Source of the DNA: Chlorobium sp.
GTDB taxonomy: Bacteria > Bacteroidota > Chlorobiia > Chlorobiales > Chlorobiaceae
NCBI GenBank assembly: GCA_005862225.1
Contig: SZXV01000008.1
Location: 1 to 64,000, forward strand
Direction: 5' to 3'
DNA: 64,000 bases
Notes under the pieces: model-generated
Seen by the model: the letters and a program-made list of their open reading frames with translations, nothing else
Told to the model about the DNA's origin: nothing
Databases searched by the model: none
Shown: piece after piece, positions 1 to 64,000 of the stretch
How the letters are laid out: every line of letters begins with the position of its first letter
Position numbering within the stretch: the stretch's first letter is position 1
Position numbers and translations under genes: made by a program

Positions 1-3000
1 TGGACGCGCTGTTATCGTTAGCTCATTAGTACTAGTTATTTTATCAGTAAATCCATACCCAAAACCACTTACAAGTCCACCGGTATAACGTACATTATGA
101 GGACCTGCAATGTAATTAAAAGAAGCCGATTGATCGCCGTCTACACCCCAACTGGCATTGGCACTTGTCAATATGGGATCGGTGTCTCCATTCACATAGC
201 CCTCATATAAAGCAACAGTAAACAACGGGAGTGAATCCCCATAAAACATTGTGTGTGAACTTGGAGTAACATTAAGCACAGGTTGCTCGCGATAGATTCC
301 ATACAAACCAGATGCCAGTGGGGTATCTAAGGAAGAATATGTCGTTAGCTCATCTCTATTATAACGAAATCGGCCAGTTCCACTTAAAGAAATATAACTC
401 GCCAATGCCGAACTTCCAGATATACTCCCGGTATAAAGAGTGGCACGTCCTCCTAAACCGACACTGATTGTTCCACCATCCAGAATAATATCACCACCTG
501 TCTTTGTTCCTGCAATCTCATTCTTCCCGGCATTCAATATAAGAGCTGTTGCAGTTGCATTAGAAGTCATAATAAGACCGCTTACTGTAAGATCATTTGT
601 CAGCGTAGCGATATCAATTGTCCCACTACCATCGATATTTGAAAGAGTAAGTGCATTTTTGTCAATCAATCTCACATTGTTTACATACGTAGCACTAACT
701 GTTGAGAAGTCATTTAATGGATTTATAAAATCTACATTGACTCCTTGGCCTGGTATGCCTTCAAACGTCAATGTTTGATTATTTGCCACAGTAATAACAC
801 CAAGACCAGTGAAATTGCCCAATTGAGCTATACGAAGCGTTGTAAGTGAACCTGATGTAGCATCAAAAGTCGTTGGCCCATTATAGGTCTGTGAGCCATG
901 TGTATTAACCACACCTCCTTTTATGGTCAATGTCGTACCAGCTGAACCTGTGAATGAATTTAAATAAGAACCAGAACCTATTGATCCATTGAAAATTACA
1001 CCCCCAGTTCCTGAAACAGTAAGTCCGCCTGATCCATATACTCCCTCTGCTGTATTAGTCAATGTGAGCGTTCCACCTGTAGCTGTTATCAGCGATGCTG
1101 TTTGAAGTTGTATCGCACCGCTAAAGGTATAATTGCCACCGTTAATAACTAACGCTCCTCCATTATTTACACCATTCCCGTTAAGTTGCAGAAATTCCTG
1201 GTTTGCAATATCACTCCCAATTTCCAACGTAGCTCCATTTTCAACTCGGGTACCATTCAATTTTGTCCCTAACGCATTGGTATTAGTTGCTTTGAGTGTA
1301 CCTGCAAGAATATCAGTAAGGCCTGTATATGAATTGTTTCCAGCAAGTATCAGTGTGCCTTGCCCTAATTTATCCAGCGACGTTCTGTCAGTGATATTTC
1401 CAGAATAAGTACCACTGACATTACCGCCAACATTAAAAGTCATTGCACCGTTACCATTACCTGTAATGTCTCCTATACCACTAATACTACCTGTACCACT
1501 CTTCAAGTTAATGTTAAGAGTCCCGACTGTGTTAATAATTTGAGCATTAATAATTATACTTCCTGCAGCATCAAGATTTAGCGTAGCATCCGATGAACCT
1601 AATGTTTTGCGAATAGGTGCTGAAACTGTAATGTTACCTGGCTCGGCAGCAGTACCACCTGTAGTAGTAACTGTAACAACATAATTCTTGTCAAGCTTAT
1701 CAGAAATATCAGTATTCAGGATATGCGAACCTGAGGCACTTGGTGTCCAAATATAAGGATCGAGAAGAGCGCCAGTACCTGAATAGCTACCTGCACCTTC
1801 AGGAGAAACATTATCAATAGTGACATTATAAGGATCAAACAACCACAATCCACCCTGCCCGAGCGTCGCAGAAGCCCCACCCTGTGAACCTGCCACATCC
1901 AACCAGTGACCCGATGTCTCGATCCGGCCGCCATCACCTCCCTTCGGCCCGCCCATTGCCTCAAACGTTCCGTAAGCTCTGGTAACCGAAAGTGGATTCG
2001 TTACGTCCGACCAAGCCACTACTGTGCCACCGTTACCAGTATCAGTCGAATTGGCTTCAAGCAGTGCACCTGATTCAACAATAGTGCCAGTAGCCTGGTG
2101 AATGGAGGTATCCTTGCCCTGCCAGTTGCCGCCAACAAGCACTTCACCGCCACCTGTTAATCCGGAGGCTGTCAGGTGTGCTCCACTTTTCACAAGAACA
2201 CGGTCACCGGTAGCAACCACTTGTCCGCCCTTGCCATCAGGGGATGAGGCGTCAAGCGTTCCTGATACGGTCGTCATTCCGCCAACGGCATCAAGCATAA
2301 TATGCCCATCTTTCTGCTGAAGACTCCGCGCCTGAATAATACCGCTGTTGTTTACGGCAGATTGTGTCAGTGCGTCCGCTGCCTTGGCGGTCATTATAAC
2401 CAAGCCTCCGTCCGCTTTAAGAAGACCTTTGTTTTGGGCCAATGCATCAACAGTACCTTCGTCAACTGCCAGGGTGATCAAACCGTCTCCCTTGAGATCA
2501 AGCGAAACCTGGTTGCCAGCAGCAAGCGCAACGCTACCCGATCCGACATTAACAACGCCTTCGTTGGTAACTTTCGTACCAATCAAAGCAACAACGCCTC
2601 CTGGAATAATGTTTATGCTGCCCTGATTAATAATCTCCCCTGCATTCCCGCCATTGCTGAATTTATACCTTGAGGCAAGAAAATCACTGTCGGACATATC
2701 CAAGGACGATGCCACAAGACCACCGACATCCACACGTGCATTTTTGCCAAAAATAATACCAGATGGGTTTAGCAGAAAAACCTGTCCGTTTGCGGAAAGA
2801 GAACCGAAAATCTGGGTTGGGTTCTGATCGGCAATGCGGTTAAGTGCCGTTGATGAAACATTGGGCTGTACAAAATGCACACTCGCATCCTGTCCAATGT
2901 TGAAGCTGTTCCAGTTGGCTATCATCTGCTGGGATGACTGATTTACTGTCATGCTGTTACCACTTGTGGCAACACTACCTGCTCCAGCGGTTATCTGAAC

Positions 3001-3183
3001 TCCCTCCGGCAATGCACCGGGATCAAGGGCATAAGCAGCCGCACTTGCCGCAAATATTGCAGAAAAAACAGCAATACTTAATAGAGAGGATTTTGGAACC
3101 TTTCCGTTGGATTTAACTTTTTCGGAGACAACAACCCACTTCTCCTTGGTAACTGACCAGATAATGTTGAATATCCTGTTCAT
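1..3183 (-). CDS. TpsA-type filamentous haemagglutinin-like exoprotein (partial, C-terminus outside window)
   Basis: An open frame of 1061 codons runs without a stop from ATG at 3183 to the left edge. The first ~52 residues form an extended signal peptide of type V secretion: a charged N-region (MNRIFNIIWSVTKEKWVVVSE) followed by a hydrophobic stretch ending AASAAAYA. Next comes the haemagglutination-activity (TPS) domain, with QSSQQMIANWNSFNIG, FGSLSANGQVFLLNPSGIIF and further beta-helix repeats. From about residue 500 there are autotransporter-like passenger repeats (LAGNNSYTGLT, GTLKATN). Near the edge an MBG-type segment follows (LNVTPSSHTMFYGDSLP). It is probably a secreted or surface adhesin exported by the TpsB protein encoded 72 bp upstream. 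A GAG Shine-Dalgarno-like element precedes the ATG. The substrate or receptor cannot be told from sequence. Confidence 0.9.
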   Translation of the reverse strand, partial: MNRIFNIIWSVTKEKWVVVSEKVKSNGKVPKSSLLSIAVFSAIFAASAAAYALDPGALPEGVQITAGAGSVATSGNSMTVNQSSQQMIANWNSFNIGQDASVHFVQPNVSSTALNRIADQNPTQIFGSLSANGQVFLLNPSGIIFGKNARVDVGGLVASSLDMSDSDFLASRYKFSNGGNAGEIINQGSINIIPGGVVALIGTKVTNEGVVNVGSGSVALAAGNQVSLDLKGDGLITLAVDEGTVDALAQNKGLLKADGGLVIMTAKAADALTQSAVNNSGIIQARSLQQKDGHIMLDAVGGMTTVSGTLDASSPDGKGGQVVATGDRVLVKSGAHLTASGLTGGGEVLVGGNWQGKDTSIHQATGTIVESGALLEANSTDTGNGGTVVAWSDVTNPLSVTRAYGTFEAMGGPKGGDGGRIETSGHWLDVAGSQGGASATLGQGGLWLFDPYNVTIDNVSPEGAGSYSGTGALLDPYIWTPSASGSHILNTDISDKLDKNYVVTVTTTGGTAAEPGNITVSAPIRKTLGSSDATLNLDAAGSIIINAQIINTVGTLNINLKSGTGSISGIGDITGNGNGAMTFNVGGNVSGTYSGNITDRTSLDKLGQGTLILAGNNSYTGLTDILAGTLKATNTNALGTKLNGTRVENGATLEIGSDIANQEFLQLNGNGVNNGGALVINGGNYTFSGAIQLQTASLITATGGTLTLTNTAEGVYGSGGLTVSGTGGVIFNGSIGSGSYLNSFTGSAGTTLTIKGGVVNTHGSQTYNGPTTFDATSGSLTTLRIAQLGNFTGLGVITVANNQTLTFEGIPGQGVNVDFINPLNDFSTVSATYVNNVRLIDKNALTLSNIDGSGTIDIATLTNDLTVSGLIMTSNATATALILNAGKNEIAGTKTGGDIILDGGTISVGLGGRATLYTGSISGSSALASYISLSGTGRFRYNRDELTTYSSLDTPLASGLYGIYREQPVLNVTPSSHTMFYGDSLPLFTVALYEGYVNGDTDPILTSANASWGVDGDQSASFNYIAGPHNVRYTGGLVSGFGYGFTDKITSTNELTITARP

Positions 3184-3255
3184 TTTTTTTCTCGGCAAAT
3201 AGTTGTGAATGAGTCATTGATGGTGACAAAGGCACCAGTATCAAATATCAAATGA

Positions 3256-5001
3256 TTAAAAGAACATCATCCCCTGTAACCAGACACGGCTCTTGTCGTT
3301 GCGTCCATCAGAGTTATTACCGAAGACGCTTCTACCTGGGTTGTCTCCTATCACTTGTGCCCAACTACCTTGAATCACAAATTTCCTGGAAATATCATAA
3401 CGAATTTCTATACCAGCACCCTGAAGCCAATAGTCATTACGATTTGTAGCGGTATAAACATCTCCACTGTAACGTTCTTTATTAAGAGTAATATGACCAG
3501 CATCAAAAAATACACCTGCTTTTAATTCGCCCCATTTTGCCGGTGTTGGAATTTTGTAAAGAAGATCAGCTTTTATAAGGCTTCCCTCATCACCAGAACC
3601 TTCACCCAAAGGATAGGCGCGAACACTGTTTGGCCCGCCAAGAAAGAATTTCTCGCTACTGTCAAGATTTTTGAAAGCTGTCTGTGATGTCAGACTGAGA
3701 TCCATTGACAGACGGTCATAAAAGCGCTGCAGACGAGAAACTCTGAGATTAATCCTGGTATAACCTCCCTCAGCATTATTTAAACGTCTATCTTTAATTG
3801 CTTCATGAAGATTACCAAAGGTAACGCCAGTACTCAATGTGGTGTAGCCACCACGAAGAAATACATCCTGATAATCACCCTTTATTCCCAAGGTCATGCT
3901 GTTTATCGACCTGTCGCGAAGATTTATATCAAAAGATTTGTCGGTAAGGTTTTTATAGCCATACTCTGCTTCTGTCGTAAGATTTATCTTGCGACTGCGG
4001 ATAACCTTATAGCTAAGGCCAGCTCCAAAGTTATAACTGTTGCCTTCATATCCAAGGTTAGAAAATTCTTCAAGAAGCTTATAATGCATTCCTGAGAATT
4101 TCAGCGTACCGGTAAGGCCTGGATTGGGGCAAAATGGGGAAGTGTACTCTATGCCTCCCTGCAATAACCCTTCTGAACGATTCAACGTCAGAGAAACTTG
4201 CTCACCACGACGAAATGGATCGTTGACCAAAAGGTTTGCCCCGCCAACAATACTTCCGGTATAACGATTACCATGATTGTCAACCCATGCAACCCCTGAA
4301 AGTAATGGGCCTTCTTTAACAAAATACTTCAACTCGGAACTTCCTGAAATAGTGCCAGGTGCAAGAGTGGCTTGTGCTGAAATACCTGGAAGGTCGTTCA
4401 TCAAAAGAACTGAACGCTCAAGACGCCTTTCATTAAGTGGATAACCGTTACGATAGGATTTAACGGCAATGCGACGAAGTACCTTGTTACAAATTCGTAC
4501 AGAATTATCTCGCATTATAGAAAGATTGCCGTCACTTTTACCCTGGTTAATGTGAACTTCAATGATTCCTGATGTTGCGTCCTGGGTTGGAAGATAGACA
4601 CTGGCCAATAACCAGCCTTGTGATTTCAGATAGGCTGTGATGTTTCCGGCAATCTCATCCAAATCTCCAAATGTGAGATTTTTCCCAATTGAACCCGAAA
4701 CAAGAGGCTGCAGTTCACTGTCAGTAGCCATTCCTTCAAATCCAACAAACTTGAACCCCTTGACAAATACCTTTACCACAAGATCGGCAGGCAAAGATTG
4801 TTGACTTGACTCATCAGGCTTTAACAACTCCTGCACCTGAGCCTCTTGAGTTTCAGGCTTCATAAGTTCCTGTACCTGAGCAGCCTGTTGCTGCTGTTGC
4901 TGCTGAAGAATACTACCAGCATCTGGAACCGGATCTGCTTTAAGACTACCACCCCAAAGCAAAGCAGCAGCAACAATCAATGTTATTATCTTTGGAAACA
5001 T
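3256..5001 (-). CDS. TpsB two-partner secretion transporter (ShlB/FhaC/HecB family)
   Basis: Outer-membrane beta-barrel that recognises and exports the TpsA protein encoded just downstream. The 581 residues begin with a signal peptide (MFPKIITLIVAAALLWGGSLKA). A Gln-rich linker follows, with seven consecutive Q and two copies of an AQVQEL(M/L)KP unit. The POTRA region lies at about residues 72-155 (VKGFKFVGFEG, AYLKSQGWLLASVYLP), and the ShlB-type barrel occupies the rest. The chain ends in Phe, as expected for BAM-dependent barrels. Length is typical of the family. The start has a GGGAG ribosome site ten bases upstream. TpsB precedes TpsA in the same direction, so both are probably on one transcript. 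Confidence 0.93.
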   Translation of the reverse strand: MFPKIITLIVAAALLWGGSLKADPVPDAGSILQQQQQQQAAQVQELMKPETQEAQVQELLKPDESSQQSLPADLVVKVFVKGFKFVGFEGMATDSELQPLVSGSIGKNLTFGDLDEIAGNITAYLKSQGWLLASVYLPTQDATSGIIEVHINQGKSDGNLSIMRDNSVRICNKVLRRIAVKSYRNGYPLNERRLERSVLLMNDLPGISAQATLAPGTISGSSELKYFVKEGPLLSGVAWVDNHGNRYTGSIVGGANLLVNDPFRRGEQVSLTLNRSEGLLQGGIEYTSPFCPNPGLTGTLKFSGMHYKLLEEFSNLGYEGNSYNFGAGLSYKVIRSRKINLTTEAEYGYKNLTDKSFDINLRDRSINSMTLGIKGDYQDVFLRGGYTTLSTGVTFGNLHEAIKDRRLNNAEGGYTRINLRVSRLQRFYDRLSMDLSLTSQTAFKNLDSSEKFFLGGPNSVRAYPLGEGSGDEGSLIKADLLYKIPTPAKWGELKAGVFFDAGHITLNKERYSGDVYTATNRNDYWLQGAGIEIRYDISRKFVIQGSWAQVIGDNPGRSVFGNNSDGRNDKSRVWLQGMMFF

Positions 5002-5430
5002 GCCGTTTTTTCTCCCTTTCGAGTTAATTCGTCAAAATCCAATAAGGATATAACTACAAAAAAACACAAACCGTTCAATTTTAGGAACAGACTTATTAGC
5101 CCTTCTTATATGGAAGATAGTTATAATATTATATAAGTGATGAACAAGAAGGTAATCATGCTCCAAACTTAAATATTTTTCCCCACATAAATCAGATTTA
5201 ATATACTTCATTTACTGTCATCAAAAGAAATGCCTGGCTTTAATTTGTCTCTTTTTTTTGATTTTTTTCAACCGTGACAAGCTACATTTAATTAGAATAC
5301 GTTTTTTCTCACCTCCACAAGTGCAACATTCACAAGAGAAGGACATTACAGGCTTGATGTTTCCATCATAATTATTTATAATACTTTAAGTGTTTGGATA
5401 TTTTTAACTTTTAACTATAGAACGTTATCT
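5002..5430. other. AT-rich intergenic region between divergent tpsB and phosphatase
   Basis: No gene is seen in these 429 bases. They separate the divergent starts of tpsB and the phosphatase and must hold both promoters. A TATAAT hexamer lies at 5122-5127 inside an AT-rich stretch, but I could not pair it with a convincing -35 box. No clear riboswitch or RNA gene is visible. Confidence 0.4.
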
Positions 5431-6132
5431 GTGCAACCTGATTTATCGGAAAGCCGGAGAATTATAGCCATAGGAGATGTTCACGGCTGTATACTCCCTC
5501 TGAAAAAACTTATTCGACTGCTTAAACCTGAAGCTGGGGATCAGTTGGTTTTTTTAGGTGACCTGATTGATCGGGGAGATCATTCAAAAGAGGTAATTGA
5601 TTATTTGATAGAACTCAGTTCCAGATTTTCATGCCATTTTATTATGGGTAATCATGAACTGATGTACCTTGAATATCTTGAAAACCAAAATACCGAGCAA
5701 TGGCTTTACTGTGGTGGCAGAGCCACTTTGAAATCCTATAATATCTTAAATGGTAATGACTTGCCTGACAGTCACCGTGTTTTTATACGTAGCTTCCAAT
5801 ACTATATTCAGACAGAAAACTATTTCTTTACCCATGGTGGACTTGATCCCGAACTTTCAATAATTGACAATCTTCGATATTACAAACCCGAAGAGTTCTG
5901 TTGGCAAAAGGTACACATGCGCCAGGTTTTTCTGGAAAGCAATAACTACAACTGGAACAAAACTGTTGTGTGTGCCCATACACCTGTTCCAGAACCAGTT
6001 ATGCTCGACCATCTTATCGCCATCGACACTGGTTGCGTTTACAATGAAAACCCGCTTATGGGAAAGCTGACCGCCGTGGTACTCCCTGAAAGACGTATCA
6101 TTAACATCAAAAACCCCGTCATAAGCCTATAG
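5431..6132 (+). CDS. PPP-family metallophosphoesterase (serine/threonine phosphatase-like)
   Basis: Binuclear metallophosphatase of the bacterial PrpA/PphA type, probably cytosolic. All core motifs are present in order: GDVHG (about residue 15), GDLIDRGD (about 43), GNHE (about 74), then HGG and a late CAHTPV histidine motif. The 233 residues match the ~220-residue size of bacterial protein phosphatases. The frame opens at GTG 5431, without a clear ribosome site. Alternative starts would cut into the first metal motif, so GTG is the most plausible. It is convergent with cobS and overlaps its end by six bases. The substrate (phosphoprotein or Ap4A-like) is unknown. Confidence 0.85.
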   Translation: MQPDLSESRRIIAIGDVHGCILPLKKLIRLLKPEAGDQLVFLGDLIDRGDHSKEVIDYLIELSSRFSCHFIMGNHELMYLEYLENQNTEQWLYCGGRATLKSYNILNGNDLPDSHRVFIRSFQYYIQTENYFFTHGGLDPELSIIDNLRYYKPEEFCWQKVHMRQVFLESNNYNWNKTVVCAHTPVPEPVMLDHLIAIDTGCVYNENPLMGKLTAVVLPERRIINIKNPVISL

Positions 6133-6879
6133 TCGGCAATATATTGCACCCACAATCCAGACAAACAATTCTGTCACTTCGCTTCCTGCTCCAAGCACAT
6201 CACCTGTAACACCACCAACTTTCCGATAACTCAACATTCCACTCATGATGCCTGCGATAACAGCAGCGGAAAAAACAACAACGATCTTGTAGAGATTGAC
6301 GCCTGGATAAAAAAGTAACAACAAGAGAAAAAAAGTCAATAATGTGGCAACAACTATGTGTAAGTTTCCGGCTCCATTGACAAAAGATTGTGCAGTTCCA
6401 CCTTCATTTCGAGCATAAGGCATTACTGATGCAAGCAGAACCTGCACCCAGCGCGCAAGCAAAACACCGGCAGCTATAACTTCAAATGCGCCGAACTCGA
6501 TAAGTTTAAGCACAGCAATCCATTTAAGCAGCATCATACCAGAAAGAGCAATGACTCCAAAAGAACCAACATTCGGATCCTTCATAATCCTCAATACAGC
6601 ATCTTTCGTTTGTCCTCCCCAAAATCCATCGGCCATATCGGCTAAACCATCTGCATGCATTCCTCTGGTTAAGGCAATACCTCCAAGTACAACAAAGCCT
6701 GCTGCAAGCTCATTCCAGCCTGACAAAGAAACGAAATAACCAAGTGCTGCCTGCATCATTCCAAGGAGAATCCCGACCACAGGAAACCAGAAAAGAGCAT
6801 CACTGAAATTTTCAGTATCCTTACCCCAAATTGGAAATATCGTCAAGGTTCTTGCTGCTGTAATAAATGCGCCAAGCAT
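6127..6879 (-). CDS. cobS: Adenosylcobinamide-GDP ribazoletransferase (cobalamin synthase)
   Basis: Membrane enzyme that joins adenosylcobinamide-GDP with alpha-ribazole to finish cobalamin. The 250 residues match the CobS length. The N-terminal LTIFPIWG, the acidic RGMHADGLADMADGFWGG segment and the C-terminal GVTGDVLGAGSEVTEL signature are all visible among several hydrophobic helices. Its ATG overlaps the cobT stop (ATGA), showing translational coupling. Together with cobT it forms the lower-ligand assembly step. The B12 made is relevant in this organism because bacteriochlorophyll methylases and cyclases of the radical-SAM type use cobalamin. Confidence 0.96.
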   Translation of the reverse strand: MLGAFITAARTLTIFPIWGKDTENFSDALFWFPVVGILLGMMQAALGYFVSLSGWNELAAGFVVLGGIALTRGMHADGLADMADGFWGGQTKDAVLRIMKDPNVGSFGVIALSGMMLLKWIAVLKLIEFGAFEVIAAGVLLARWVQVLLASVMPYARNEGGTAQSFVNGAGNLHIVVATLLTFFLLLLLFYPGVNLYKIVVVFSAAVIAGIMSGMLSYRKVGGVTGDVLGAGSEVTELFVWIVGAIYCRL

Positions 6880-7946
6880 CAGTTGTCCTTCGCTTTTTCA
6901 CTCACCCGTGCCTCGCTGAAAGTGGACATTTCATTGAAGATTTTCAATGAGCCCTCAATAACCTGCATGGCAAGTGCCGCTCCCGTTCCCTCACCAAGAC
7001 GAAGATCAAGATCAAGAATGGGTCGGGCTCCAAGCTTTTCCATGACCACCCTGTGCCCCTGCTCACTGGAACAGTGGCTGAAAAAAATATAATCTTCAAC
7101 GGCAGGACAAAGTCTGAGAGCTACAACTGCTCCAGATGAAGAAATAAACCCGTCAACAACCACAGGAGTCCTGTTGGCAGCAGCTCCAAGGATAAAACCT
7201 GTTATCGCAGCAATTTCATAGCCGCCAAGAGCAGCCAGTGTACCAAAAACTGTAGTACACCGCGAAGAGTTTACGCCAACAGATTTGTTTATTATATCTA
7301 TCTTATGTTTCAAGCGATTATCATCAATCCCGGTACCCCGGCCAGTAATGCACTCAACAGACAGATCAAGCAAAACAGAATAAATGGCTGTTGCCGGGGT
7401 GGTATTGGCAATCCCCATCTCCCCAGTTCCGAGAAGATGATAACCTGCCTTATGCGCTGCATCTGCAAGTTCTTCGCCATGAAGCAGGGCCTTAAGTGCA
7501 TCCTCCTCGCTCATTGCAGGACCTTTCGCCATATTGGCACTTCCGGGCTGTACCTTTCTTTTTACCAGACCTGGTAAATCAGGAAAATCATGGTTCACCC
7601 CAACATCCACAACATCAAGATCAGCGCCCGCATGACGCGCAAGAACGTTTATGGCAGCTCCACCACCGAGCATGTTGTAAACCATCTGAGGTGTAACCTC
7701 TGCCGGAAAAGCCGAGACCCCTTCAGCAGCAACCCCATGGTCAGCCGCAAAACAACAGATTTTCATTTTTTTCAGCACTGGATTCAACTTGCCAGTCGCC
7801 AGAACATATTTCAGTGCAATCTCTTCAAGACGTCCAAGACTCCCCTGTGGCTTGGTCAGATCATCAAGGTGATCTTGAGCTGCATCAATCATGGAACGAT
7901 CTGCAGGTAGAACGCGATTCAAAAGATGTTGTAGCCTATCATTCAT
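6879..7946 (-). CDS. cobT: Nicotinate-nucleotide--dimethylbenzimidazole phosphoribosyltransferase
   Basis: Activates the lower-ligand base for cobalamin by moving phosphoribose from nicotinate mononucleotide to form alpha-ribazole phosphate. The 355 residues match the Salmonella CobT length. Family landmarks are [13 protein letters not shown] near the N-terminus, [27 protein letters not shown] and the C-terminal [12 protein letters not shown], whose Glu is the known catalytic base. The start is ATG 7946. It lies between bciA (gap of 61 bp) and cobS (4-bp overlap), all on the minus strand, suggesting one transcript. Confidence 0.97.
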
Positions 7947-8007
7947 AATATGCCATAAAATAAATAAAATTAATCACCAAACACTATTGTTTGCATTTTT
8001 TCCAACA

Positions 8008-9000
8008 TTAAAACACAGAGTGTTCACCGAGTTCCTGCCCAGCCAACCCCTCTTTCAGAACACGCTTGAAGAAATCACGCAAAGTATCGCTGCCAAAAGA
8101 AGGAGTACGGTCGGCATCATATTTTCCGGTTTCCGGATTAAGCACCAGCATAGATTCAGAGCAGTAATATTTACCAATACGGGCAAATTCAGCCTTGTCC
8201 TCAAGTTTCGGAAAGACTTTTGCAAGAAGAGCCAATACAGGAATAATCACATCAAACAAAAAAATCGGAACTTTTTTGAACTTTGGCGTGCGACCAAGAA
8301 GCTCAAAAAGTATTTCCCCCTGTTCAATGGGCGTAATCGCCTTGCCGGGCCCCCCTATGGGCAGAATTTTATTTTGCAGCTTTGGATCTTCAAGGCAATT
8401 AACGATATAACGCGCAAGATCAGATTCACTGATAGGCTTGCATGCCGTCAGTCTGCCATCGCCAAACATAACATAAGGCTTTCCTTTTTTAACAGACTCA
8501 ACCTGACCTGCAATAGACTTGAAAAACGCGGTAGGGCGCACAATTGACCAGATCAGACCGGATTCTTTCAGCTCTTTTTCAAATTGCAGCTTTGCTCTCT
8601 GAAACTCCAGCAAAGGCTTCTGAACACAAATCGCGGAAAGCAGTACAAATTGGGTCGCACCTGCGGACTTTCCAGCATCGAGCGCATTACGCGTAGCCCG
8701 ATAGTCGATATTCCATGAATCCTTCACACCTCCATTCCGGGAGGTAAGACAGGAAACCACAACATCAAAACGCTCTCCCTTGATACCATTTTGCACAATG
8801 GAATCGATACTCCTCACATCACCAAACCTTACCTCTGACCCCGTCAACTGAGAACGAACTTCATCAGTTGTGGCCGACGAGCCAACACCAGAGCGTTCAC
8901 GTGCAAAACTCACGACATCATATCCTCTGGCAACCAGTTCACGGACAACAAATTTCCCGATATATCCGGTAGCTCCAACAACAAAAACTCGTTTCTTCAC
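8008..9000 (-). CDS. bciA: Divinyl (proto)chlorophyllide 8-vinyl reductase, BciA type
   Basis: NADPH-dependent reductase of the atypical short-chain/NmrA fold that reduces the C8 vinyl group of divinyl (proto)chlorophyllide in bacteriochlorophyll synthesis. The Rossmann motif is GATGYIGKF at residues 9-17. Family features are [18 protein letters not shown], the [15 protein letters not shown] segment and VRPTAFFKS. At 330 residues the length fits BciA. It is divergent from the amino acid permease across a 552-bp gap and lies upstream of cobT-cobS. The link between pigment and cobalamin genes makes metabolic sense. The BciA assignment over a generic epimerase rests on overall similarity as I recognise it; no search was run. 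Confidence 0.87.
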
Positions 9001-9552
9001 AGAAGTAATAGTTACACAATTTCAATACAAAAGAGCTTCATCTCCATCCACGGGAAATTGACAACAGGAATAATTATATCTCTGGCATAAATAAGAAACA
9101 GCGGAAAATAAAGCATAATGTTACGGTTATCAAATTTCTCACCAAATCGGTCGCGCCTTGATTCGCTCAAGGCAGTTCCTTTCATGACAAGCTATTTGTG
9201 TTTTTTTTCTAAATTCTTTTTTGTTGAGTTGAGTTGAGAACAAATAATCCCCTGAACATTATACTGGAACTTGTCTTATTATTGAATTGTTTGATAGTTC
9301 AGATCATGTAAAGACACTCTTTGAGTCACCGATTAACGACAATTACTTCAGTAATGTATTTTGATTGCATATATTTAGTGTTTGTCCTGCCACCGATGCT
9401 TCTTGGTCTGTGGGCACAATTCAATTTAAAATAAGCTTTTAAAAAGTATTCACAGCTTCGGACACAGACTTGAATGACTGGCGCTGAGGCTGCTCAGGCG
9501 ATTATGCAGTTGGTCTATTTTCTTTCCATCATGAATCGAAGGGATTCTTAGC
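9001..9552. other. 552-bp intergenic region between divergent bciA and permease
   Basis: No coding frame is supported here. The stretch is AT-rich and holds the promoters of both flanking genes. The only patterned element is three tandem TTGAG units at 9224-9238. I looked for a cobalamin riboswitch and for other structured RNA and saw none. Confidence 0.4.
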
Positions 9553-11040
9553 ATGAAAAACAGCTTTCGAAAAAAACCGCTCTCGCTTCTCTTAAAAGAG
9601 ATCAATAGTGAACATCGCCTGAACAGGGTTCTTGGTCCTGTCGCGCTGACCAGTCTTGGTGTTGGTGCTATTATTGGAACGGGAATTTTTGTCCTTATCG
9701 GAGTGGCTGCGCATGACAAGGCTGGACCGGCGGTAACACTTTCTTTTGCTGTTGCTGGTATGGCCTGTATTTTTGCTGCGCTTTGTTATTCTGAGTTTGC
9801 TTCCATGGTACCGGTTGCCGGTTCAGCCTATACTTATGCTTATGCCACGCTGGGTGAGTTGATGGCATGGATTATTGGCTGGGATCTGATTCTTGAGTAT
9901 GGTGTAGCTTCGGCGACGGTTGCACATGGTTGGTCAAAATATTTTCAGGATTTAATAGGCATTTTCGGGCTCGGGGTTCCAGCTCTTTTTGCAAATGCTC
10001 CATTTGACTTCGATCCTGCAAGCGGGATTTTAAGACCTACCGGTTCATGGTTTGATCTTCCAGCAATTCTTATCACGTTTGCGGTTACCGTGGTGCTTGT
10101 CAAGGGCATTAAAGAGAGTGCGAACTTTAATGCTGGTATGGTCATTGTCAAGGTTGCTATTGTGCTGCTGGTCATTGTGCTTGGCGCAATGTATGTCAAA
10201 CCTGAGAATTGGATACCTTTTGCTCCTTTTGGATTTTCTGGATTCAGTATTTTTGGACACACGGTTCTCGGACAACCTGGTGCTGGTGGTACGCCCGTTG
10301 GAGTACTTGCCGGTGCTGCAATGATTTTCTTTGCCTATATCGGGTTTGATTCTATTTCTACTCATGCTGAAGAGGCAAAAAATCCCCAGCGGGATATCCC
10401 GATTGCCCTTATCAGTTCTCTGGTGGTATGCACTATTCTCTACATTGCCGTCGCAGCAGTGATCACTGGCATGGTTCCCTACGACAAGATCAATATTGAT
10501 GCGCCAGTCTCCAATGCGTTCATGCAGGTTGGGATCGGCTGGGCACAGTTGGTAATTTCACTTGGAGCGATTACGGGTATCACGTCAGTCTTGCTGGTCA
10601 TGATGCTGAGCCAACCGAGGGTTTTTCTGGCCATGGCGCGTGATGGTCTGTTGCCGAAATCTTTTTTTGGAGCAATTCATGAAAAGTTCAGAACTCCCTG
10701 GAAATCGACCATTCTGACGGGTATTTTTGTTGCTGTTCTTGGAGGAATGCTTCCTTTGCGTCTGCTGGCAGAACTTGTTAATATCGGAACGCTATTTGCT
10801 TTTGTTGTGGTCTGCGGCGCTGTGCTGATCATGAGAAAAACACACCCTGACGCCAATCGTCCTTTTAGAGCGCCACTGGTGCCTTTTGTGCCGATTGCCG
10901 GCATCCTTACCTGTCTCATGCTGATGTTTTCGCTACCTGTTGAAAACTGGATTCGGCTTTTTGGATGGCTTTTTATAGGCCTGGTGATCTATTTCTTCTA
11001 TGGGCGCAAGCATAGCGCGCTCAATACCTTAGAACCATAA
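9553..11040 (+). CDS. APC-family amino acid permease (cationic amino acid transporter type)
   Basis: Inner-membrane transporter with about 12 to 14 hydrophobic helices. The first helix carries the unwound-helix signature GVGAIIGTGIFVLIG at about residues 36-50, and the sixth has FFAYIGFDSISTHAEEAKNPQRDIP, typical of the YfnA/CAT branch. The 495-residue length is normal. An intracellular loop has the family's MLSQPRVFLAMARDGLLP segment. It starts a plus-strand run and is followed after 11 bp by a short-chain dehydrogenase, probably on the same transcript. The transported amino acid cannot be decided from sequence. Confidence 0.92.
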   Translation: MKNSFRKKPLSLLLKEINSEHRLNRVLGPVALTSLGVGAIIGTGIFVLIGVAAHDKAGPAVTLSFAVAGMACIFAALCYSEFASMVPVAGSAYTYAYATLGELMAWIIGWDLILEYGVASATVAHGWSKYFQDLIGIFGLGVPALFANAPFDFDPASGILRPTGSWFDLPAILITFAVTVVLVKGIKESANFNAGMVIVKVAIVLLVIVLGAMYVKPENWIPFAPFGFSGFSIFGHTVLGQPGAGGTPVGVLAGAAMIFFAYIGFDSISTHAEEAKNPQRDIPIALISSLVVCTILYIAVAAVITGMVPYDKINIDAPVSNAFMQVGIGWAQLVISLGAITGITSVLLVMMLSQPRVFLAMARDGLLPKSFFGAIHEKFRTPWKSTILTGIFVAVLGGMLPLRLLAELVNIGTLFAFVVVCGAVLIMRKTHPDANRPFRAPLVPFVPIAGILTCLMLMFSLPVENWIRLFGWLFIGLVIYFFYGRKHSALNTLEP

Positions 11041-11051
11041 TCAACAACTAC

Positions 11052-11750
11052 ATGAATAAGAAGGTATTTCTTATTACTGGAGCGTCAACAGGGATTGGGG
11101 AAGCAACAGCAAGGCGAGCGATAGAGGCCGGGTACAAGGTTGCCCTGGCTGCACGATCAACTCAAAAGCTTGAGCAGTTAGTCGCTTCATTTGGTTGTGA
11201 TAAAGCACTTGCCATAACCTGCAATGTTGCTGAGTGGCAATCGCAGAAGGAGATGGTGGAGAAAACCCTGAACCATTTCGGCAAAATTGATGTCGTCTTT
11301 GCCAATGCAGGATTTTCGAAAGGCTCATCGTTTTACGGTGGAGAAGATAAACCTGACGAATGGCGAGAGATGGTTATGGTCAATGTGTTTGGGGCGGCAG
11401 TAACAGCTCGACTGACATTGCCTGAACTGGTAAAAAATGGAGGGCATTTTCTGGTGACAGGTTCTGTTGTTGGACGTGTTACCTCTATCCGAAATCTTTA
11501 CTCAGCAACGAAATGGGCCGTAACCGGAATGGCACAGGCGATCCGGAATGAAATGGTGGGAACGGGAATCCGTGTTACACTGATTGAGCCTGGTATTGTT
11601 GACACTCCATTCTGGGATCAACTTCAAAAACCGGCGTCAACAGAACTGCTTCCGGATGATATTGCGCGTGCTGTCATGTTTGCTGTCAGTCAACCACCTC
11701 ACGTTGATGTCAATGATATCCTGATACGACCGACTGGGCAACCGCACTGA
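11052..11750 (+). CDS. Short-chain dehydrogenase/reductase (classical SDR)
   Basis: Cytosolic NAD(P)-dependent oxidoreductase of 232 residues. The cofactor motif TGASTGIG (residues 8-15), the NAG motif, the catalytic Ser in TGSVVGRV and the YSATK active site (YxxxK) are all in place, followed by IEPGIVDTPF. The Arg in the second beta strand region (AARSTQKL) favours NADP. The substrate is unknown. It starts 11 bp after the permease gene and is likely cotranscribed with it. Confidence 0.9.
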   Translation: MNKKVFLITGASTGIGEATARRAIEAGYKVALAARSTQKLEQLVASFGCDKALAITCNVAEWQSQKEMVEKTLNHFGKIDVVFANAGFSKGSSFYGGEDKPDEWREMVMVNVFGAAVTARLTLPELVKNGGHFLVTGSVVGRVTSIRNLYSATKWAVTGMAQAIRNEMVGTGIRVTLIEPGIVDTPFWDQLQKPASTELLPDDIARAVMFAVSQPPHVDVNDILIRPTGQPH

Positions 11751-11801
11751 TAGGTCGCTCTTTGTAATCTTTTCCGGAACCTCTTCCAATATATTGAATT
11801 A

Positions 11802-12443
11802 ATGCTGATTACTTTTGAAGGAATTGACGGCGCAGGAAAATCTACCCAGATCATACAGCTTGTCAACTTCATGACCAATCAGGGTATAGATGTTATAACC
11901 CTGAGGGAACCTGGTGGCACAGATTCAGCAGAAAAAATTCGCACGATCCTTCTCGACAACTCTCATAAGATCAGTCCGGTTGGTGAACTGCTCCTTTTTT
12001 CAGCAAGCAGGGCTGAGCTGGTTCAGGATATTATCATTCCCGCACTTGGAGCAGGAAAAACAGTTATTCTTGATAGATTTTTTGATTCTACAACCGCCTA
12101 TCAAGGTTATGGGAGAGGCATTGACCTTGAGTTACTCAAGTCAATTATCTCTCTGTCAACCTGCGGCATAATTCCGGATATTACCTTTTATCTTGATATT
12201 GACCCGGCTGAGGCGATGAAAAGAAAATTTGCAAAGAGCTCTATTCCACTTGCATTTGAGGATGAGGAGCTCGACCGTATGGAACGTTCCGGCATTGAAT
12301 TTTACCGAAAGGTACAGCAAGGATACAGGGAAATAATAAAACAAAACAGCAATCGCCTTGTCGTTCTCAACGCCATGGAACCAGTTGGTGATATCCACCA
12401 CCATATCATAACTGTTCTGAAAGATCGATTACCAATAATATGA
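11802..12443 (+). CDS. tmk: Thymidylate kinase
   Basis: Phosphorylates dTMP to dTDP in the cytosol. The P-loop [11 protein letters not shown] (residues 4-14) is followed by [14 protein letters not shown], then [18 protein letters not shown] with the DR(F/Y/H) motif, and a lid region (AMKRKFAKS). The 213-residue length is standard. It lies 51 bp after the SDR gene. Confidence 0.97.
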
Positions 12444-12589
12444 TCGAGTCTGTGGAACACTTTGTAATCACAGAGAAAAAGAGCATAAAATAATTTGTTC
12501 CTTTGTTAAAGTTTTCTAACTGTTTTTGAAAGATTTTCATTAGATTAGGGAACAAAAATACACCGTCTTCACTTCCTTACCTGTAAAGC

Positions 12590-13852
12590 ATGCACGAGAG
12601 TATCCTTAAAGAGCGCAAGCTGAATACATGCTCCAATTCGATCACGTTGCAGGATATTCGTACCCTGAAAGAACTCTACCAACTGAAGGCAGAAACACGT
12701 GAACTGAGAGAACCAGTAGTCAAAAACATCATCAAGCAAAGAGTTGTTGGGGGATCATGCGTTGAATCGCTCAAAAACGCCCTCTATTCATTGGAAACTA
12801 TTTATATTGATGACGATACCGGACAGAGACTCCTGCGCCTTGATGGCATGAAACAGATTGAGGTTGATCTCACATACGAAATCCGTGAGCTGCAGAAGGA
12901 CATTTATTACCTTGAATACGGTGAAGACAAGTTTATCGATTACCTCGCTAAATTTATTCCTGATTTTCGTTTTTATGTCAACAACGGGGTTTCCAGGCTC
13001 TCCGGGAAGAAATTCAACGCATTTATTACCGATCGTGACGGAACGACAAACAACTATTGCGGACGTTACCGATCATCTGTACAGCCAATCTATAATTCAG
13101 TATTTCTTACCCGTTTTGCCCGAAATTGCTGTGAGCACCCTATTATCATCACCTCTGCCCCATTGAAAGATTTTGGTATTCTGAACGTTTCAATCAATCC
13201 AAGCCACACCTTTATCTACGCAGGGTCAAAAGGAAGAGAGTTTATCGATATAAACGGTGAGTTCAACAGTTTTCCTATTGAAGAAAACAAGCAGAAGCTC
13301 ATTCAGCTTTTAAACGAAAAAATGCTGGGACTTCTTCAGGAACAGGATTTTGAAAAATTTAATTTTATCGGCTCCGCTCTTCAAATAAAGTTTGGTCAAA
13401 CTACTGTTGCCCGACAGGATATCAGTCACTCTATCAAGGATGATGAATCAGCAGCTTTTCTCGAAAAGGTAAAAAGCCTTGTCCGTGAAATAGACCCGAG
13501 TGGGAGAAACTTCAGAATAGAAGATACCGGCCTTGATATTGAGATAATTTTAACGATTGATGGGGCTTATCAAGACTCTCCAATCAAGGATTTTGACAAG
13601 GGTGACGGACTTGCCTTTATATTCAATAAATTAGCAATTAATGGATCGCAAGGTTCAACTCTTGTGTGCGGCGATACTCCTTCCGACATTCCTATGCTGA
13701 AAAAGGCAATGGACATGTGTAATGATGTCTGGGCGTTTTTTGTAACAAGGGACGAGGATCTTAAAAAGCAGGTTAATGAAATCTGCCCGAACAATTTTAC
13801 CGTGCCTTACCCGGACGTACTCTTGACCATTCTTGGCCTGCTTTCGCTGTAA
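12590..13852 (+). CDS. HAD-superfamily sugar phosphatase, trehalose-6-phosphate phosphatase-like
   Basis: 420-residue HAD hydrolase. Motif I is DRDGT with nucleophile D148 and acid D150. Motif II is the IITSAP segment, and motif III/IV is [10 protein letters not shown] followed by VCGDTPSD with D362. The N-terminal ~130 residues are helical and resemble no domain I can name. Trehalose-6-phosphate phosphatases share the motif layout and cap, and the next gene is a disaccharide phosphorylase fusion 38 bp downstream, which supports a role in trehalose or a related disaccharide. The exact substrate is an inference from context; glucosylglycerol phosphate or another sugar phosphate is possible. 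Confidence 0.7.
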
Positions 13853-13890
13853 CAACGATTTTGCATTATGACTAACATTTAAATACCAGT

Positions 13891-16800
13891 ATGGGGAACA
13901 TCTTTAAAGGGGCAATTTTTGATCTCGACGGAGTCATCACCGGCACGGCAAAAGTACATAGCCTTGCGTGGGAGTCAATGTTTAATTCCTTCCTTAAAAA
14001 TTATGCGGAAATCAATAACGAACCTTACGTTCCGTTTGACCCCGCTCACGACTATCATAAGTATGTGGATGGGAAACCACGTATGGAAGGAGTGAAAAGT
14101 TTTCTTTTGTCACGTGATATTGAGCTTCCTTTTGGTGAACTGGATGACATTCCCGAAAAAGAGACCGTTTGCGGCCTTGGAAACCGAAAAAACAGCCTTT
14201 TTACCGAGATACTGATCAAGGAAGGTCCGGAGATCTATTTATCATCGGTTAATCTCATTAACCAACTCATCGAAAAGGGCATCAGAATAGGAATCGCTTC
14301 TTCAAGTTGTAACTGCAAGCTTATTCTGAAACTTGCCAAGCTTGAACATCTTTTTGAAACTCGGGTTGACGGTGAGGTTTCCATCGAACTTGGACTTAAG
14401 GGAAAGCCAAATCCCGATATCTTTATCATGGCCGCCCGAAATCTCGGACTTGACCCTCACGAATGTATTGTTGTCGAAGATGCGATATCCGGAGTTCAGG
14501 CAGGTGTTCGAGGCAACTTCGGTATGGTGCTCGGTATTGCCCGTGACATCAAAGGTTCGAAACTGAGAGAACAAGGAGCTGATATTGTTGTCAGTGACCT
14601 TGGAGAAATTACGATTAAAGAGATAGAAGAGTGGTTCAGCAAAGGCCTTGATTATGAAGGATGGAATCTGACCTATACCAATTTTTCTGCGAAAGATGAA
14701 AAAGTACGCGAAACACTGACATCTGCCGGTAACGGTTACCTTGGCATAAGAGGTGCTTTTGAGGGTTGCTCCAGTTCACAGCACCATTATCCTGGCACAT
14801 ATATTGCAGGAATTTTCAACAGGGTTCCTTCAGAGGTTCACGGCCAAACCGTGTTCAACAATGATTTTGTCAATACGCCAAACTGGCTGCCTGTCGAATT
14901 CAGAATTGGGGGCGGAGAATTCATTAATCCTCTTGGGCAGAAAATACTCAGCTATCGCCAGAACCTTAATATTTATAACGGTCTTATGGACCGTGAAATC
15001 GTCATTCAGGACAATCTCGGAAGGATAACCAGTATTTGCAGCAGCAGATTTGCAAGTATGGACGATCCTCATCGCTGTGCGATGAAATTTACCCTGAAAC
15101 CAGTCAATTACAGCGCTGAAGTCGAGTTTCGATCTTCAATTGATGGCAGAATTCAAAACAAAAATGTAGCTCGTTACAGCGAACTGTCAAGCGATCATCT
15201 GGAACATGTTGACTCATTTAGCGAGAAAGAGATCAGTCTGCTTCATGTACGTACGAATGTTTCGAATTACGACATTGTCACTGGAACAAAAACAAGGATT
15301 TTGTCTCATGGAAAACCGGTCGTTGTTGAACGTTCACCGGTAACTGCCAATCGCTATATCGGTGAATCATTTTCTCTTACACTGAGTCCGAAAAAAAGCT
15401 GCACCATTGAAAAGCTGGTATCCATTCATACTTCACTTGACGCAAAACGCAGTAACCCTGTCAAGGCAGCAAAAGTTTCGCTGAAAAACGATGATTCTTT
15501 TGATTCGCTTTTCACGGCACATGCAAACGCATGGGAAAAAATATGGAAAAAAGCTGATTTGATTGTAGAAGGCGACCGATTCAGCCAGAAACTGTTAAGG
15601 CTGCACACGTATCACATGATGTGCACCGCATCACCGCACAATCCATCTATTGATGCAGGAATGCCGGCTCGTGGCCTGAACGGTGAGGCGTACCGTGGGC
15701 ATATCTTCTGGGATGAAATTTTTATTCTTCCTTTTTTCAACCGCCATTTTCCGGAAATCTCAAAGGCCCTGCTCATGTACCGCTACCGCAGGCTTGATGC
15801 AGCAAAAAATTATGCACGTGAACATGGATACAAAGGTGCCATGTACCCCTGGCAAACTGCTGATGATGGTCGCGAAGATACGCAAGTCGTCCACTTTAAT
15901 CCTAAAAGCGGCACCTGGGGCCCGGATCTCAGCAGTTTGCAGCGTCATGTTTCAATAGCAGTTTTCTATAATACATGGCGCTATATCTACGACACTGATG
16001 ACACCCAGTTCCTTAATGAGTATGGCGCGGAACTGATGTTTGAAATTGCAAGGTTCTGGGCTTCAATCGCAACATTCTCGCCCAATACAAACAAATATCA
16101 CATTGAAGGTGTGATGGGACCCGACGAATTTCATGAAACACTTCCAGGAAGTGGAAAGGAGGGGCTCAGAGATAATGCCTACACAAACATCATGGCTATC
16201 TGGTTGTTTGATAAAGCTGCTGAAATAGGTGAAACAATGGATCCTGTTGTTTTCAAACGCCTTATGTCGAAACTGAATCTGGATGTTGATGAACTCAGGC
16301 AATGGCGGGATATCAGTAACCATATGAATATCCTCATCGATAACGAAGGCATTCTCGAACAGTTTGACGGATACAAGAGCTTGAAGGAACTTGACTGGAA
16401 ACATTACCGCACGATGTACGGCAATATTCATCGGATGGACAGAATTCTGAAGGCTGAGGATGATTCTCCGGATATGTACAAGGTTGCCAAACAACCGGAT
16501 GTTCTGATGACTTTTTATACCCTCTCACCAGGGGAGGTTGCGGAGTTGTTGTCAAAAATCGGATATCATGTCCCTGATGCACTCACTTTGGTGAGAAACA
16601 ATTATGCCTACTACGAACCAAGAACAAGTCATGGTTCAACCTTGAGCAAGGTAGTGCACAGTATCATTTCAAGTTACCTGCATGACGGTCATGATATGGC
16701 ATGGAACTGGTTTTCAGAAGCACTGAAAAGCGATATTCAGGATACCCAGGGAGGTACGACTCAGGAAGGTATTCATTGTGGAGTCATGGCGGGAACACTT

Positions 16801-17055
16801 GATACGGTTATCCGATATTTTGCCGGTATTTCGTTCTACAATGAAAAACTTAATGTCCATCCTAACCTGCCATCTCAATGGAAGAAACTTTCTTTGAGCG
16901 TCTGTTTCAGAAATAACCGTTATGCGATTACCATTGAAAAGAACGACATTACTGTAACTCTTATTGAATCAGTGGAAGATAACGCACCAGCATGCATTGC
17001 GGGACACCATGTTACCATTAACAAAGATATTGCGTATCACTCGGCTTTGAACTGA
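13891..17055 (+). CDS. Fusion of beta-phosphoglucomutase (HAD) and GH65 disaccharide phosphorylase
   Basis: A 1054-residue two-enzyme chain. Residues 1-250 are a beta-phosphoglucomutase: [14 protein letters not shown] (nucleophile Asp), [28 protein letters not shown]. The rest is a GH65 inverting phosphorylase of the kojibiose/maltose/trehalose group: [12 protein letters not shown], then the alpha/alpha barrel with [11 protein letters not shown]. The GPDEFHE motif has general-acid candidate E746, and [15 protein letters not shown] lies near the C-terminus. Phosphorolysis of an alpha-glucosyl disaccharide would give beta-glucose 1-phosphate, which the fused mutase turns into glucose 6-phosphate. 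The disaccharide is not fixed by sequence; trehalose or a phosphorylated form is suggested by the preceding HAD gene. A rho-independent terminator follows. Confidence 0.9.
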
Positions 17056-17065
17056 ACATTTTCTT

Positions 17066-17112
17066 GTGGGACAGGAACTAACGCACTATAAAGCTCCTGT
17101 CTCACGTTTTTT
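17066..17112 (+). terminator. Rho-independent terminator after the GH65 fusion
   Basis: Arms GTGGGACAGGA (17066-17076) and TCCTGTCTCAC (17095-17105) pair along 11 positions with one G-U, and are followed by GTTTTTTC. It ends the permease-to-GH65 run before queA. Confidence 0.85.
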
Positions 17113-17164
17113 CTTAAATTCTTTTCTCTTGCATCTTTTTTTTTGTTGATCTATTGAATTTCTT

Positions 17165-18205
17165 ATGCGCCTGTCAAATTTTCGATATACTTTACCCAAA
17201 ACCAAAATAGCGGATGAGCCGACATCCCCCCGGGACAAGTGCAGAATGATGGTACTTAACCGTCGGAAAAAGGATATTGAGCATAAAGTATTCGAAGAGA
17301 TTATCTCCTACTTTAAAAAAGGAGATTTACTTGTTTTAAATAACAGTCGGGTATTTCCTGCTAAAATATTTGGGCAGAAAGAAAAAACAGACGCAAAAAT
17401 CGAAGTTTTTCTTTTGAGAGTACTCAATAAAGAAGCTGGATTGTGGGATGTTCTGGTTGATCCTGCACGTAAGGTCAGGGTCGGGAACAAGATTTATTTT
17501 GAAGAGGATGTGGTTGCTGAAGTTGTTGACAACACCACCTCACGGGGCAGAACCATCAGGTTTCTCAACCCTGATATTGATGTATTCAGCCTTGTCGAAA
17601 GAATTGGCAATATTCCTCTTCCGCCCTATTTCACTCGTCCCAACCGTGATTCAGACAGGGAAAACTATCAGACAGTCTATGCAACAGAGACTGGAGCCGT
17701 TGTCGCTCCAATGGCTGGCTTACATTTCACCATGCCTGTTTTGCAGAAAATCCAGAAAATAGGAGTAAAAATTCTGCCGATTACTCTGCACCCAAGCCTC
17801 AGTACCTTTAATGCCATTGAAGTTGAAGATGTCTCAAAGCATAAAATGGATTCGGAATATTTCAATATTCCTTACCAGACTGCCATGGCAATCAATGAAA
17901 CCAAAGTCAACAAAACTGGCAGAGTTTTTGCCGTCGGCACAACGACCCTTCGAGTGCTGGAAGCCAATGCCACCGTTGATGGAAAAATCAAGTTTGGACG
18001 AGGCTGGACTGACAAGTTTATCTACCCGCCATATCAATTCAAGGTTGTGGACGCTCTCCTGACCAATTTCCAGCAACCGGAAACGACACTCCTTATGGCT
18101 GTAAGCGCCTTTGCGGAACACCGCCTGCTTATGGAAGCCTATAAAATCGCACTGAAAGAGGATTATCAGTTTCTATCGTATGGGGATGCCATGTTTATTC
18201 ATTAA
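17165..18205 (+). CDS. queA: S-adenosylmethionine:tRNA ribosyltransferase-isomerase
   Basis: Transfers the ribosyl part of SAM to preQ1-tRNA to make epoxyqueuosine. At 346 residues it is close to the usual 340-356. Family landmarks are MRLSNFRYTLP at the start, GDLLVLNNSRVFPA, the DNTTSRGRT segment, IPLPPYFTR, YQTVYA, GAVVAPMAGLHFT and TTTLRVLEA. It is followed by ispD after 12 bp. Confidence 0.97.
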   Translation: MRLSNFRYTLPKTKIADEPTSPRDKCRMMVLNRRKKDIEHKVFEEIISYFKKGDLLVLNNSRVFPAKIFGQKEKTDAKIEVFLLRVLNKEAGLWDVLVDPARKVRVGNKIYFEEDVVAEVVDNTTSRGRTIRFLNPDIDVFSLVERIGNIPLPPYFTRPNRDSDRENYQTVYATETGAVVAPMAGLHFTMPVLQKIQKIGVKILPITLHPSLSTFNAIEVEDVSKHKMDSEYFNIPYQTAMAINETKVNKTGRVFAVGTTTLRVLEANATVDGKIKFGRGWTDKFIYPPYQFKVVDALLTNFQQPETTLLMAVSAFAEHRLLMEAYKIALKEDYQFLSYGDAMFIH

Positions 18206-18217
18206 CACCCGCAGTTT

Positions 18218-18952
18218 ATGAAAACCATAGCTATTATTGCCGCAAGCGGGATTGGAAAACGAATGCGGCTTGGGGATGGAATAAGCAAGCAGATGCTTCA
18301 AATCGGCGGTTCTCCGGTTATCTCCCATACTCTAAAAGCTTTTCAAGCAGCAACAACTGTCAGCGCAATCTATATTGCAACCAAGCTTGAAAACAGGGCA
18401 ACGCTTGAGGAAATGGCTTCTTCGGCAGGTATCAGCAAGCTCAAAGCCATTGTTGAAGGAGGAAAAGAGCGACAGGATTCAGTGAACAACTGCATTAAGG
18501 AGATTGAACAGGAAAGACGACTGACTGGTAATGTGTCAGATACGATTCTCGTCCATGATGGGGCCCGCCCATTTATTCTGCCGGAAGAAATTGATGAAAT
18601 ATCGCATCTGTCATTGCTTTTTGGCGCTTGTGTCCCGGCAAACAGACCCAAGGATACGATCAAATATGTCGGCAGTGACCCGGCTTTTTTTGGTGAGACT
18701 CTTGATCGAAACAAGCTTCTCCAGGTACAAACACCTCAGGGCTTTCGCAGTGAACTTTTGATCCAGGCGCATGAACAGGCTGAACTTGAAGGCTGGTATG
18801 CCACCGATGATGCTGCACTGGTCGAACGTTTTTTCCCCGAACAGCTTATCAGGATTTTTGAAACCGGGTATCACAATATCAAGATCACAACTCCTGAAGA
18901 TATCCCCGTTGCTGAAGCAATGTATCAACAGAGAGTATCGCTGAAAAGGTAA
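18218..18952 (+). CDS. ispD: 2-C-methyl-D-erythritol 4-phosphate cytidylyltransferase
   Basis: Third step of the MEP isoprenoid pathway, which feeds carotenoids, quinones and the farnesyl or phytyl tails of chlorophylls. The nucleotide-binding start IAASGIGKRM (residues 7-16) replaces the common AAGxGxRMG. SKQMLQIGG, VEGGKERQDSV, VHDGARPF and the C-terminal ITTPEDIPVAEA follow. The 244-residue length is normal. It sits 12 bp after queA and 65 bp before two tRNA genes. Confidence 0.96.
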   Translation: MKTIAIIAASGIGKRMRLGDGISKQMLQIGGSPVISHTLKAFQAATTVSAIYIATKLENRATLEEMASSAGISKLKAIVEGGKERQDSVNNCIKEIEQERRLTGNVSDTILVHDGARPFILPEEIDEISHLSLLFGACVPANRPKDTIKYVGSDPAFFGETLDRNKLLQVQTPQGFRSELLIQAHEQAELEGWYATDDAALVERFFPEQLIRIFETGYHNIKITTPEDIPVAEAMYQQRVSLKR

Positions 18953-19017
18953 AGCCGGAAATAAACTTGAAGTTTGTTTATTGCTGAAGCCTGTCGTATA
19001 TTCTCAACCAATAAAAT

Positions 19018-19094
19018 GGTGAGGTAGCTCAGTTGGTTAGAGCACAGGATTCATAACCCTGAGGTCGAGGGTTCAACTCCCTCTCTCACCACCA
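19018..19094 (+). tRNA. tRNA-Met (CAU)
   Basis: Cloverleaf with acceptor GGTGAGG/TCTCACC, D-arm GCTC..GAGC, T-arm GAGGG/CCCTC and an encoded CCA (19092-19094). The anticodon CAT is at 19052-19054. It lacks the initiator's unpaired first position and three-GC anticodon stem, so it is an elongator Met tRNA or a tRNA-Ile2 needing lysidine. The anticodon stem's loop-closing pair is an A-C mismatch. Confidence 0.93.
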
Positions 19095-19101
19095 TTGAAA
19101 A

Positions 19102-19177
19102 GCGGGTGTAACTCAGTTGGTAGAGTGTTTGCTTCCCAAGCAAAATGTCGCGAGTTCGAATCTCGTCACCCGCTCCA
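19102..19177 (+). tRNA. tRNA-Gly (CCC)
   Basis: Cloverleaf with acceptor GCGGGTG/CACCCGC, anticodon stem TTTGC/GCAAA, anticodon CCC at 19135-19137, T-arm and encoded CCA (19175-19177). It lies seven bases after the tRNA-Met gene and is probably cotranscribed with it. Confidence 0.95.
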
Positions 19178-19203
19178 CTTCAGTGGATAAATCACAATCA
19201 ATT

Positions 19204-19653
19204 ATGGAACAATCCTCAGTTTTTTTTGGCCCGGTCTCACTTGAGGAAATCAATATTTCACAGATTATTGACGGCCAGATGGCTCGTCACCTCGGTATTG
19301 AAATGACCGAAATCGGCCAGGACTACATGACAGCAAAAATGCCAGTTGACCATCGTACCATTCAGCGTATTGGTATTCTGCATGGTGGCGCATCACTGGC
19401 TCTTGCTGAAACAGTGGGAAGTATTGCTGCATCCTACTGTGTTGACCGTGATTCCTTCTATATTGTCGGGCAGGAGATTAATGCCAATCACATCCGGCCT
19501 GTAAACAGTGGTTTTGTCCACGCAACGGCAACTCCCCTTCATCTCGGAAAAAGCTCCCAGGTTTGGGATATCAGAATAAAAAATGATGCCGGGAAACTTA
19601 CTTGCATTAGCCGCTTTACTGTGGCTGTTCTTAAAAAAACTTCCGTTTTATGA
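19204..19653 (+). CDS. Hotdog-fold acyl-CoA thioesterase, MenI/YdiI-like
   Basis: 149-residue single hotdog domain very like the E. coli YdiI/EntH type: MARHLGIE, MPVDHRT, the catalytic-helix segment GILHGGASLALAETVGS with the conserved Glu, QEINANHIRPV, and PLHLGKSSQVWDI. That group hydrolyses 1,4-dihydroxy-2-naphthoyl-CoA (menaquinone pathway) or other aromatic acyl-CoAs, and green sulfur bacteria make menaquinone-7 and chlorobiumquinone, so menI is a fair inference. A longer frame opens at 19117 inside the tRNA-Gly gene; I chose ATG 19204 because family homology begins there. Confidence 0.85.
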   Translation: MEQSSVFFGPVSLEEINISQIIDGQMARHLGIEMTEIGQDYMTAKMPVDHRTIQRIGILHGGASLALAETVGSIAASYCVDRDSFYIVGQEINANHIRPVNSGFVHATATPLHLGKSSQVWDIRIKNDAGKLTCISRFTVAVLKKTSVL

Positions 19654-19770
19654 TATAACATGACGTTGAGTTTTTTAAGGATGGCCAGCCAATTTTTATA
19701 AAAACTTTTCATACCTTATTCCTTTCGCAGCACAGCAACAGTTTTTTACACTTATTGCACATTTCAGGGC

Positions 19771-21180
19771 ATGCAGACTTCACAATCCAACTCCGTCATT
19801 TCTCCACTTGGTTCCCCTTCCGACATTTCAGAGGAAATTCTTCATCAACTGGCCGCTCAGCAGAAATCACGCAAGAAATGGCTTCTTATTCAGCCAATAA
19901 GCAATACCAGTATGATGGTGGATTCGGGTACGGTAAGTATGCCATTAAACCTGATTATGGTTGCTACTCTGGTCGGAAAGTTGTTTGATGTTGCCTTTCT
20001 TGATGAACGGCTTGGCGACAAGGTTCCTGAAGATTTTTCAGGATTTGATGTCATAGCAGTCACTTCCAGGACACTCAATGCCTCAAAGGCATATCAGATT
20101 GGTGATCGCGCCCTGAAACAGGGAAAAACAGTTATTCTTGGTGGCGTGCATCCGACCATGCTTTATGAAGAAGCATCCTGTCACTGTACCAGTGTGGTGT
20201 ACGGCGAAATAGAGTCTATCTGGACTGAACTCGCCACCGATGTCTTGAAAGGAAAAATGCAGCAGGTCTATCGGGCAAAAGAGCTGAAGCCAATGAGTAC
20301 CATGCACAGGCCTGACTTCAGCTATGCTTTATCTTCGAAAAGTTCAAAAAAATACAGTTCACGTATCCCTCTTCTTGCTACAAAAGGGTGTCCGGTAGGA
20401 TGCAACTTCTGTACCACACCAACCATTTACGGAAAAAACTACCGATACCGGGAGCTTGACCTGGTACTCGAAGAGATGCGCTATCATCAGCAAAGGCTCG
20501 GAAAACAGAATGTCAATTTTTCCTTCATGGACGACAATATCAGTTTTCGTCCAAAGTATTTTATGACCTTGCTGGAGGAGATGGCCAAACTCGGAGTACA
20601 CTGGAATGCCAATATCTCCATGAACTTTCTCGACAAACCAGAAGTGGCAGAACTGGCTGGCCGATCCGGTTGCGACCTCCTCAGCATAGGCTTTGAATCG
20701 CTCAATCCGGAAACTCTCAAAACATTGCACAAAGGGTCAAACCGGCTTGGCAACTATGAACAAGTTGTGGGCAACCTTCATAAAAACGGCGTTGCCATCC
20801 AGGGCTACTTCATGTTCGGGTTCGACAACGACACAGAAGAGAGCTTCCAGCTCACTTATGACTTCATTATGAAGAACAAGATCGAGTTTCCGGTTTTTTC
20901 ACTGGTCACCCCCTTTCCCGGAACACCCTACTTTGATGAAATGAAGCCCCGTATTCGCCATTTTGACTGGGACAAATACGATACCTATCACTATATGTTT
21001 GAGCCGACCAACATGAGTGGCGAAAGATTGCTCGAAAAATTTGTCAAACTGCAGAAAGAGGTTTATAAAGGACGGGCAATTATGCAGAGAATGGCTGGCA
21101 AACCGCTGAACTGGGTATGGCTGGCAAACTACGCCATGAACCGCTTTACCAGCAAGCTCTCACCGGAATATTATTATTGA
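19771..21180 (+). CDS. Cobalamin-binding radical SAM protein, BchQ/BchR-like side-chain methyltransferase
   Basis: 469 residues. The N-terminal ~190 residues form a B12-binding Rossmann domain (PLNLIMVATLVGK, GKTVILGGVHPTML) without the base-off DxHxxG motif, as is usual in this class. The radical-SAM core has CPVGCNFC with C207, C211 and C214 binding the cluster, then FMDDNISF, IGFESL and GYFMFGFDNDTEES. The architecture and the C-terminal tail fit the chlorosome bacteriochlorophyll C8 or C12 methyltransferases BchQ and BchR; I cannot tell which. BchE-type cyclases share the domains but are usually longer. It stands alone, ending at a bidirectional terminator shared with aspS. Confidence 0.75.
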   Translation: MQTSQSNSVISPLGSPSDISEEILHQLAAQQKSRKKWLLIQPISNTSMMVDSGTVSMPLNLIMVATLVGKLFDVAFLDERLGDKVPEDFSGFDVIAVTSRTLNASKAYQIGDRALKQGKTVILGGVHPTMLYEEASCHCTSVVYGEIESIWTELATDVLKGKMQQVYRAKELKPMSTMHRPDFSYALSSKSSKKYSSRIPLLATKGCPVGCNFCTTPTIYGKNYRYRELDLVLEEMRYHQQRLGKQNVNFSFMDDNISFRPKYFMTLLEEMAKLGVHWNANISMNFLDKPEVAELAGRSGCDLLSIGFESLNPETLKTLHKGSNRLGNYEQVVGNLHKNGVAIQGYFMFGFDNDTEESFQLTYDFIMKNKIEFPVFSLVTPFPGTPYFDEMKPRIRHFDWDKYDTYHYMFEPTNMSGERLLEKFVKLQKEVYKGRAIMQRMAGKPLNWVWLANYAMNRFTSKLSPEYYY

Positions 21181-21183
21181 CAC

Positions 21184-21214
21184 AAAAAGAGGCTGACGAT
21201 GTCAGCCTCTTTTT
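21184..21214. terminator. Bidirectional terminator between the radical-SAM gene and aspS
   Basis: Perfect arms AAAAAGAGGCTGAC (21184-21197) and GTCAGCCTCTTTTT (21201-21214) with a three-base loop. T runs are present in both directions, so it can end both convergent transcripts. Confidence 0.93.
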
Positions 21215-21222
21215 GTAGTAAA

Positions 21223-23040
21223 TCACCTCTTCTCTTCCTGTTTTTTAGGCAACTCAACCTTCAAAGAGAGCTCTCGAAGCTGTGCAGGGGTCACCTCTGA
21301 AGGAGAGCACATCATCAAATCCTGCGCCTGCTGGTTCATTGGGAAGGCAATGACCTCACGAATGTTCTGTTCGTCACAGAGAATCATGACAAGACGGTCA
21401 AGGCCGGGAGCAATGCCACCGTGCGGTGGAGCACCGAGTTTAAATGCTTCGATCATGTGACCAAAGCGACGGTCAACCTCTTCGCGAGAGTAGCCGGCAA
21501 TGCCGAAAGCCTTATACATGATATCAGGCTTGTGGTTCCGAATAGCGCCGCTTGAGAGTTCGATACCGTTACAGACAATATCGTACTGGTAGGCAAGAAT
21601 ATCGAGTGGAGGCATGGTTTCAAGCGCTTCCATCTCTCCCTGAGGCATAGAGAAGGGGTTGTGTGAGAAGTCAATCTTTTTGGCCTCCTCATTAAACTCG
21701 AACATCGGAAAATCGACAATCCAGCAAAAGGAAAGCTCATCCTGATCAAGCGAAAAGAGATCACCAAACCAGGTTCTCATCCCGCCCATGATCTTGCAGG
21801 TTTTTTCCCACTTCCCTGCTCCGAAAAAGACCACATCACCTGTCTCAAGCTTCAGGTGGCTTTTGAGGGTTGAGAGATCATCTTCGCTGAGAAACTTGAC
21901 AACAGGGCCTTTCGGACCCTCTTCCTTGAACTGTATATAGGCAAGGCCACCGGAACCAAGCTCCTTGGCCCGTTTTTCTGCCTTGTCATAGAAAAGTCTC
22001 GATTCGTTTCCACGTCCCTTGAGAACCAGCGCCTTGACGCAAGAACCATCGACAGTATTACTGGCAAACACCTTGAACCCGGAACCGACAAAGAGCGGAG
22101 TGACGTCACAAATCTCAAGCGGTATTCTTAAGTCTGGTTTATCGGTACCAAAACGGTTCATAACCTCTTTGTAGCTGATCCTTGGAAAAGGAAACTGAGC
22201 AATGCGCTTGTGCGACATGGTGCGAGTCAAATGCTCAATCATTCCCTCAAGAATGTCGAAGAGATCATCCTGCTCAATAAAAGCCATCTCCATATCAAGC
22301 TGATAAAACTCACCAGGGCTTCGGTCAGCACGGGCATCTTCATCGCGGAAACAGGGCGCTATCTGGAAATAACGCGGAAATCCTGAAACCATCAGAAGCT
22401 GCTTGAACTGCTGGGGAGCCTGGGGCAAAGCATAGAATTTGCCGGGATGCAGGCGGCTTGGCACAAGAAAGTCACGAGCCCCTTCCGGAGAGCTGGAGGT
22501 AAGAATAGGTGTCTGTATCTCGATAAACTCTTTCTCTTCGAGGTAATGGCGGATTGCAGCAGTCAGACGACTGCGAAAAATTATATTCTCGTGAATTTTC
22601 TCTCGACGAAGATCAATAAAACGATATTTCAGCCGAAGCTCTTCTGAAGTCTGCACTTCATCCGCCACCGGAAACGGCAATGGATGGGCATGACTCTCAA
22701 CAAGGAGCTTACTGACGACCACCTCAATTTCACCAGATGCCAATCGAGGATTAACAGCTCCTTCAGCCCGACGCACAACAACACCTTCAATACAGATAAC
22801 TGATTCTATATGCAATTGCTCGGCATTGGCAAACAGCTCCTGTTCTTCCGGCTGAATAACAAGCTGACTAATACCGGTATGATCTCGCAGATCTATAAAA
22901 ATCAGTCCGCCATGATCCCTTTTTCTATGAATCCAGCCGGCCAGCCTGACTGGGGTGTGTTCAAATTCAGGGTTTAAAAAACCGCAATAGTGAGAGCGAA
23001 ACCGGTTATGGAGCATCTGCCTGCTATCTGCATTACTCAT
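21223..23040 (-). CDS. aspS: Aspartyl-tRNA synthetase
   Basis: Class IIb synthetase charging tRNA-Asp. The OB-fold anticodon domain is at the N-terminus ([26 protein letters not shown]). Motif 1 lies around [25 protein letters not shown], motif 2 is [20 protein letters not shown], and motif 3 is [12 protein letters not shown]. The bacterial GAD insertion lies between motifs 2 and 3. At 605 residues it is the usual bacterial size. Motif 2 reads [12 protein letters not shown] rather than the common ADRQPEFTQID, a slightly longer loop. It follows dnaX on the minus strand after 98 bp. Confidence 0.96.
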
Positions 23041-23138
23041 AGAGTGCTAAAGTCCTTTGGCATTAACAAATTGAAATAAACCTAAAACCCTGAATATGAT
23101 GAATTTTTAATAATTTGTAAAACTTTGGCATGAACCGG

Positions 23139-24892
23139 TCAATAGACAAGTTCTCCCCCAAATTCCGTAACAAGAAATCTGACGACCTCATTGTTCTGTG
23201 ACAGTTCCTGAAAAAGAGTAAAGACTGTCTTCTCCCTGGTACAGGCATCTTTTTCAGCATCATAATGAAGACGAAGCTGAATTGGAAGGGTATAAAACTC
23301 TGACATTTCCCGCTGAAGCGTTGCTCGTTCCTGTAAAAGCTCCTCGAAAGAGAACTTTCGGCAGCAGGAAATTTCAAGCCCTCCAGACGGACTGCATGAG
23401 ACCAGTTCACAGGATTCCAGATGAGTTGCCATGAGATTGTGGGATTTCCGTACCAGATGATCAAGAAACTGGTGCCACTCCACTTTCAGTGCGGCAAGAT
23501 TCACAATTTTTTCAAATCCGGCTGAAGCTTCTTCAGAATGAACTTCCGTTGCAGAATGAACACGAAACTGCTTCGACGCAGGATTGGAGGCAAAATTGGA
23601 CAGTTTTTTCTGCCATGAACCAAGATCAAAATCTCCCGGGCTTGCAGACGGCTTTTCAGGAGGCAAAGGCGCCCCGGAAACTGGAGCTGACAAACCAGAC
23701 GTTCCCTTCAGTGGCTGCTCAGGTGCTTTTTTTTTTGAGGCGAGGGTACGACCGGCGATAGAGCAACATGCACAAGATCAATCAGTTTCAGGAGCGCAAG
23801 CTCAAACCGAAACTGGTACTCAAACTGAAACTTCAGCTCTTTCTGGGTCTGCAGGATAAACTCAACCATCTGCATGACGGCAGCAGATGAAAAATTCCCG
23901 GCATCCCGCTGATAGCGTTCGCGGACGGCATCCGGGCGCTCGACAAGTCGGGTAGAAGAGAGGTTCTGCACCACCAGAAAATTCCGAAGATGCTCGACAA
24001 GCTTTTCAAGAAAATCCTGCTCATCATATCCGTTCCTTATCACAAACTGGGCAACATCAAGCATTTTTGAAGGGTCTTGTGCCATAACTGCATCCGTGAC
24101 ATCGAACATGGTGTCATCATCAATATAGTTCAGCAGTTCGGCAACTCCCTGATAACTGATAGCTCCTTCATGATCATTTTCTGCTGAAAATGCGATAACC
24201 TGATCAAGGATGCTCTGCGCGTCACGCATTGAGCCCTGAGCCTTGCGACCAATAAGCTGAAGGGCATCACCCTCAACAGCAATATGTTCCGCATCACAGA
24301 TTGACTGAAGCTGCTTCTGAATATCATCAAGCGGAATCCGCTTGAAGTTGAAGCGCTGGCAGCGCGAAGAGATGGTTGCCGGAATCTTGTGAAGCTCGGT
24401 CGTGGCAAAAATGAAAATAGCGTGAGGCGGTGGCTCCTCAAGTGTTTTCAGAAAAGCGTTAAATGCGGCAATGGAAAGCATGTGAACCTCATCAATGATA
24501 TAGACCCTGTACTTCCCTTTCTGAGGCCCATATCGAACATTCTCCCGAAGTGTACGAATATCGTCCACACTGTTATTGGATGCAGCGTCAAACTCTGAAA
24601 TATTGAGACTTGTGCCAGCATCAAAGTCTCTGCAACTTTCGCACTCACCACAAGGCTCAGTAACCTGTTGCATATATTCCGCATCATCCATCAGCTTCTG
24701 GCAGTTCAGTGCCTTTGCAAAAATCCTCGCCGCCGTGGTCTTGCCAACACCGCGCAATCCGGAGAAAATATAACCATGCCCAACCCGACCCATGCGAAGC
24801 GAATTCTGGATGGTGCGCGTCACATGCTCCTGAGCAGTGATATCAGCAAATTTTGCCGGTCTGTATTTTCTGGCTATAACCTGATAACTCAT
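23139..24892 (-). CDS. dnaX: DNA polymerase III clamp-loader subunits tau and gamma, with a frameshift at a ten-A run
   Basis: The zero frame from ATG 24892 ends at 23708 and gives a 394-residue protein: Walker A GLRGVGKTTAARIFAKALNC, the four zinc cysteines (C..CGECESC), the DEVHMLS Walker B and sensor SSRCQRF. After the ATPase and collar domains the mRNA has CA(10)G. Read straight, it ends after KKKHLSSH. A -1 slip, or one added A, continues as KKKAPEQPLKG into a frame that stays open to 23139 and carries a plausible tau tail. So tau would be about 584 residues and gamma 394. The ATG overlaps the upstream yihY stop by four bases. Confidence 0.93.
23727..23736 (-). other. A10 slippery site in dnaX
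   Basis: Ten consecutive A residues in the dnaX message, placed exactly where the two dnaX frames overlap. The Thermus dnaX gene uses a comparable A run for transcriptional slippage, and E. coli uses A AAA AAG for ribosomal frameshifting. I see no strong upstream ribosome-like stimulator or downstream hairpin, which favours polymerase slippage here. Confidence 0.8.
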
Positions 24893-26136
24893 GAATGCTG
24901 TTTATGACTATCCTCTAACATAACCGCGAGGGAGATATCCATACTGCTTTTCAGGCACTCTGTAACCCCCTTGCTTATTGTGCTTAAATGTACGTTTTTA
25001 CTCTCTGAAATCAGCAAATCGTTTTGAAGTCCGAGAACTTCGGTGGGCATTATCGTGTAGAGATCAAAAAGTGTCAACGCGTAAAGATCGCGACTGACTG
25101 CGAGATCACCATTTGCGGTAACATGAATCAGATCGTTTTGCAAGAGAATATCAACAATTTTTCTTAACCCGGAAGGATCAACAGAAGGAACCGACTTCAC
25201 AATTTTCCTCATATTCATGGGAAGAGCATTATTCTGACCATGCCAGATAGAGTCAAGAACCAAAAGAATGAGAGACATTCCCCGCAAGGGATTAAACTCT
25301 TCGATAACTCTGTCTGAAGGCGCCAGTGCTCCAAGACAAAAGACAAATTCCGCCCCGGTCAGCAGAACGACCCATCCAAGATAAATCCAGAAAAAAAGCA
25401 TCGGAATAACCGATAATGCTCCATAAATATGCTCAAACGTTGAAATATGCGTGACATAAAAAGCAAACCATTTTTTGGAGATCTCAAGAAGCAGCGCTGC
25501 TAACAAAGCCCCCGAAAAAGCATGGACAAGTCTCACCTTGCGGTTTGGCACAAGCATGTACAGCAAAAAAAATGCCAGAATCGAATTGATAAATGGGAAG
25601 AAAGAGAGAAGAATTGTTTTTACCTCAAGCAAAGGGCCTTCAGTGAAGACCGTGTACCAGACATAAGAACTTGCCGCAAGACTGCTTGCGATAAGCACAG
25701 GTCCAAGCGTCAGGACTGTCCAGTACAGTGTAAATCCCTGAAGTATCTTTCGGGGAGCATGCACCTCCCAGATTTCATTCAGGGTATGATCCACCGTTGA
25801 AATAAGAGAAAGTGCGATAATAAACAGGAACACTCCGCCGACCAATGGAACGGTGGCTGTCTTGCCAATAAAATCTGACAGATAATGATTGAGCACTGTG
25901 CCCACACCTGGCATAAAGTTCTGAACAAGGAAATCCTCAAGAAAACGCTTGAAGGGTGCGAAAACAACAAAAACATTCAGTATGGAAATAACAACGGCAA
26001 GCACCGGCACAATTGAAAGCAAGGTCTGAAAAGCCAGAGATGCCGCACCAAGAAAAATTCTGTCATGAATAAAATTTTTCCAGAAAAACGGCATAAATGC
26101 CCTTATATACTCAGTAAGTTTTTCGTTTTTTACCAT
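24889..26136 (-). CDS. YihY/BrkB-family integral membrane protein with C-terminal winged-helix-like region
   Basis: Inner-membrane protein of the YihY (formerly RNase BN) family: six hydrophobic segments, including AASLAFQTLLSIVPVLAVVISILN, LISTVDHTLNEIWEV and PMLFFWIYLGWVVLLTGAEFVFCLG. The family is of unknown biochemical role. Residues after about 290 are soluble and alpha-helical, with DILLQNDLIHVTANGDLAV resembling a winged helix, as in longer YihY members. The frame is open to 26193, but ATG 26136 (MVKNEKL) has a GAAG ribosome-like site and matches the family start. Its stop overlaps the dnaX ATG. Confidence 0.88.
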   Translation of the reverse strand: MVKNEKLTEYIRAFMPFFWKNFIHDRIFLGAASLAFQTLLSIVPVLAVVISILNVFVVFAPFKRFLEDFLVQNFMPGVGTVLNHYLSDFIGKTATVPLVGGVFLFIIALSLISTVDHTLNEIWEVHAPRKILQGFTLYWTVLTLGPVLIASSLAASSYVWYTVFTEGPLLEVKTILLSFFPFINSILAFFLLYMLVPNRKVRLVHAFSGALLAALLLEISKKWFAFYVTHISTFEHIYGALSVIPMLFFWIYLGWVVLLTGAEFVFCLGALAPSDRVIEEFNPLRGMSLILLVLDSIWHGQNNALPMNMRKIVKSVPSVDPSGLRKIVDILLQNDLIHVTANGDLAVSRDLYALTLFDLYTIMPTEVLGLQNDLLISESKNVHLSTISKGVTECLKSSMDISLAVMLEDSHKQHS

Positions 26137-26198
26137 CACTTCTTTTTTTTCGCATATAAATACGAGATAACAATAATCATTTGGGAGAAACACTCTCT

Positions 26199-27464
26199 TT
26201 ATTTTAGAGGTGAATATCCGACACCCACCGATTTCACCCTGGTCATGAGCAGTAACCCGATAATAAAAAACAACAACAGCGATGCCAGTGCCACTTTTTG
26301 GCTCCCGGCCTGCGAAGATACCAATCCAAACACAAACGGACCTGCAATAGCCGAAGCCTTACCAAACGTCCCATCATAAAAACCAAAAAACTCAGTGACA
26401 TGTTCTGTTGGTGTCAGGCGAGTCATCATTGACCGGGAGGCAGCCTGCGATGAGCCCATAGACATCCCGGCAAGCATCCCTGTGTAAAAAAACAGCTCTT
26501 TACTATCCGCAAAAATTGCAGCAATAACAACAACAAGCCAGATCATGAGCGTAATCACGATGGTTCTCTTTGGACCAATCTTATCGGTCACAAAACCAAA
26601 TAGAATCGAACCTGCTATGGCCGTCGTCTGCACAAGCATGAAAAAAAAGATTAACTCTTCAGTTGTAAAACCAAGAGTGTTCTGTGCATAAATCGAGGAA
26701 AATGCTATAACCGTCAAAATAGCGTCATTATAGAAAAAACAGGCAAGGAGAAAACGCGCAAGATCAGGATAGTGCATAATATGCTGCACCGTAAACTTTA
26801 CTTCCCGGATAGAACGACCGAGTAAAACAAACGAGATTGGAGCTCTCTTCTCTTTTTTTTCATCCCGCAGCACAAGGAACAGGGGTGTTGCAAAAATTGC
26901 AAAAAAAAGTGCCGCGACCACAAAACTTGACTGGACATTCGAGACATTGGAAAGAACAATCCCCTTGCTCAACAGCGGCTGTACAAGAAGCAAAATAGAG
27001 AGTGCGCCAAGATACCCCATGGCAAAACCATAACCGGAAACCCTGCCGATACTTTTATCGGAAGCAAGTACCTTGAGATATGCATCATAAAAAACAATGC
27101 CTCCCTCAAAACCAATATTGGCAAGAATAAAAAGCATAATAGCCTGAACCACCATTCCAGGACCTGAAAAGGAGAGGAGAGCAGTAGCGACAACAGACAT
27201 CAGGGTAAAAAAAAACAGAAACCGTTTCCGTTTGCCCGAATAATCAGCAGCAGCACCAAGCACAGGGGATATAACAGCTACAAGAAACATGGAGAGGCTG
27301 ACGCTGAAGCCCCACCAGGCATCACCTGAAGGTTCACCGTAACAGATAACATTTTTAAAGAAAAGCGGAAAAGTAAATGTGACCATCATCACACTGAAAG
27401 AGGTATTGGCAAAATCAAAAAGCAGCCATGAGAAAACGCTGTATGTTTGCCTTGAGCGCAACAA
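26199..27464 (-). CDS. MFS transporter, UMF1 (Atg22-like) family
   Basis: Inner-membrane transporter with about 12 helices. The N-terminal FSWLLFDFANTSFSVMMVTFTFPLFF is the signature of the UMF1 group, followed by PVLGAAADYSGKRKR (MFS A-like loop) and, in the second half, FGFVTDKIGPKRTI. The substrate is unknown; fungal Atg22 exports amino acids from vacuoles. The frame is open to GTG 27542, which would overlap purQ by 74 bp. TTG at 27464, just past the purQ stop, is preceded by AGAGG and gives the family's usual short N-terminus, so I prefer it. Confidence 0.85.
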   Translation of the reverse strand: MLRSRQTYSVFSWLLFDFANTSFSVMMVTFTFPLFFKNVICYGEPSGDAWWGFSVSLSMFLVAVISPVLGAAADYSGKRKRFLFFFTLMSVVATALLSFSGPGMVVQAIMLFILANIGFEGGIVFYDAYLKVLASDKSIGRVSGYGFAMGYLGALSILLLVQPLLSKGIVLSNVSNVQSSFVVAALFFAIFATPLFLVLRDEKKEKRAPISFVLLGRSIREVKFTVQHIMHYPDLARFLLACFFYNDAILTVIAFSSIYAQNTLGFTTEELIFFFMLVQTTAIAGSILFGFVTDKIGPKRTIVITLMIWLVVVIAAIFADSKELFFYTGMLAGMSMGSSQAASRSMMTRLTPTEHVTEFFGFYDGTFGKASAIAGPFVFGLVSSQAGSQKVALASLLLFFIIGLLLMTRVKSVGVGYSPLK

Positions 27465-27468
27465 CCCC

Positions 27469-28173
27469 TTATACCTCTGCAAGATGAAGGAAGAGCGACT
27501 CAAAAAGCCCCCTGCCATCAAGGGAGCCAAGTTGCTTTTCACTTGCCCTCTCAGGATGGGGCATCAGTCCAAGCACATTCCCCTGCCGATTGACAATTCC
27601 GGCAATATTCTTCAATGAACCATTTGGATTGGCTTCGTCTGTAACCCTTCCCTCGGCATCTGTATACTTGAAAACAATCTGATCGTGCTCTTCAAGACTT
27701 TCGATCACGTCATCAGGAGCAAAGTAGTTCCCTTCGCCATGCGCAATAGGGATGCGAAGAACTTCATCTTCCGGGTAGAGACTTGTAAAGATCGTCGAGC
27801 CGTTCACCGCCCTGATGGTGGTCTGGCAACAAAGAAACTTTTTATCACGATTGCGCGAAAGTGCACCCTCAAGCAATCCGCTTTCAAGCAACACCTGAAA
27901 GCCGTTACAGATTCCAAGCACCGGGAACCCTTTCCCTGCAAACTCTATAACCTCTTTCATAATAGGAGAAAAACGTGCAATTGAGCCTGCACGCAGATAA
28001 TCGCCGTAAGAAAAACCACCGGGCAGAATGATTGCCTTCGCCCCCTGAAGATCATGGTCATTATGCCAGAGCATCACCGGCTTGAAGCCAGCAAATGAAG
28101 CAACTGCATGTTCAGTATCATGATCACAGTTTGATCCAGGAAATACAACGACCCCAACGGTTATATCAGACAT
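27469..28173 (-). CDS. purQ: Phosphoribosylformylglycinamidine synthase, glutaminase subunit
   Basis: Class I glutamine amidotransferase that feeds ammonia to PurL in purine synthesis. The start [18 protein letters not shown], the nucleophile elbow [15 protein letters not shown], and the late His-Glu pair in [10 protein letters not shown] are all present. I chose ATG 28173 (MSDITVG) over the longer frame to 28206 because homology starts there; it gives 234 residues, close to the family's 220-235. purS lies 79 bp upstream; purL is not in the window. Confidence 0.96.
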
Positions 28174-28251
28174 AAATGCACTTCTGTTTAATTTGTCAGT
28201 GAGCAATTCGGGTTATAGAGCCCTCAAAATGAGGCGACATAAAGCACTTAA

Positions 28252-28506
28252 CTATTTGATCAGCTCAAGCTCAAGAGAATAATTTTCCATGACCGGATTG
28301 GATAACAACTTACGGGAAATTTCGTTACCGATTCGTTCAGCCTCGGCAAGCTCCCCCTCATTGATAGTCACCTCGATATATTTGCCGATTCTTGCCGATT
28401 CAACAGTACGGTACCCCAAGTTTTTCAGGGCATGGTCGACCGCTTTGCCCTGAACATCAAGAATGGACTGGCGAAGGGTGACCTTAATTTTTGCGATATA
28501 TGGCAT
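28252..28506 (-). CDS. purS: Phosphoribosylformylglycinamidine synthase subunit PurS
   Basis: Small structural subunit that joins PurQ and small PurL in the three-part FGAM synthase. MPYIAKIKVTLRQSILDVQGKAV with the later ALKNLGY and ARIGKYIEV is the family pattern. ATG 28506 gives 84 residues, the usual size; the longer frame to 28548 would extend further into pssA. Its presence implies a PurSQL-type enzyme rather than the single-chain form. Confidence 0.95.
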   Translation of the reverse strand: MPYIAKIKVTLRQSILDVQGKAVDHALKNLGYRTVESARIGKYIEVTINEGELAEAERIGNEISRKLLSNPVMENYSLELELIK

Positions 28507-28535
28507 GATCACGAATGGTGGGTGAATAAAAAATA

Positions 28536-29339
28536 TCAGGTCTGCCACTGCCGACGCAACAGCAGGGTGATTGACCTCACAATACCGACCAGAATATACA
28601 ACAACATGGCAAGAAAAAAAGCCTTGGAATGAAAGAGAAGTACGCAGAACATAGCGACAACATAGAGACTCATTTGAATCGGCTGCTGCCTGAATGAGTC
28701 CATCGTCGGCTTGGGCAGGGCATCATAGTTCACTTTGCTGACCATGAGCAGGGCCAGAGAGGTTGAAAGCACCCCAAGCACAATCTGCATCAATTTTACA
28801 GGGAAAACCTGAGAAACACTCATCCATAGCACAAATCCGGTAATAGTCAAAGCCTGGGCTGGAGTGGGAAGGCCGGAAAATGACTCTTTTTCATATCCGA
28901 TCATGCTGATATTAAAGCGGGCAAGCCTCAGACCACTCCCGATCATCAGCAAAGAGCTGACACAAATTCCGGTAATGCCCGGTAAACCTTCAAGCCCAAA
29001 CTTGTAAACAAGATATGCGGGAGCAGCACCGAATGAAACAAGATCAGAGAGGGAGTCAAGCTCAACACCAAAATCTGAGGTGCCGTTGGTCACCCTCGCC
29101 ACAAAACCGTCGATAGTATCAAAAAAAGAGGCAAGAATAATAAACCAGCAGGCTGCAACAAAACTCCCTTCTCCCGACATGATAATTGAAATATAGCCGG
29201 ACAGCATATTCATGACCGTGAAAACGGAGGGAACAAAAGAGCGGGAAACCACTGGAAAGCGAGATCCTCGCTCTTTTGGACTGTTTTTCAGAAAGGGCGG
29301 ATAGAGTTTCTGATGCCTTTTTTTACCAGTTTCATCCAT
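28536..29339 (-). CDS. pssA: CDP-diacylglycerol--serine O-phosphatidyltransferase
   Basis: Membrane enzyme making phosphatidylserine, precursor of phosphatidylethanolamine. The CDP-alcohol phosphotransferase motif is complete: DGFVARVTNG then GVELDSLSD, matching DGxxARx7-8GxxxDxxxD. About seven hydrophobic helices follow across the 267 residues. The soluble N-terminal 35 residues are basic. It ends about 30 bp upstream of the purS start. No decarboxylase gene is adjacent within the window. Confidence 0.92.
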   Translation of the reverse strand: MDETGKKRHQKLYPPFLKNSPKERGSRFPVVSRSFVPSVFTVMNMLSGYISIIMSGEGSFVAACWFIILASFFDTIDGFVARVTNGTSDFGVELDSLSDLVSFGAAPAYLVYKFGLEGLPGITGICVSSLLMIGSGLRLARFNISMIGYEKESFSGLPTPAQALTITGFVLWMSVSQVFPVKLMQIVLGVLSTSLALLMVSKVNYDALPKPTMDSFRQQPIQMSLYVVAMFCVLLFHSKAFFLAMLLYILVGIVRSITLLLRRQWQT

Positions 29340-29458
29340 ATAAAAAAATATCCATCATCAGGGAAATTAATTATCCTTGCGGTCAGGGAATCTGACTTAA
29401 AAGTACAACCTTTCAGGAAGCTTTTAAAAGATTAAAACAGGAGAAAGATATCCCCAGC

Positions 29459-30292
29459 TCAATAACTCTCATCCGCTGAAGGAAAGCTTCCCGCTCTTAC
29501 ATCTTCGACATATTGCCGAGCTGCCTTTGAGATAACAGAATGCAGATCTGCATACTGCCTCACAAAACGAGGATGAAACTCTCTGTTGAGACCAAGAATA
29601 TCATTGACAACAAGCACCTGTCCATCACATGCTACTCCGGCTCCTATACCAATAGTTGGAATCGTGAGCGAAGAGGTAACATTTGATGCAAGTGCAGAAG
29701 GAATTTTTTCGAGCACAACGGCAAATGCTCCTGCCTGTTCGATAATTCTCGCGTCTTCAAGAAGTTGTTCGGCTTCTCGCTCCTCCTGTGCACGAACTCT
29801 GTAGCTGCCATACTTGTATATGGATTGAGGCATCAGGCCAAGATGACCCATGACCGGAATGCCTACATCAGTAATTCTCTTTATCGTATCAGCAATAACC
29901 CTTCCTCCCTCAAGCTTTACCGCGTCACACTCATGCTCTTTCATGATTTTTCCGGCATTGCGAAGCGCCTCTTCTCCAGAGAGCTGATAGCTCATAAACG
30001 GCATGTCAATGACCACCATTGCACGGCCACTCTCGTCGTGAACCCCTCTGACGACAGCTTTTGCATGGTAGATCATCTCCTCAATCGTGATCGGCAAAGT
30101 TGTACTGTGACCAGAAAAAACATTGCTTGCAGAATCCCCTACAAGAAGCACATCAACACCGGCGCGATCAAGAATTCTCGCCATGTTATAGTCATAGGCC
30201 GTAAGCATTGATATTTTCTCGCCGTTCTGCTTCATGTCAAGCAACCTTCTGGTTGTGACATGCGCAGCTTTCTGCTGACCACTACTGTTCAT
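29459..30292 (-). CDS. panB: 3-methyl-2-oxobutanoate hydroxymethyltransferase
   Basis: First committed step of pantothenate and CoA synthesis: adds a hydroxymethyl group from methylene-tetrahydrofolate to alpha-ketoisovalerate. Seen are [36 protein letters not shown] (metal-binding GDS), [25 protein letters not shown] and [18 protein letters not shown]. The 277 residues are slightly above the 264 of E. coli. The gene follows the lipoate-ligase-like gene by 12 bp. Confidence 0.97.
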
Positions 30293-30304
30293 GTTGTTCG
30301 TGCT

Positions 30305-31117
30305 TTATGGATTGACATGTTCATACTTTTCAAAAATTTCTTCCAATGCACCGGAATGCAGCTCCAGTGCTTTAATTCCATAAATTTTTCCCAAAGCACT
30401 CCTCATACATTCAACAAGAAGAGAGTATTGGGGAATGTATCCAAGAATTTCTTCAAGAGAGGAGGTTTTTCGCTCCATCTCATCCTTGATCTCACCTGAA
30501 TTCTCACCATCTGAAAAAGCAATAAATCTGCACAGCTCCTTGTGCCTTTCAGAGAGAGGCAAAGAACCATGTTGTAACAAAACATTGCGGGTTCTGCGCT
30601 GGGCAGAACCAACAATTTTTTTTCCGCCTACTTGCAGCTCGTACTTTGCTGACGCAGTAAAACAACTCACCGTACCGGAATGGCTTACCCCTGACTGGCT
30701 GGCAAGGGTTGAACGACAGAACTCAGCATGAACTCCAAGATCTTCCAAAGCAAGCTTGATCACCTCATGCACCATCCGATAAAGCTCAGAATTCGGTACC
30801 AATGACTCAGCAAAAAAACTGTAGGTAAATTCGTCTGCATGAAACACTGCTCTGCCACCCGTAGGCCTTCTGACGACGTCAATGCCAGCAGAACGACATT
30901 TTTCAGCATCTATACCAGAGACATCCTGATTATACCCCAGCGTCACAGCAAATGGATGCCAGCCATAAAATCTCCAGAGACAACTGTTGTGACCAAAACG
31001 CTCCTGAAACCGCCCGTCAAGAAACGACGCCATCAGGCGCCGGTCAAATTCCATATTTTCTTCACCGGTATGCAAGCCGGAATCAAAACAATAAACTTTG
31101 GGAAAAAGTGTGTTCAT
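30305..31117 (-). CDS. Lipoate--protein ligase A family protein (lipoyl/octanoyl transferase)
   Basis: BPL/LplA-fold enzyme that attaches lipoate or octanoate to acyl-carrier domains of 2-oxoacid dehydrogenases or GcvH. The motifs RRPTGGRAVFHADEFTYSF and the catalytic-lysine segment GGKKIVGSAQRR followed by LLQHGSLPL are clear. ATG 31117 (MNTLFPK) gives 270 residues and begins where homology does, although the frame extends to 31225. It is divergent from ddl. Whether it is an octanoyltransferase of the LipM type or a true ligase cannot be decided; no ATP-binding accessory domain is seen. Confidence 0.87.
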   Translation of the reverse strand: MNTLFPKVYCFDSGLHTGEENMEFDRRLMASFLDGRFQERFGHNSCLWRFYGWHPFAVTLGYNQDVSGIDAEKCRSAGIDVVRRPTGGRAVFHADEFTYSFFAESLVPNSELYRMVHEVIKLALEDLGVHAEFCRSTLASQSGVSHSGTVSCFTASAKYELQVGGKKIVGSAQRRTRNVLLQHGSLPLSERHKELCRFIAFSDGENSGEIKDEMERKTSSLEEILGYIPQYSLLVECMRSALGKIYGIKALELHSGALEEIFEKYEHVNP

Positions 31118-31243
31118 TACTAATAATTTGAAACAAGATAGCTGAAAAGGATATTGCATCAAAAAAAGTGTACGGAAATGTTCTTCCAGACGGGTATTTT
31201 CCTGAAAAACACACTCCTTCGTCAATAGTCACCTGAACAACTT

Positions 31244-32326
31244 ATGCCACTTCTTACTGTTGCTCTCATTTTTGGAGGCAGATCAGCAGAACATGAAATA
31301 TCGATCATCTCTGCTCAATCAATTGCGGCGAACATCAATCCGGAGCGCTACAGGCTTCTTCCAATCTACATAACCCATGACGGGCTGTGGTTTTGTGATG
31401 GTATTGCCCGGGAGATTCTTGATCTTAATCTCTCGTTCCTCTTGAGAAGCGCTTCACTTGAAGCCGCAACAGCAACTCTTCACCAAATGGTTACAGATGC
31501 AAATCAAAAGCCCTTTGACCTGGACTTCAGGGCGGCATCAATTGATGTGGCATTTCTTGCACTTCATGGCAGCTATGGCGAAGATGGCCGGATTCAGGGT
31601 TTTCTTGATACTTGCGGCATTCCATATACAGGATGCGGCGTCCTTGCCTCTGCCCTGACTATGGACAAGGCGCTTACCAAACTCTGTGTTGCCGATGCGG
31701 GAATTTCGGTGGCACCATCTCTGACACTTTTAAGCTCCGATTATCAGGCCGACCCTGCCACAGCACACTCCCTGATTGCAAATCAGTTTGACTATCCGTT
31801 GTTTGTCAAACCTGCGAATCTTGGCTCTTCGATAGGAATCGCGAAAGTCCATCATGCCGAAGAACTGGCTGCCGCACTCCAAAACGCATGTTTGCTTGAT
31901 TCAAAGGTGCTGATTGAAAAGGCGATACATGGCCGGGAAATTGAGGTTGCCGTCCTTGGCAATGAAGAACCGGTCGCATCTCTGTGTGGCGAAATTCAAC
32001 CCGGTAAAGAATTTTATGATTATCAGGATAAATACATTTTCAATACAGCGCAGTTTTTTATTCCTGCACGTATTCCCTCTGATTTACAGGATAAAGTCAG
32101 AGCTTCTGCCCTAAAGGCCTATAAGGCGCTGGGGTGCCGAGGCATGTCAAGAATTGATTTTTTTGTTGACGAGCAGAATGGATCAGTTATTCTGAACGAA
32201 GTCAATACCATTCCTGGCTTTACCGATATCAGTATGTATCCAAGACTTATGGAGTCAATTGGGATCTCTTTTCCTGAACTTGCAGAGCGCCTTATTCAGC
32301 TCGCGCTTGAGACGATACGCCCATGA
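31244..32326 (+). CDS. ddl: D-alanine--D-alanine ligase
   Basis: Makes the D-Ala-D-Ala dipeptide for peptidoglycan. ATP-grasp enzyme of 360 residues: [15 protein letters not shown] at the N-terminus, [44 protein letters not shown], the EIEVAVLG segment, and C-terminal FFVDEQNG and [17 protein letters not shown]. It overlaps the following TPR gene by four bases (ATGA). Confidence 0.97.
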
Positions 32327-32898
32327 TCACGAACCCGCACTTTTTTTTTGCAGAAGTTTCGCTTGATATTTCAAAAAGAGAGTTTCAGTCAGCAATAGAC
32401 AAGCTTGAGTCTGTTTCTGAGATGTTTTCGAACTCATATCTTTTTCATTTAATTTATGCAAGAGCGCTTAAAGGTCTTCACCATATCTCTCTGGCTCGGG
32501 AATCTTTGCAAAAATCCTGTACCATCGCCCCTGGGAACCAGATTGCATGGAAAGAGCTTGCTGATCTTCAGACGTCAAGCATTGCCGAGAAAACAGAGAG
32601 TCCCTCAGTCATTTTTGATGCTGTTACCGATGAACTGGAACAACTTTCTGCTGCGCTCATGAAATTTGAACCAGTAAAAACATCGGAAAATGCTGATCCA
32701 ACCTCGATTCTCGAACAAAAACAGCCATTTTCAGACGATACGGCTATTGCGGTTCCCACAGAAAGCCTGGCCAATCTTTTCACAGCACAGGGTGCCTATA
32801 AAAAAGCAATCAAAATTTATACCCTTCTCATTCAGCTCAAACCTGAAAATGCTGATCAATACCAGGGAGAAATTGATTCGTTGCTTGAACAGCTATAA
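32323..32898 (+). CDS. Tetratricopeptide-repeat protein of unknown function
   Basis: 191 residues with no signal peptide. Two TPR-like hairpins lie at the N-terminus ([43 protein letters not shown]). A low-complexity acidic linker follows, and a C-terminal TPR has [28 protein letters not shown]. Such proteins act as scaffolds. It is translationally coupled to ddl, which hints at a role near the cell envelope, but no function can be stated. Confidence 0.75.
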
Positions 32899-33018
32899 AA
32901 GTACAACAGAAACACACATCAGCACTGCAACTATTTAACTTGCACAAAGATTTACAGTACATTAGCTGAGCAATAAATACAGAAGCATTTGACATTTTTA
33001 ACGGTAAACAGAGGAATA

Positions 33019-34389
33019 TTGGTTTTCAGATTATTTTTATCTCTTTGCATCGTTGGCCTTTTGTTTGCCTCTCCCTCTTTCGGCAAGGATTCTGAAGCGC
33101 CTGAAAAACAACTTTCTCTTGCAAACTGCATTGAGATTGCTCTGAAGAATGCCTCATCAGCAAAAAAGGCAGAGAATAACTTCAAACTTCAGGGCGCTGA
33201 TGTCCTCAGAAGTTATGGCAGCTTTCTTCCCCGAATTTCAGCATCGGCTGGTTATTCACCATACACCCTCAGCCGCACCTACAGCGCAGTTAATAACCCT
33301 GTCAGTGATATCAATAAAACAACACTGAGAACGGTTGACCTGACACTTTCGACGTCGCTCAATCTTTTCAACGGCTTCAGCGACTATGCTTCCCTTCAAT
33401 CATCGCTCAGTAAAGAACATGCCGCTGAATACAACCTTGGAAGGGCACTGCAAAGTATTGTTTATGATGTAACCCAATCCTATTTCCAGGTTCTTCTTGA
33501 CCGGGAACTCTATGAGATTTCACGCGAAAATTTATTGCTGGCTCAAGATCAACTGACACTCACAGAACGACAGTTTAATGTTGGACTGAAATCGATGACT
33601 GATCGTTTTCAGCAACAGGCCGATACAGAACAAAGTCGACTCTCGGTTATAAAGGCTGAAACCCGAATGAACAGAAGCCTGCTTGAACTGATTCGCCGAT
33701 TGCGGATTGATCCACAGACAAAGATCACCATTATCCCGGATCCTGATGAGTTGAAAGTCCCTGTTGTCGCGAAACCTGATATTGATTCCCTTCTCACTGT
33801 TGCTCTTCAACAACGTCTCGACCTGAAAAGCAAGAGTCTGGAAACCAATGCCGCGCAATGGCAGATCAGATCTGCGCGAGCAGCATGGTATCCAAGCATT
33901 GACCTGAATTTCAGTCTCAGTTCAGGAGGTTTGGAGTACCTGAATCATGAATACTTGTATCCTCCCCTTTCTGAGCAACTTCGTAATACCGTCGGATACT
34001 CTGCCGGAATAAACCTCAGTTGGACTATTTTTGACAGGTTTCAGACCCGATATTCGGTATCCGCTGCCAAAATAAACCATTTGAATCAGCAACTCGATTA
34101 TGAAGATCTGAAAAATAATATCGCCATTGATCTGCGTCAGGCAGCAGGAGAATACGCCTCAGCATTTGACCAAATTGCAACGGCTACCGTCAGTTTTACA
34201 GCGGCACGCTCAGCTTTTGACGCTGTAAAAAGGAAATATGAACTCGGGGCTGCAAGCTTTGTCGAACTCAGCGCCGCAAGGGCAACGCTGTTCAATGCAC
34301 ACTCTAATCTTTCACAGGCTACCTATAATCTTGCGTTGCAGAAAAATATTCTTGATTTTACAACGGGCAAAATAGCCACACAACCGTAA
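33019..34389 (+). CDS. TolC-family outer membrane efflux protein
   Basis: Outer-membrane channel of an export system whose other parts follow directly. The signal peptide reads MVFRLFLSLCIVGLLFASPSFG when started at TTG 33019, which has an AGAGGA ribosome site three bases away; an upstream TTG at 32989 is possible but has none. The two OEP repeats are visible: LSLANCIEIALKNASSAKKAENNFKL and VTQSYFQVLLDRELYEISRENLL, then the second with LTVALQQRLDLKSKSLE and LRQAAGEYASAF. Length after the preferred start is 456 residues, normal for TolC homologues. Confidence 0.92.
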   Translation: MVFRLFLSLCIVGLLFASPSFGKDSEAPEKQLSLANCIEIALKNASSAKKAENNFKLQGADVLRSYGSFLPRISASAGYSPYTLSRTYSAVNNPVSDINKTTLRTVDLTLSTSLNLFNGFSDYASLQSSLSKEHAAEYNLGRALQSIVYDVTQSYFQVLLDRELYEISRENLLLAQDQLTLTERQFNVGLKSMTDRFQQQADTEQSRLSVIKAETRMNRSLLELIRRLRIDPQTKITIIPDPDELKVPVVAKPDIDSLLTVALQQRLDLKSKSLETNAAQWQIRSARAAWYPSIDLNFSLSSGGLEYLNHEYLYPPLSEQLRNTVGYSAGINLSWTIFDRFQTRYSVSAAKINHLNQQLDYEDLKNNIAIDLRQAAGEYASAFDQIATATVSFTAARSAFDAVKRKYELGAASFVELSAARATLFNAHSNLSQATYNLALQKNILDFTTGKIATQP

Positions 34390-34411
34390 CCAGAATCAGG
34401 TTTACCATCCG

Positions 34412-35653
34412 ATGAGCAAACAAAAATCTCTGCTGAAACGAAAATCATTTTTGATCACCCTTGCTGTTCTCCTCTTCACTGGAGGGCTGTTGTTTACATG
34501 GCTCAAACTGCGGGAAAAACCAGTGGAGGTCTCGACAGAAAAGGCCTCCATCAAAGAGGTTGTCCATATTGTGACTGCAACCGGCAAAATTGAGCCGGAA
34601 CTTGTCGTTGCCATGTCGCCTGATGTCTCCGGAGAGATTATCGAACTACCTATCAGTGATGGAATGAACGTCAGGAAAGGAGATCTTCTGTTTAAAATTC
34701 AGCCAGATCTCTACATCAACCAGGTAGAACAGAGCCTTGCACAGCTTAACTCTTCCAAATCACAAAGCCTTGAAGCTGCCTCAAAAAAGCGCAAGGCGGA
34801 TGATGATTTTCGCAAAGCTGCGCTTCTGTATCAGGAAAAGCTGATCTCTGAATCTGATTACCTCGTCTCAAAAACAAATGCTGAAGCTGCAAGAGCTTCA
34901 TTTCAGGCATCACTTCACGCCATTGAACAAAACAAAAGCCTTCTCGTACAAAATCAGGACAGGATGAAAAAAACTATTGTCCGTGCGCCGATAGATGGTT
35001 CAATCATTGCCCTGAACAGCAAGCAGGGAGAGCGTGTTGTTGGCACAGGACAGTTCCCTGGCACTGAAGTGCTGCGTCTGGCAAATCTGGACAGTATGCA
35101 GGTTGAAGTTGAGGTTAATGAAAATGACATTGTGAATGTCAATGTCGGCAACCCTGTTTCAATTACTGTTGATGCTTATGGCGATCGAGTTTTCAGGGGA
35201 ACCGTTCATGAAATTTCCAATTCGGCAATTGTCAAGGCCGCTGGAACCCAGGAAGAGGTGACCAATTTTTCGGTAAAAATCCGAATTTTCAACCACGAGC
35301 GCCTGCTGAAACCCGGCATGAGTGCAACTGCGGATATCGAATCGATACGGGTAAAGAATGCGCTTGTTGTGCCCATTCAAAGTGTAACCGTCAGAGGTGG
35401 ATCGGAGCCTGAAAAGAGCGAGAAAAACTCGATAACCATTGCGACTAAAAGCAAGGCTCCAGCCAGCCAGCAGGGTGTTTTTGTTGTCAAATCAGGAAGA
35501 GCATGGTTCCGACCTGTTTCAACAGGCACAACCGACAACACGCATATTATTGTCACCGCAGGAGTAAAAAAAGGAGAAGAGGTTGTTTCAGGAAGCTACA
35601 CCGCCATTACCAGCCAACTCAAGAATGGCTGTCTGGTCAAACAACAACAATAG
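34412..35653 (+). CDS. Periplasmic adaptor (membrane fusion protein), MacA/HlyD-like
   Basis: 413 residues. A single N-terminal membrane segment ([19 protein letters not shown]) is followed by a biotinyl-lipoyl domain ([36 protein letters not shown]). A helical hairpin lies between about residues 110 and 185, then the returning lipoyl half ([25 protein letters not shown]) and beta-barrel domains ([23 protein letters not shown]). It bridges the inner-membrane ABC transporter and the TolC protein encoded next to it. It lies 22 bp after the TolC gene. Confidence 0.93.
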
Positions 35654-35657
35654 CGCC

Positions 35658-36350
35658 GTGAAGCAGAACCCATTGGTCATTACAATGCAGTCGCTCTGTA
35701 AATTCTATGAAATGGGCGATCAGGTTGTTCGGGCGCTTGACTCCATCAACCTTGATTTCAGACTGAACGACTATACCGCAATCATGGGGCCATCCGGCAG
35801 CGGAAAATCGACGCTCATGAATATTATTGGCTGTCTTGATACGCCCACCTCTGGCATTTATGAACTGAATGGCCAGAATGTTGCCGAAATGGATGACGAT
35901 GAGCTGGCTCGGATAAGAAACAAAGAGATCGGTTTTGTGTTTCAGACTTTCAACCTGCTTCCTCGCCTCAACTGCCTGCGTAATGTTGAATTGCCGCTGA
36001 TTTATGCCGGAGTGGCACCTGAGGAGCGTGAGGAGCGTGCGGCAGCGGCACTTGTCAAGGTTGGGCTTGGTGACAGGATAACTCATAAGCCATCAGAGCT
36101 TTCCGGCGGCCAGATTCAGCGGGTCGCCATTGCAAGAGCGCTTATCAACAGACCCTCAATTATCCTTGCTGACGAACCTACCGGTAACCTTGATACCGCA
36201 ACCAGTCGAGAGATCATGAATATTTTCGGTGCCCTTTCCGACGCGGGCAATACCATCATCCTGATCACCCATGAAGAGGATATCGCCAGCTACACCCATC
36301 GTGTCATCCGCCTCCGGGACGGAAAAATCGAAAGCGACACTAAGCAATGA
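35658..36350 (+). CDS. ABC transporter ATP-binding protein, MacB/LolD type
   Basis: ATPase of the export system: Walker [11 protein letters not shown]-loop [22 protein letters not shown], signature [15 protein letters not shown], Walker [13 protein letters not shown] and the H-loop ITHEED. It belongs to the family that works with FtsX-like permeases on macrolides, lipoproteins or peptides. The frame opens at 35583 inside the adaptor gene. GTG 35658, five bases past the adaptor stop, gives a normal 230-residue protein, but ATG 35625 is also possible. Its stop overlaps the next gene (ATGA). Confidence 0.92.
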
Positions 36351-37612
36351 GGCTGACCCGCAAACAATTCCGGTATGAAACGGCAGAAAGTCTCAAAATG
36401 GCTCTGTTTCAGATCAGGGCAAATAAAATCCGATCGTTCCTTACTGCGCTTGGGGTCATTATCGGCATTGTTGCCATTACCATGATGGGTACTGCCATCA
36501 ACGGCATCGACAGAGGATTCGACAAAAGCCTTGCCATGCTTGGATACGATGTCATCTATGTCCAGAAATCTTCCTGGAGCACCATGGGACAGTGGTGGCG
36601 ATACCGGAACCGTCCAGACCTTAAAACAGAGTATGCCGATCAGCTTAACAGGATTATTGCCGATAATCCCCGTTCGGAATTGAGCATCGTCGTGCCGCAG
36701 ATGTCCACCTATCAGGCATCAGCAAAATACAGGGAGCGAAACCTTGAACAGGTTTTTTCGCTGGGAACTACCCATGACTACCTGCAAACAGCATCAGGGA
36801 ATCTCTCCGCAGGCCGCTTCTTTACGCCCGGAGAATCAGCCGCCAGCGCAATGGTCTGTGTCATCGGCGATGATATTGCTGTCGGTCTTTTTCCAAATGA
36901 ACCGGCTATCGGGAAATCAATACAGATAAAAAACCGCAAGTTCAGGATTATCGGAATTTTCAGAAAACAGGGAAAATTTCTGGGTCTCTTCAGCTTTGAC
37001 AACCAGATCATCATGCCACTTGGGGCCTTTGAACGCGTTTATGGAAAAAATATGTTCATAACCATGAGAGTCAAAATCAGGAATCAGGAACATATTGAAG
37101 GGGCAAAAGAGGAGCTGCTTGGATTGATGAGAAGAATACGAAGGATTGCACCTGGAAAAGAGGAAGATTTTTCGATCAACGAACAGAAAGCCTTTAAAAG
37201 TCAGCTTGACCCTATAAAAAACGGTATTGCCATTGCCGGTATCTTCATAACCGGCATGTCTCTCTTTGTTGGTGCTATCGGCATCATGAACATCACCTTT
37301 GTCAGCGTTAAAGAACGAACACGGGAAATTGGACTGCGCAAGGCACTTGGCGCCAGACGACAAACGATACTGCTGCAGTTTCTCATCGAATCGGTCATGA
37401 TATGCCTTATCGGCGGGGTTATCGGTTTGGCAACAGCACTCTTTATCACTTTTGCCATTGGAAAAATCGTACCTGATTTTCCGATACAGTTTTCACCTGA
37501 TCTTGTTTTGGCAAGTCTTGCGGTGTCAGTTATTACCGGGATTGTCTCAGGCCTTGCACCGGCTGTTAGCGCCTCAAAACTCGATCCGGCAGACTCACTG
37601 CGTTATGAATAG
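36347..37612 (+). CDS. ABC transporter permease, MacB/FtsX type (first)
   Basis: 421-residue permease with one N-terminal helix ([21 protein letters not shown]), a large MacB-PCD periplasmic domain (about residues 45-290) and three C-terminal helices of the FtsX domain ([38 protein letters not shown]). It lacks the fused ATPase of true MacB; that activity is the preceding gene. With the next gene it probably forms a heterodimeric permease. Confidence 0.92.
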
Positions 37613-37623
37613 GAGGAGTGCTT

Positions 37624-38859
37624 ATGCTGATGCGTGAAACCATCACCCAGGCGATTTATTCTCTCGCCGTCAACAAGCTCAGATCATGGCTCACCATCAT
37701 GGGCGTCGCTGTTGGGGTTTTTTCAATCATTGCGGTCATGACTGCCCTCGATGCCATTGACAAAAGTGTCGAGTCCGGCCTGACAAGCCTTGGTGCCAAC
37801 ACGTTCCAGATACAGAAGAATCCTGCGACCACTTTTGGAAGTGGCCATAGCCGAAACCTCTATGCAAATCGAAAAGATATCTCCTGGCAGCAGGCTCTCC
37901 TGTTTAAAAAAGAGATGGCCAGTCAAGCCCGCACCATTGGCTTCATTATTACAAGCATGGCGAATCAGGCAAAATATGCCAATCTTACCACCAACCCCGA
38001 TGTCACCATAACAGGCGGGGATGAAAATTTTTCCGCCTCAAGCGGTTTTACCGTACTCTACGGACGCAACCTTTCAGAGACAGATATCCGATCTGCAAGA
38101 AACTCGATAGTTCTTGGATACGAAGTTGCAACCACACTTTTTCCTTCAGGAGAAAATCCACAGAACAAATCCATAAAAGTTAATGGGGAAGTCTATACTA
38201 TAGCAGGTGTCTTCAATAAAAAAGGAGCCGCCTTCGGACAAAGCCAGGATAACTTTGTCCTTATTCCGATTACCCGATATCTGAACCATATCAACGAAAA
38301 AAGCAGCCTGAGCATCACAGTAGAGGCTTTCTCACGAAAAGATTATCCACTTGCTATCGACAGGGCAATAGGGTCCATGAGACTTGCCAGAGGCCTTACC
38401 ATTAAAGATCCAAATGATTTTGAAATCAGAACCAACGAGTCACTTATAGATTCGTTCAGAGATATTCAGCGAGCTATCAGTACCGGCGCTTTCATCATCA
38501 GTTTTATGGCACTTCTGACTGCCGGAGTGGGAATCATGAATATCATGCTGGTCAGCGTCACCGAAAGAACTCGTGAAATCGGAATCAGAAAATCGGTAGG
38601 GGCTCCTCGCGCAACCATTCTTCGCCAGTTCCTTTTCGAATCACTTTTTCTCTCCTTTGCTGGCGGACTGATAGGCATGACAGCGGGCATCATTATTGGC
38701 AATGTCGTTGCCTTGCAATTTAATTTACCCCCGATATTTCCCTGGGTGTGGGTCATTGTTTCCATGATCGTCTGCTCGGGTATCGGCATGATTTTTGGCC
38801 TCTTTCCTGCATGGAAAGCAGCAAATCTCAATCCGGTTGAAGCTCTGAGACCTAAATAA
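37624..38859 (+). CDS. ABC transporter permease, MacB/FtsX type (second)
   Basis: Same architecture as the preceding gene: [22 protein letters not shown] at the N-terminus, MacB-PCD domain, then [29 protein letters not shown] and two more helices, ending PVEALRPK as is usual for the family. ATG 37624 is chosen because a full AGGAGG ribosome site lies at 37611-37616; GTG 37618 would be too close. The two paralogous permeases in a row suggest a heterodimer. The gene is followed immediately by a stranded OmpA-like fragment. Confidence 0.92.
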
Positions 38860-38999
38860 GTGCCCTTACCAGAATTGCGCCTGTTGGATACGGCGAAACA
38901 CGACCTGTTGCAACCAACGAAACAAACGCAGGACGAAGGCTTAACCGTCGTGCAGAAATGTTGATTTATCCAAACAATGATCTGAATCCGTTGAGCTGA
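38859..38999 (+). pseudogene. C-terminal fragment of an OmpA-type peptidoglycan-binding domain
   Basis: Starting at the last base of the permease stop, one frame reads [19 protein letters not shown], then [18 protein letters not shown] and a stop at 38997. This is the end of the OmpA_C fold: the VGYGE(T)RP turn and the NxxGRxxNRRxE helix that binds diaminopimelate. There is no start codon and no upstream half of the domain, so it is a remnant of a lost gene. About 46 codons remain. Confidence 0.72.
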
Positions 39000-39037
39000 C
39001 ACTCTGATTTTTTCGACAGGAAAAACCAAATCTCATC

Positions 39038-39066
39038 AAGCCTGAACGCAACACATTCAGGCTTTT
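39038..39066 (+). terminator. Rho-independent terminator of the export operon
   Basis: Arms AAGCCTGAA (39038-39046) and TTCAGGCTT (39056-39064) with a nine-base loop and further T residues. It lies after the OmpA remnant and would have been the end of that lost gene as well. Confidence 0.75.
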
Positions 39067-39113
39067 AAATTATTGACTGGAGAAAAAAAAATTGTTTACC
39101 TTTCCATCCTCAC

Positions 39114-39572
39114 ATGCCGGTTCTCATGGCTTGTTGTACCGGTAAAGTACTGAATGGAAAACAAAACGTGTATACCATGATGTCTTTTAAATCTGCCGAA
39201 GAGGTTCTGTTTCAATGGGTTTCAAGAGTCTGCAGCGGAAATGCAGACGACATTACCGCTCTTTACAGTGAATCAGCCGTCCTGATTCCAACTTTTTCTC
39301 CCCACACCGTTATAACTACTGAAGGTATAAGACACTATTTTGGACAGCTCGCCTCAAGAGACGGACTCGGAGTGCGCCTGCACAGCAAGGCACTCAGAAA
39401 ACATTCTCAAAGCGAAATTCTCCATACCCTGAGCGGAATCTATTCCTTTGAATTTGAAGTGGACCAGGTGCTGCTCTCCTTTCCTTCCCGTTTTACTTTT
39501 GTGATGGACATATCCCTTGATAAACCCATTCTGCACCATCACTCCTCACAGGTGCCAAGAAATCTTTCATAA
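39114..39572 (+). CDS. NTF2-like (SnoaL/DUF4440-type) small protein
   Basis: 152 residues with the cone-shaped NTF2-like pattern: FQWVSRVCSGNADDITALYSESAVLIPTFSP, then GIRHYFGQL and a C-terminal beta sheet with FEFEVDQVLLSFPSRFTFVM. Such proteins include calcium/calmodulin-kinase association-like and polyketide-associated folds; the ligand is unknown. The start is uncertain: ATG 39114 or the tandem ATG at 39177/39180 (MMSFKSAEE), where homology seems to begin. Neither has a good ribosome site. It stands alone between a terminator and an inverted repeat. Confidence 0.7.
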   Translation: MPVLMACCTGKVLNGKQNVYTMMSFKSAEEVLFQWVSRVCSGNADDITALYSESAVLIPTFSPHTVITTEGIRHYFGQLASRDGLGVRLHSKALRKHSQSEILHTLSGIYSFEFEVDQVLLSFPSRFTFVMDISLDKPILHHHSSQVPRNLS

Positions 39573-39584
39573 CTCCATACCTGT

Positions 39585-39628
39585 ATTACCGGTACAATGT
39601 CATCAATAGTCGCCATTGTACCGGTAAT
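39585..39628. repeat. 15-bp perfect inverted repeat with 14-base loop
   Basis: Left arm ATTACCGGTACAATG (39585-39599) and right arm CATTGTACCGGTAAT (39614-39628), each containing the palindrome TACCGGTA. There is no T run, so it is not an ordinary terminator. It sits 12 bp after the NTF2-like gene, whose 5' end also contains TTGTACCGGTAAAG at 39133. It may be a protein-binding site or an RNA stabiliser. Confidence 0.8.
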
Positions 39629-39799
39629 CGAAAGAAAGCCCTGATTTAATCAGATTTACAACCTCAGGCAGTTTGATTCCGCCCAGAGAACATGATAACC
39701 TAAAAAAATAAGGAGCTCAAGAAAAGAAACTATTCCTGAAGCAGAATTGTTAAGTTTTAAGTGATTAGACTTTGATACAAGATGTAAATGGAGTTGCTA

Positions 39800-40012
39800 A
39801 TGTCACAGGCTGAAGCGAAGTTATTTATTGATAAACTCAAGTCAGATGAGGCTTTAAGGGATCGTCTTCTTGAATTTATACGAAGTGAAGGTTTTTCATG
39901 CACCCTTAGTGAGATTCGGTTTGTCGAGTGGGATGCTGTGATGAAGCATTTTAACATTGAAGGCAATAATCCTTATTGCAGAATCTCAGGTTATGAGCAC
40001 TGGACAGGTTAA
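39800..40012 (+). CDS. Nif11-like domain small protein
   Basis: 70 residues starting MSQAEAKLFIDKLKSDEALRDRLLEF, followed by SEGFSCTLSEI. This is the Nif11-like pattern, seen both in nitrogen-fixation-associated proteins and in the leaders of some ribosomally made peptides. ATG 39800 has GGAG six bases upstream; the ATG at 39788 does not. After the domain comes only WDAVMKHFNIEGNNPYC and a short tail, with no Gly-Gly cleavage site or Cys-rich core, and no modifying enzyme lies nearby. A peptide-precursor role is therefore doubtful. It is convergent with lpxD. Confidence 0.62.
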   Translation: MSQAEAKLFIDKLKSDEALRDRLLEFIRSEGFSCTLSEIRFVEWDAVMKHFNIEGNNPYCRISGYEHWTG

Positions 40013-40031
40013 TGATTCTGAACAAAGAGAA

Positions 40032-41099
40032 TTACTCTATATTTTCCTGTTTTTTCTTCAGCTCTTTCATTTCGCTGTCGATGCGATCAATTTTATCCTT
40101 CATTGGCCCAAGGTTACGTAACATAGCCTCATACTTTAATTGATCGCGCATGGGTTGAGCCGGGTAACCACGAAGAGCAATGCCAGGCTGAAGAAATGAT
40201 TTGGAAATACCTGCCTGTGCGGCAACATGAATACGGTCTGCAAGTTCAAGGTGACCGGCAAAACCTGCCTGTCCACCGATCACGCACTTATTGCCAATTG
40301 TTACGCTTCCAGATATACCGGCCTGAGCAGCAATAACAGTATCTTCCCCTATCCTGCAATTATGGGCAATTTGAACAAGATTATCAATCTTGGCTCCCCT
40401 GCTGATCACCGTACTCCCCATTGTGGCCCGATCAATGGTTACATTTGCGCCAATTTCCACATCATCACCAATTTCAACAATACCCATCTGGGGGATTTTA
40501 ACATAAGAGCCATCCTTCTGTGGAGCAAAACCAAACCCATCTGCTCCAATAACACTTCCCGAATGAACCACAACCCTTTTGCCAAGAACAACACCATCGT
40601 AAAGGGAAACACCAGGAAAAAGAACAGACCCCTCACCAACGGAAACATCGTGCAGAAGAACTACATGAGGACCAATAACGCTGTTGCTTCCGATCGAACA
40701 TCGATCACCAATCACAGCATAAGCCCCAATCGAAACACCATCTCCTATAAGAACATTTTCACCGATCTGCGCCGTCGGTGAGATACCTTTTGCTGCAATA
40801 GTTCGGGGAGTCGCAAACTTCTGCAAGAGAAAAACAAATGCGGTATAGGGGTCATCAACTTTAAGAAAAGATCTCTTTTGCACAAAATCATCGATACAAA
40901 CCGAACGATGAACAATAACCAGAGAAGCTTCGGTGGAAACCAGAAACTTTATATACTTCTCATTGGCAATAAAACTGACCTGCCCTTTTTGTGCTGTTTC
41001 TATCTTTGCCGGTGCGGAAATCAGCTCATCGCCATTTCCCGCCAGTTCAACAAAATCAAAAAATCGCCCAAGGTAATCCCTGATCTCCTTAATAGTCAT
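40032..41099 (-). CDS. lpxD: UDP-3-O-(3-hydroxyacyl)glucosamine N-acyltransferase
   Basis: Third step of lipid A synthesis, in the cytosol. The N-terminal uridine-binding domain spans about 1-100 ([15 protein letters not shown]). A long left-handed beta helix of hexapeptide repeats follows ([26 protein letters not shown]), with catalytic His in [20 protein letters not shown]-terminal helix ends LKKKQENIE. The 355 residues are typical. It is divergent from prs. Confidence 0.96.
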
Positions 41100-41280
41100 A
41101 TTTTAACAGCAGATAAATCCAATTGAGAAAGAGGAAAAAATTAGTTAATTTTTCAGCCTTTTTATTTATATTTGAGTTCCCATGAATGTATATCACCTCC
41201 GGCACAACGATTTGAAATACACTCGGGAGTTGAATGTACTGCCATAATATAATCCCTTTCATTTGAAAATGCAGGACACA

Positions 41281-42252
41281 ATGGCAAAACCTATTAAAAT
41301 TTTCGCAGGGCGCAGTAATCCTGCCCTCGCTGAAAAAATTGCCGCATACCTCGACATGCCCCTTTGTAACGCAAAAGTGGAAAACTTTTCGGACGGGGAA
41401 ATATCGGTCAACTATTTTGAATCGGTCAGAGGATCAGACCTTTTCATCATCCAATCAACTAATCCGCCTGCCGACAACCTTCTGGAACTGCTGATCATGA
41501 TTGATGCTGCCAGAAGATCATCTGCGGCAAGGATTACAGCAGTCATGCCTTATTACGGCTATGCCCGCCAAGACAGAAAAGATCGGCCGCGCGTTGCCAT
41601 TACAGCCAAGCTTGTTGCCAACCTGCTCACTCAGGCTGGAGCTAACCGTATTCTCACCATGGATCTCCATGCCCCGCAGATCCAGGGGTTCTTTGATATA
41701 CCGTTTGATCATCTTTACTCCAGTGTGGTACTGATAAACGATATCCGTCACAGAGAATTTCGAGACAACCTCGTTGTAGCTTCACCAGACGTTGGTGGCG
41801 TCAAGCTTGCAAGAAAATTTGCTGAGGAACTCGGAACTGATCTGGTTATTGTCGACAAACGCAGACCGGCTGCAAACGTTGCAGAGGTGATGAATATTAT
41901 CGGTGATGTCAAAGGCAAAAACGTTCTTCTTGTTGACGACATGATAGACACTGCCGGAACCATTGTCAATGCGGCAAAAGCCATTCGTGAAGCGGGAGGG
42001 CTCAAAATTTATGCGGCGGCAACACACCCGATTCTTTCAGGCCCGGCCATTGAACGAATCAACGCTTCTGTCCTTGAAAAGCTTATCGTTACAGATTCAG
42101 TGATTACAAGTCACGCATTCTCGACGAAAATTGAGACGGTATCAGTCAGCAACCTTATCGGTGAGGCCATAAAACGTATTTATGAAGATGATTCTGTCAG
42201 TTGCCTGTTCGACAGTAAAAATATCATTGAAAAACTTACGAACCTTCATTAA
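41281..42252 (+). CDS. prs: Ribose-phosphate pyrophosphokinase
   Basis: Makes PRPP from ribose 5-phosphate and ATP for nucleotide, His and Trp synthesis. KIFAGRSNPALAEKIA, the flexible-loop region YARQDRKDRPR, the metal-binding DLHAPQIQGFF and the PRPP loop VDDMIDTAGT are all present. ATG 41281 has AGGA four bases upstream and matches the family N-terminus; the in-frame ATG at 41269 is less likely. rplY follows after 32 bp, a pairing common in bacteria. Confidence 0.96.
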   Translation: MAKPIKIFAGRSNPALAEKIAAYLDMPLCNAKVENFSDGEISVNYFESVRGSDLFIIQSTNPPADNLLELLIMIDAARRSSAARITAVMPYYGYARQDRKDRPRVAITAKLVANLLTQAGANRILTMDLHAPQIQGFFDIPFDHLYSSVVLINDIRHREFRDNLVVASPDVGGVKLARKFAEELGTDLVIVDKRRPAANVAEVMNIIGDVKGKNVLLVDDMIDTAGTIVNAAKAIREAGGLKIYAAATHPILSGPAIERINASVLEKLIVTDSVITSHAFSTKIETVSVSNLIGEAIKRIYEDDSVSCLFDSKNIIEKLTNLH

Positions 42253-42284
42253 AACACAAGCGAAAAAGATATAAAAGGAAGAGC

Positions 42285-42881
42285 ATGGAAACTATTGTAT
42301 TGGGGGTAGAGCCTCGCATTATCAAAAAGAAAGAAGCTGAAAAACTCCGCCAGAGCGGTGTTGTCCCTGCTGTTGTCTATCATAAAGGTGAACAGACTCT
42401 TGCGGTAAGTGTCAACGAACTGGCACTCAAGAAAATTGTGCATTCTGCAGAATCACATATTATCGATCTTCAGTTTCCGGATGGAAAAATCAAACGTTCA
42501 TTTATCAAGGACGTGCAATTTCACCCGGTAACCGACAAAATCATTCATACCGATTTTCAGCTCTTTTCTGCTGATGAGATCATTGAACTTGAAGTTCCGG
42601 TTGCTGTTTCCGGCGACAGTGCAGGTGTTGAAAAAGGTGGTAAACTCCAGATTATCCTCCATGCTCTCACGATCAAGGGGAAACCTGAGAATATGCCTGA
42701 TCATATCGTCATTGATGTTACAGCGCTTCAAATCGGCCATTCACTTCATGTCAAGGAGATTCCGATGGGCGCCTATTCTGACTTGACGATTATGGATGAT
42801 CCTGATACTCCTGTCATTACCATACTGGCGTCGAAAAAAGAGGCAGAAGCTACAACAGAGGAAGCAACTCCTGCAAGCTGA
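42285..42881 (+). CDS. rplY: Ribosomal protein bL25 (Ctc form)
   Basis: 5S rRNA-binding protein with the C-terminal TL5/Ctc beta domain. The N-terminal RNA-binding part has KKKEAEKLRQSGVVPAVVYHKG and KDVQFHPVTDKIIHTDFQ. The second domain has EVPVAVSGDSAGVEKGGKLQ. The 198-residue length fits the long form. It is cotranscribed with prs and ends at a terminator. Confidence 0.95.
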   Translation: METIVLGVEPRIIKKKEAEKLRQSGVVPAVVYHKGEQTLAVSVNELALKKIVHSAESHIIDLQFPDGKIKRSFIKDVQFHPVTDKIIHTDFQLFSADEIIELEVPVAVSGDSAGVEKGGKLQIILHALTIKGKPENMPDHIVIDVTALQIGHSLHVKEIPMGAYSDLTIMDDPDTPVITILASKKEAEATTEEATPAS

Positions 42882-42924
42882 CAGATGTTCAGCATCTGTT
42901 GACGAACCCGGTTTTTTACCATGC

Positions 42925-42958
42925 AAAGCTGCTTTTCTTAAGGGAAAGGCAGCTTTTT
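42925..42958 (+). terminator. Rho-independent terminator after rplY
   Basis: Hairpin AAAGCTGC-TTTTC / GGGAAAGGCAGCTTT, with small bulges, followed by TT. It ends the prs-rplY transcript. Confidence 0.78.
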
Positions 42959-43009
42959 CACCGATAGCTCCACCAAAGCTTGAACACAGAAAGCAGCAAA
43001 CGATCAGCC

Positions 43010-44434
43010 ATGGCCAACAGAACAACCGGCACAGGATCAACACAAACACAGAATAAAGGAACACGCTTTTTTCTGCTCGTCTCTTTTTTTGCTTTTCTGC
43101 TCGTACTGCTCTTCAGGGCAAAGCTTGTGCTTATCAGCTTTCACTCTCTTTTTATATCGATTGCGCTGTTTCTTTTATCGCCCTCCGCATTCAAAGAAAT
43201 ATTTTCATCCGAGATTATCGAATTCTGGACCGGAGCAATTTACCTTGTCACTATCCCGATAATTCTTGCGTTCATTGCCCGAAAATCTCTCCGGAAAAAG
43301 AGTGATCAAGCACAAAATAAAGAACTGAGTCTTGGCAAAATAAGCCTTCGGGCTTTTATGCGCCATACCATTGCACTGTACGCTTCCGCCGTGATTTTTA
43401 TCCTTTATTCAACAGCATTTCTTGCTCCGTTTATCGCCCCCTTCAGCCCTTATGACCAGCAGGACTTTCTTGTCACTGCCTATCAGCCGCCGTTTTCAAG
43501 ACTCGATGCTCTGGTGCTCAAACAACCAAAAAACCTGGACATACCCTTGCAGAAGGGCTCAGGAACAACAATCAATCTTGCAAACAGCCTGATCGGTGAT
43601 TTCCAGAAACTGAAAACACGCAACGAACCTAACGCCATCAGGTTTGTCAACGAATACCACATCGACGGTGACAAGGTCATCTACCGACAGGGCATGCGCA
43701 CAAAATCCATGCCTGTGGAAGAGCTGGCAGGAACAAGAGAAAACAAGATTGCCATTACCCGAACCTTCATTCTCGGAACGGATCAGTACGGCCGCGACAT
43801 TCTCAGTCGTGTGATCTACGGTTCAAAAATCTCGCTCTCAATCGGTTTTCTTGTCGTCCTGATTTCAGTTACTCTTGGCACCGTCATCGGAGTCACCTCC
43901 GGCTATTTCGGCGGCTGGATTGACGCTGTCATGATGAGAATCGTTGATGTCCTGATCGCCTTCCCTGCACTTTTTCTTATTCTCATCATCATAGCCACTT
44001 TTGGCAACTCAATTTACCTCATTGTCATCACCCTCTCTTTTACCGGATGGATGGGAGTAGCAAGAATTGTCAGAAGCCAGGTACTCTCCCTGAAAGAACA
44101 GGAATTTATTCTTGCAGCGAAGTCTCTCGGACTTTCAAACTTGAGAATCATTTTTCGCCATCTTGCTCCCAATACCCTTACTCCGGTCATTATTGCTGCG
44201 ACCCTGAGAATCGGGAGCATTATCCTTACCGAAGCTGGCCTCTCTTTTCTCGGCCTCGGCGTTCAGCCACCGACACCAAGCTGGGGAAACATTATCAATG
44301 AAGGACGCGACAGCCTTTTGAACTACTGGTGGATTTCAACCTTTCCCGGTATTGCAATTTTGACAACCGTTGTCTGTTTCAACCTGATCGGCGATGGGGT
44401 TCGCGATGCGCTTGACCCGAGAATGCGGGGATAA
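43010..44434 (+). CDS. Orphan ABC transporter permease of the OppC/DppC type
   Basis: 475 residues, far longer than the ~300 of OppC. Three extra hydrophobic helices sit at the N-terminus. One OppC-type first helix (IALYASAVIFILYSTAFLAPFIAPF) precedes a roughly 100-residue extracytoplasmic insert (KGSGTTINLANSLIGDFQKL, NEYHIDGDKVIYRQG). The classical core follows: LGTDQYGRDILSRVIYGS, then the EAA loop EQEFILAAKSLGLSNLRIIFRHLAPN, ending GDGVRDALDPRMRG. No OppA, B, D or F gene is nearby, so partners must be elsewhere. ATG 43010 is preferred; a TTG at 42980 also lies in frame. Confidence 0.88.
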   Translation: MANRTTGTGSTQTQNKGTRFFLLVSFFAFLLVLLFRAKLVLISFHSLFISIALFLLSPSAFKEIFSSEIIEFWTGAIYLVTIPIILAFIARKSLRKKSDQAQNKELSLGKISLRAFMRHTIALYASAVIFILYSTAFLAPFIAPFSPYDQQDFLVTAYQPPFSRLDALVLKQPKNLDIPLQKGSGTTINLANSLIGDFQKLKTRNEPNAIRFVNEYHIDGDKVIYRQGMRTKSMPVEELAGTRENKIAITRTFILGTDQYGRDILSRVIYGSKISLSIGFLVVLISVTLGTVIGVTSGYFGGWIDAVMMRIVDVLIAFPALFLILIIIATFGNSIYLIVITLSFTGWMGVARIVRSQVLSLKEQEFILAAKSLGLSNLRIIFRHLAPNTLTPVIIAATLRIGSIILTEAGLSFLGLGVQPPTPSWGNIINEGRDSLLNYWWISTFPGIAILTTVVCFNLIGDGVRDALDPRMRG

Positions 44435-44466
44435 GCAGCCAAACAGGCCACTGGAGACAAAGTCTC

Positions 44467-44739
44467 ATGACAAAAAAAGCACAACTCAGCCTGCTTGAAA
44501 CAGCCATAAAAGAGCTTGGCTATACATTGCGTTACGAAAAAGGCAACTTTCTTGGAGGAGACTGCCGCCTGAGGGAGGATAACGTGGTTGTGGTCAATAA
44601 ATTTCTTCCCCTTGAAGGAAAAATCTACACCCTTGCTTTTGTCATCAACAAAATCAACCCACAGGGTCTTTCACCCAACGTTCATAACATCGTCAACTCT
44701 CTTGTCAAAAACAACCTTTTCAGTAAAGAGAGATCGTAG
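44467..44739 (+). CDS. Conserved small protein of unknown function
   Basis: 90 residues, no signal peptide or membrane segment. The sequence starts MTKKAQLSLLETAIKELGYTLRYEKGNF and has an alternating basic-hydrophobic pattern (GGDCRLREDNVVVVNKFLPLEGKIYTLAFVINK). It resembles small proteins found next to housekeeping genes in Chlorobi and Bacteroidetes, but I cannot name a family. It lies 32 bp after the OppC-like gene. Confidence 0.65.
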   Translation: MTKKAQLSLLETAIKELGYTLRYEKGNFLGGDCRLREDNVVVVNKFLPLEGKIYTLAFVINKINPQGLSPNVHNIVNSLVKNNLFSKERS

Positions 44740-44875
44740 TCTGAATTTCACTGAAACCAGCACCAGAACGTTGGCATATCGAAGACTACCCGCCTCTATT
44801 TATCGCGTCTGCCCGCCTGTTGCATAACCCTGATAAAGTAATAAGCACGTTCTTTGTCATTTGACTTCAACTCAT

Positions 44876-44890
44876 TGTTTAGTAAACAAC
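44876..44890. promoter_or_regulatory. Perfect 7-bp palindrome in intergenic region
   Basis: TTGTTTA-G-TAAACAA at 44876-44890, in the gap between the small hypothetical gene and the end of arsM. It has the form of an operator, but no divergent promoter lies here, so its meaning is open. Confidence 0.3.
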
Positions 44891-44972
44891 CCCGTCGCAA
44901 GCAGCGCGGTCTTTTGAAGACAACTCTATTATATTTACGCCTGAAGAGGCGGGAAATATGGCCCATAGAGAT

Positions 44973-45808
44973 TTAAAGATGAACTAACTTTTTTGCCGCT
45001 ATCTTCAGGCTGACGACGGTACCTCCAATACGCTGCAGCTCACTCATCGGTATGTTCATTTTTGTAACAAGTTCCTTCAAAAGAGGCTGTTCAGCAATCA
45101 ACTCCGCAGGAAAATGACTCTCTCCGATAACAGATATTTCCTCAAATCCAGCTTGTTTGATCGATTCAAGATACTCATCCTTGCGAATGGCTCCGGCAAT
45201 GCACCTGACATAACCTTCGACCGAACCTTTCAGATAATCAGGCAGATCTTCGAGAAGAGCCATATCCGAAACCAGCATGGTGCCACCCGGCTTCAGAACG
45301 CGATAAGCTTCCTGAAAGACCCTTGGCTTGTCTGTAGAAAGGTTAATAACACAGTTTGAGATAATGACATCAACTGAAGCACTTTCAACAGGAAGGGCTT
45401 CAATCTCACCCTGGCGAAATTCAACATTCCTGTACCCGTTATTCTTTGCGTTCTCTCTTGCACGTTCGACCATCTCGGTCGTCATATCCACTCCGATAAC
45501 AAGCCCCTTGTCACCAACAATGTTTGAAGCAAGAAAACAGTCCACTCCGGCACCTGAGCCAAGATCAAGCACCACATCACCCTCTTTGATCAACGAGAGA
45601 GCCACAGGATTGCCACAGCCCAGCCCAAGATTAGCGCCATCCGGAATGCTCTTTAACTCCTCATCAGAATACCCTGCAACTTTCCCCGCCGACTGAATAA
45701 AGTCAGAATCAAGATAGTTTGCTTTTGAGAACACCCACACGATCTGCTTTGTTTTACGGTTAAGGCGTACTGCTCTTTAACCGCCTCCCTGATACCTTTC
45801 TCTTTCAT
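44973..45808 (-). CDS. arsM: Arsenite S-adenosylmethionine methyltransferase, with an apparent one-base frameshift
   Basis: Class I methyltransferase that methylates As(III). The 3' frame (44973-45740) holds [14 protein letters not shown] (SAM motif I), the Cys of ISNCVINLS and the Cys of VRCIAGA. The true N-terminus lies upstream in another frame: ATG 45808, with AGGAG nine bases before it, reads [20 protein letters not shown] then SRSCGCSQK, the family's usual start with its N-terminal cysteines. The two join if one A is added to the A4 run at 45723-45726. The GTG at 45740 is therefore not a natural start. The gene is either damaged or misassembled here. It is divergent from a TetR regulator. 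Confidence 0.85.
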
Positions 45809-45848
45809 AATATGTTTCTCCTTTATAAAATATTTAAAGAATATGCTA

Positions 45849-45875
45849 TTCGATAATGAACATTGTGTTCGATAA
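45849..45875. promoter_or_regulatory. Candidate TetR operator with GAACA-TTG-TGTTC core
   Basis: GAACA TTG TGTTC (45858-45870) is a perfect 5-bp inverted repeat, framed by direct repeats TTCGATAA at 45849 and 45868, 19 bp apart. It lies in the arsM-tetR divergent region. Confidence 0.5.
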
Positions 45876-45923
45876 AATAATAACTATATTTCATCGTTCA
45901 GTCAACAATCAATATGATCCAGA

Positions 45924-45941
45924 TTGTTCACTACCGAACAA
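45924..45941. promoter_or_regulatory. Second candidate TetR operator, TTGTTC-N6-GAACAA
   Basis: Perfect 6-bp arms (45924-45929 and 45936-45941) sharing the TGTTC/GAACA half-site with the first candidate operator. It sits 35 bp upstream of the regulator's start, where binding would block its transcription. Confidence 0.5.
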
Positions 45942-45975
45942 AAGCGCCAGTTCTGTCAGACAAAAATGTCGATTT

Positions 45976-46674
45976 ATGAAAGAAAAAAAGGAAGACCGTC
46001 GGATAAGCCGCACGCGCAAGTTGATGCACGAGGCGCTCATGTCTTTGATCATGGAAAAAGGATACGAGGATATCACCGTGCAAGATATTCTGGATCGGGC
46101 TGACGCAGGAAGATCGACATTTTACGCACACTATCGGGATAAAGATGAACTGCTTCTCTCCAGTTTTGAACACCTGCGCGACCTGTTCGAACAGCAGCAG
46201 CAAGCGCTCTTTGCATCACGGAATACCGGGCAGGATCCTGAAGTCAATATCATTCTTGAACTTTTTCGCCACACCGGAGAGCATCACAAATTATACAAGG
46301 CGATAGCAGGCAAAAAAAGCGGAGAAATGATTCTGAAATACCTTCACCGATATCTCAAGAATCTTCTGATCGTGCCAGTTGCCAAACTCATGAAGAGCCG
46401 AAAATCTCCACCCGTACCCATAGAGATAACGACTCACTATCTTGTCAGTTCGCTTATCTCCCTTATAACATGGTGGCTTGACAACAATATGCCTTACTCT
46501 GCGGAAAAAATGGATGAAATATTCAGGATACTGACAACAAGCTCAATTGAAGCGGCATTTGGAAACAACAAAGAGATAAATGGATATGATATTTTTTCAA
46601 ACCGACATCCTGAAGGAAGCGTGAAAGCATTTTACAGCAATTTTATTGATCGCAATTGCTGTCCCGAACAGTGA
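45976..46674 (+). CDS. TetR/AcrR-family transcriptional regulator
   Basis: 232 residues from ATG 45976. The N-terminal helix-turn-helix is clear: RTRKLMHEALMSLIMEKGYEDITVQDILDRADAGRSTFYAHYRDKDELL. The C-terminal ligand domain resembles the TetR_C_7-type group (SLISLITWWLDNNMPYSAEKMDEIF). It is divergent from arsM and probably represses itself and arsM; the two palindromes between them share half-sites. Arsenic sensing by a TetR protein would be unusual, as ArsR is normal, so the inducer may be something else. The frame extends to 45856, but homology begins at 45976. Confidence 0.88.
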   Translation: MKEKKEDRRISRTRKLMHEALMSLIMEKGYEDITVQDILDRADAGRSTFYAHYRDKDELLLSSFEHLRDLFEQQQQALFASRNTGQDPEVNIILELFRHTGEHHKLYKAIAGKKSGEMILKYLHRYLKNLLIVPVAKLMKSRKSPPVPIEITTHYLVSSLISLITWWLDNNMPYSAEKMDEIFRILTTSSIEAAFGNNKEINGYDIFSNRHPEGSVKAFYSNFIDRNCCPEQ

Positions 46675-46727
46675 AAGTTTTTCGAACAGAAATCTTTGCT
46701 TTCGACCCTTAACAATTGTTTGGACGT

Positions 46728-48983
46728 TCAGGACGCAACATCTCCCACAACCACCTGCCTTGTCTTGACACGCACTTCAACGCCGGGATGCAACATGGCA
46801 AATCGTTGCAGCTCAAAAAGCTGCTCATGCGACAAAAATGAACCCGGCACAAGAATACAACGCCCGGGATGAGCATAGTTTAGCCAGGTACCAATCTCAT
46901 TCTGCTGTTTGTCAGCAAAACGATAGACCCACAGAACAGCAAGATCAGCTTTATAGAGTTCCTCATTTTTCAGGCAGCTTGTGCCTGAAGCCATAAGCAT
47001 TGAGCGCTTGCGACTCCATATCTTGACGACCTTCTCTTCAGGCCTTACAATAACAACTGATGGCAGGATGAGTGACGTATCTGCCCGAAGCAAGTGTTTG
47101 CGCGCTGGCACCTGCGCAATAAGAGAGTCTGGAGTATAAAACTGCACCACCGCAGTTGGAGCATCAAGTCCGTACTCGTCAATTTGTCGGGCAATACGCT
47201 TTCGGTCACTCGGCGCCTTGCCAGCATCAATCAGAACACTTTCACTGCCTGTTGAAAAAAGGATAGCAAGATTTTTGCCAAGATTCACGGTCAGCAAAGC
47301 GGGAACAACAGGCTGAGGTTGAAAGAAAAAGGAGTACCAGAAAAGAATGTTGGCACCGAGAAGCATGGCCACAACCACCTTTCCCCACTTTTTTCGATGA
47401 ATAAAAAAGAGGATGACTGCTACCATGACATAGTACATCCAGACCTCGACGGCATCAGGCTTTATAGAAATTGAGGCAAAGGGAATTCGACTGAACCAGA
47501 GAGCCGACTGAAGGGTCAGCTCTGCAAAGAAAAATGAGCTTGCAGCAAAAAAAGAGGCCGCATAACCCGAGACAAGGTTAACCAGCAGCATCGGCACGAG
47601 GGCATACATCAGCAGAGTGGAAAAAAGGACAACCGGAATATTTGCAAGAAGACTGATCACCGAAAAGGTTCCAAAATAGTAGGCAATTACCGGCGACACC
47701 CCAATGATAGCAGCAATAGTGATCATGACGCTGCTGAACAAGGCATTAATGATACCCCACAAAAACCCGGCCCTCTTTTCTCGGGAAGGAACCAAAACAG
47801 GATAAACCAGAAAGATTGCCAGAACCGCGCCATTCGTCATTAAAAACCCGGGATTCAGCAGATCAAGTGGATCAAACAGAAGAATCAAGAAATCGGCAAG
47901 GGCCAGTGAATTGACAGGATACGTTTTTCGGCCAAGTGTCTCTCCCCCGAAAAGCACCAGCGCCATAAATGCCGCACGTTTGACAGAGGCAGAATTGCCA
48001 GTCACCGAACAGTAAACAATCAGTATAAAGACAAACAGGAGAAAAGAGAGCCAGCGTCCAATGGTTGTAATTTTCATTCGCTGGAGAAAAATCTGGATGA
48101 CAAGGGCCAGAAGACCTACATTCATCCCTGAGACCGCAAGGATATGGGCGGTACCAGTCGTCTTGAACGCTTCAAAAACCTCCTCGGACATGGTCTCCCG
48201 TTCGCCAGTCAGCACACCGGAAGAGAGTTTGCGCTCCTGACCTTCAGGAATCAGTTCATCAAGACTCTTCATGATGTAGTCGTATGTTGGCTGCACAATG
48301 AAACGCTCAAAACCGTTAAGCCTCGACTCCCCTTCAAACTGCACCTGCCAGGGCCCTGAACACCAAAGTTGAACCGAGAGCTGTTTCATACGTCCAGCTT
48401 TGCGGGGGTCATATTCATTCCTGTTTGCGGCGTCAGGAATAAGATCAAGCTTTCCCTTCACCCGCACCATATCACCATTCCGTAGACGAGCGCCCGGCTG
48501 CCCTCCGTTGCGCATGAAAATCTTTGCCCGGTCATGCAGCTTCACCGTTCTGCCATTCTCAAAAACCTCCTCGACCTCCATAATCCAGCCAGCACCAGAT
48601 TCTGAGAAAGTTGGCCGACCATCTATCCGTCCGAAAACAAGCACATTTTTACCACAAAAAGGCAACAGCCCGTCACGAGGCGTATAATCCTGCCGATAAG
48701 CGCTGAACGCTGCAAAGCAGAAAATCACAAAAAGCGAGTAACTGAAAGCACTGAAAAAAAGCGGAAATGGTGAGCCTCTCCTTAACTTTGCATAAAGAAG
48801 AGTTGCCAGAAGAGATAACAGGGCAACCGCACTCAATAAAAGCCATACCTCAAGTGAAAGAGGAAGATTCACCCCGGCAAGAATTCCAGGAACAACTGCA
48901 ACAAGCAATCGCACCGCTGGATAGGGCGCCATGGAAAACTGCCCGGGCAAGCGCAGCTCCTTTCTGTTTTTTACGTTAGGCAC
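46728..48983 (-). CDS. comEC: ComEC/Rec2-family DNA-uptake channel protein
   Basis: Inner-membrane channel for single-stranded DNA in natural transformation. 751 residues: N-terminal helices and an OB-like DUF4131 domain (VLVFGRIDGRPTFSESG), then the competence domain with TGTAHILAVSGMNVGLLALVIQIFL and a series of helices. A C-terminal metallo-beta-lactamase-like part has LLTVNLGKNLAILFSTGSESVLIDAG. That last domain lacks the HxHxDH zinc motif and is short, so it appears degenerate. It is divergent from metF across 57 bp. Confidence 0.92.
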   Translation of the reverse strand: MPNVKNRKELRLPGQFSMAPYPAVRLLVAVVPGILAGVNLPLSLEVWLLLSAVALLSLLATLLYAKLRRGSPFPLFFSAFSYSLFVIFCFAAFSAYRQDYTPRDGLLPFCGKNVLVFGRIDGRPTFSESGAGWIMEVEEVFENGRTVKLHDRAKIFMRNGGQPGARLRNGDMVRVKGKLDLIPDAANRNEYDPRKAGRMKQLSVQLWCSGPWQVQFEGESRLNGFERFIVQPTYDYIMKSLDELIPEGQERKLSSGVLTGERETMSEEVFEAFKTTGTAHILAVSGMNVGLLALVIQIFLQRMKITTIGRWLSFLLFVFILIVYCSVTGNSASVKRAAFMALVLFGGETLGRKTYPVNSLALADFLILLFDPLDLLNPGFLMTNGAVLAIFLVYPVLVPSREKRAGFLWGIINALFSSVMITIAAIIGVSPVIAYYFGTFSVISLLANIPVVLFSTLLMYALVPMLLVNLVSGYAASFFAASSFFFAELTLQSALWFSRIPFASISIKPDAVEVWMYYVMVAVILFFIHRKKWGKVVVAMLLGANILFWYSFFFQPQPVVPALLTVNLGKNLAILFSTGSESVLIDAGKAPSDRKRIARQIDEYGLDAPTAVVQFYTPDSLIAQVPARKHLLRADTSLILPSVVIVRPEEKVVKIWSRKRSMLMASGTSCLKNEELYKADLAVLWVYRFADKQQNEIGTWLNYAHPGRCILVPGSFLSHEQLFELQRFAMLHPGVEVRVKTRQVVVGDVAS

Positions 48984-49040
48984 AGCATTGTTTTTGTATA
49001 TTCATTTTTTTTATTCAAGACTCTAAACCTGAACCTCTGC

Positions 49041-49910
49041 ATGCTTGTCAAAGAAATACTGGCCTCTGCCTCAAAACCTGTCTTCAGCTTCGAGTTTTTT
49101 CCGCCGAAAAAAGATGACGATTGGGAAACACTCTTTGAAACGATTGCCGCCCTGTCACCGCTCAACCCCTCCTACGTCAGCGTAACATACGGAGCAGGCG
49201 GCTCAACCCGTTCACGCACGCATACCCTGGTAACAAAAATTCAGCAAGAGACAGGGCTGACTGTTGTGTCACACCTCACCTGCATCTGTTCTGATACTGA
49301 AGAAACAGGAACCATTCTTCAGAATTATCAGGAGAACGGCATCAACAACGTGCTTGCCCTGAGAGGCGACAAGCCTTCAGGAATGGCAACAATTGAGGAG
49401 GCCATCAAGGACTTTCCATACGCCAGAGATCTTGTCCGTTTTATCAAGTGCAATTACCCTGATATCGGTGTCGGTGTTGCAGGGTTCCCCGAAGGACACC
49501 CCGAAACACCCAATCGAATAAAAGAGATTGAGTATCTGAAAGAGAAGGTGGATGCAGGAGCCGACTATATTGTCACACAGCTCTTTTTCGACAATCGCGA
49601 CTTCTTTGACTTTGTGGAACGCTGCCAGATTGCCGGTATTAATGTGCCCGTTATTCCGGGAATCATGCCCATAAGCACAAAAAAAGGGATGATCAGAATG
49701 TCAGAGCTGGCGCTTGGAGCAAGAATACCTGCTCCACTGCTGAAAAGAGTGCTGGACGCAGAGAGTGATGCGGATGTTGCTTCAATTGGAATTGAATGGG
49801 CGACAGCTCAGGTTCAGGAGCTGATCGACCATCACATCAAGGGAGTTCATTTCTACACCCTGAACATGGCCGATGCAACTCTCAGAATCTTCAGAAATCT
49901 GCACCCATAA
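49041..49910 (+). CDS. metF: 5,10-methylenetetrahydrofolate reductase
   Basis: FAD-dependent reductase making 5-methyl-THF for methionine synthesis. FSFEFFPPKKDDDWETLFE, YVSVTYGAGGSTR, SHLTCI, VLALRGDKPSG, GVGVAGFPEGHPE and YIVTQLFFDN are all family signatures. The 289 residues fit the bacterial enzyme. Confidence 0.97.
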   Translation: MLVKEILASASKPVFSFEFFPPKKDDDWETLFETIAALSPLNPSYVSVTYGAGGSTRSRTHTLVTKIQQETGLTVVSHLTCICSDTEETGTILQNYQENGINNVLALRGDKPSGMATIEEAIKDFPYARDLVRFIKCNYPDIGVGVAGFPEGHPETPNRIKEIEYLKEKVDAGADYIVTQLFFDNRDFFDFVERCQIAGINVPVIPGIMPISTKKGMIRMSELALGARIPAPLLKRVLDAESDADVASIGIEWATAQVQELIDHHIKGVHFYTLNMADATLRIFRNLHP

Positions 49911-49922
49911 CCTTATCAATGC

Positions 49923-51176
49923 TCAGAACAGCTCATTCTGAACGAGCTGTTCGAGAGTTTCGCGTTTGCGCACCAGTTTGACCTCACTTCCGTTCACCAT
50001 AACTTCCGCTGGTCGAAGCCTGCCATTATAATTGCTGCTCATGACCGCCGCATAAGCGCCGCATGACATGACGGCAAGAAGTTCACCCTCTTCAGCAGCA
50101 TCAATTTCCCTCTGGCGAGCAAAAAAGTCGCTTGATTCGCATATTGGCCCAACCACATCAGCAATAACGGTTTTTTTGTGCCTGCTCACCGCCTGAACTT
50201 CATGATGCGACTGATAGAGAGCAGGACGAATCAACTCAGTCATACCAGCATCAACCACAAAAAACTCCTTCCCGACATGATTGCGCTTCTTGTAAAGAAT
50301 TTTTGTCAGCAGAACTGAAGCGTTTGCGACAAGACACCGTCCGGGCTCAAAAATCACGGTAACTCCTGCCGGCACCAGCATCGGAATCAGCTTTTCAGCA
50401 AACCGCTCAATCGGTGTGGCCGGTTTGGATGGATCGTAAGTCACCGGAAAACCCCCGCCGATATCAAGGAACTGTATCTCAAATCCCTTCGTTTTCGACA
50501 AATTGAAAAGAGCAAGAAGTTTCTCAGTCGCCGCCACATAGTATTCCGGATCAAAAATCTGTGACCCGATGTGCATATCAAGACCAACCAGCAGAAGATT
50601 CGGCAACTGATCAAAAAGGGCAAAAATCTCAGGAAGCTCCGCCTCATCAATTCCAAATTTCTCCTTGCTGTCACCCGTCGTAATGTATGGATGAGTTTCC
50701 GCAGTCACATTTGGATTGATTCTTAAGGCAACAGAAGCAATTTTACCAACTTCACCCGCAATCCGATCAATGGCCCGAAGCTCCGACAACGACTCCGCCT
50801 TGAGCATGAGCACTCCACATTCGAGAGCATACGCAATTTCTTCGTATTTTTTACCAACTCCGGCAAAAATAATTTTTTCAGGAGCGACCCCTGCCTGCAT
50901 TGCCCGATAAAGCTCTCCCCCGGAATTGACATCACACCCGCACCCAAGATCCGCAAGGGTTCGTATCACAGAAAGATTGAAGTTTGCCTTGACCGAGTAG
51001 CAGGTAAAATGAGGTAACGTCTCAAAAGCCTTCTCGAAAGCCCTGTAACTGTCGACGATACTCTTTGAAGAAGTCACATACAGAGGAGTTCCAAAAGTTT
51101 TGCCAAGCTCTTCAAGCATGACATCATCGCAGTTGAGCCCTTTTGCGGTATAGTGGAAATAATTACTGTCAAGCAC
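49923..51176 (-). CDS. lysA: Diaminopimelate decarboxylase
   Basis: PLP enzyme for the last step of lysine synthesis. The alanine-racemase-fold barrel has the cofactor lysine in CYSVKANFNLSVI, HIGSQIFD, the glycine loop DIGGGFPV and EPGRCLVANA. The C-terminal domain has the active-site CESSDFF and a substrate-binding CGAYAAVMSSNYNGR. The 417 residues are standard. It is convergent with metF and divergent from rpmG. Confidence 0.97.
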   Translation of the reverse strand: MLDSNYFHYTAKGLNCDDVMLEELGKTFGTPLYVTSSKSIVDSYRAFEKAFETLPHFTCYSVKANFNLSVIRTLADLGCGCDVNSGGELYRAMQAGVAPEKIIFAGVGKKYEEIAYALECGVLMLKAESLSELRAIDRIAGEVGKIASVALRINPNVTAETHPYITTGDSKEKFGIDEAELPEIFALFDQLPNLLLVGLDMHIGSQIFDPEYYVAATEKLLALFNLSKTKGFEIQFLDIGGGFPVTYDPSKPATPIERFAEKLIPMLVPAGVTVIFEPGRCLVANASVLLTKILYKKRNHVGKEFFVVDAGMTELIRPALYQSHHEVQAVSRHKKTVIADVVGPICESSDFFARQREIDAAEEGELLAVMSCGAYAAVMSSNYNGRLRPAEVMVNGSEVKLVRKRETLEQLVQNELF

Positions 51177-51325
51177 GGTTCCGTTACCTTTTAAAGTGTT
51201 ATAAAGAGATGAAAAATAGCTTTTCTCCTGTAATGAGAGAAAGAAAAAACCATAACTTGCAAAATTACCTTATTGACCTTATATTGAAAGCTCTTTAGAA
51301 TTTTACACACCCGATCGAAGTTATC

Positions 51326-51508
51326 ATGGCAAAAGGAAAAGAAAATAGAATCGTTATCACTCTTGAGTGCACTGAAGCCAAAAAAGAGGGGAAAACGGTA
51401 TCAAGATATACGACAACCAAAAATAAAAAGAACACAACAGAACGTCTGATCCTCAAAAAATATAACCCTAACATGCAGCGTCATACCCTGCACAAGGAAA
51501 TCAAGTAG
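51326..51508 (+). CDS. rpmG: Ribosomal protein bL33, zinc-free form
   Basis: 60 residues: [42 protein letters not shown], ending RHTLHKEIK. Of the four zinc cysteines only one remains (ECTEA), so it is the C-minus form that does not hold zinc. It lies 32 bp before a tRNA-Leu gene and is probably cotranscribed with it. Confidence 0.95.
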
Positions 51509-51540
51509 GCTCCCGGTATCTGGTTCAGGAATAAAGCAAG

Positions 51541-51622
51541 GCCCGAATGGCGGAATTGGTAGACGCACGCGTTTCAGGGACGCGCGCCGCAAGGTGTAGG
51601 AGTTCGAGTCTCCTTTCGGGCA
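51541..51622 (+). tRNA. tRNA-Leu (CAG)
   Basis: Acceptor GCCCGAA/TTCGGGC, anticodon stem CGCGT/ACGCG with anticodon CAG at 51575-51577, a long variable arm typical of class II tRNAs, and T-arm GGAGTTCGAGTCTCC. CCA is not encoded, unlike the two tRNAs at 19 kb. Confidence 0.95.
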
Positions 51623-51723
51623 CAAACAATATTCAAAATCGAGATGCGGATCATGAGGTTTGACAATACAGTCGAAGTCGAATCAGCTCAGACCAGGTTC
51701 TTCACATACAACAACACAGGTAT

Positions 51724-51752
51724 GCACCTCATCTGAAGAAGGTGCTTTTTTT
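51724..51752 (+). terminator. Rho-independent terminator after tRNA-Leu
   Basis: Arms GCACCT (51724-51729) and AGGTGC (51740-51745), with further pairing inside the loop, followed by a long T run. It separates the rpmG/tRNA unit from the next gene and overlaps the 5' end of that frame, arguing against the most upstream start there. Confidence 0.82.
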
Positions 51753-51783
51753 TTGCTTTAATAATTCAAAACTTCTTGCAGTA

Positions 51784-52584
51784 GTGGATCATACCAAAAT
51801 AAACCTCCTTGTCAAGCTTCAGCACCTTGACAACCAGATAGAAAGCATTGTGAGCCTTCAGAAAGGACTACCTGAAGAGATAGATGCTCTCGACGAAGAT
51901 TTGATCTTTACAACCCGCCAGATTGAATCACGCAAGAAAATTGCTGACGATCAGTTGAAGCAGCGCTCACACCTGCACGACACGATCAACGAGTGTAAAA
52001 ACAAAATTCTGAACTTTAAGGAAAAACAGACACTCGCCCGCAACAACAAAGAATATGATGCTCTCTCCAAGCAGATTGAATATGAAGAGAAGGAGATCGC
52101 CCAGGCAGAGATCCAGCTTCAGGATATTGTTCATGCTGTCCAGCGGATACAGGAAATCCAGAAAAAAGGTCGGCAACTGATCACCGAAAATCGCTATGAT
52201 GAGATTACAGAGGAGATGATGCCCGACGACGTGCTGCACCAACAGCTTGAAGACCTGAAAAAACAGGTTGACCAGAAAAGAGAGGAGCTGGAAAGCATCG
52301 TCATTGAAACAGCAGAGGATGTTGATTCACTGAAAAAAAAGATTGACACCCAGCGGGCGCTCATTGACAGTGAAGCAAAAAGGCTGCTCGACAAATATGA
52401 TCACCTCAGAAGCGGCTCCTTGCGCAATGCGGTCGTCAAACTGAACCGCAACGCCTGTTCGGGCTGCAACACAAGAGTTCCAACCAATCGTCACACCATG
52501 ATTGTGCAGGGCGGATTTTACCTCTGCGAATCATGCGGACGCATTGTTGTTCATGAAAGGCTTTTTGAAGAGGCCGAAGGCTAA
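51784..52584 (+). CDS. Coiled-coil protein with C-terminal C4 zinc ribbon (CT398/zf-RING_7 type)
   Basis: About 266 residues: a long helical hairpin of heptads (about residues 1-200, LVKLQHLDNQIESIVSLQKGLP, KEKQTLARNNKEYDALSKQIE), then a zinc ribbon CSGCNTRVP and CESCGRIVVH. The family is widespread and poorly understood; Chlamydia CT398 binds sigma-54 and secretion proteins. The open frame begins at GTG 51742 inside a terminator hairpin, so GTG 51784 (VDHTKINLL) is preferred. It ends 19 bp before the RNase P RNA. Confidence 0.87.
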   Translation: MDHTKINLLVKLQHLDNQIESIVSLQKGLPEEIDALDEDLIFTTRQIESRKKIADDQLKQRSHLHDTINECKNKILNFKEKQTLARNNKEYDALSKQIEYEEKEIAQAEIQLQDIVHAVQRIQEIQKKGRQLITENRYDEITEEMMPDDVLHQQLEDLKKQVDQKREELESIVIETAEDVDSLKKKIDTQRALIDSEAKRLLDKYDHLRSGSLRNAVVKLNRNACSGCNTRVPTNRHTMIVQGGFYLCESCGRIVVHERLFEEAEG

Positions 52585-52603
52585 GCCGTTATTATCGTTC
52601 TTT

Positions 52604-52976
52604 GTAAAGCTGAAATCGCAAGTGTGCAGTCGCCGTGCAACGTCAAGGTTGCGCAGAGGAAAGTCCGAACTTCACAGGGCAGGGTGCCGGTCGAGAGCCG
52701 CAAGGCTCAAGCCCGGGGATGTCGGCGCAAGCCGGATATCACAGACAGTGCAGCAGAAAACAGACCGCCCCGAGTTACCAATGGTAAAGCGGAGTAAGGG
52801 TGAAACGGCGGTGTAAGAGACCACCAGACAGTACAGTAATGTATTGTGCTTGGCAAACCTCCCCGAAGCAAGGCTAAATAGGAAAGCTTTCCCCTCAAAG
52901 GGAAAAGAGCGGCCCGTTCAATTCCGCAAGGAGAGTTTTCGGGTAAGCCGCATTAGATAAATGGCTGCAGCTTTAC
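52604..52976 (+). ncRNA. rnpB: RNase P RNA, type A
   Basis: The catalytic RNA of RNase P. The universally conserved segments are present in order: GAGGAAAGTCCGAAC (CR I), CAGCAGAAAACAGACCGCC, GTAAGGGTGAAACGG, GTAAGAGACCACC, AGGCTAAATAGG and a 3' GGGTAAGCCGCATTAGATAAATGGCTGC. P2 pairs GCAGTC with GGCTGC. P1 can be drawn as GTAAAGCT/AGCTTTAC, with about 14 unpaired bases on the 5' side. Ends are set from P1 and are good to a few bases. Confidence 0.95.
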
Positions 52977-52992
52977 CCGGTTTTCCGGGTAA
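52973..52992 (+). terminator. Hairpin at the 3' end of rnpB
   Basis: TTACCCGG-TTTT-CCGGGTAA, perfect 8-bp arms, overlapping the last bases of the P1 3' strand. No U run follows, so it may mark the processed end rather than terminate by itself. Confidence 0.5.
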
Positions 52993-53035
52993 TCCACAGA
53001 ATTCGGCTTATAGCTTTCGGTTTCAGCTTTTTTAT

Positions 53036-56000
53036 CTAAAAACTCACCGCCACCGCACCTGCTGTCTGCTTCCGCATCAGCTCCATCCAGCCGGAACCAG
53101 AAATTTTTTCCGCCAGCGCAACCACAAGATGCTGAGGCACAATACCAAGATCAAGATTTCTTCCAAGCCCCTGCACACAAGAGGGACAATTGGTCAGTAT
53201 GACAGCTTTCGATTGCCCATGCATCGCCTCTGTGATTGCATCACGTTTTCGATGAAGCATCGAGTCGGTAATATCAGGTCGAGAAAGGGCCAGCGTTCCC
53301 GCCTCGGAACAGCAGTGCGAAACAGCGCTCACACGTCCAAAACCTCCAAGAGTGCGCAACGTATCGTGAGCCTTGCCGGAGAGTGAATCGTGACAGGGCG
53401 CATGATAAAGATAATCGCCACTGCCATCAAGCTTCAACCCTTTTCCAAGAGCATAGGATGAAATATCCTTGATCTTTCCTCCAAACAGCTTGCCAGTCTC
53501 AATAGCATCAAGCCCCTCCATACAGGTGCCGCAGGTGACTACACACGCATCAAAATCGAGGTAAGAGAACATCTCCCTGATCTGGCTGAAGAGCACGGTA
53601 TTACGCAATACAATGCTCGAATACTGATACGTTTTAGCGTTGACATGTGCAGGAAAACCACAACAGAGAAAAGGAGGCGGGAGCACCACTCTTGTACCAA
53701 GCTCAAGCAGCACATGAATCGCCGCCATGGAAATCGGTGAATTCAAACGCTCGGAACCACATCCAGGAAAATAGAACACATTACCTGTAACCACTCGCGA
53801 AGGCTCAAAGAGAAGCACCTGATCAGGACCACACTCCGGCAGCACATCTCGCAACGTCTCTTCAGGCACTGGTGGCACCGGAGAGCGCAACAACTGAAGC
53901 GGATAAAGTCGCGGAGTATGATTTGATGGCTGCAGAGGCACCGAAAGTTTGCTGCCTGCCCGCTGAGCAGCCCCACCCATCCTGAGTACCGCCTTTCGAA
54001 ACAAGGCATTGAAGAGAGGCGAACGGCTGTCAAGATAGCGCAGCGTCAGCTCCGTAACCGGCGACGAGTGCTTGAACCCCCACTCCGAAAGAATTTCACG
54101 CTCCAGCACTGAAACCTCTCCGGTATCAATATCAACCGGGCAGGGTTTGAGACATTTATGACAGATGGTACAGTGGTCGGCCACCTCCTCAAGCCACTGC
54201 AACAGAGCAAAATCAGTCGAGCGCTCACGCTGGGCATCAAAAAGAAGCGCCTCAATCAGCGACCCGATAGCGAGGTTCTTGTTCCGGGGATGATAGAACA
54301 TTCCTCTCGCAGGATAGTAAACACAGCAGTCTGTCTTGCACTTGCCACACCGGATACAGTAGTCAACCTTTTTCGAAAGCTCCTCAATCTGGGCCCGTTT
54401 GAGAATATGCGCCTCAAGTTCAAGCAAATTGAAGGATGGTGTAAAAATATGATTGAGCGCATTATAATCATCAAGCTTGCCGGGGTTCATAATCCCCTTC
54501 GGATCAACCCTGTGGCGATATCGGTTAAGCTCTGCAACAATAGCCGGATCAAGGTATTTCAGCTTCGTGACGCCAATGCCGTGTTCGCCAGAGACCACAC
54601 CGCCGAGAGAGACCACCTTCTCCATGACATGGTCAATCACCTTGTCAGCACGCTCAAGCATCGGGCGGTCATTCGAAAGAACCGGCACATTGACATGGAC
54701 GTTGCCATCCCCGGCATGCATGTGCGTCGCAAGCACAATACGCCGATCACGAACATAATGATAAGCGGCCTCCAAAGCAGCCTCCATCTGGGGATAGCCC
54801 TGAACCAGCTCACCCAGCTCTCTGGCCAGCTCCTGCACCACCGCAAGAGAACGAAGAGACTCGTCAGACTCTGCAACAATTCTCTCATCAAAGCGAGTGC
54901 ACAGCTCAAGCCCTGCTGGAATCTTGGAGGCAAACTGACCACCATCCCCTTTCACCTTCGCCGTCGAAAAAATATCCCTTACTCGTTCCACAAAACGACG
55001 CTGCGCGTACCGCTCCTCATCAATATTCAGCTTGTCAATAAACCGGGAAAACTCGGCAAGCGCCTCAAGCGGAATCACAATATCCTCATTCAGCTTGAAC
55101 GCATTGGTTCTCCGGGCAATGGCGCCAAGCTTTTTACGGTCAGCCCAGAAACGAACGCCTTCCGCATTATCTCTGGCCAGAAACATCAGAGTGTTTGGAT
55201 GCGGTTCAAGCAGACGCTCCACCCGATCCACCCCGCTCTGCACCTCAGCCTTGCTGTTTCCAGCAATATCAATAAGCAGCACCGCTTTCGGCGTCTGCGC
55301 ACGGGGCGCCTTTACCTTATAATCAATAGCCCGTATATACTCATCATCAAAATGCTCAAGCGCAAGCAGCGCCTCGCGATTTTCCGACTGGAGAGGAAAA
55401 ATTTTAGACAGCTCAAGAATCACACGGCTTGCCTCATCCATATCGGGCCCGAAAAACTCAAGACAGAGCGTCCGCTTTTCGGGATACTTCGGATAGAGCA
55501 CAAAAAGCGCCGAGGTAATCACCCCGTCGGTTCCCTCCTTCTGAAGTCCGGGCACTCCCCCAAGCGCCTTGTTGGTAATATCCTTCCAGAGTCCCTTTTT
55601 ACGAATATCGGTACCGAGCAGCTCAATCCGATCAATCCTCTTGCCCGACTCACTCCACACCTCAAACGTGACCGTATCTTCATGCAGAATTTTCCGCAAC
55701 CGGTGATCAACACGCTTCACAATCCAGTTCTCCCCGGAGGGCATCGCCATACGCCATTCAACCAGATTATCAATACAGGTTCCCCAACGAACGGCCATCT
55801 TTCCACCGGCATTTTCAGCAATATTGCCCCCCACCGTGCAGGACCATTCACTGGTCGGATCAGTGGCAAACACAAGACCATGCTCGTCTGCCTCCTCCAT
55901 CGCACTCTCCGTCACCACACCAGCCTCAACAGCAATCACCGAGGCTTTCGATATCTGACCATTATCAAGCTGAAATTCACACTCCGAAATACCATGAATG

Positions 56001-56665
56001 CGGTTCAGCTTCTCCATATTGATAATCACACACTTCGATTTGAGTGGCACCACCCCGCCAGTCAAGCCGGTACCAGCTCCACGGGGAATCACATGAAGCC
56101 CAAGCGCCGCAATAGCCGTAATAAGAGGAGCCACCTGCGACTCCTCGTCAGGTGTCACCACAGCCGAAGGGAGATGAAGCCGCCAGTCAGTGGCATCAGT
56201 AGCATGAGCTGCCAGAGAAAATGGATCAAAAAGCACATTTTTAGCCCCCACCACCGCACCCAGCTCCCGCTTCAAGCGACGGCGCAGTTCAGGTGTCTTC
56301 TCAACAGCCAAACGAAAACGCTCAAGCTGCTCACGAACAGCCGCAACAATCACCAAAATCCTGCTTTCACCATTTCCCATATCGGCAATAGTGTCGAGCT
56401 CATGAAAAGCCCTCTCAAACAAGCGGCGACGACGTGGAAAAGAGCTCACCAACTCCTCAAACAGATAGGGATTGCGCCGGTGAATAAGAATTTCGCCGAT
56501 AATGCCCATAAGCAGCCGCGACGACCTTCCGGTAACCCGCAAATCGCGCAGCTCATCAAGCATCCCCACAATATCCGGCCCCAGCAGGAACGATATTGCC
56601 TGCCTGTCGCCAGCAGAGGTATAGTTAAAAGGAATCTCACGCGGAGCAATCGTCGCTGGTTTCAC
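53036..56665 (-). CDS. Giant FAD-linked oxidase fused to iron-sulfur and CCG domains (GlcD-GlcF/D-lactate dehydrogenase type)
   Basis: 1209 residues combining parts that are usually separate. Residues 1 to ~110 form a DUF3683-type helical region. FAD_binding_4 has HVIPRGAGTGLTGGVVPLKSK, followed by FAD-oxidase_C (ATHMHAGDGNVHVNVPVL, GGVVSGEHGIGVTKL). Two 4Fe-4S motifs lie near residues 770 (CIRCGKCKTDCCVYYP) and 830 (CTICHKCLKPCPVD). Two CCG domains are near 1000 (CCGFPA) and 1118 (CCSEAGT). It probably oxidises a 2-hydroxy acid such as D-lactate or glycolate and passes electrons to quinone. The substrate is not fixed by sequence. Its GC content is higher than in the first half of the window. 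Confidence 0.9.
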   Translation of the reverse strand: MKPATIAPREIPFNYTSAGDRQAISFLLGPDIVGMLDELRDLRVTGRSSRLLMGIIGEILIHRRNPYLFEELVSSFPRRRRLFERAFHELDTIADMGNGESRILVIVAAVREQLERFRLAVEKTPELRRRLKRELGAVVGAKNVLFDPFSLAAHATDATDWRLHLPSAVVTPDEESQVAPLITAIAALGLHVIPRGAGTGLTGGVVPLKSKCVIINMEKLNRIHGISECEFQLDNGQISKASVIAVEAGVVTESAMEEADEHGLVFATDPTSEWSCTVGGNIAENAGGKMAVRWGTCIDNLVEWRMAMPSGENWIVKRVDHRLRKILHEDTVTFEVWSESGKRIDRIELLGTDIRKKGLWKDITNKALGGVPGLQKEGTDGVITSALFVLYPKYPEKRTLCLEFFGPDMDEASRVILELSKIFPLQSENREALLALEHFDDEYIRAIDYKVKAPRAQTPKAVLLIDIAGNSKAEVQSGVDRVERLLEPHPNTLMFLARDNAEGVRFWADRKKLGAIARRTNAFKLNEDIVIPLEALAEFSRFIDKLNIDEERYAQRRFVERVRDIFSTAKVKGDGGQFASKIPAGLELCTRFDERIVAESDESLRSLAVVQELARELGELVQGYPQMEAALEAAYHYVRDRRIVLATHMHAGDGNVHVNVPVLSNDRPMLERADKVIDHVMEKVVSLGGVVSGEHGIGVTKLKYLDPAIVAELNRYRHRVDPKGIMNPGKLDDYNALNHIFTPSFNLLELEAHILKRAQIEELSKKVDYCIRCGKCKTDCCVYYPARGMFYHPRNKNLAIGSLIEALLFDAQRERSTDFALLQWLEEVADHCTICHKCLKPCPVDIDTGEVSVLEREILSEWGFKHSSPVTELTLRYLDSRSPLFNALFRKAVLRMGGAAQRAGSKLSVPLQPSNHTPRLYPLQLLRSPVPPVPEETLRDVLPECGPDQVLLFEPSRVVTGNVFYFPGCGSERLNSPISMAAIHVLLELGTRVVLPPPFLCCGFPAHVNAKTYQYSSIVLRNTVLFSQIREMFSYLDFDACVVTCGTCMEGLDAIETGKLFGGKIKDISSYALGKGLKLDGSGDYLYHAPCHDSLSGKAHDTLRTLGGFGRVSAVSHCCSEAGTLALSRPDITDSMLHRKRDAITEAMHGQSKAVILTNCPSCVQGLGRNLDLGIVPQHLVVALAEKISGSGWMELMRKQTAGAVAVSF

Positions 56666-56690
56666 AGTATTCTGGACTATTCGTTATGCA

Positions 56691-56820
56691 ATGCTTTGTT
56701 ACTATGGAGACAAAGTAACAAACCATAAGCAAAGGTTGAAGATTTTGGGGGAAAAAGGGATGAAGGAGCTGATGGAAATTCCCAATGCATCAGCAATCTG
56801 CTTTGATATATTAAGGCATT
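56691..56820 (+). pseudogene. Possible remnant of an addiction-module toxin C-terminus
   Basis: The frame MLCYYGDKVTNHKQRLKI recalls the end of Gp49/HigB-type toxins (LLCGGDKxxQxxDIxxA), which normally precede this class of antitoxin. No upstream toxin half exists, since the FAD oxidase starts at 56665 on the other strand. The match is short and weak. Confidence 0.25.
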
Positions 56821-56902
56821 CGATGTATAATCAAGCAATTATTTTTTACGAACAAAAACACGATCTTATGATGCAGCGGAGTATCTCACCACTGGGGAGG
56901 AG

Positions 56903-57136
56903 ATGGCCGTACATCTTGAAGCCGCACTTGAGGAAGGTGAACCAGCGCTTGTTGTTCAAGCATTAGGAACAATAGCTAAAGCAAGGGGCATGTCTCAAAT
57001 AGCTCGTGAAACAGGTCTTGGTCGTGAAAGTTTGTACAAGACACTTTCTCTGGGAGGGAACCCTGAATTTGCTACTGTTATTAAAGTAATTCGAGCATTA
57101 GGTATCCGTTTACACGCCGAAACCGTCAATAAGTAA
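56903..57136 (+). CDS. Addiction-module antitoxin (HigA-like HTH), N-terminus uncertain
   Basis: 77 residues from ATG 56903: AVHLEAALEEGEPALVVQALGTIAKARGMSQIARETGLGRESLYKTLSLGGNPEFATVIKVIRALG. This is the helix-turn-helix antitoxin family (putative addiction module antidote) that pairs with RelE-like phage-derived toxins. Family members have about 20 more N-terminal residues, and the same frame upstream reads TKTRSYDAAEYLTTGEE, fitting them, but has no start codon before a stop at 56828. ATG 56823 in another frame would join if one T were added to the T6 run at 56842-56847. No intact toxin is next to it. Confidence 0.82.
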   Translation: MAVHLEAALEEGEPALVVQALGTIAKARGMSQIARETGLGRESLYKTLSLGGNPEFATVIKVIRALGIRLHAETVNK

Positions 57137-57279
57137 TGCGGCAGGATGTGGTTTTGAACAATATCCTGCCTTATGATGATTGAAGACCGTCACCATGACC
57201 AGAAATAACACATGAGTATTCCGGCGTTTCCTCTTGTGAGACTGCCCGAAAGAATAAACATTACACACCATTCAATCCA

Positions 57280-60200
57280 ATGACCTTCCAGACACTCCTG
57301 ACCAAATACCGCCAACACTCCTTCTCCGAACGCGACAAGGGCGACCGCTTTGAGCGGCTCATGCAGGCATATCTCAAAACCGACCCAAAATATGCTTACC
57401 GCTTCAGGCATGTCTGGCTCTGGAATGAATTTTCAGGCCGCAAGGATTTGGGGGGAACCGATACCGGCATTGACCTCGTGGCCCTGACCCGGGAAGGCGA
57501 CTACTGGGCAATTCAGTGCAAATGTTTTGATGCTGCCGCCACCATCGACAAACAGGCGGTCGACTCCTTTCTCTCCACCTCAAGCCGGGAGTTCAAAAAC
57601 GACAACCAGCAAACCGCCGCCTTTTCCCAGCGGCTCTGGATATCAACCACCAACAAGTGGGGCCCGAACGCCAATGAGGCTATCAAGAACCAGAACCCTC
57701 CGGTTACAAGAATCAATCTCTACGACCTGGAGCACTCCCCTGTTGACTGGGCAAGCCTTGAGCAGGGAATCACCGGTGAACAGGCTCGAACGGCAAAAAA
57801 GGAGATTCGCCCCCATCAGCAGACCGCTATCGACAATGCGCATGAGCATTTCACCACTGCCGACCGGGGCAAACTCATCATGGCGTGCGGCACCGGCAAA
57901 ACATTCACCTCCCTGCGGATTGCCGAAAACGAGACGGAGGGCAAGGGGCTGATTCTCTTTCTTGTTCCCTCAATTGCCCTGCTTGGCCAGACGCTCAGGG
58001 AGTGGACGGCTGATGCACGAGAGCCGATCAACCCCCTCTGCATCTGCTCAGATCCAAAAATCACCCGCAAGCACGCCCGCAATGACGACAACGACTCCAC
58101 CAGTGTGCTCGACCTTGCCCTGCCTGCAACGACCGACGTAGCAACCATTGTCCGCCAGTTCCGGCAACTGCACGAAGCTGAAAAAGCCGGGATGACCGTT
58201 GTTTTCTCGACCTATCAATCCATAGAGGTTATTGCGCAGGCACAACAAGAGCTGCTCACTGCAGCGGAGCCGACATACGGCATCTTCGACCTTATTATTT
58301 GTGACGAAGCACACAGAACCACCGGCGTCACCCTCACCGATGAGGACTCCTCCGCCTTCATCAAAGTGCACGACAACAGCTTCATCAAGGCGAAAAAACG
58401 GCTCTACATGACCGCCACGCCGCGCCTCTACAGCGACGATTCCAAAGCAAAGGCCGCGCAGTCGGACGCCCTCCTCTGCTCCATGGATGACCCCTCGCTG
58501 TATGGTGATGAGATCTACCGGATAGGTTTTGGCGAAGCGGTAGAACGGGATCTGCTGGCCGACTACAAAGTGCTCATCCTCACCCTTAGCGACGCCGATA
58601 TTACGCCAGCCGTGCAGAACGCGATCTCCAATCAGGAGCATGAAATCAATGCTGATGACGCGTCGAAGCTTATCGGCTGCATCAACGCCCTCTCCAAGCA
58701 GATTCTCGGTGACGCCGGTGTGCTGAAGAGCAGTGACCCGGAACCGATGCGGAGAGCAGTGGCCTTCTGCCAGACCATCAAGGTTTCCCAAAAAATCACC
58801 AGCAACTTCAACTCCACCACGGAGCTCTATCTGAACTCACTCCCCGAAGAGAAGCGGGAGCAGATGGTCTCCCTCTCGTCGAAACATATCGATGGCACCA
58901 TGTCAGCCCCTGAGCGCGATGAACTCCTCGGCTGGCTGCAGGCGCCTTCCGAAGCCAACGAATGCCGGGTACTCACCAATGTCCGCTGCCTCAGCGAAGG
59001 GGTTGATGTGCCAACGCTCGATGCAGTCCTCTTCCTCTCGGCCCGCAACTCCTCGGTTGATGTTGTGCAGTCTGTTGGCAGAGTGATGCGCAAAGCTCCC
59101 GGCAAAAAGTACGGCTATATCATTATTCCCATTGTTGTTCCATCGGATATCGACCCGGCAAGGGCACTTGACGACAATGAGCGCTACAAGGTGGTCTGGT
59201 CAGTACTCAACGCCCTGCGTGCCCATGACGACCGCTTCAACGCCACCGTCAACAAGATTGAGCTGAACAGACATCGGCCGGAGCAGATTCTGGTTGGCCG
59301 ACCCGATCACGGCAACTATGGCGATGGCGGAGCTGAAGGGCTGGTAAGCAGCGGAGATGGAGCAAACGATCCTGCAACGGCTTACGGAAATGCTACAGAG
59401 AACAGTCGGCAACAGTTGGCCATGCAGTTCCAGCAACTCCAGAGCGTCTTCTTTGCCCGTCTGGTGCAAAAGGTTGGCGACCGCCGCTACTGGGAGCAGT
59501 GGGCGAAGAATGTTGCGGAGATTGCACAGCGGCAGGCCGAAAGAATCAACCGCCTCATCAAGGCTGACGGGGAGCACAAAAGAGCTTTTCAGGAGTTTCT
59601 CGGCGGCCTGCGGCAGAACATCAACCCCTCCATCACCGAACAGGAGGCCGTTGAAATGCTCTCGCAGCACGTTATCACCAAACCGGTTTTTGAGGCGCTC
59701 TTCAAAGGCTACTCCTTCGTGCAGAATAACCCCATCTCTGTCTCAATGCAGAAGATGCTCGACCTGCTCGAAGCGCAGACCATCCAGGAAGATTTCGATA
59801 CCCTGCAAAAATTTTATGAATCCGTCAGAATGCGGGCTGCCGACATCGACAACGCCGCAGGCAAACAGCGCATCATCATTGAGCTCTACGACAAGTTCTT
59901 CAAAACCGCCTTCCCCAAGATGGTCGAAAAGCTCGGCATCGTTTACACGCCGGTTGAGGTGGTTGACTTCATCATCCACTCCGTCAACGACCTGCTCAAA
60001 AAGGAGTTTGGCCGCACCCTCGCCGATGAAAACGTCCATATTCTCGACCCCTTTACTGGCACAGGCACCTTCATCACCCGCCTGCTGCAAAGTGGCCTGA
60101 TTGGGCCTGATGAGCTTGAGCACAAGTACCAGAAGGAGATACACGCCAACGAAATTGTGCTGCTCGCCTACTACATCGCAGCAGTCAACATCGAGAACGC

Positions 60201-62106
60201 CTTTCACGACATGATGGGCGATGCCACACACTACAAAGCCTTCGACGGAATTTGCCTCACCGACACCTTTCAGCTCGGCGAAACCGATGCCAGCACCGTC
60301 CTCTTTTCAGAGATGTTCCCGCAGAACTCCGAGCGGGTATCAGCGCAGAAGAAGACCCCCTTGCGGGTCATTATCGGCAACCCGCCCTACTCCGTCGGCC
60401 AGAAATCCGCCAACGACAATGCGCAGAATCAGAGCTATACAACGCTTGATGGGCGGATTGCGGCCACCTACGCCGCCGCATCAAATGCAACATTACAGAA
60501 CTCGCTCTACGACTCCTACATCAAGGCATTCCGCTGGTCAACCGACCGGCTTGACCCCAAGAATGGCGGCATTATCGCCTTTGTCTCAAACGGTGCTTGG
60601 CTTGATGGCAACAGCACTGACGGACTCCGTCAATGCCTGCAAAAAGAGTTCTCCAGCATCTGGGTTTTCAACCTGAGAGGCAACCAGCGCACCAGTGGAG
60701 AACTTTCCCGAAAAGAGGGCGGCAAGATCTTTGGTTCCGGCTCCCGTACACCCATAGCCATTACCCTGCTGGTGAAGAATCCCGGCAAGCCCGCAGGCAA
60801 AGCCACCATCCACTATGTCGATATCGGCGACTACCTCAACCGCGATGAGAAGCTTGCCACCATCAGCAAATACCGTTCAATTGGCAATCCCGAAATGCCC
60901 TGGCAGACCCTGCAGCCCAATGAACATGGGGATTGGCTAAACCAGCGTAATGATCTCTTTGAGACTTTTATTCCGATTGGAGACAAGGATGACAAAAAAG
61001 CGAAAACCTTCTTTGTCCCGTTATATTCCAATGGAGTAAAAACACAGCGGGATGCCTGGTGCTATAATTCATCGAGATATCAACTTGAACGCAATATTCG
61101 TTCAACAATAGACTTTTACAACGAGCAACAAGAGACATTTCAGCAAGCAAAACGATCACAGCCGCATCTTACGGCAAAAGATTTTCTCTCCTATGACTCA
61201 ACAAAAATAAGCTGGACACGGGCACTGGAACGAAATGCTGAGAAAGGGAATCGACACAATTATACAACCGGTGAAATTGTGACGGCTTACTATCGGCCAT
61301 ATTTCAAGCGAAATCTTTATTACTCCCGTTTTCTAAATGAAGAAATTGGATTGATTCCCAAGCTTTTTCCAACAGCCAATAGTAAAAATCTGGTGATTTG
61401 TGTTTCAGGAATCGGAGCGAGCAAGGATTTCTCTTTACTTATCACAGATTGTATCCCTGATTTACAGCTTCAATTTAACGGACAATGCTTCCCTCTCCAC
61501 TACTACGAAGAGCGCCAGAAATCCAGCCCGACACTCTTTGACGCAGCCACAGAAAACGAGCAGATCCGCCGCGACGGCCTCTCAGGCTTCATCCTCGAAC
61601 GCGCACAAAGCATGTACGGCAGCCGCGTCACCAAAGAGGATCTCTTCTACTACGTTTACGGCCTCCTCCACAGCCCCGAATACCGCACCCGCTTTGCCAA
61701 CGACCTGAAAAAGATGCTTCCTCGCATTCCTCTTGTCGAAGAGCCCCGTGACTTCTGGGGCTTCAGTAAAGCAGGCCGCCAGCTCGCCCACCCCACCTCA
61801 ACTACGAAATCGTCCCACCCTCCCAGGAGGTCACCGTCACCGGCGCCGAAACAGGCCACTTCACCGTCGAAAAAATGCGCTTCCCCAAAAAAGGAGAGAA
61901 AGACACCATCATCTACAACAGCTCCATCACCATCCAGAACATCCCCGCCAAAGCCTACGACTACACCGTCAACGGCAAAAGCGCCATCGAATGGATCATG
62001 GAACGCTACCAATTCACCACCCACAAAGAAAGCAATATCACCAACAACCCCAACGACTGGTCAAAAGAGGTTGGAAATCCCCGCTATATTCTTGATTTGC
62101 TACTGA
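57280..62106 (+). CDS. Type ISP-like single-chain restriction-modification enzyme, frameshifted near its end
   Basis: One polypeptide with nuclease, translocase and methyltransferase, like LlaGI/LlaBIII. An Mrr-type nuclease lies at the N-terminus, with D65 and Q79-C-K81 in GIDLVALTREGDYWAIQCK. Helicase motifs are CGTGKT (K207), DEAH (342-345) and MTATPR. The N6-adenine methyltransferase has motif I DPFTGTGTF from D923 and motif IV NPPY (1034-1037). The target-recognition region follows. After about residue 1503 the frame turns into a Pro/Ser/Thr-rich stretch that is not protein-like; the true tail continues in another frame to 62174. GC content is higher than in the earlier part of the window. 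Unless the enzyme tolerates this tail or the frame is restored, it may be inactive or switched off. Confidence 0.93.
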   Translation: MTFQTLLTKYRQHSFSERDKGDRFERLMQAYLKTDPKYAYRFRHVWLWNEFSGRKDLGGTDTGIDLVALTREGDYWAIQCKCFDAAATIDKQAVDSFLSTSSREFKNDNQQTAAFSQRLWISTTNKWGPNANEAIKNQNPPVTRINLYDLEHSPVDWASLEQGITGEQARTAKKEIRPHQQTAIDNAHEHFTTADRGKLIMACGTGKTFTSLRIAENETEGKGLILFLVPSIALLGQTLREWTADAREPINPLCICSDPKITRKHARNDDNDSTSVLDLALPATTDVATIVRQFRQLHEAEKAGMTVVFSTYQSIEVIAQAQQELLTAAEPTYGIFDLIICDEAHRTTGVTLTDEDSSAFIKVHDNSFIKAKKRLYMTATPRLYSDDSKAKAAQSDALLCSMDDPSLYGDEIYRIGFGEAVERDLLADYKVLILTLSDADITPAVQNAISNQEHEINADDASKLIGCINALSKQILGDAGVLKSSDPEPMRRAVAFCQTIKVSQKITSNFNSTTELYLNSLPEEKREQMVSLSSKHIDGTMSAPERDELLGWLQAPSEANECRVLTNVRCLSEGVDVPTLDAVLFLSARNSSVDVVQSVGRVMRKAPGKKYGYIIIPIVVPSDIDPARALDDNERYKVVWSVLNALRAHDDRFNATVNKIELNRHRPEQILVGRPDHGNYGDGGAEGLVSSGDGANDPATAYGNATENSRQQLAMQFQQLQSVFFARLVQKVGDRRYWEQWAKNVAEIAQRQAERINRLIKADGEHKRAFQEFLGGLRQNINPSITEQEAVEMLSQHVITKPVFEALFKGYSFVQNNPISVSMQKMLDLLEAQTIQEDFDTLQKFYESVRMRAADIDNAAGKQRIIIELYDKFFKTAFPKMVEKLGIVYTPVEVVDFIIHSVNDLLKKEFGRTLADENVHILDPFTGTGTFITRLLQSGLIGPDELEHKYQKEIHANEIVLLAYYIAAVNIENAFHDMMGDATHYKAFDGICLTDTFQLGETDASTVLFSEMFPQNSERVSAQKKTPLRVIIGNPPYSVGQKSANDNAQNQSYTTLDGRIAATYAAASNATLQNSLYDSYIKAFRWSTDRLDPKNGGIIAFVSNGAWLDGNSTDGLRQCLQKEFSSIWVFNLRGNQRTSGELSRKEGGKIFGSGSRTPIAITLLVKNPGKPAGKATIHYVDIGDYLNRDEKLATISKYRSIGNPEMPWQTLQPNEHGDWLNQRNDLFETFIPIGDKDDKKAKTFFVPLYSNGVKTQRDAWCYNSSRYQLERNIRSTIDFYNEQQETFQQAKRSQPHLTAKDFLSYDSTKISWTRALERNAEKGNRHNYTTGEIVTAYYRPYFKRNLYYSRFLNEEIGLIPKLFPTANSKNLVICVSGIGASKDFSLLITDCIPDLQLQFNGQCFPLHYYEERQKSSPTLFDAATENEQIRRDGLSGFILERAQSMYGSRVTKEDLFYYVYGLLHSPEYRTRFANDLKKMLPRIPLVEEPRDFWGFSKAGRQLAHPTSTTKSSHPPRRSPSPAPKQATSPSKKCASPKKERKTPSSTTAPSPSRTSPPKPTTTPSTAKAPSNGSWNATNSPPTKKAISPTTPTTGQKRLEIPAIFLICY

Positions 62107-62174
62107 GCGTCATCAATGTGAGCGTGAAGACGGTGGAGATTGTTGAGGGGTTGCCGGAGTTGAGGTTTGAATAG
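61791..62174 (+). other. Out-of-frame C-terminal segment of the Type ISP enzyme
   Basis: From about 61797 the frame that reads LNYEIVPPSQEVTVTGAETG, VEKMRFPKKGEKDTI, NIPAKAYDYTVNGKSAIEW, MERYQ and GNPRYILDLLLSVINVSVKTV is the family's usual C-terminus. Adding one base near the C4 run at 61791-61794 joins it to the upstream frame. The complete enzyme would be about 1631 residues. Confidence 0.85.
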
Positions 62175-62217
62175 GATAATATTGTGCTATCGAATAATAA
62201 CATAAATAGTTATAGGA

Positions 62218-63279
62218 ATGGCAAATCAAGAGCATCTCCATATATTGAAACAAGGCGTTGAAGTCTGGAATAAGTGGCGAGAAAACAATCCTTTGATTAT
62301 TCCTGATCTTACATATGCATATCTAAGAAAAGCTAATCTTGTAAAAGTCAACTTCGAAAGAGCTAATCTTTTAGAAATGAATCTTTCAGAATCGGATCTT
62401 AGTAATGCAAATCTTTATGAAGCTAATCTTTCAATTGCTAATCTAAATAGAATAAATCTTTCAGATGCTGACTGCTATGGAGTGAATTTTTATAAAACAA
62501 ACCTTTCAGATGCAGACTTTAGTGGATCAAATCTCGAAAGAGCCAATTTTTTAGATACTAAACTTTTTAACGCTACTCTATATAAATCGAACCTTTCAGA
62601 TGCTCACTTCGAAAGAGCTAAGCTTAAAAAAACCGATTTTTTTCAAGCAATACTTTCTGGTACCACATTTGAAGATATTGATCTAAGTACAGTTGTAGGA
62701 TTAGATTCAATTATTCATTATGGCCCATCCACAATAGGAGTAGATACGATTTATAAGTCCAACGGAAATATCCCAGAAGTATTTCTTCGTGGCTGCGGTC
62801 TGCCAGATGAATTTATTGAATATATCCCCTCCCTAACCGGCAAAGGCATCGAATACTATTCCTGCTTCATCAGTTACAGCCACAGGGATGAAGAATTTGC
62901 AAAGCGAGTGCATAACGACTTGCAGGCAAAAGGTGTCCGCTGCTGGTTTGCCCCGCATGACATGAAAATCGGCGACAAAATACGAGCAACCATCGACGAC
63001 TCAATCCGCCTTCATGACAAGCTGCTCCTGATTCTATCGGAACACTCAGTACAAAGCGACTGGGTTGAACATGAAGTCGAGCATGCCCTCGACCTCGAAA
63101 GAGAACGTAAAAAAACCAGTCTCTTTCCAGTACGAATTGATGACGCAATCATGGACAGCACAACCGGATGGTCCGGAAACGTGAAACGCCAGCGGCACAT
63201 AGGCGACTTCACCCAGTGGAAACAGCACGACACCTACCAGGGAGCATTCGACCGCCTCTTGCGGGATTTGAAAGCCTGA
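62218..63279 (+). CDS. Pentapeptide-repeat protein with C-terminal TIR domain
   Basis: 353 residues, probably cytosolic. Residues ~28-160 form a right-handed quadrilateral helix of pentapeptides (ANLLEMNLSESDLSNANLYE; units of the A(D/N)LxxX form). A conserved linker follows (PSTIGVDTIYKSNGNIPEVFLRGCG). From residue 214 comes a TIR domain, YYSCFISYSHRDEEFAKRVH, with CWFAPHDMKIGDKI and the WVEHE motif, whose E286 is at the position of the NADase catalytic Glu. TIR domains in bacteria often deplete NAD in antiphage systems; the pentapeptide part could bind a partner or mimic DNA. It lies 43 bp after the RM gene, in the same direction. GGA sits just before the ATG. Confidence 0.9.
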   Translation: MANQEHLHILKQGVEVWNKWRENNPLIIPDLTYAYLRKANLVKVNFERANLLEMNLSESDLSNANLYEANLSIANLNRINLSDADCYGVNFYKTNLSDADFSGSNLERANFLDTKLFNATLYKSNLSDAHFERAKLKKTDFFQAILSGTTFEDIDLSTVVGLDSIIHYGPSTIGVDTIYKSNGNIPEVFLRGCGLPDEFIEYIPSLTGKGIEYYSCFISYSHRDEEFAKRVHNDLQAKGVRCWFAPHDMKIGDKIRATIDDSIRLHDKLLLILSEHSVQSDWVEHEVEHALDLERERKKTSLFPVRIDDAIMDSTTGWSGNVKRQRHIGDFTQWKQHDTYQGAFDRLLRDLKA

Positions 63280-63293
63280 CGCTCTGATATTTG

Positions 63294-63398
63294 TGCCGAG
63301 GGAACGCTCATAACGACGTAAACTTTGGAGAGTGGTTCACTGAGTCCCAGCTTTATTCAGTATCCTTGTTTTATGCCGAGCTGGAGCTCGGCGTTCCC
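63294..63398. repeat. Hairpin and inverted-repeat element after the TIR gene
   Basis: GCCGAGCTGGAGCTCGGC (63375-63392) is a near-perfect palindrome. GGGAACGC (63300-63307) and GCGTTCCC (63391-63398) are inverted, and TGCCGAG occurs at 63294 and 63374. This looks like a small interspersed repeat or MITE-like element. No coding is supported in 63280-63537. Confidence 0.45.
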
Positions 63399-63537
63399 AG
63401 GGGGGATGCGGGATTTTATGGCTTGAATGCTTATAATTGAAACATTGGATATTGATGCCTTGAAAAAAGCCCTTGTAGCCAAAAACTGACATCATCAGCT
63501 TCCCGAATCACAGCAACTCAATATTTCAATATCAGAT

Positions 63538-64000
63538 ATGACGATTGAGCGTTCTGGTTCCTTTTCTTGTCACCGATTTTTGGATGAAGCCGGAGACACC
63601 ACGTTTTACGGAAAAGGGAAAATCCCTGTTATTGGAAATGCCGGTGCTTCGTATTGCTTTATGCTCGGCATGCTCAAAATTAATGAGCCGCTTGATGCTG
63701 TACGAAAAAAAGTTGTTGAACTCCAACAATCAATCGCTGCCGATGCATATTTTGCCGGAATTCCGAGCATCGAAAAGAAAAAATCATCATACGGCTATTT
63801 TCTTCATGCAAAAGATGACCTGCCTGAAGTCAGAAAACTGGCGTTCGACCTCATTAAAGGAATTGACTGTAGTTTTGAAGCTGTCATCGGCAGAAAAATT
63901 CCGCACTTGTATGAAAGCAAACATAATGGCAAAGAGGCTGAATTCTATGCTGATCTGCTTTCACATTTACTCAAACACAATCTGAATGAACACGATAAGC
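63538..64000 (+). CDS. DUF3800-family protein (partial, C-terminus outside window)
   Basis: An open frame from ATG 63538 to the right edge reads MTIERSGSFSCHRFLDEAGDTTFYGKG, then VIGNAGASYCFMLGMLKI and IEAVIGRK-like segments (CSFEAVIGRKIPHLYE). The N-terminal FLDEAGD acidic motif is the mark of DUF3800, an RNase H-like fold of unproven function, common next to restriction-modification and phage-defence genes. 154 codons are visible. A frame at 63545 on the same strand is only its shadow. Confidence 0.8.
   Translation, partial: MTIERSGSFSCHRFLDEAGDTTFYGKGKIPVIGNAGASYCFMLGMLKINEPLDAVRKKVVELQQSIAADAYFAGIPSIEKKKSSYGYFLHAKDDLPEVRKLAFDLIKGIDCSFEAVIGRKIPHLYESKHNGKEAEFYADLLSHLLKHNLNEHDK

Follow-up and report, generated by a model that had tools for sequence, protein, structure and literature searches.

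A conserved ten-adenine run in dnaX of Chlorobium and its relatives as a probable site of transcriptional slippage between gamma and tau

Escherichia coli obtains the gamma/tau pair from one dnaX gene by −1 ribosomal frameshifting on the heptamer A_AAA_AAG, where only A6G is needed and an internal Shine-Dalgarno (SD) sequence and a stem-loop are present. In the account of Larsen et al. (2000), as relayed in PMC5009743 and PMC1088944, Thermus thermophilus instead relies on RNA polymerase slippage at an A9 run, and the possession of two tRNA-Lys has been linked to this mode in Thermus (PMC5009743). Bacterial RNA polymerase slips on runs of nine or more A or T, with A10 among the cited cases, and insertions outnumber deletions (PMC6260861). 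Beyond these models, a scan by Antonov et al. (2013, PMC3711429) collected 17 dnaX genes of the two-ORF kind, drawn from 12 genera and with A10 in nine of them. Tau depends on recoding in these genes, for which transcriptional realignment was suggested, and the named examples include Chloroherpeton thalassium (A9), Chlorobium chlorochromatii (A8) and Chlorobium phaeobacteroides (A7). According to Atkins et al. (2016, PMC5009743), a single nucleotide can reverse which product is straight and which is recoded when efficiency is near 50%. The two-ORF A10 arrangement has therefore been known for Chlorobi since 2013, and C. phaeobacteroides was discussed in PMC5009743, so that the original prediction for the locus described here, according to which a dual product would be new only for this lineage, was mistaken on that point.

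The window, that is, the whole stretch of 64,000 nucleotides that was analysed, belongs to the genome of a green sulfur bacterium and carries dnaX, the gene for the clamp loader of DNA polymerase III, with the following features.

23708..24892, minus strand: dnaX 0-frame, encoding a 394-aa gamma-type product (AAA+ ATPase, lid, domain III) with the C-terminus ...QKKKHLSSH
23727..23736, minus strand: A10 run, the proposed slip site, read in the 0-frame as CAA AAA AAA AAG, next codon CAC
23719..23721, minus strand: third-frame TGA, which would end A9 or A12 transcripts in a predicted gamma-like product of about 390 aa
23708..23710, minus strand: 0-frame TGA, the gamma end, for A10 or A13 transcripts
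23139..23726, minus strand: tau-specific C-terminal frame (−1), which transcripts with A11 or A8, or ribosomes shifting by −1, would enter

The original prediction had placed the A10 run between 23700 and 23745, had the straight reading end at codon 394, and described another frame, open to 23139, with a plausible tau C-terminus; all three points are borne out. The straight reading from 24892 to 23708 contains Pfam matches to PF13177 (DNA_pol3_delta2), PF22608 (DNAX_ATPase_lid) and PF12169 (DNA_pol3_gamma3), and its product matches the 397-aa NCBIfam dnaX model PRK14955 with an E value of 1e-248. No stop interrupts the −1 frame between the run and 23139-23141, and its product aligns with positions 428-620 of PRK14954, a 620-aa single-ORF dnaX model (E 1.5e-64). 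Tau, the N-terminal part fused to this product, would be about 584 aa long. After the run, the third frame closes two codons on and the 0-frame six codons on. From this layout and its conservation, one dnaX gene very probably yields both gamma and tau, as had been predicted.

The tau-specific frame comprises a flexible linker followed by a folded C-terminal domain, and the tail as a whole is conserved, with W38, W84, L103, C121, E128, D156, L175, F189, G190 and E192 invariant across Chlorobiales. An AlphaFold model places a confident domain at residues ~77-165 that resembles domain I of DnaA (4tps, Z 9.5) and DciA, with only weak matches to E. coli tau (2aya, 5fku); the modelled fold is compatible with the KH-like domain V of tau. 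Sequence searches of Pfam and the PDB with the tail gave no match, and the PRK14954 alignment identifies this region as the C-terminal part of tau better than fold similarity does.

The locus combines traits of several known systems. With the two-ORF genes of PMC3711429 it shares the 0-frame gamma stop, the −1 tau frame, the A10 junction and the Chlorobi affiliation, and with E. coli the in-frame A_AAA_AAG and the derivation of a gamma/tau pair from one gene; the E. coli gene differs in its two stimulators, neither of which is seen at the window's junction. With Thermus thermophilus, as portrayed in the relayed account, it shares a long A run, near stops in both non-tau frames and two tRNA-Lys, encoded in the window's genome by genes with ttt (UUU; L202) and ctt (CUU; L204) anticodons; here, too, no stimulatory hairpin is found. 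The two differ in direction, since in that account Thermus reads tau straight and makes gamma by slippage, whereas here the straight product is gamma and slippage would be needed for tau, and in the kind of support, slippage being proven in Thermus and predicted from sequence for the window gene. What had been announced as a third mechanistic setting is better described as a reversed arrangement of a known mechanism.

Our comparative analysis covered 81 Chlorobiaceae dnaX loci (about 79 genomes) and 10 loci from other Chlorobiales families, together with 63 loci from named Bacteroidota, a further 60 obtained by searching the whole phylum, and an outgroup of 16 loci; judging by run length, the A7 and A8 Chlorobium species of Antonov et al. 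are absent from this set. In the 180-nt zone that follows domain III, at least nine consecutive A occur in 81/81 Chlorobiaceae and 10/10 other Chlorobiales. The length is A10 in 78 Chlorobiaceae loci, A9 in two and A11 in one, and the other Chlorobiales carry A9 or A10 throughout. Outside this zone, the Chlorobiaceae genes hold no such run in 125,923 nt, nor do those of the other Chlorobiales. Since AAG is commoner than AAA for lysine in the dnaX genes compared (800 against 492 codons), codon preference does not account for the unbroken A10. The Lys-rich ftsK linker in the same genus serves as a control: its A runs vary from 8 to 12 and are absent in some genomes. The tau frame shows 648, 456 and 1326 differences at codon positions one, two and three, which indicates that it is under coding constraint. 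The original prediction had proposed an alignment of Chlorobiales dnaX, and in it both the run and the two frames are conserved.

These data bear directly on the view that the junction reflects a sequencing error, a decayed gene or a separate internal start for the C-terminal frame. A TTG at 23693 does open the tau frame after the run, but it is not conserved (in L004, for example). A run common to all 91 Chlorobiales loci is not a sequencing error, and these loci include single-contig genomes and share the frames, with tau constrained; the probability of any of these explanations is close to nil.

Runs of at least ten A are confined to 11 distinct sites in the whole genome (2.5 Mb, pattern search), and some of the others merit mention in their own right. 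The ftsK linker (L240/L312, with A10 at 675116-675125 of G000:C4, and L313-L335) has an in-frame run of A8-A12 within Lys-rich sequence in most of the Chlorobium genomes compared; if the polymerase slips there, a shortened, membrane-domain FtsK could result, and the length of the run is not fixed, unlike that in dnaX. One A10 (L235, G000:C4:315697-315706) lies just upstream of the likely start of a gene that, by eye, encodes a Rieske-type iron-sulfur protein, and an A11 (L233, G000:C4:110906-110916) lies upstream of a frame with a chorismate mutase-like product, again by eye. Two further A10 runs, L242 (G000:C11:326448-326457) and L237 (G000:C4:415871-415880), fall in sense-strand open frames of 534 and 426 codons and are slippage candidates. 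The window itself contains other 9-base A/T runs, at 17136-17144, 27207-27215, 32341-32349, 39083-39091 and 51746-51754, in a number not above chance.

The second conserved element is the pair of stops close to the run in the two non-tau frames, which we tested statistically, unlike Antonov et al. (2013). Both non-tau frames close within 10 codons in 80/81 Chlorobiaceae loci, against 5.3 expected when tau codons are shuffled, an expectation that, like the others given below, counts related genomes as separate. Among gamma-straight Chlorobiaceae, the third frame meets a stop within four codons in 65/66 loci (14.3 expected by codon shuffling), and in all 15 tau-straight loci, against 2.3 expected, the frame that a −1 ribosomal shift never enters closes within 10 codons. 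The stop outlasts changes of residue or codon: the T of the TGA stays where proline is replaced by histidine (L011) or leucine (L142), and in L029 a CTA-A variant keeps a stop as TAA. The sole Chlorobiaceae locus with no near third-frame stop is L201 (G047:C82), a second, partial dnaX that is probably contamination.

Length and stops together also speak to phase variation, in which changes of run length in the DNA itself would make cells alternate between gamma and tau. Homopolymers are prone to replication slippage, and relatives with A9 and A11 exist; against this stand the exact A10 of 78/81 loci and the selected stops in both other frames. In well-studied bacteria dnaX is essential, and this, with the fixed A10 and the selected stops, makes an all-or-none switch implausible, so that we regard phase variation as extremely improbable.

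The product read straight from the DNA is gamma in 66 of the 81 Chlorobiaceae loci and tau in 15, G020 being one of the latter. On a maximum likelihood tree of the N-terminal part of dnaX from 89 Chlorobiales loci, at least 11 changes of polarity are needed, and the run and the stops persist throughout. Aligned junctions attribute these switches to one-base differences upstream of the run (L030, L128, L138), to length changes inside it (A11 in L017, A9 in L140 and L145) or to one-base differences right after it (L144, L146 and others), and in metagenome bins a switch seen in a single genome may in some cases come from faulty assembly. The tau-straight relatives were considered as counter-examples and rejected as such, because they carry the same run and stops and represent the other polarity of one cassette; the Antonov scan (PMC3711429), limited to two-ORF genes, did not take in such single-ORF relatives. 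The original prediction had named relatives with 11 A and a single frame as contrary evidence. Such a relative does occur, namely L017, but as one of many switches in which the run is kept it argues for slippage rather than against it. Retention of A10 and of stops in both frames through at least 11 reversals suggests that each of the two products is important and that selection acts on their mixture rather than on the direction.

Taken together, the run, the stops in both non-tau frames, the lack of stimulators and the two tRNA-Lys favour Thermus-type RNA polymerase slippage over frameshifting of the E. coli type, and we consider slippage at the A10 run the probable mechanism. On this run, RNA polymerase would produce mRNAs that differ in their number of A. 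Those with A10 (or A13) would be translated to the stop six codons on and give gamma of 394 aa; those with A9 or A12 would stop after two codons, giving a near-identical gamma-like protein; and those with A11 (or A8) would enter the tau frame and give full tau, including its C-terminal domain. Because a single run would supply all three frames, the frame that is straight in the DNA should hardly matter, and single-base indels could have flipped polarity many times while run and stops were retained. Heterogeneous transcripts and the production of both proteins are what we infer from these features. In line with slippage, the run measures about 9-10 bases, codon phase and polarity make no difference, both frames are stopped and ribosomal stimulators are missing, the phase, polarity and stimulator observations applying at the level of the group. 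Wherever gamma is straight, tau lies in the −1 direction, equivalent to the plus-one-A frame, which fits the excess of insertions over deletions in bacterial slippage (PMC6260861).

The same observation can be turned around, as a single direction hints at ribosomal frameshifting (Antonov et al., PMC3711429), and further features of the site invite the E. coli-type reading, in which the mRNA is uniformly A10 and a −1 slip by some of the ribosomes gives tau. The heptamer A_AAA_AAG stands in the 0-frame of the window gene and of 74/81 Chlorobiaceae loci, a G follows the run in 81/81, and unpublished E. coli-like stimulators have been reported for C. phaeobacteroides (Atkins et al. 2016, PMC5009743). 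The heptamer had been overlooked in the original prediction, whose preference for slippage for want of a hairpin stands as far as the hairpin goes but leaves ribosomal frameshifting in play. The sequence following the run in the window folds no better than its shuffles (z +1.27), whereas E. coli dnaX in the same procedure gives z −1.62; no conserved hairpin emerges over the 91 Chlorobiales loci (mean z 0.00), and an Rfam search of the junction returned no match. An SD sequence upstream of the site is absent in the window, and short SD-like motifs occur in 10/91 loci, none of them conserved. E. coli, checked alike, has both hairpin and SD, and its third-frame stop is 12 codons away. Strong hairpins directly behind the run set two loci apart as exceptions, L138 (z −3.7) and L190 (z −3.1), where a ribosomal stimulator may have been added. 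An in-frame heptamer is lacking in 7/81 Chlorobiaceae, in 4/10 other Chlorobiales and in most Bacteroidota loci, and in other Bacteroidota the run is found in all three phases, with C, G or T as the next base. A −1 site needs seven bases, not ten, and a ribosome that never enters the third frame has no need of a stop there; a second tRNA-Lys (CUU) also exists. With neither stimulator in the clade, ribosomal frameshifting acting alone appears unlikely.

A joint process, in which the polymerase makes the mixture and ribosomes add some −1 shifting on the same run, would accommodate a site that fits both motifs, and poly-A sites have been treated as usable by either mechanism (PMC3711429). Nothing positive speaks for a ribosomal share, and we hold this combination to be unlikely as well. 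Whether recoding is transcriptional or ribosomal can be tested within Chlorobium, because the genus includes species with A7 and A8 and one in which stimulators are reported (PMC3711429, PMC5009743).

Outside Chlorobiales, runs of at least nine A occur in the 180-nt zone in 45/63 named Bacteroidota loci and 0/16 outgroup loci, and in 21/60 of the phylum set, which consists of the listed matches most similar to the query and so gives no rate for the phylum. In the rest of the genes, such runs number two, one and three, respectively. Chitinophaga, Pedobacter, Mucilaginibacter, Hymenobacter, Dyadobacter, Rufibacter, Sphingobacterium and Chryseobacterium, among others, carry the cassette in the named set (loci L034-L112; phylum set L251-L310), as A9-A10 with near stops and in both polarities; many Bacteroidales are without it. 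Both-frame stops accompany the run in 42/45 named loci against 10.5 expected and in 16/21 of the phylum set against 5.2 expected, and their positions are numerous and different, which argues against one inherited string. No earlier description of such a spread across Bacteroidota was found in the open-licence literature. We think it somewhat probable that a polarity-neutral slip cassette, A9-A10 with stops in both frames, is old and widespread in Bacteroidota dnaX. What the analysis adds to PMC3711429 and PMC5009743 is the exact-length conservation, the third-frame stop test, the count of polarity switches and this spread.

For these organisms, a dnaX annotated as 'gamma only' or 'tau only' gives a misleading picture. 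A 2012 review held that most bacteria outside enterobacteria and Thermus lack a dnaX frameshift signature (PMC3290774), a statement that a Bacteroidota-wide cassette, if true, would contradict. The role of gamma, and the range of bacteria that make it, have long been at issue; if the cassette is indeed widespread, gamma would be a general product of Bacteroidota, and which protein is read straight would drift by neutral one-base indels.

Follow-up and report, generated by a model that had tools for sequence, protein, structure and literature searches.

Introduction

TIR domains that act as NADase effectors are well known in bacteria, and they work as assemblies, including the filaments of AbTIR and the tetramers of SPARTA. 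How bacterial TIR proteins acquire new specificities is largely an open question. Pentapeptide repeats are so far known mainly from DNA mimics that protect gyrase and from proteins of unknown role.

The gene described here, which we call PPR-TIR, is in a 64,000-nucleotide stretch of Chlorobium DNA (the window) and encodes a pentapeptide coil joined to a TIR domain. PPR-TIR has the TIR fold and the WxxxE motif in common with AbTir, and NADase activity is predicted; AbTir, however, has no pentapeptide coil. SPARTA is like PPR-TIR in having a NADase effector and a recognition part on one chain. In contrast to SPARTA, the PPR-TIR chain has no APAZ, there was no Argonaute among the immediate neighbors scanned, and the recognition part would be the pentapeptide coil. 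The TIR domain scored weakly against the models for Thoeris ThsB, CBASS SAVED-TIR, retron-TIR and TIR-NLR. The chain has no SLOG/SIR2 part (as in ThsA), SAVED, reverse transcriptase or STAND part, and no such partner was found among the immediate neighbors scanned. The coil has the right-handed quadrilateral beta-helix of MfpA, Qnr and HetL (Z 20-22), but unlike them it is fused to a TIR domain, its surface is not conserved, and it falls below the NCBIfam cut-offs. TIR effectors with a recognition arm are known as a kind; our best reading is that the new element in PPR-TIR is a pentapeptide coil that is exchanged as a block.

In the sections covered of two papers on conflict systems, these systems combine a constant core with rapidly varying modules, and pentapeptide repeats and TIR are separate modules (PMC7159879, PMC8195603). 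As in PPR-TIR, one module stays constant and the part joined to it changes from one close relative to the next. The arrangement is reversed, however: in the conflict systems of those sections effectors vary around a regulatory core, whereas in PPR-TIR it is the repeat arm that varies, on a constant effector. A pentapeptide-TIR fusion is not described in the same sections of these papers (PMC7159879, PMC8195603).

Architecture of PPR-TIR

The open reading frame at 62218-63279 of this Chlorobiaceae DNA is intact and encodes 353 amino acids, arranged as cap, coil, linker and TIR domain:

62218..63279, + strand: PPR-TIR gene (cap, pentapeptide coil, linker, TIR; 353 aa), from the ORF, Pfam and AlphaFold2
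62218..62310, + strand: N-terminal helical cap, residues 1-31, from the alignment, AlphaFold2 helices 4-23 and DNA identity
62311..62667, + strand: exchanged block, the pentapeptide beta-helix, residues 32-150, from blastn against coils at the same locus and GC3
62692..62853, + strand: conserved linker, residues 159-212, from alignments and AlphaFold2 helices 175-207
62854..63276, + strand: TIR domain, residues 213-353, from TIR_2 (E 3.5e-26) and VIA-align
63061..63075, + strand: WxxxE motif, W282 to the catalytic-position E286, from the alignment to AbTIR and family conservation

The Pfam families found in the chain were all pentapeptide or TIR families, with Pentapeptide (PF00805) in several stretches (E 1.4e-36, 124 bits against a curated cut-off of 20.2) and TIR_2 (PF13676) at residues 217-348 (92.5 bits against a curated cut-off of 28). 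An AlphaFold2 model made with 47 relatives as input had a mean pLDDT of 89.6 (near 97 in the coil and about 80 in the TIR domain). It placed two cap helices at residues 4-23, a beta-helix at about 29-157, a helical linker at 175-207 and a TIR fold at 215-352. The cap has the family motif MANxEHLxILKxGVxxWNxWR, in which M1 and W17 were invariant and G13, N18 and W20 nearly invariant among 47 sequences. The linker motif is GPSxIGIDTLYKSxGxIPxxFLRGCGxPDxxIxY.

Foldseek TM-scores for the whole two-domain model were low because the coil dominates, and we used VIA-align instead. The coil matched natural and designed pentapeptide solenoids, HetL, MfpA and QnrB1 (Z 20-25). The TIR part matched SPARTA TIR-APAZ (Z 18, 1.9 A over 132 residues), AbTir (PDB 7uxu/8g83; Z 16.4, 2.2 A) and also eukaryotic TIRs. 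The closest solved bacterial TIRs to the predicted fold include those of SPARTA and AbTir.

The initial annotation had described a TIR domain with the NADase-position Glu joined to a pentapeptide helix, and Pfam, phmmer and the AlphaFold2 model all agree with this. The phmmer alignment set W282-V-E-H-E286 against the W-x-x-x-E motif of AbTIR, which is named as an NAD+ hydrolase. E286 was present in all 89 aligned TIR domains and W282 in 87 of them. That is, the putative catalytic site is conserved in the family, and judging from these alignments the TIR domain is most likely an NAD+-cleaving enzyme.

We also tried several described systems as identities for the gene. Thoeris was rejected: a ThsA-type partner (SLOG with SIR2 or TM) is absent, the neighbors being a Type ISP restriction-modification (RM) gene, a DUF3800-like gene and an HTH gene, and the NCBIfam model ThcB4 gave 21.4 of 220 bits. 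For CBASS SAVED-TIR, the PADLOC match covered the TIR part only, with no SAVED on the chain, and no CD-NTase gene was found among the immediate neighbors scanned in the window. Retron_TIR_antiphage gave 32.5 of 600 bits, again over the TIR part only. The NCBIfam models for Qnr and MfpA gave 43.5 of 240 and 26.8 of 360, respectively.

Replacement of the coil at one locus

We found PPR-TIR at one syntenic site in four Chlorobiaceae genomes (that of the window and L042, L078 and L051), in each case behind the end of the same Type ISP RM gene. In all six pairs of the four alleles, the flanks, cap and TIR were 84-89% identical. This identity ended between about +60 and +100 of the gene and resumed over its last 530-610 bp. 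In the coil DNA between these flanks, similarity was undetectable by blastn in all six pairs. The cap, which is conserved both family-wide and in synteny, was 84-87% identical in DNA between the window and L042, L051 and L078. The window matched L042 over 57261-62311 (RM gene and cap; 88% identical) and L078 over 57280-62319 (86% identical), about 5 kb in each case; these matches ended at the end of the cap and restarted at 62667, in the last rung of the coil. L051 carries the RM 3' end twice, with the second copy immediately preceding PPR-TIR, and the pattern of coil replacement was the same.

The difference in the coil is larger than expected from the divergence of its surroundings. At fourfold sites of matched pairs, the RM gene was 80% (L042) and 66% (L078) identical and the linker and TIR were 50-70% identical; the coil was 39-45% identical at these sites and 34-41% identical in amino acids. 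Because the amino acid identity of the coil is below the fourfold-site identity of its flanks, the change in the coil exceeds neutral drift of the same age. By comparison of these sequences, then, the coil at this one locus has been replaced as a block. Misassembly is unlikely to explain this pattern, since the four genomes were assembled separately and in three of them the reading frame continues from the cap through the coil into the TIR. The coil of L078 contains a stop or frameshift.

Replacement does not appear to be continuous. L041 and L078 were 97% identical over the gene and had kept the same coil; therefore, replacement is episodic rather than a product of continuous hypermutation. 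Tandem copies in L050 had TIR DNA that was identical over about 400 bp and different coils, a pattern that fits gene conversion of the constant part.

We looked for a source of the window's coil. Its DNA had no match in the other genomes of the 65 in the genus, except for a 42-bp stretch in G362. No donor was found, and hence the route of exchange is one that we infer. The coils of other members shared repeat-like DNA at 65-88%, with no clear donor pair. The base composition of the coil was distinct in the window (GC3 about 0.15, compared with 0.60 in the TIR part) and in Chlorobiaceae members (third-position GC of 0.18-0.39 in the strongly AT-rich coil vs 0.44-0.60). We did not take this as proof of a foreign coil; family-wide the difference is small and varies in sign, and it is supporting evidence only.

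Distribution of the family

A profile of the linker and TIR matched at least 249 genome stretches from many phyla (GTDB genomes), and the best 80 of these 249 relatives were fetched as a family sample. Pentapeptide repeats preceded the linker in nearly all of the best 80, and most had the WNxWR motif in the cap. The hosts were Chlorobiota, Acidobacteriota, Chloroflexota, desulfobacteria, Cyanobacteriota, Bacteroidota, Planctomycetota and others. Phyla were intermixed on the TIR tree, yet the Chlorobiaceae members clustered together. In a sample of the window's phylum, 34 of 394 genomes had matches, including fragments and copies with stops, and two or more family members were within 10 kb of each other in 11 of 51 genomes (counted by eye). 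In the collections searched, no phage record had a family member, there was only one plasmid match, and viral contigs were few.

The initial annotation knew of no characterized system with this combination, and we found none either. The family is absent as a system from PADLOC 2023, and searches of open-access full texts turned up neither a pentapeptide-TIR fusion nor its variability; an earlier description in subscription papers or preprints is possible.

Coil evolution across the family

The histories of the coil and the TIR domain are decoupled across the family. In comparisons of all member pairs, coil identity was 42-45% in every class of TIR identity from 30 to 98% (Spearman 0.03). Cap and linker identity tracked TIR identity (Spearman 0.26 and 0.22, respectively). 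In 37 close pairs, coil identity was 41.9%, vs 37.6% when the pentads of one coil were shuffled. The core positions of the coil were constrained (entropy 0.96 and 1.4 bits) and the surface was near-random (2.9-3.0 bits). Thus, the fold of the coil is kept while its surface changes.

It is possible that only the TIR domain does conserved work. The coil would then be a scaffold or oligomerization rod under loose constraint, with a surface that recognizes nothing in particular and that repeat slippage and recombination alter freely. Pentapeptide arrays are repetitive and recombine easily, and both the range of coil lengths (55-291 residues) and the combination of a conserved core with a near-random surface fit such a rod. 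Recombination between repeats, if constraint is weak, could also replace coils with no selection for recognition. However, other pentapeptide proteins of the same six genomes, used as a control, were mostly 75-92% identical (55-61% in one comparison). In addition, neutral drift alone is too slow to account for a coil that differs more than the fourfold sites of its own flanks, slippage within the same repeats should leave recognizable DNA and none was detected, and the change ends at the cap and linker. We consider a rod of this kind unlikely, though it deserves some weight.

The initial annotation had also suggested that the coil might shield DNA in the way that MfpA and Qnr do for gyrase. 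Our results do not support this. The coil could mimic DNA and bind gyrase or some other DNA-binding enzyme, with the TIR domain firing when a phage disturbs that target; its structure resembles those of MfpA and QnrB1 (Z about 20 over 180-198 aligned residues), and the window's coil, with pI 4.8 and a net charge of -5 over 130 residues, is mildly acidic. This likeness in fold, however, is common to every pentapeptide coil, and the Qnr and MfpA models were far under their cut-offs. If the target were a conserved host protein, the surface of the coil should be conserved as well, but the surface, length and charge all vary (pI from 4.1 to 10.5 in the family). The variable charge and length argue against one conserved host target such as gyrase, and we give this explanation very little credence.

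Neighborhood of the gene

The gene order in the window is HI1420-type antidote, Type ISP RM, PPR-TIR, DUF3800-like and HTH. The neighboring features are:

56903..57136, + strand: HI1420-type addiction-module antidote gene, upstream of the RM gene (TIGR02684, 104.8 bits, cut-off 53.7)
57280..62174, + strand: Type ISP (Type IIG-like) RM gene (ISP_coupler, Type_ISP_C, Mrr_cat_2, ResIII; PADLOC REase_MTase_IIG, 2224 bits)
63538..64000, + strand: DUF3800-like gene, downstream, 272 aa overall and running past the window (PADLOC DUF3800_VII, E 3.4e-13; Pfam DUF3800 score slightly below cut-off)

PPR-TIR starts 43 bp behind the RM gene on the same strand. The initial annotation had placed it right behind an RM gene, and this is the case here and at the locus in the three relatives. 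The RM gene itself is frameshifted near 61786 in the window, with its last residues (61875-62174) in another frame. It has an in-frame stop in L042 (4612-6075 / 6079-9498) and is a single open frame in L078. PPR-TIR remains open in the window and in L042, and the locus may be losing restriction.

No fixed partner gene was found family-wide. Recurrent neighbors were other pentapeptide proteins (7 of 145) and some TIR, NACHT or nSTAND genes. PADLOC gave few matches among the 145 neighbors, including RM subunits; the matches among 143 control genes were generic, with no RM subunits (both as tallies by family only). An N6-methylase was within 10 kb at four or more loci outside the Chlorobiaceae (G398, G400, G401 and G429, counted from the matches listed), vs 0.62 expected (P 0.004, under a uniform-placement model that ignores contig ends). 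The RM linkage is local and not a family-wide rule, and enrichment across the family is at most modest; the few PADLOC matches carry no firm claim of enrichment. We rejected RM adjacency as the key to this gene.

PPR-TIR and the neighboring Type ISP RM gene might act together as a combined locus, with the TIR domain killing the cell once restriction has failed; this seems to us quite improbable. The 43-bp gap on one strand, the same order in L042 and L078, the RM 3' end in L051 and the N6-methylase loci are all in favor of such a partnership. However, most family members have no RM neighbor, including close relatives such as L040, and PPR-TIR is open in the two genomes in which the RM frame is broken or stopped.

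The TIR domain could also be a scaffold or signaling domain in a pathway outside defense. NADase activity has not been demonstrated for every bacterial TIR domain, and ordinary metabolic genes adjoin many of the family loci. Set against this are the invariant catalytic Glu, the patchy presence, broken copies and tandem clusters of the family, and NACHT/nSTAND or caspase-nSTAND-pentapeptide neighbors in several loci. A role outside defense is, in our view, highly improbable.

Proposed function

We consider it probable that PPR-TIR is a stand-alone TIR-NADase defense receptor in which the coil serves for recognition and is exchanged rapidly. The TIR domain, which likely cleaves NAD+, would be kept inactive in the resting protein. 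The pentapeptide beta-helix, with conserved helices capping both ends, would be the recognition arm and would bind a ligand derived from the invader, most likely a phage protein. Binding would cluster PPR-TIR so that the TIR domains line up as an active assembly, and depletion of NAD+ by that assembly would cause the infected cell to die or stall before phage release. New specificities would arise by swapping or rebuilding the whole coil block, with the conserved sequences on either side (the cap; the linker and TIR) left in place. The later steps of the response follow what is established for TIR NADases; for PPR-TIR, we infer the NADase activity, the role of clustering in activation, the nature of the ligand, protection against phage and the way in which coils are exchanged.

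The earlier proposal that this gene encodes a TIR defense effector thus gains indirect support, from the invariant Glu of WxxxE, the likeness of the TIR to those of SPARTA and AbTIR, the patchy spread over many phyla, and the broken and tandem copies. On the other hand, the neighborhoods were not strongly enriched in PADLOC matches, and carriage by phages and plasmids was near absent. The suggestion that the coil is the sensing part is consistent with its replacement at a fixed locus; that it senses a phage protein stays conjectural. The finding is more interesting than first stated, and the reason is the coil, not the RM neighbor or DNA mimicry.

Tentatively, we extend this reading to the family: PPR-TIR proteins could be an undescribed, widespread family of immune receptors in which a constant TIR-NADase carries a block-exchanged coil that renews specificity at a fixed locus. 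By analogy, this would be a prokaryotic parallel to the logic of variable recognition arms on constant immune effectors. If this is true, a family spread over many phyla joins the known defense receptors, and if the coil sets what is sensed, pentapeptide repeats gain a role as evolvable recognition arms. The four alleles that occur naturally at the one locus have unrelated coils on an almost identical enzyme.

Other arrangements and local repeats

The cap and coil were also found on other C-termini, and therefore the cap-coil unit appears to be a portable module. L050 12251-13651 encodes a cap and coil with a different TIR domain. L118 has two cap-coil proteins (10974-11969 and 4598-5752) with a C-terminal domain that has no Pfam match and has the pattern VxLILGRFTxERKxVLDxxRxELR...FIIADLTDPSSI. 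This domain is possibly a Rossmann-like effector; the model of the L118 protein had low confidence (mean pLDDT 60, with the C-terminal part mostly <50). A further cap-coil protein is encoded elsewhere in the genome of the window; its hydrophobic C-terminus probably spans the membrane and shows 82-85% conservation among relatives.

The tandem pairs in L060, L062, L090, L102, L106, L107 and L119 often consist of two distant TIR subtypes (37-48% identical); that is, they are mixed subtypes rather than recent duplicates. The second members in L060, L102, L107, L090 and L119 form one clade on the TIR tree, which suggests a recurring two-gene arrangement. The window's genome has at least four other TIR proteins (G000:C4:515109, 519339, C4:166785 and C4:72579), two of which are about 1,170 aa and 4 kb apart.

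In L051, the RM 3' end is present twice (1703-2515 and 6583-7196), with lipoprotein-like and toxin-antitoxin genes between the copies; we read this as a local duplication or insertion. The sequence at 63243-63414 of the window (the TIR 3' end and just behind it), which is partly palindromic (...ccgagctggagctcggcgttcccaggggg...), has copies at L040 6450-6623 and 10291-10464 and at L051 4267-4437, and resembles an intergenic repeat of the interspersed type. L040 5588-5714 and L051 3395-3529 are short remnants of the TIR 3' end, with about 35 codons at 89-90% identity to the window. They sit away from the intact gene, as if they were decayed former copies.
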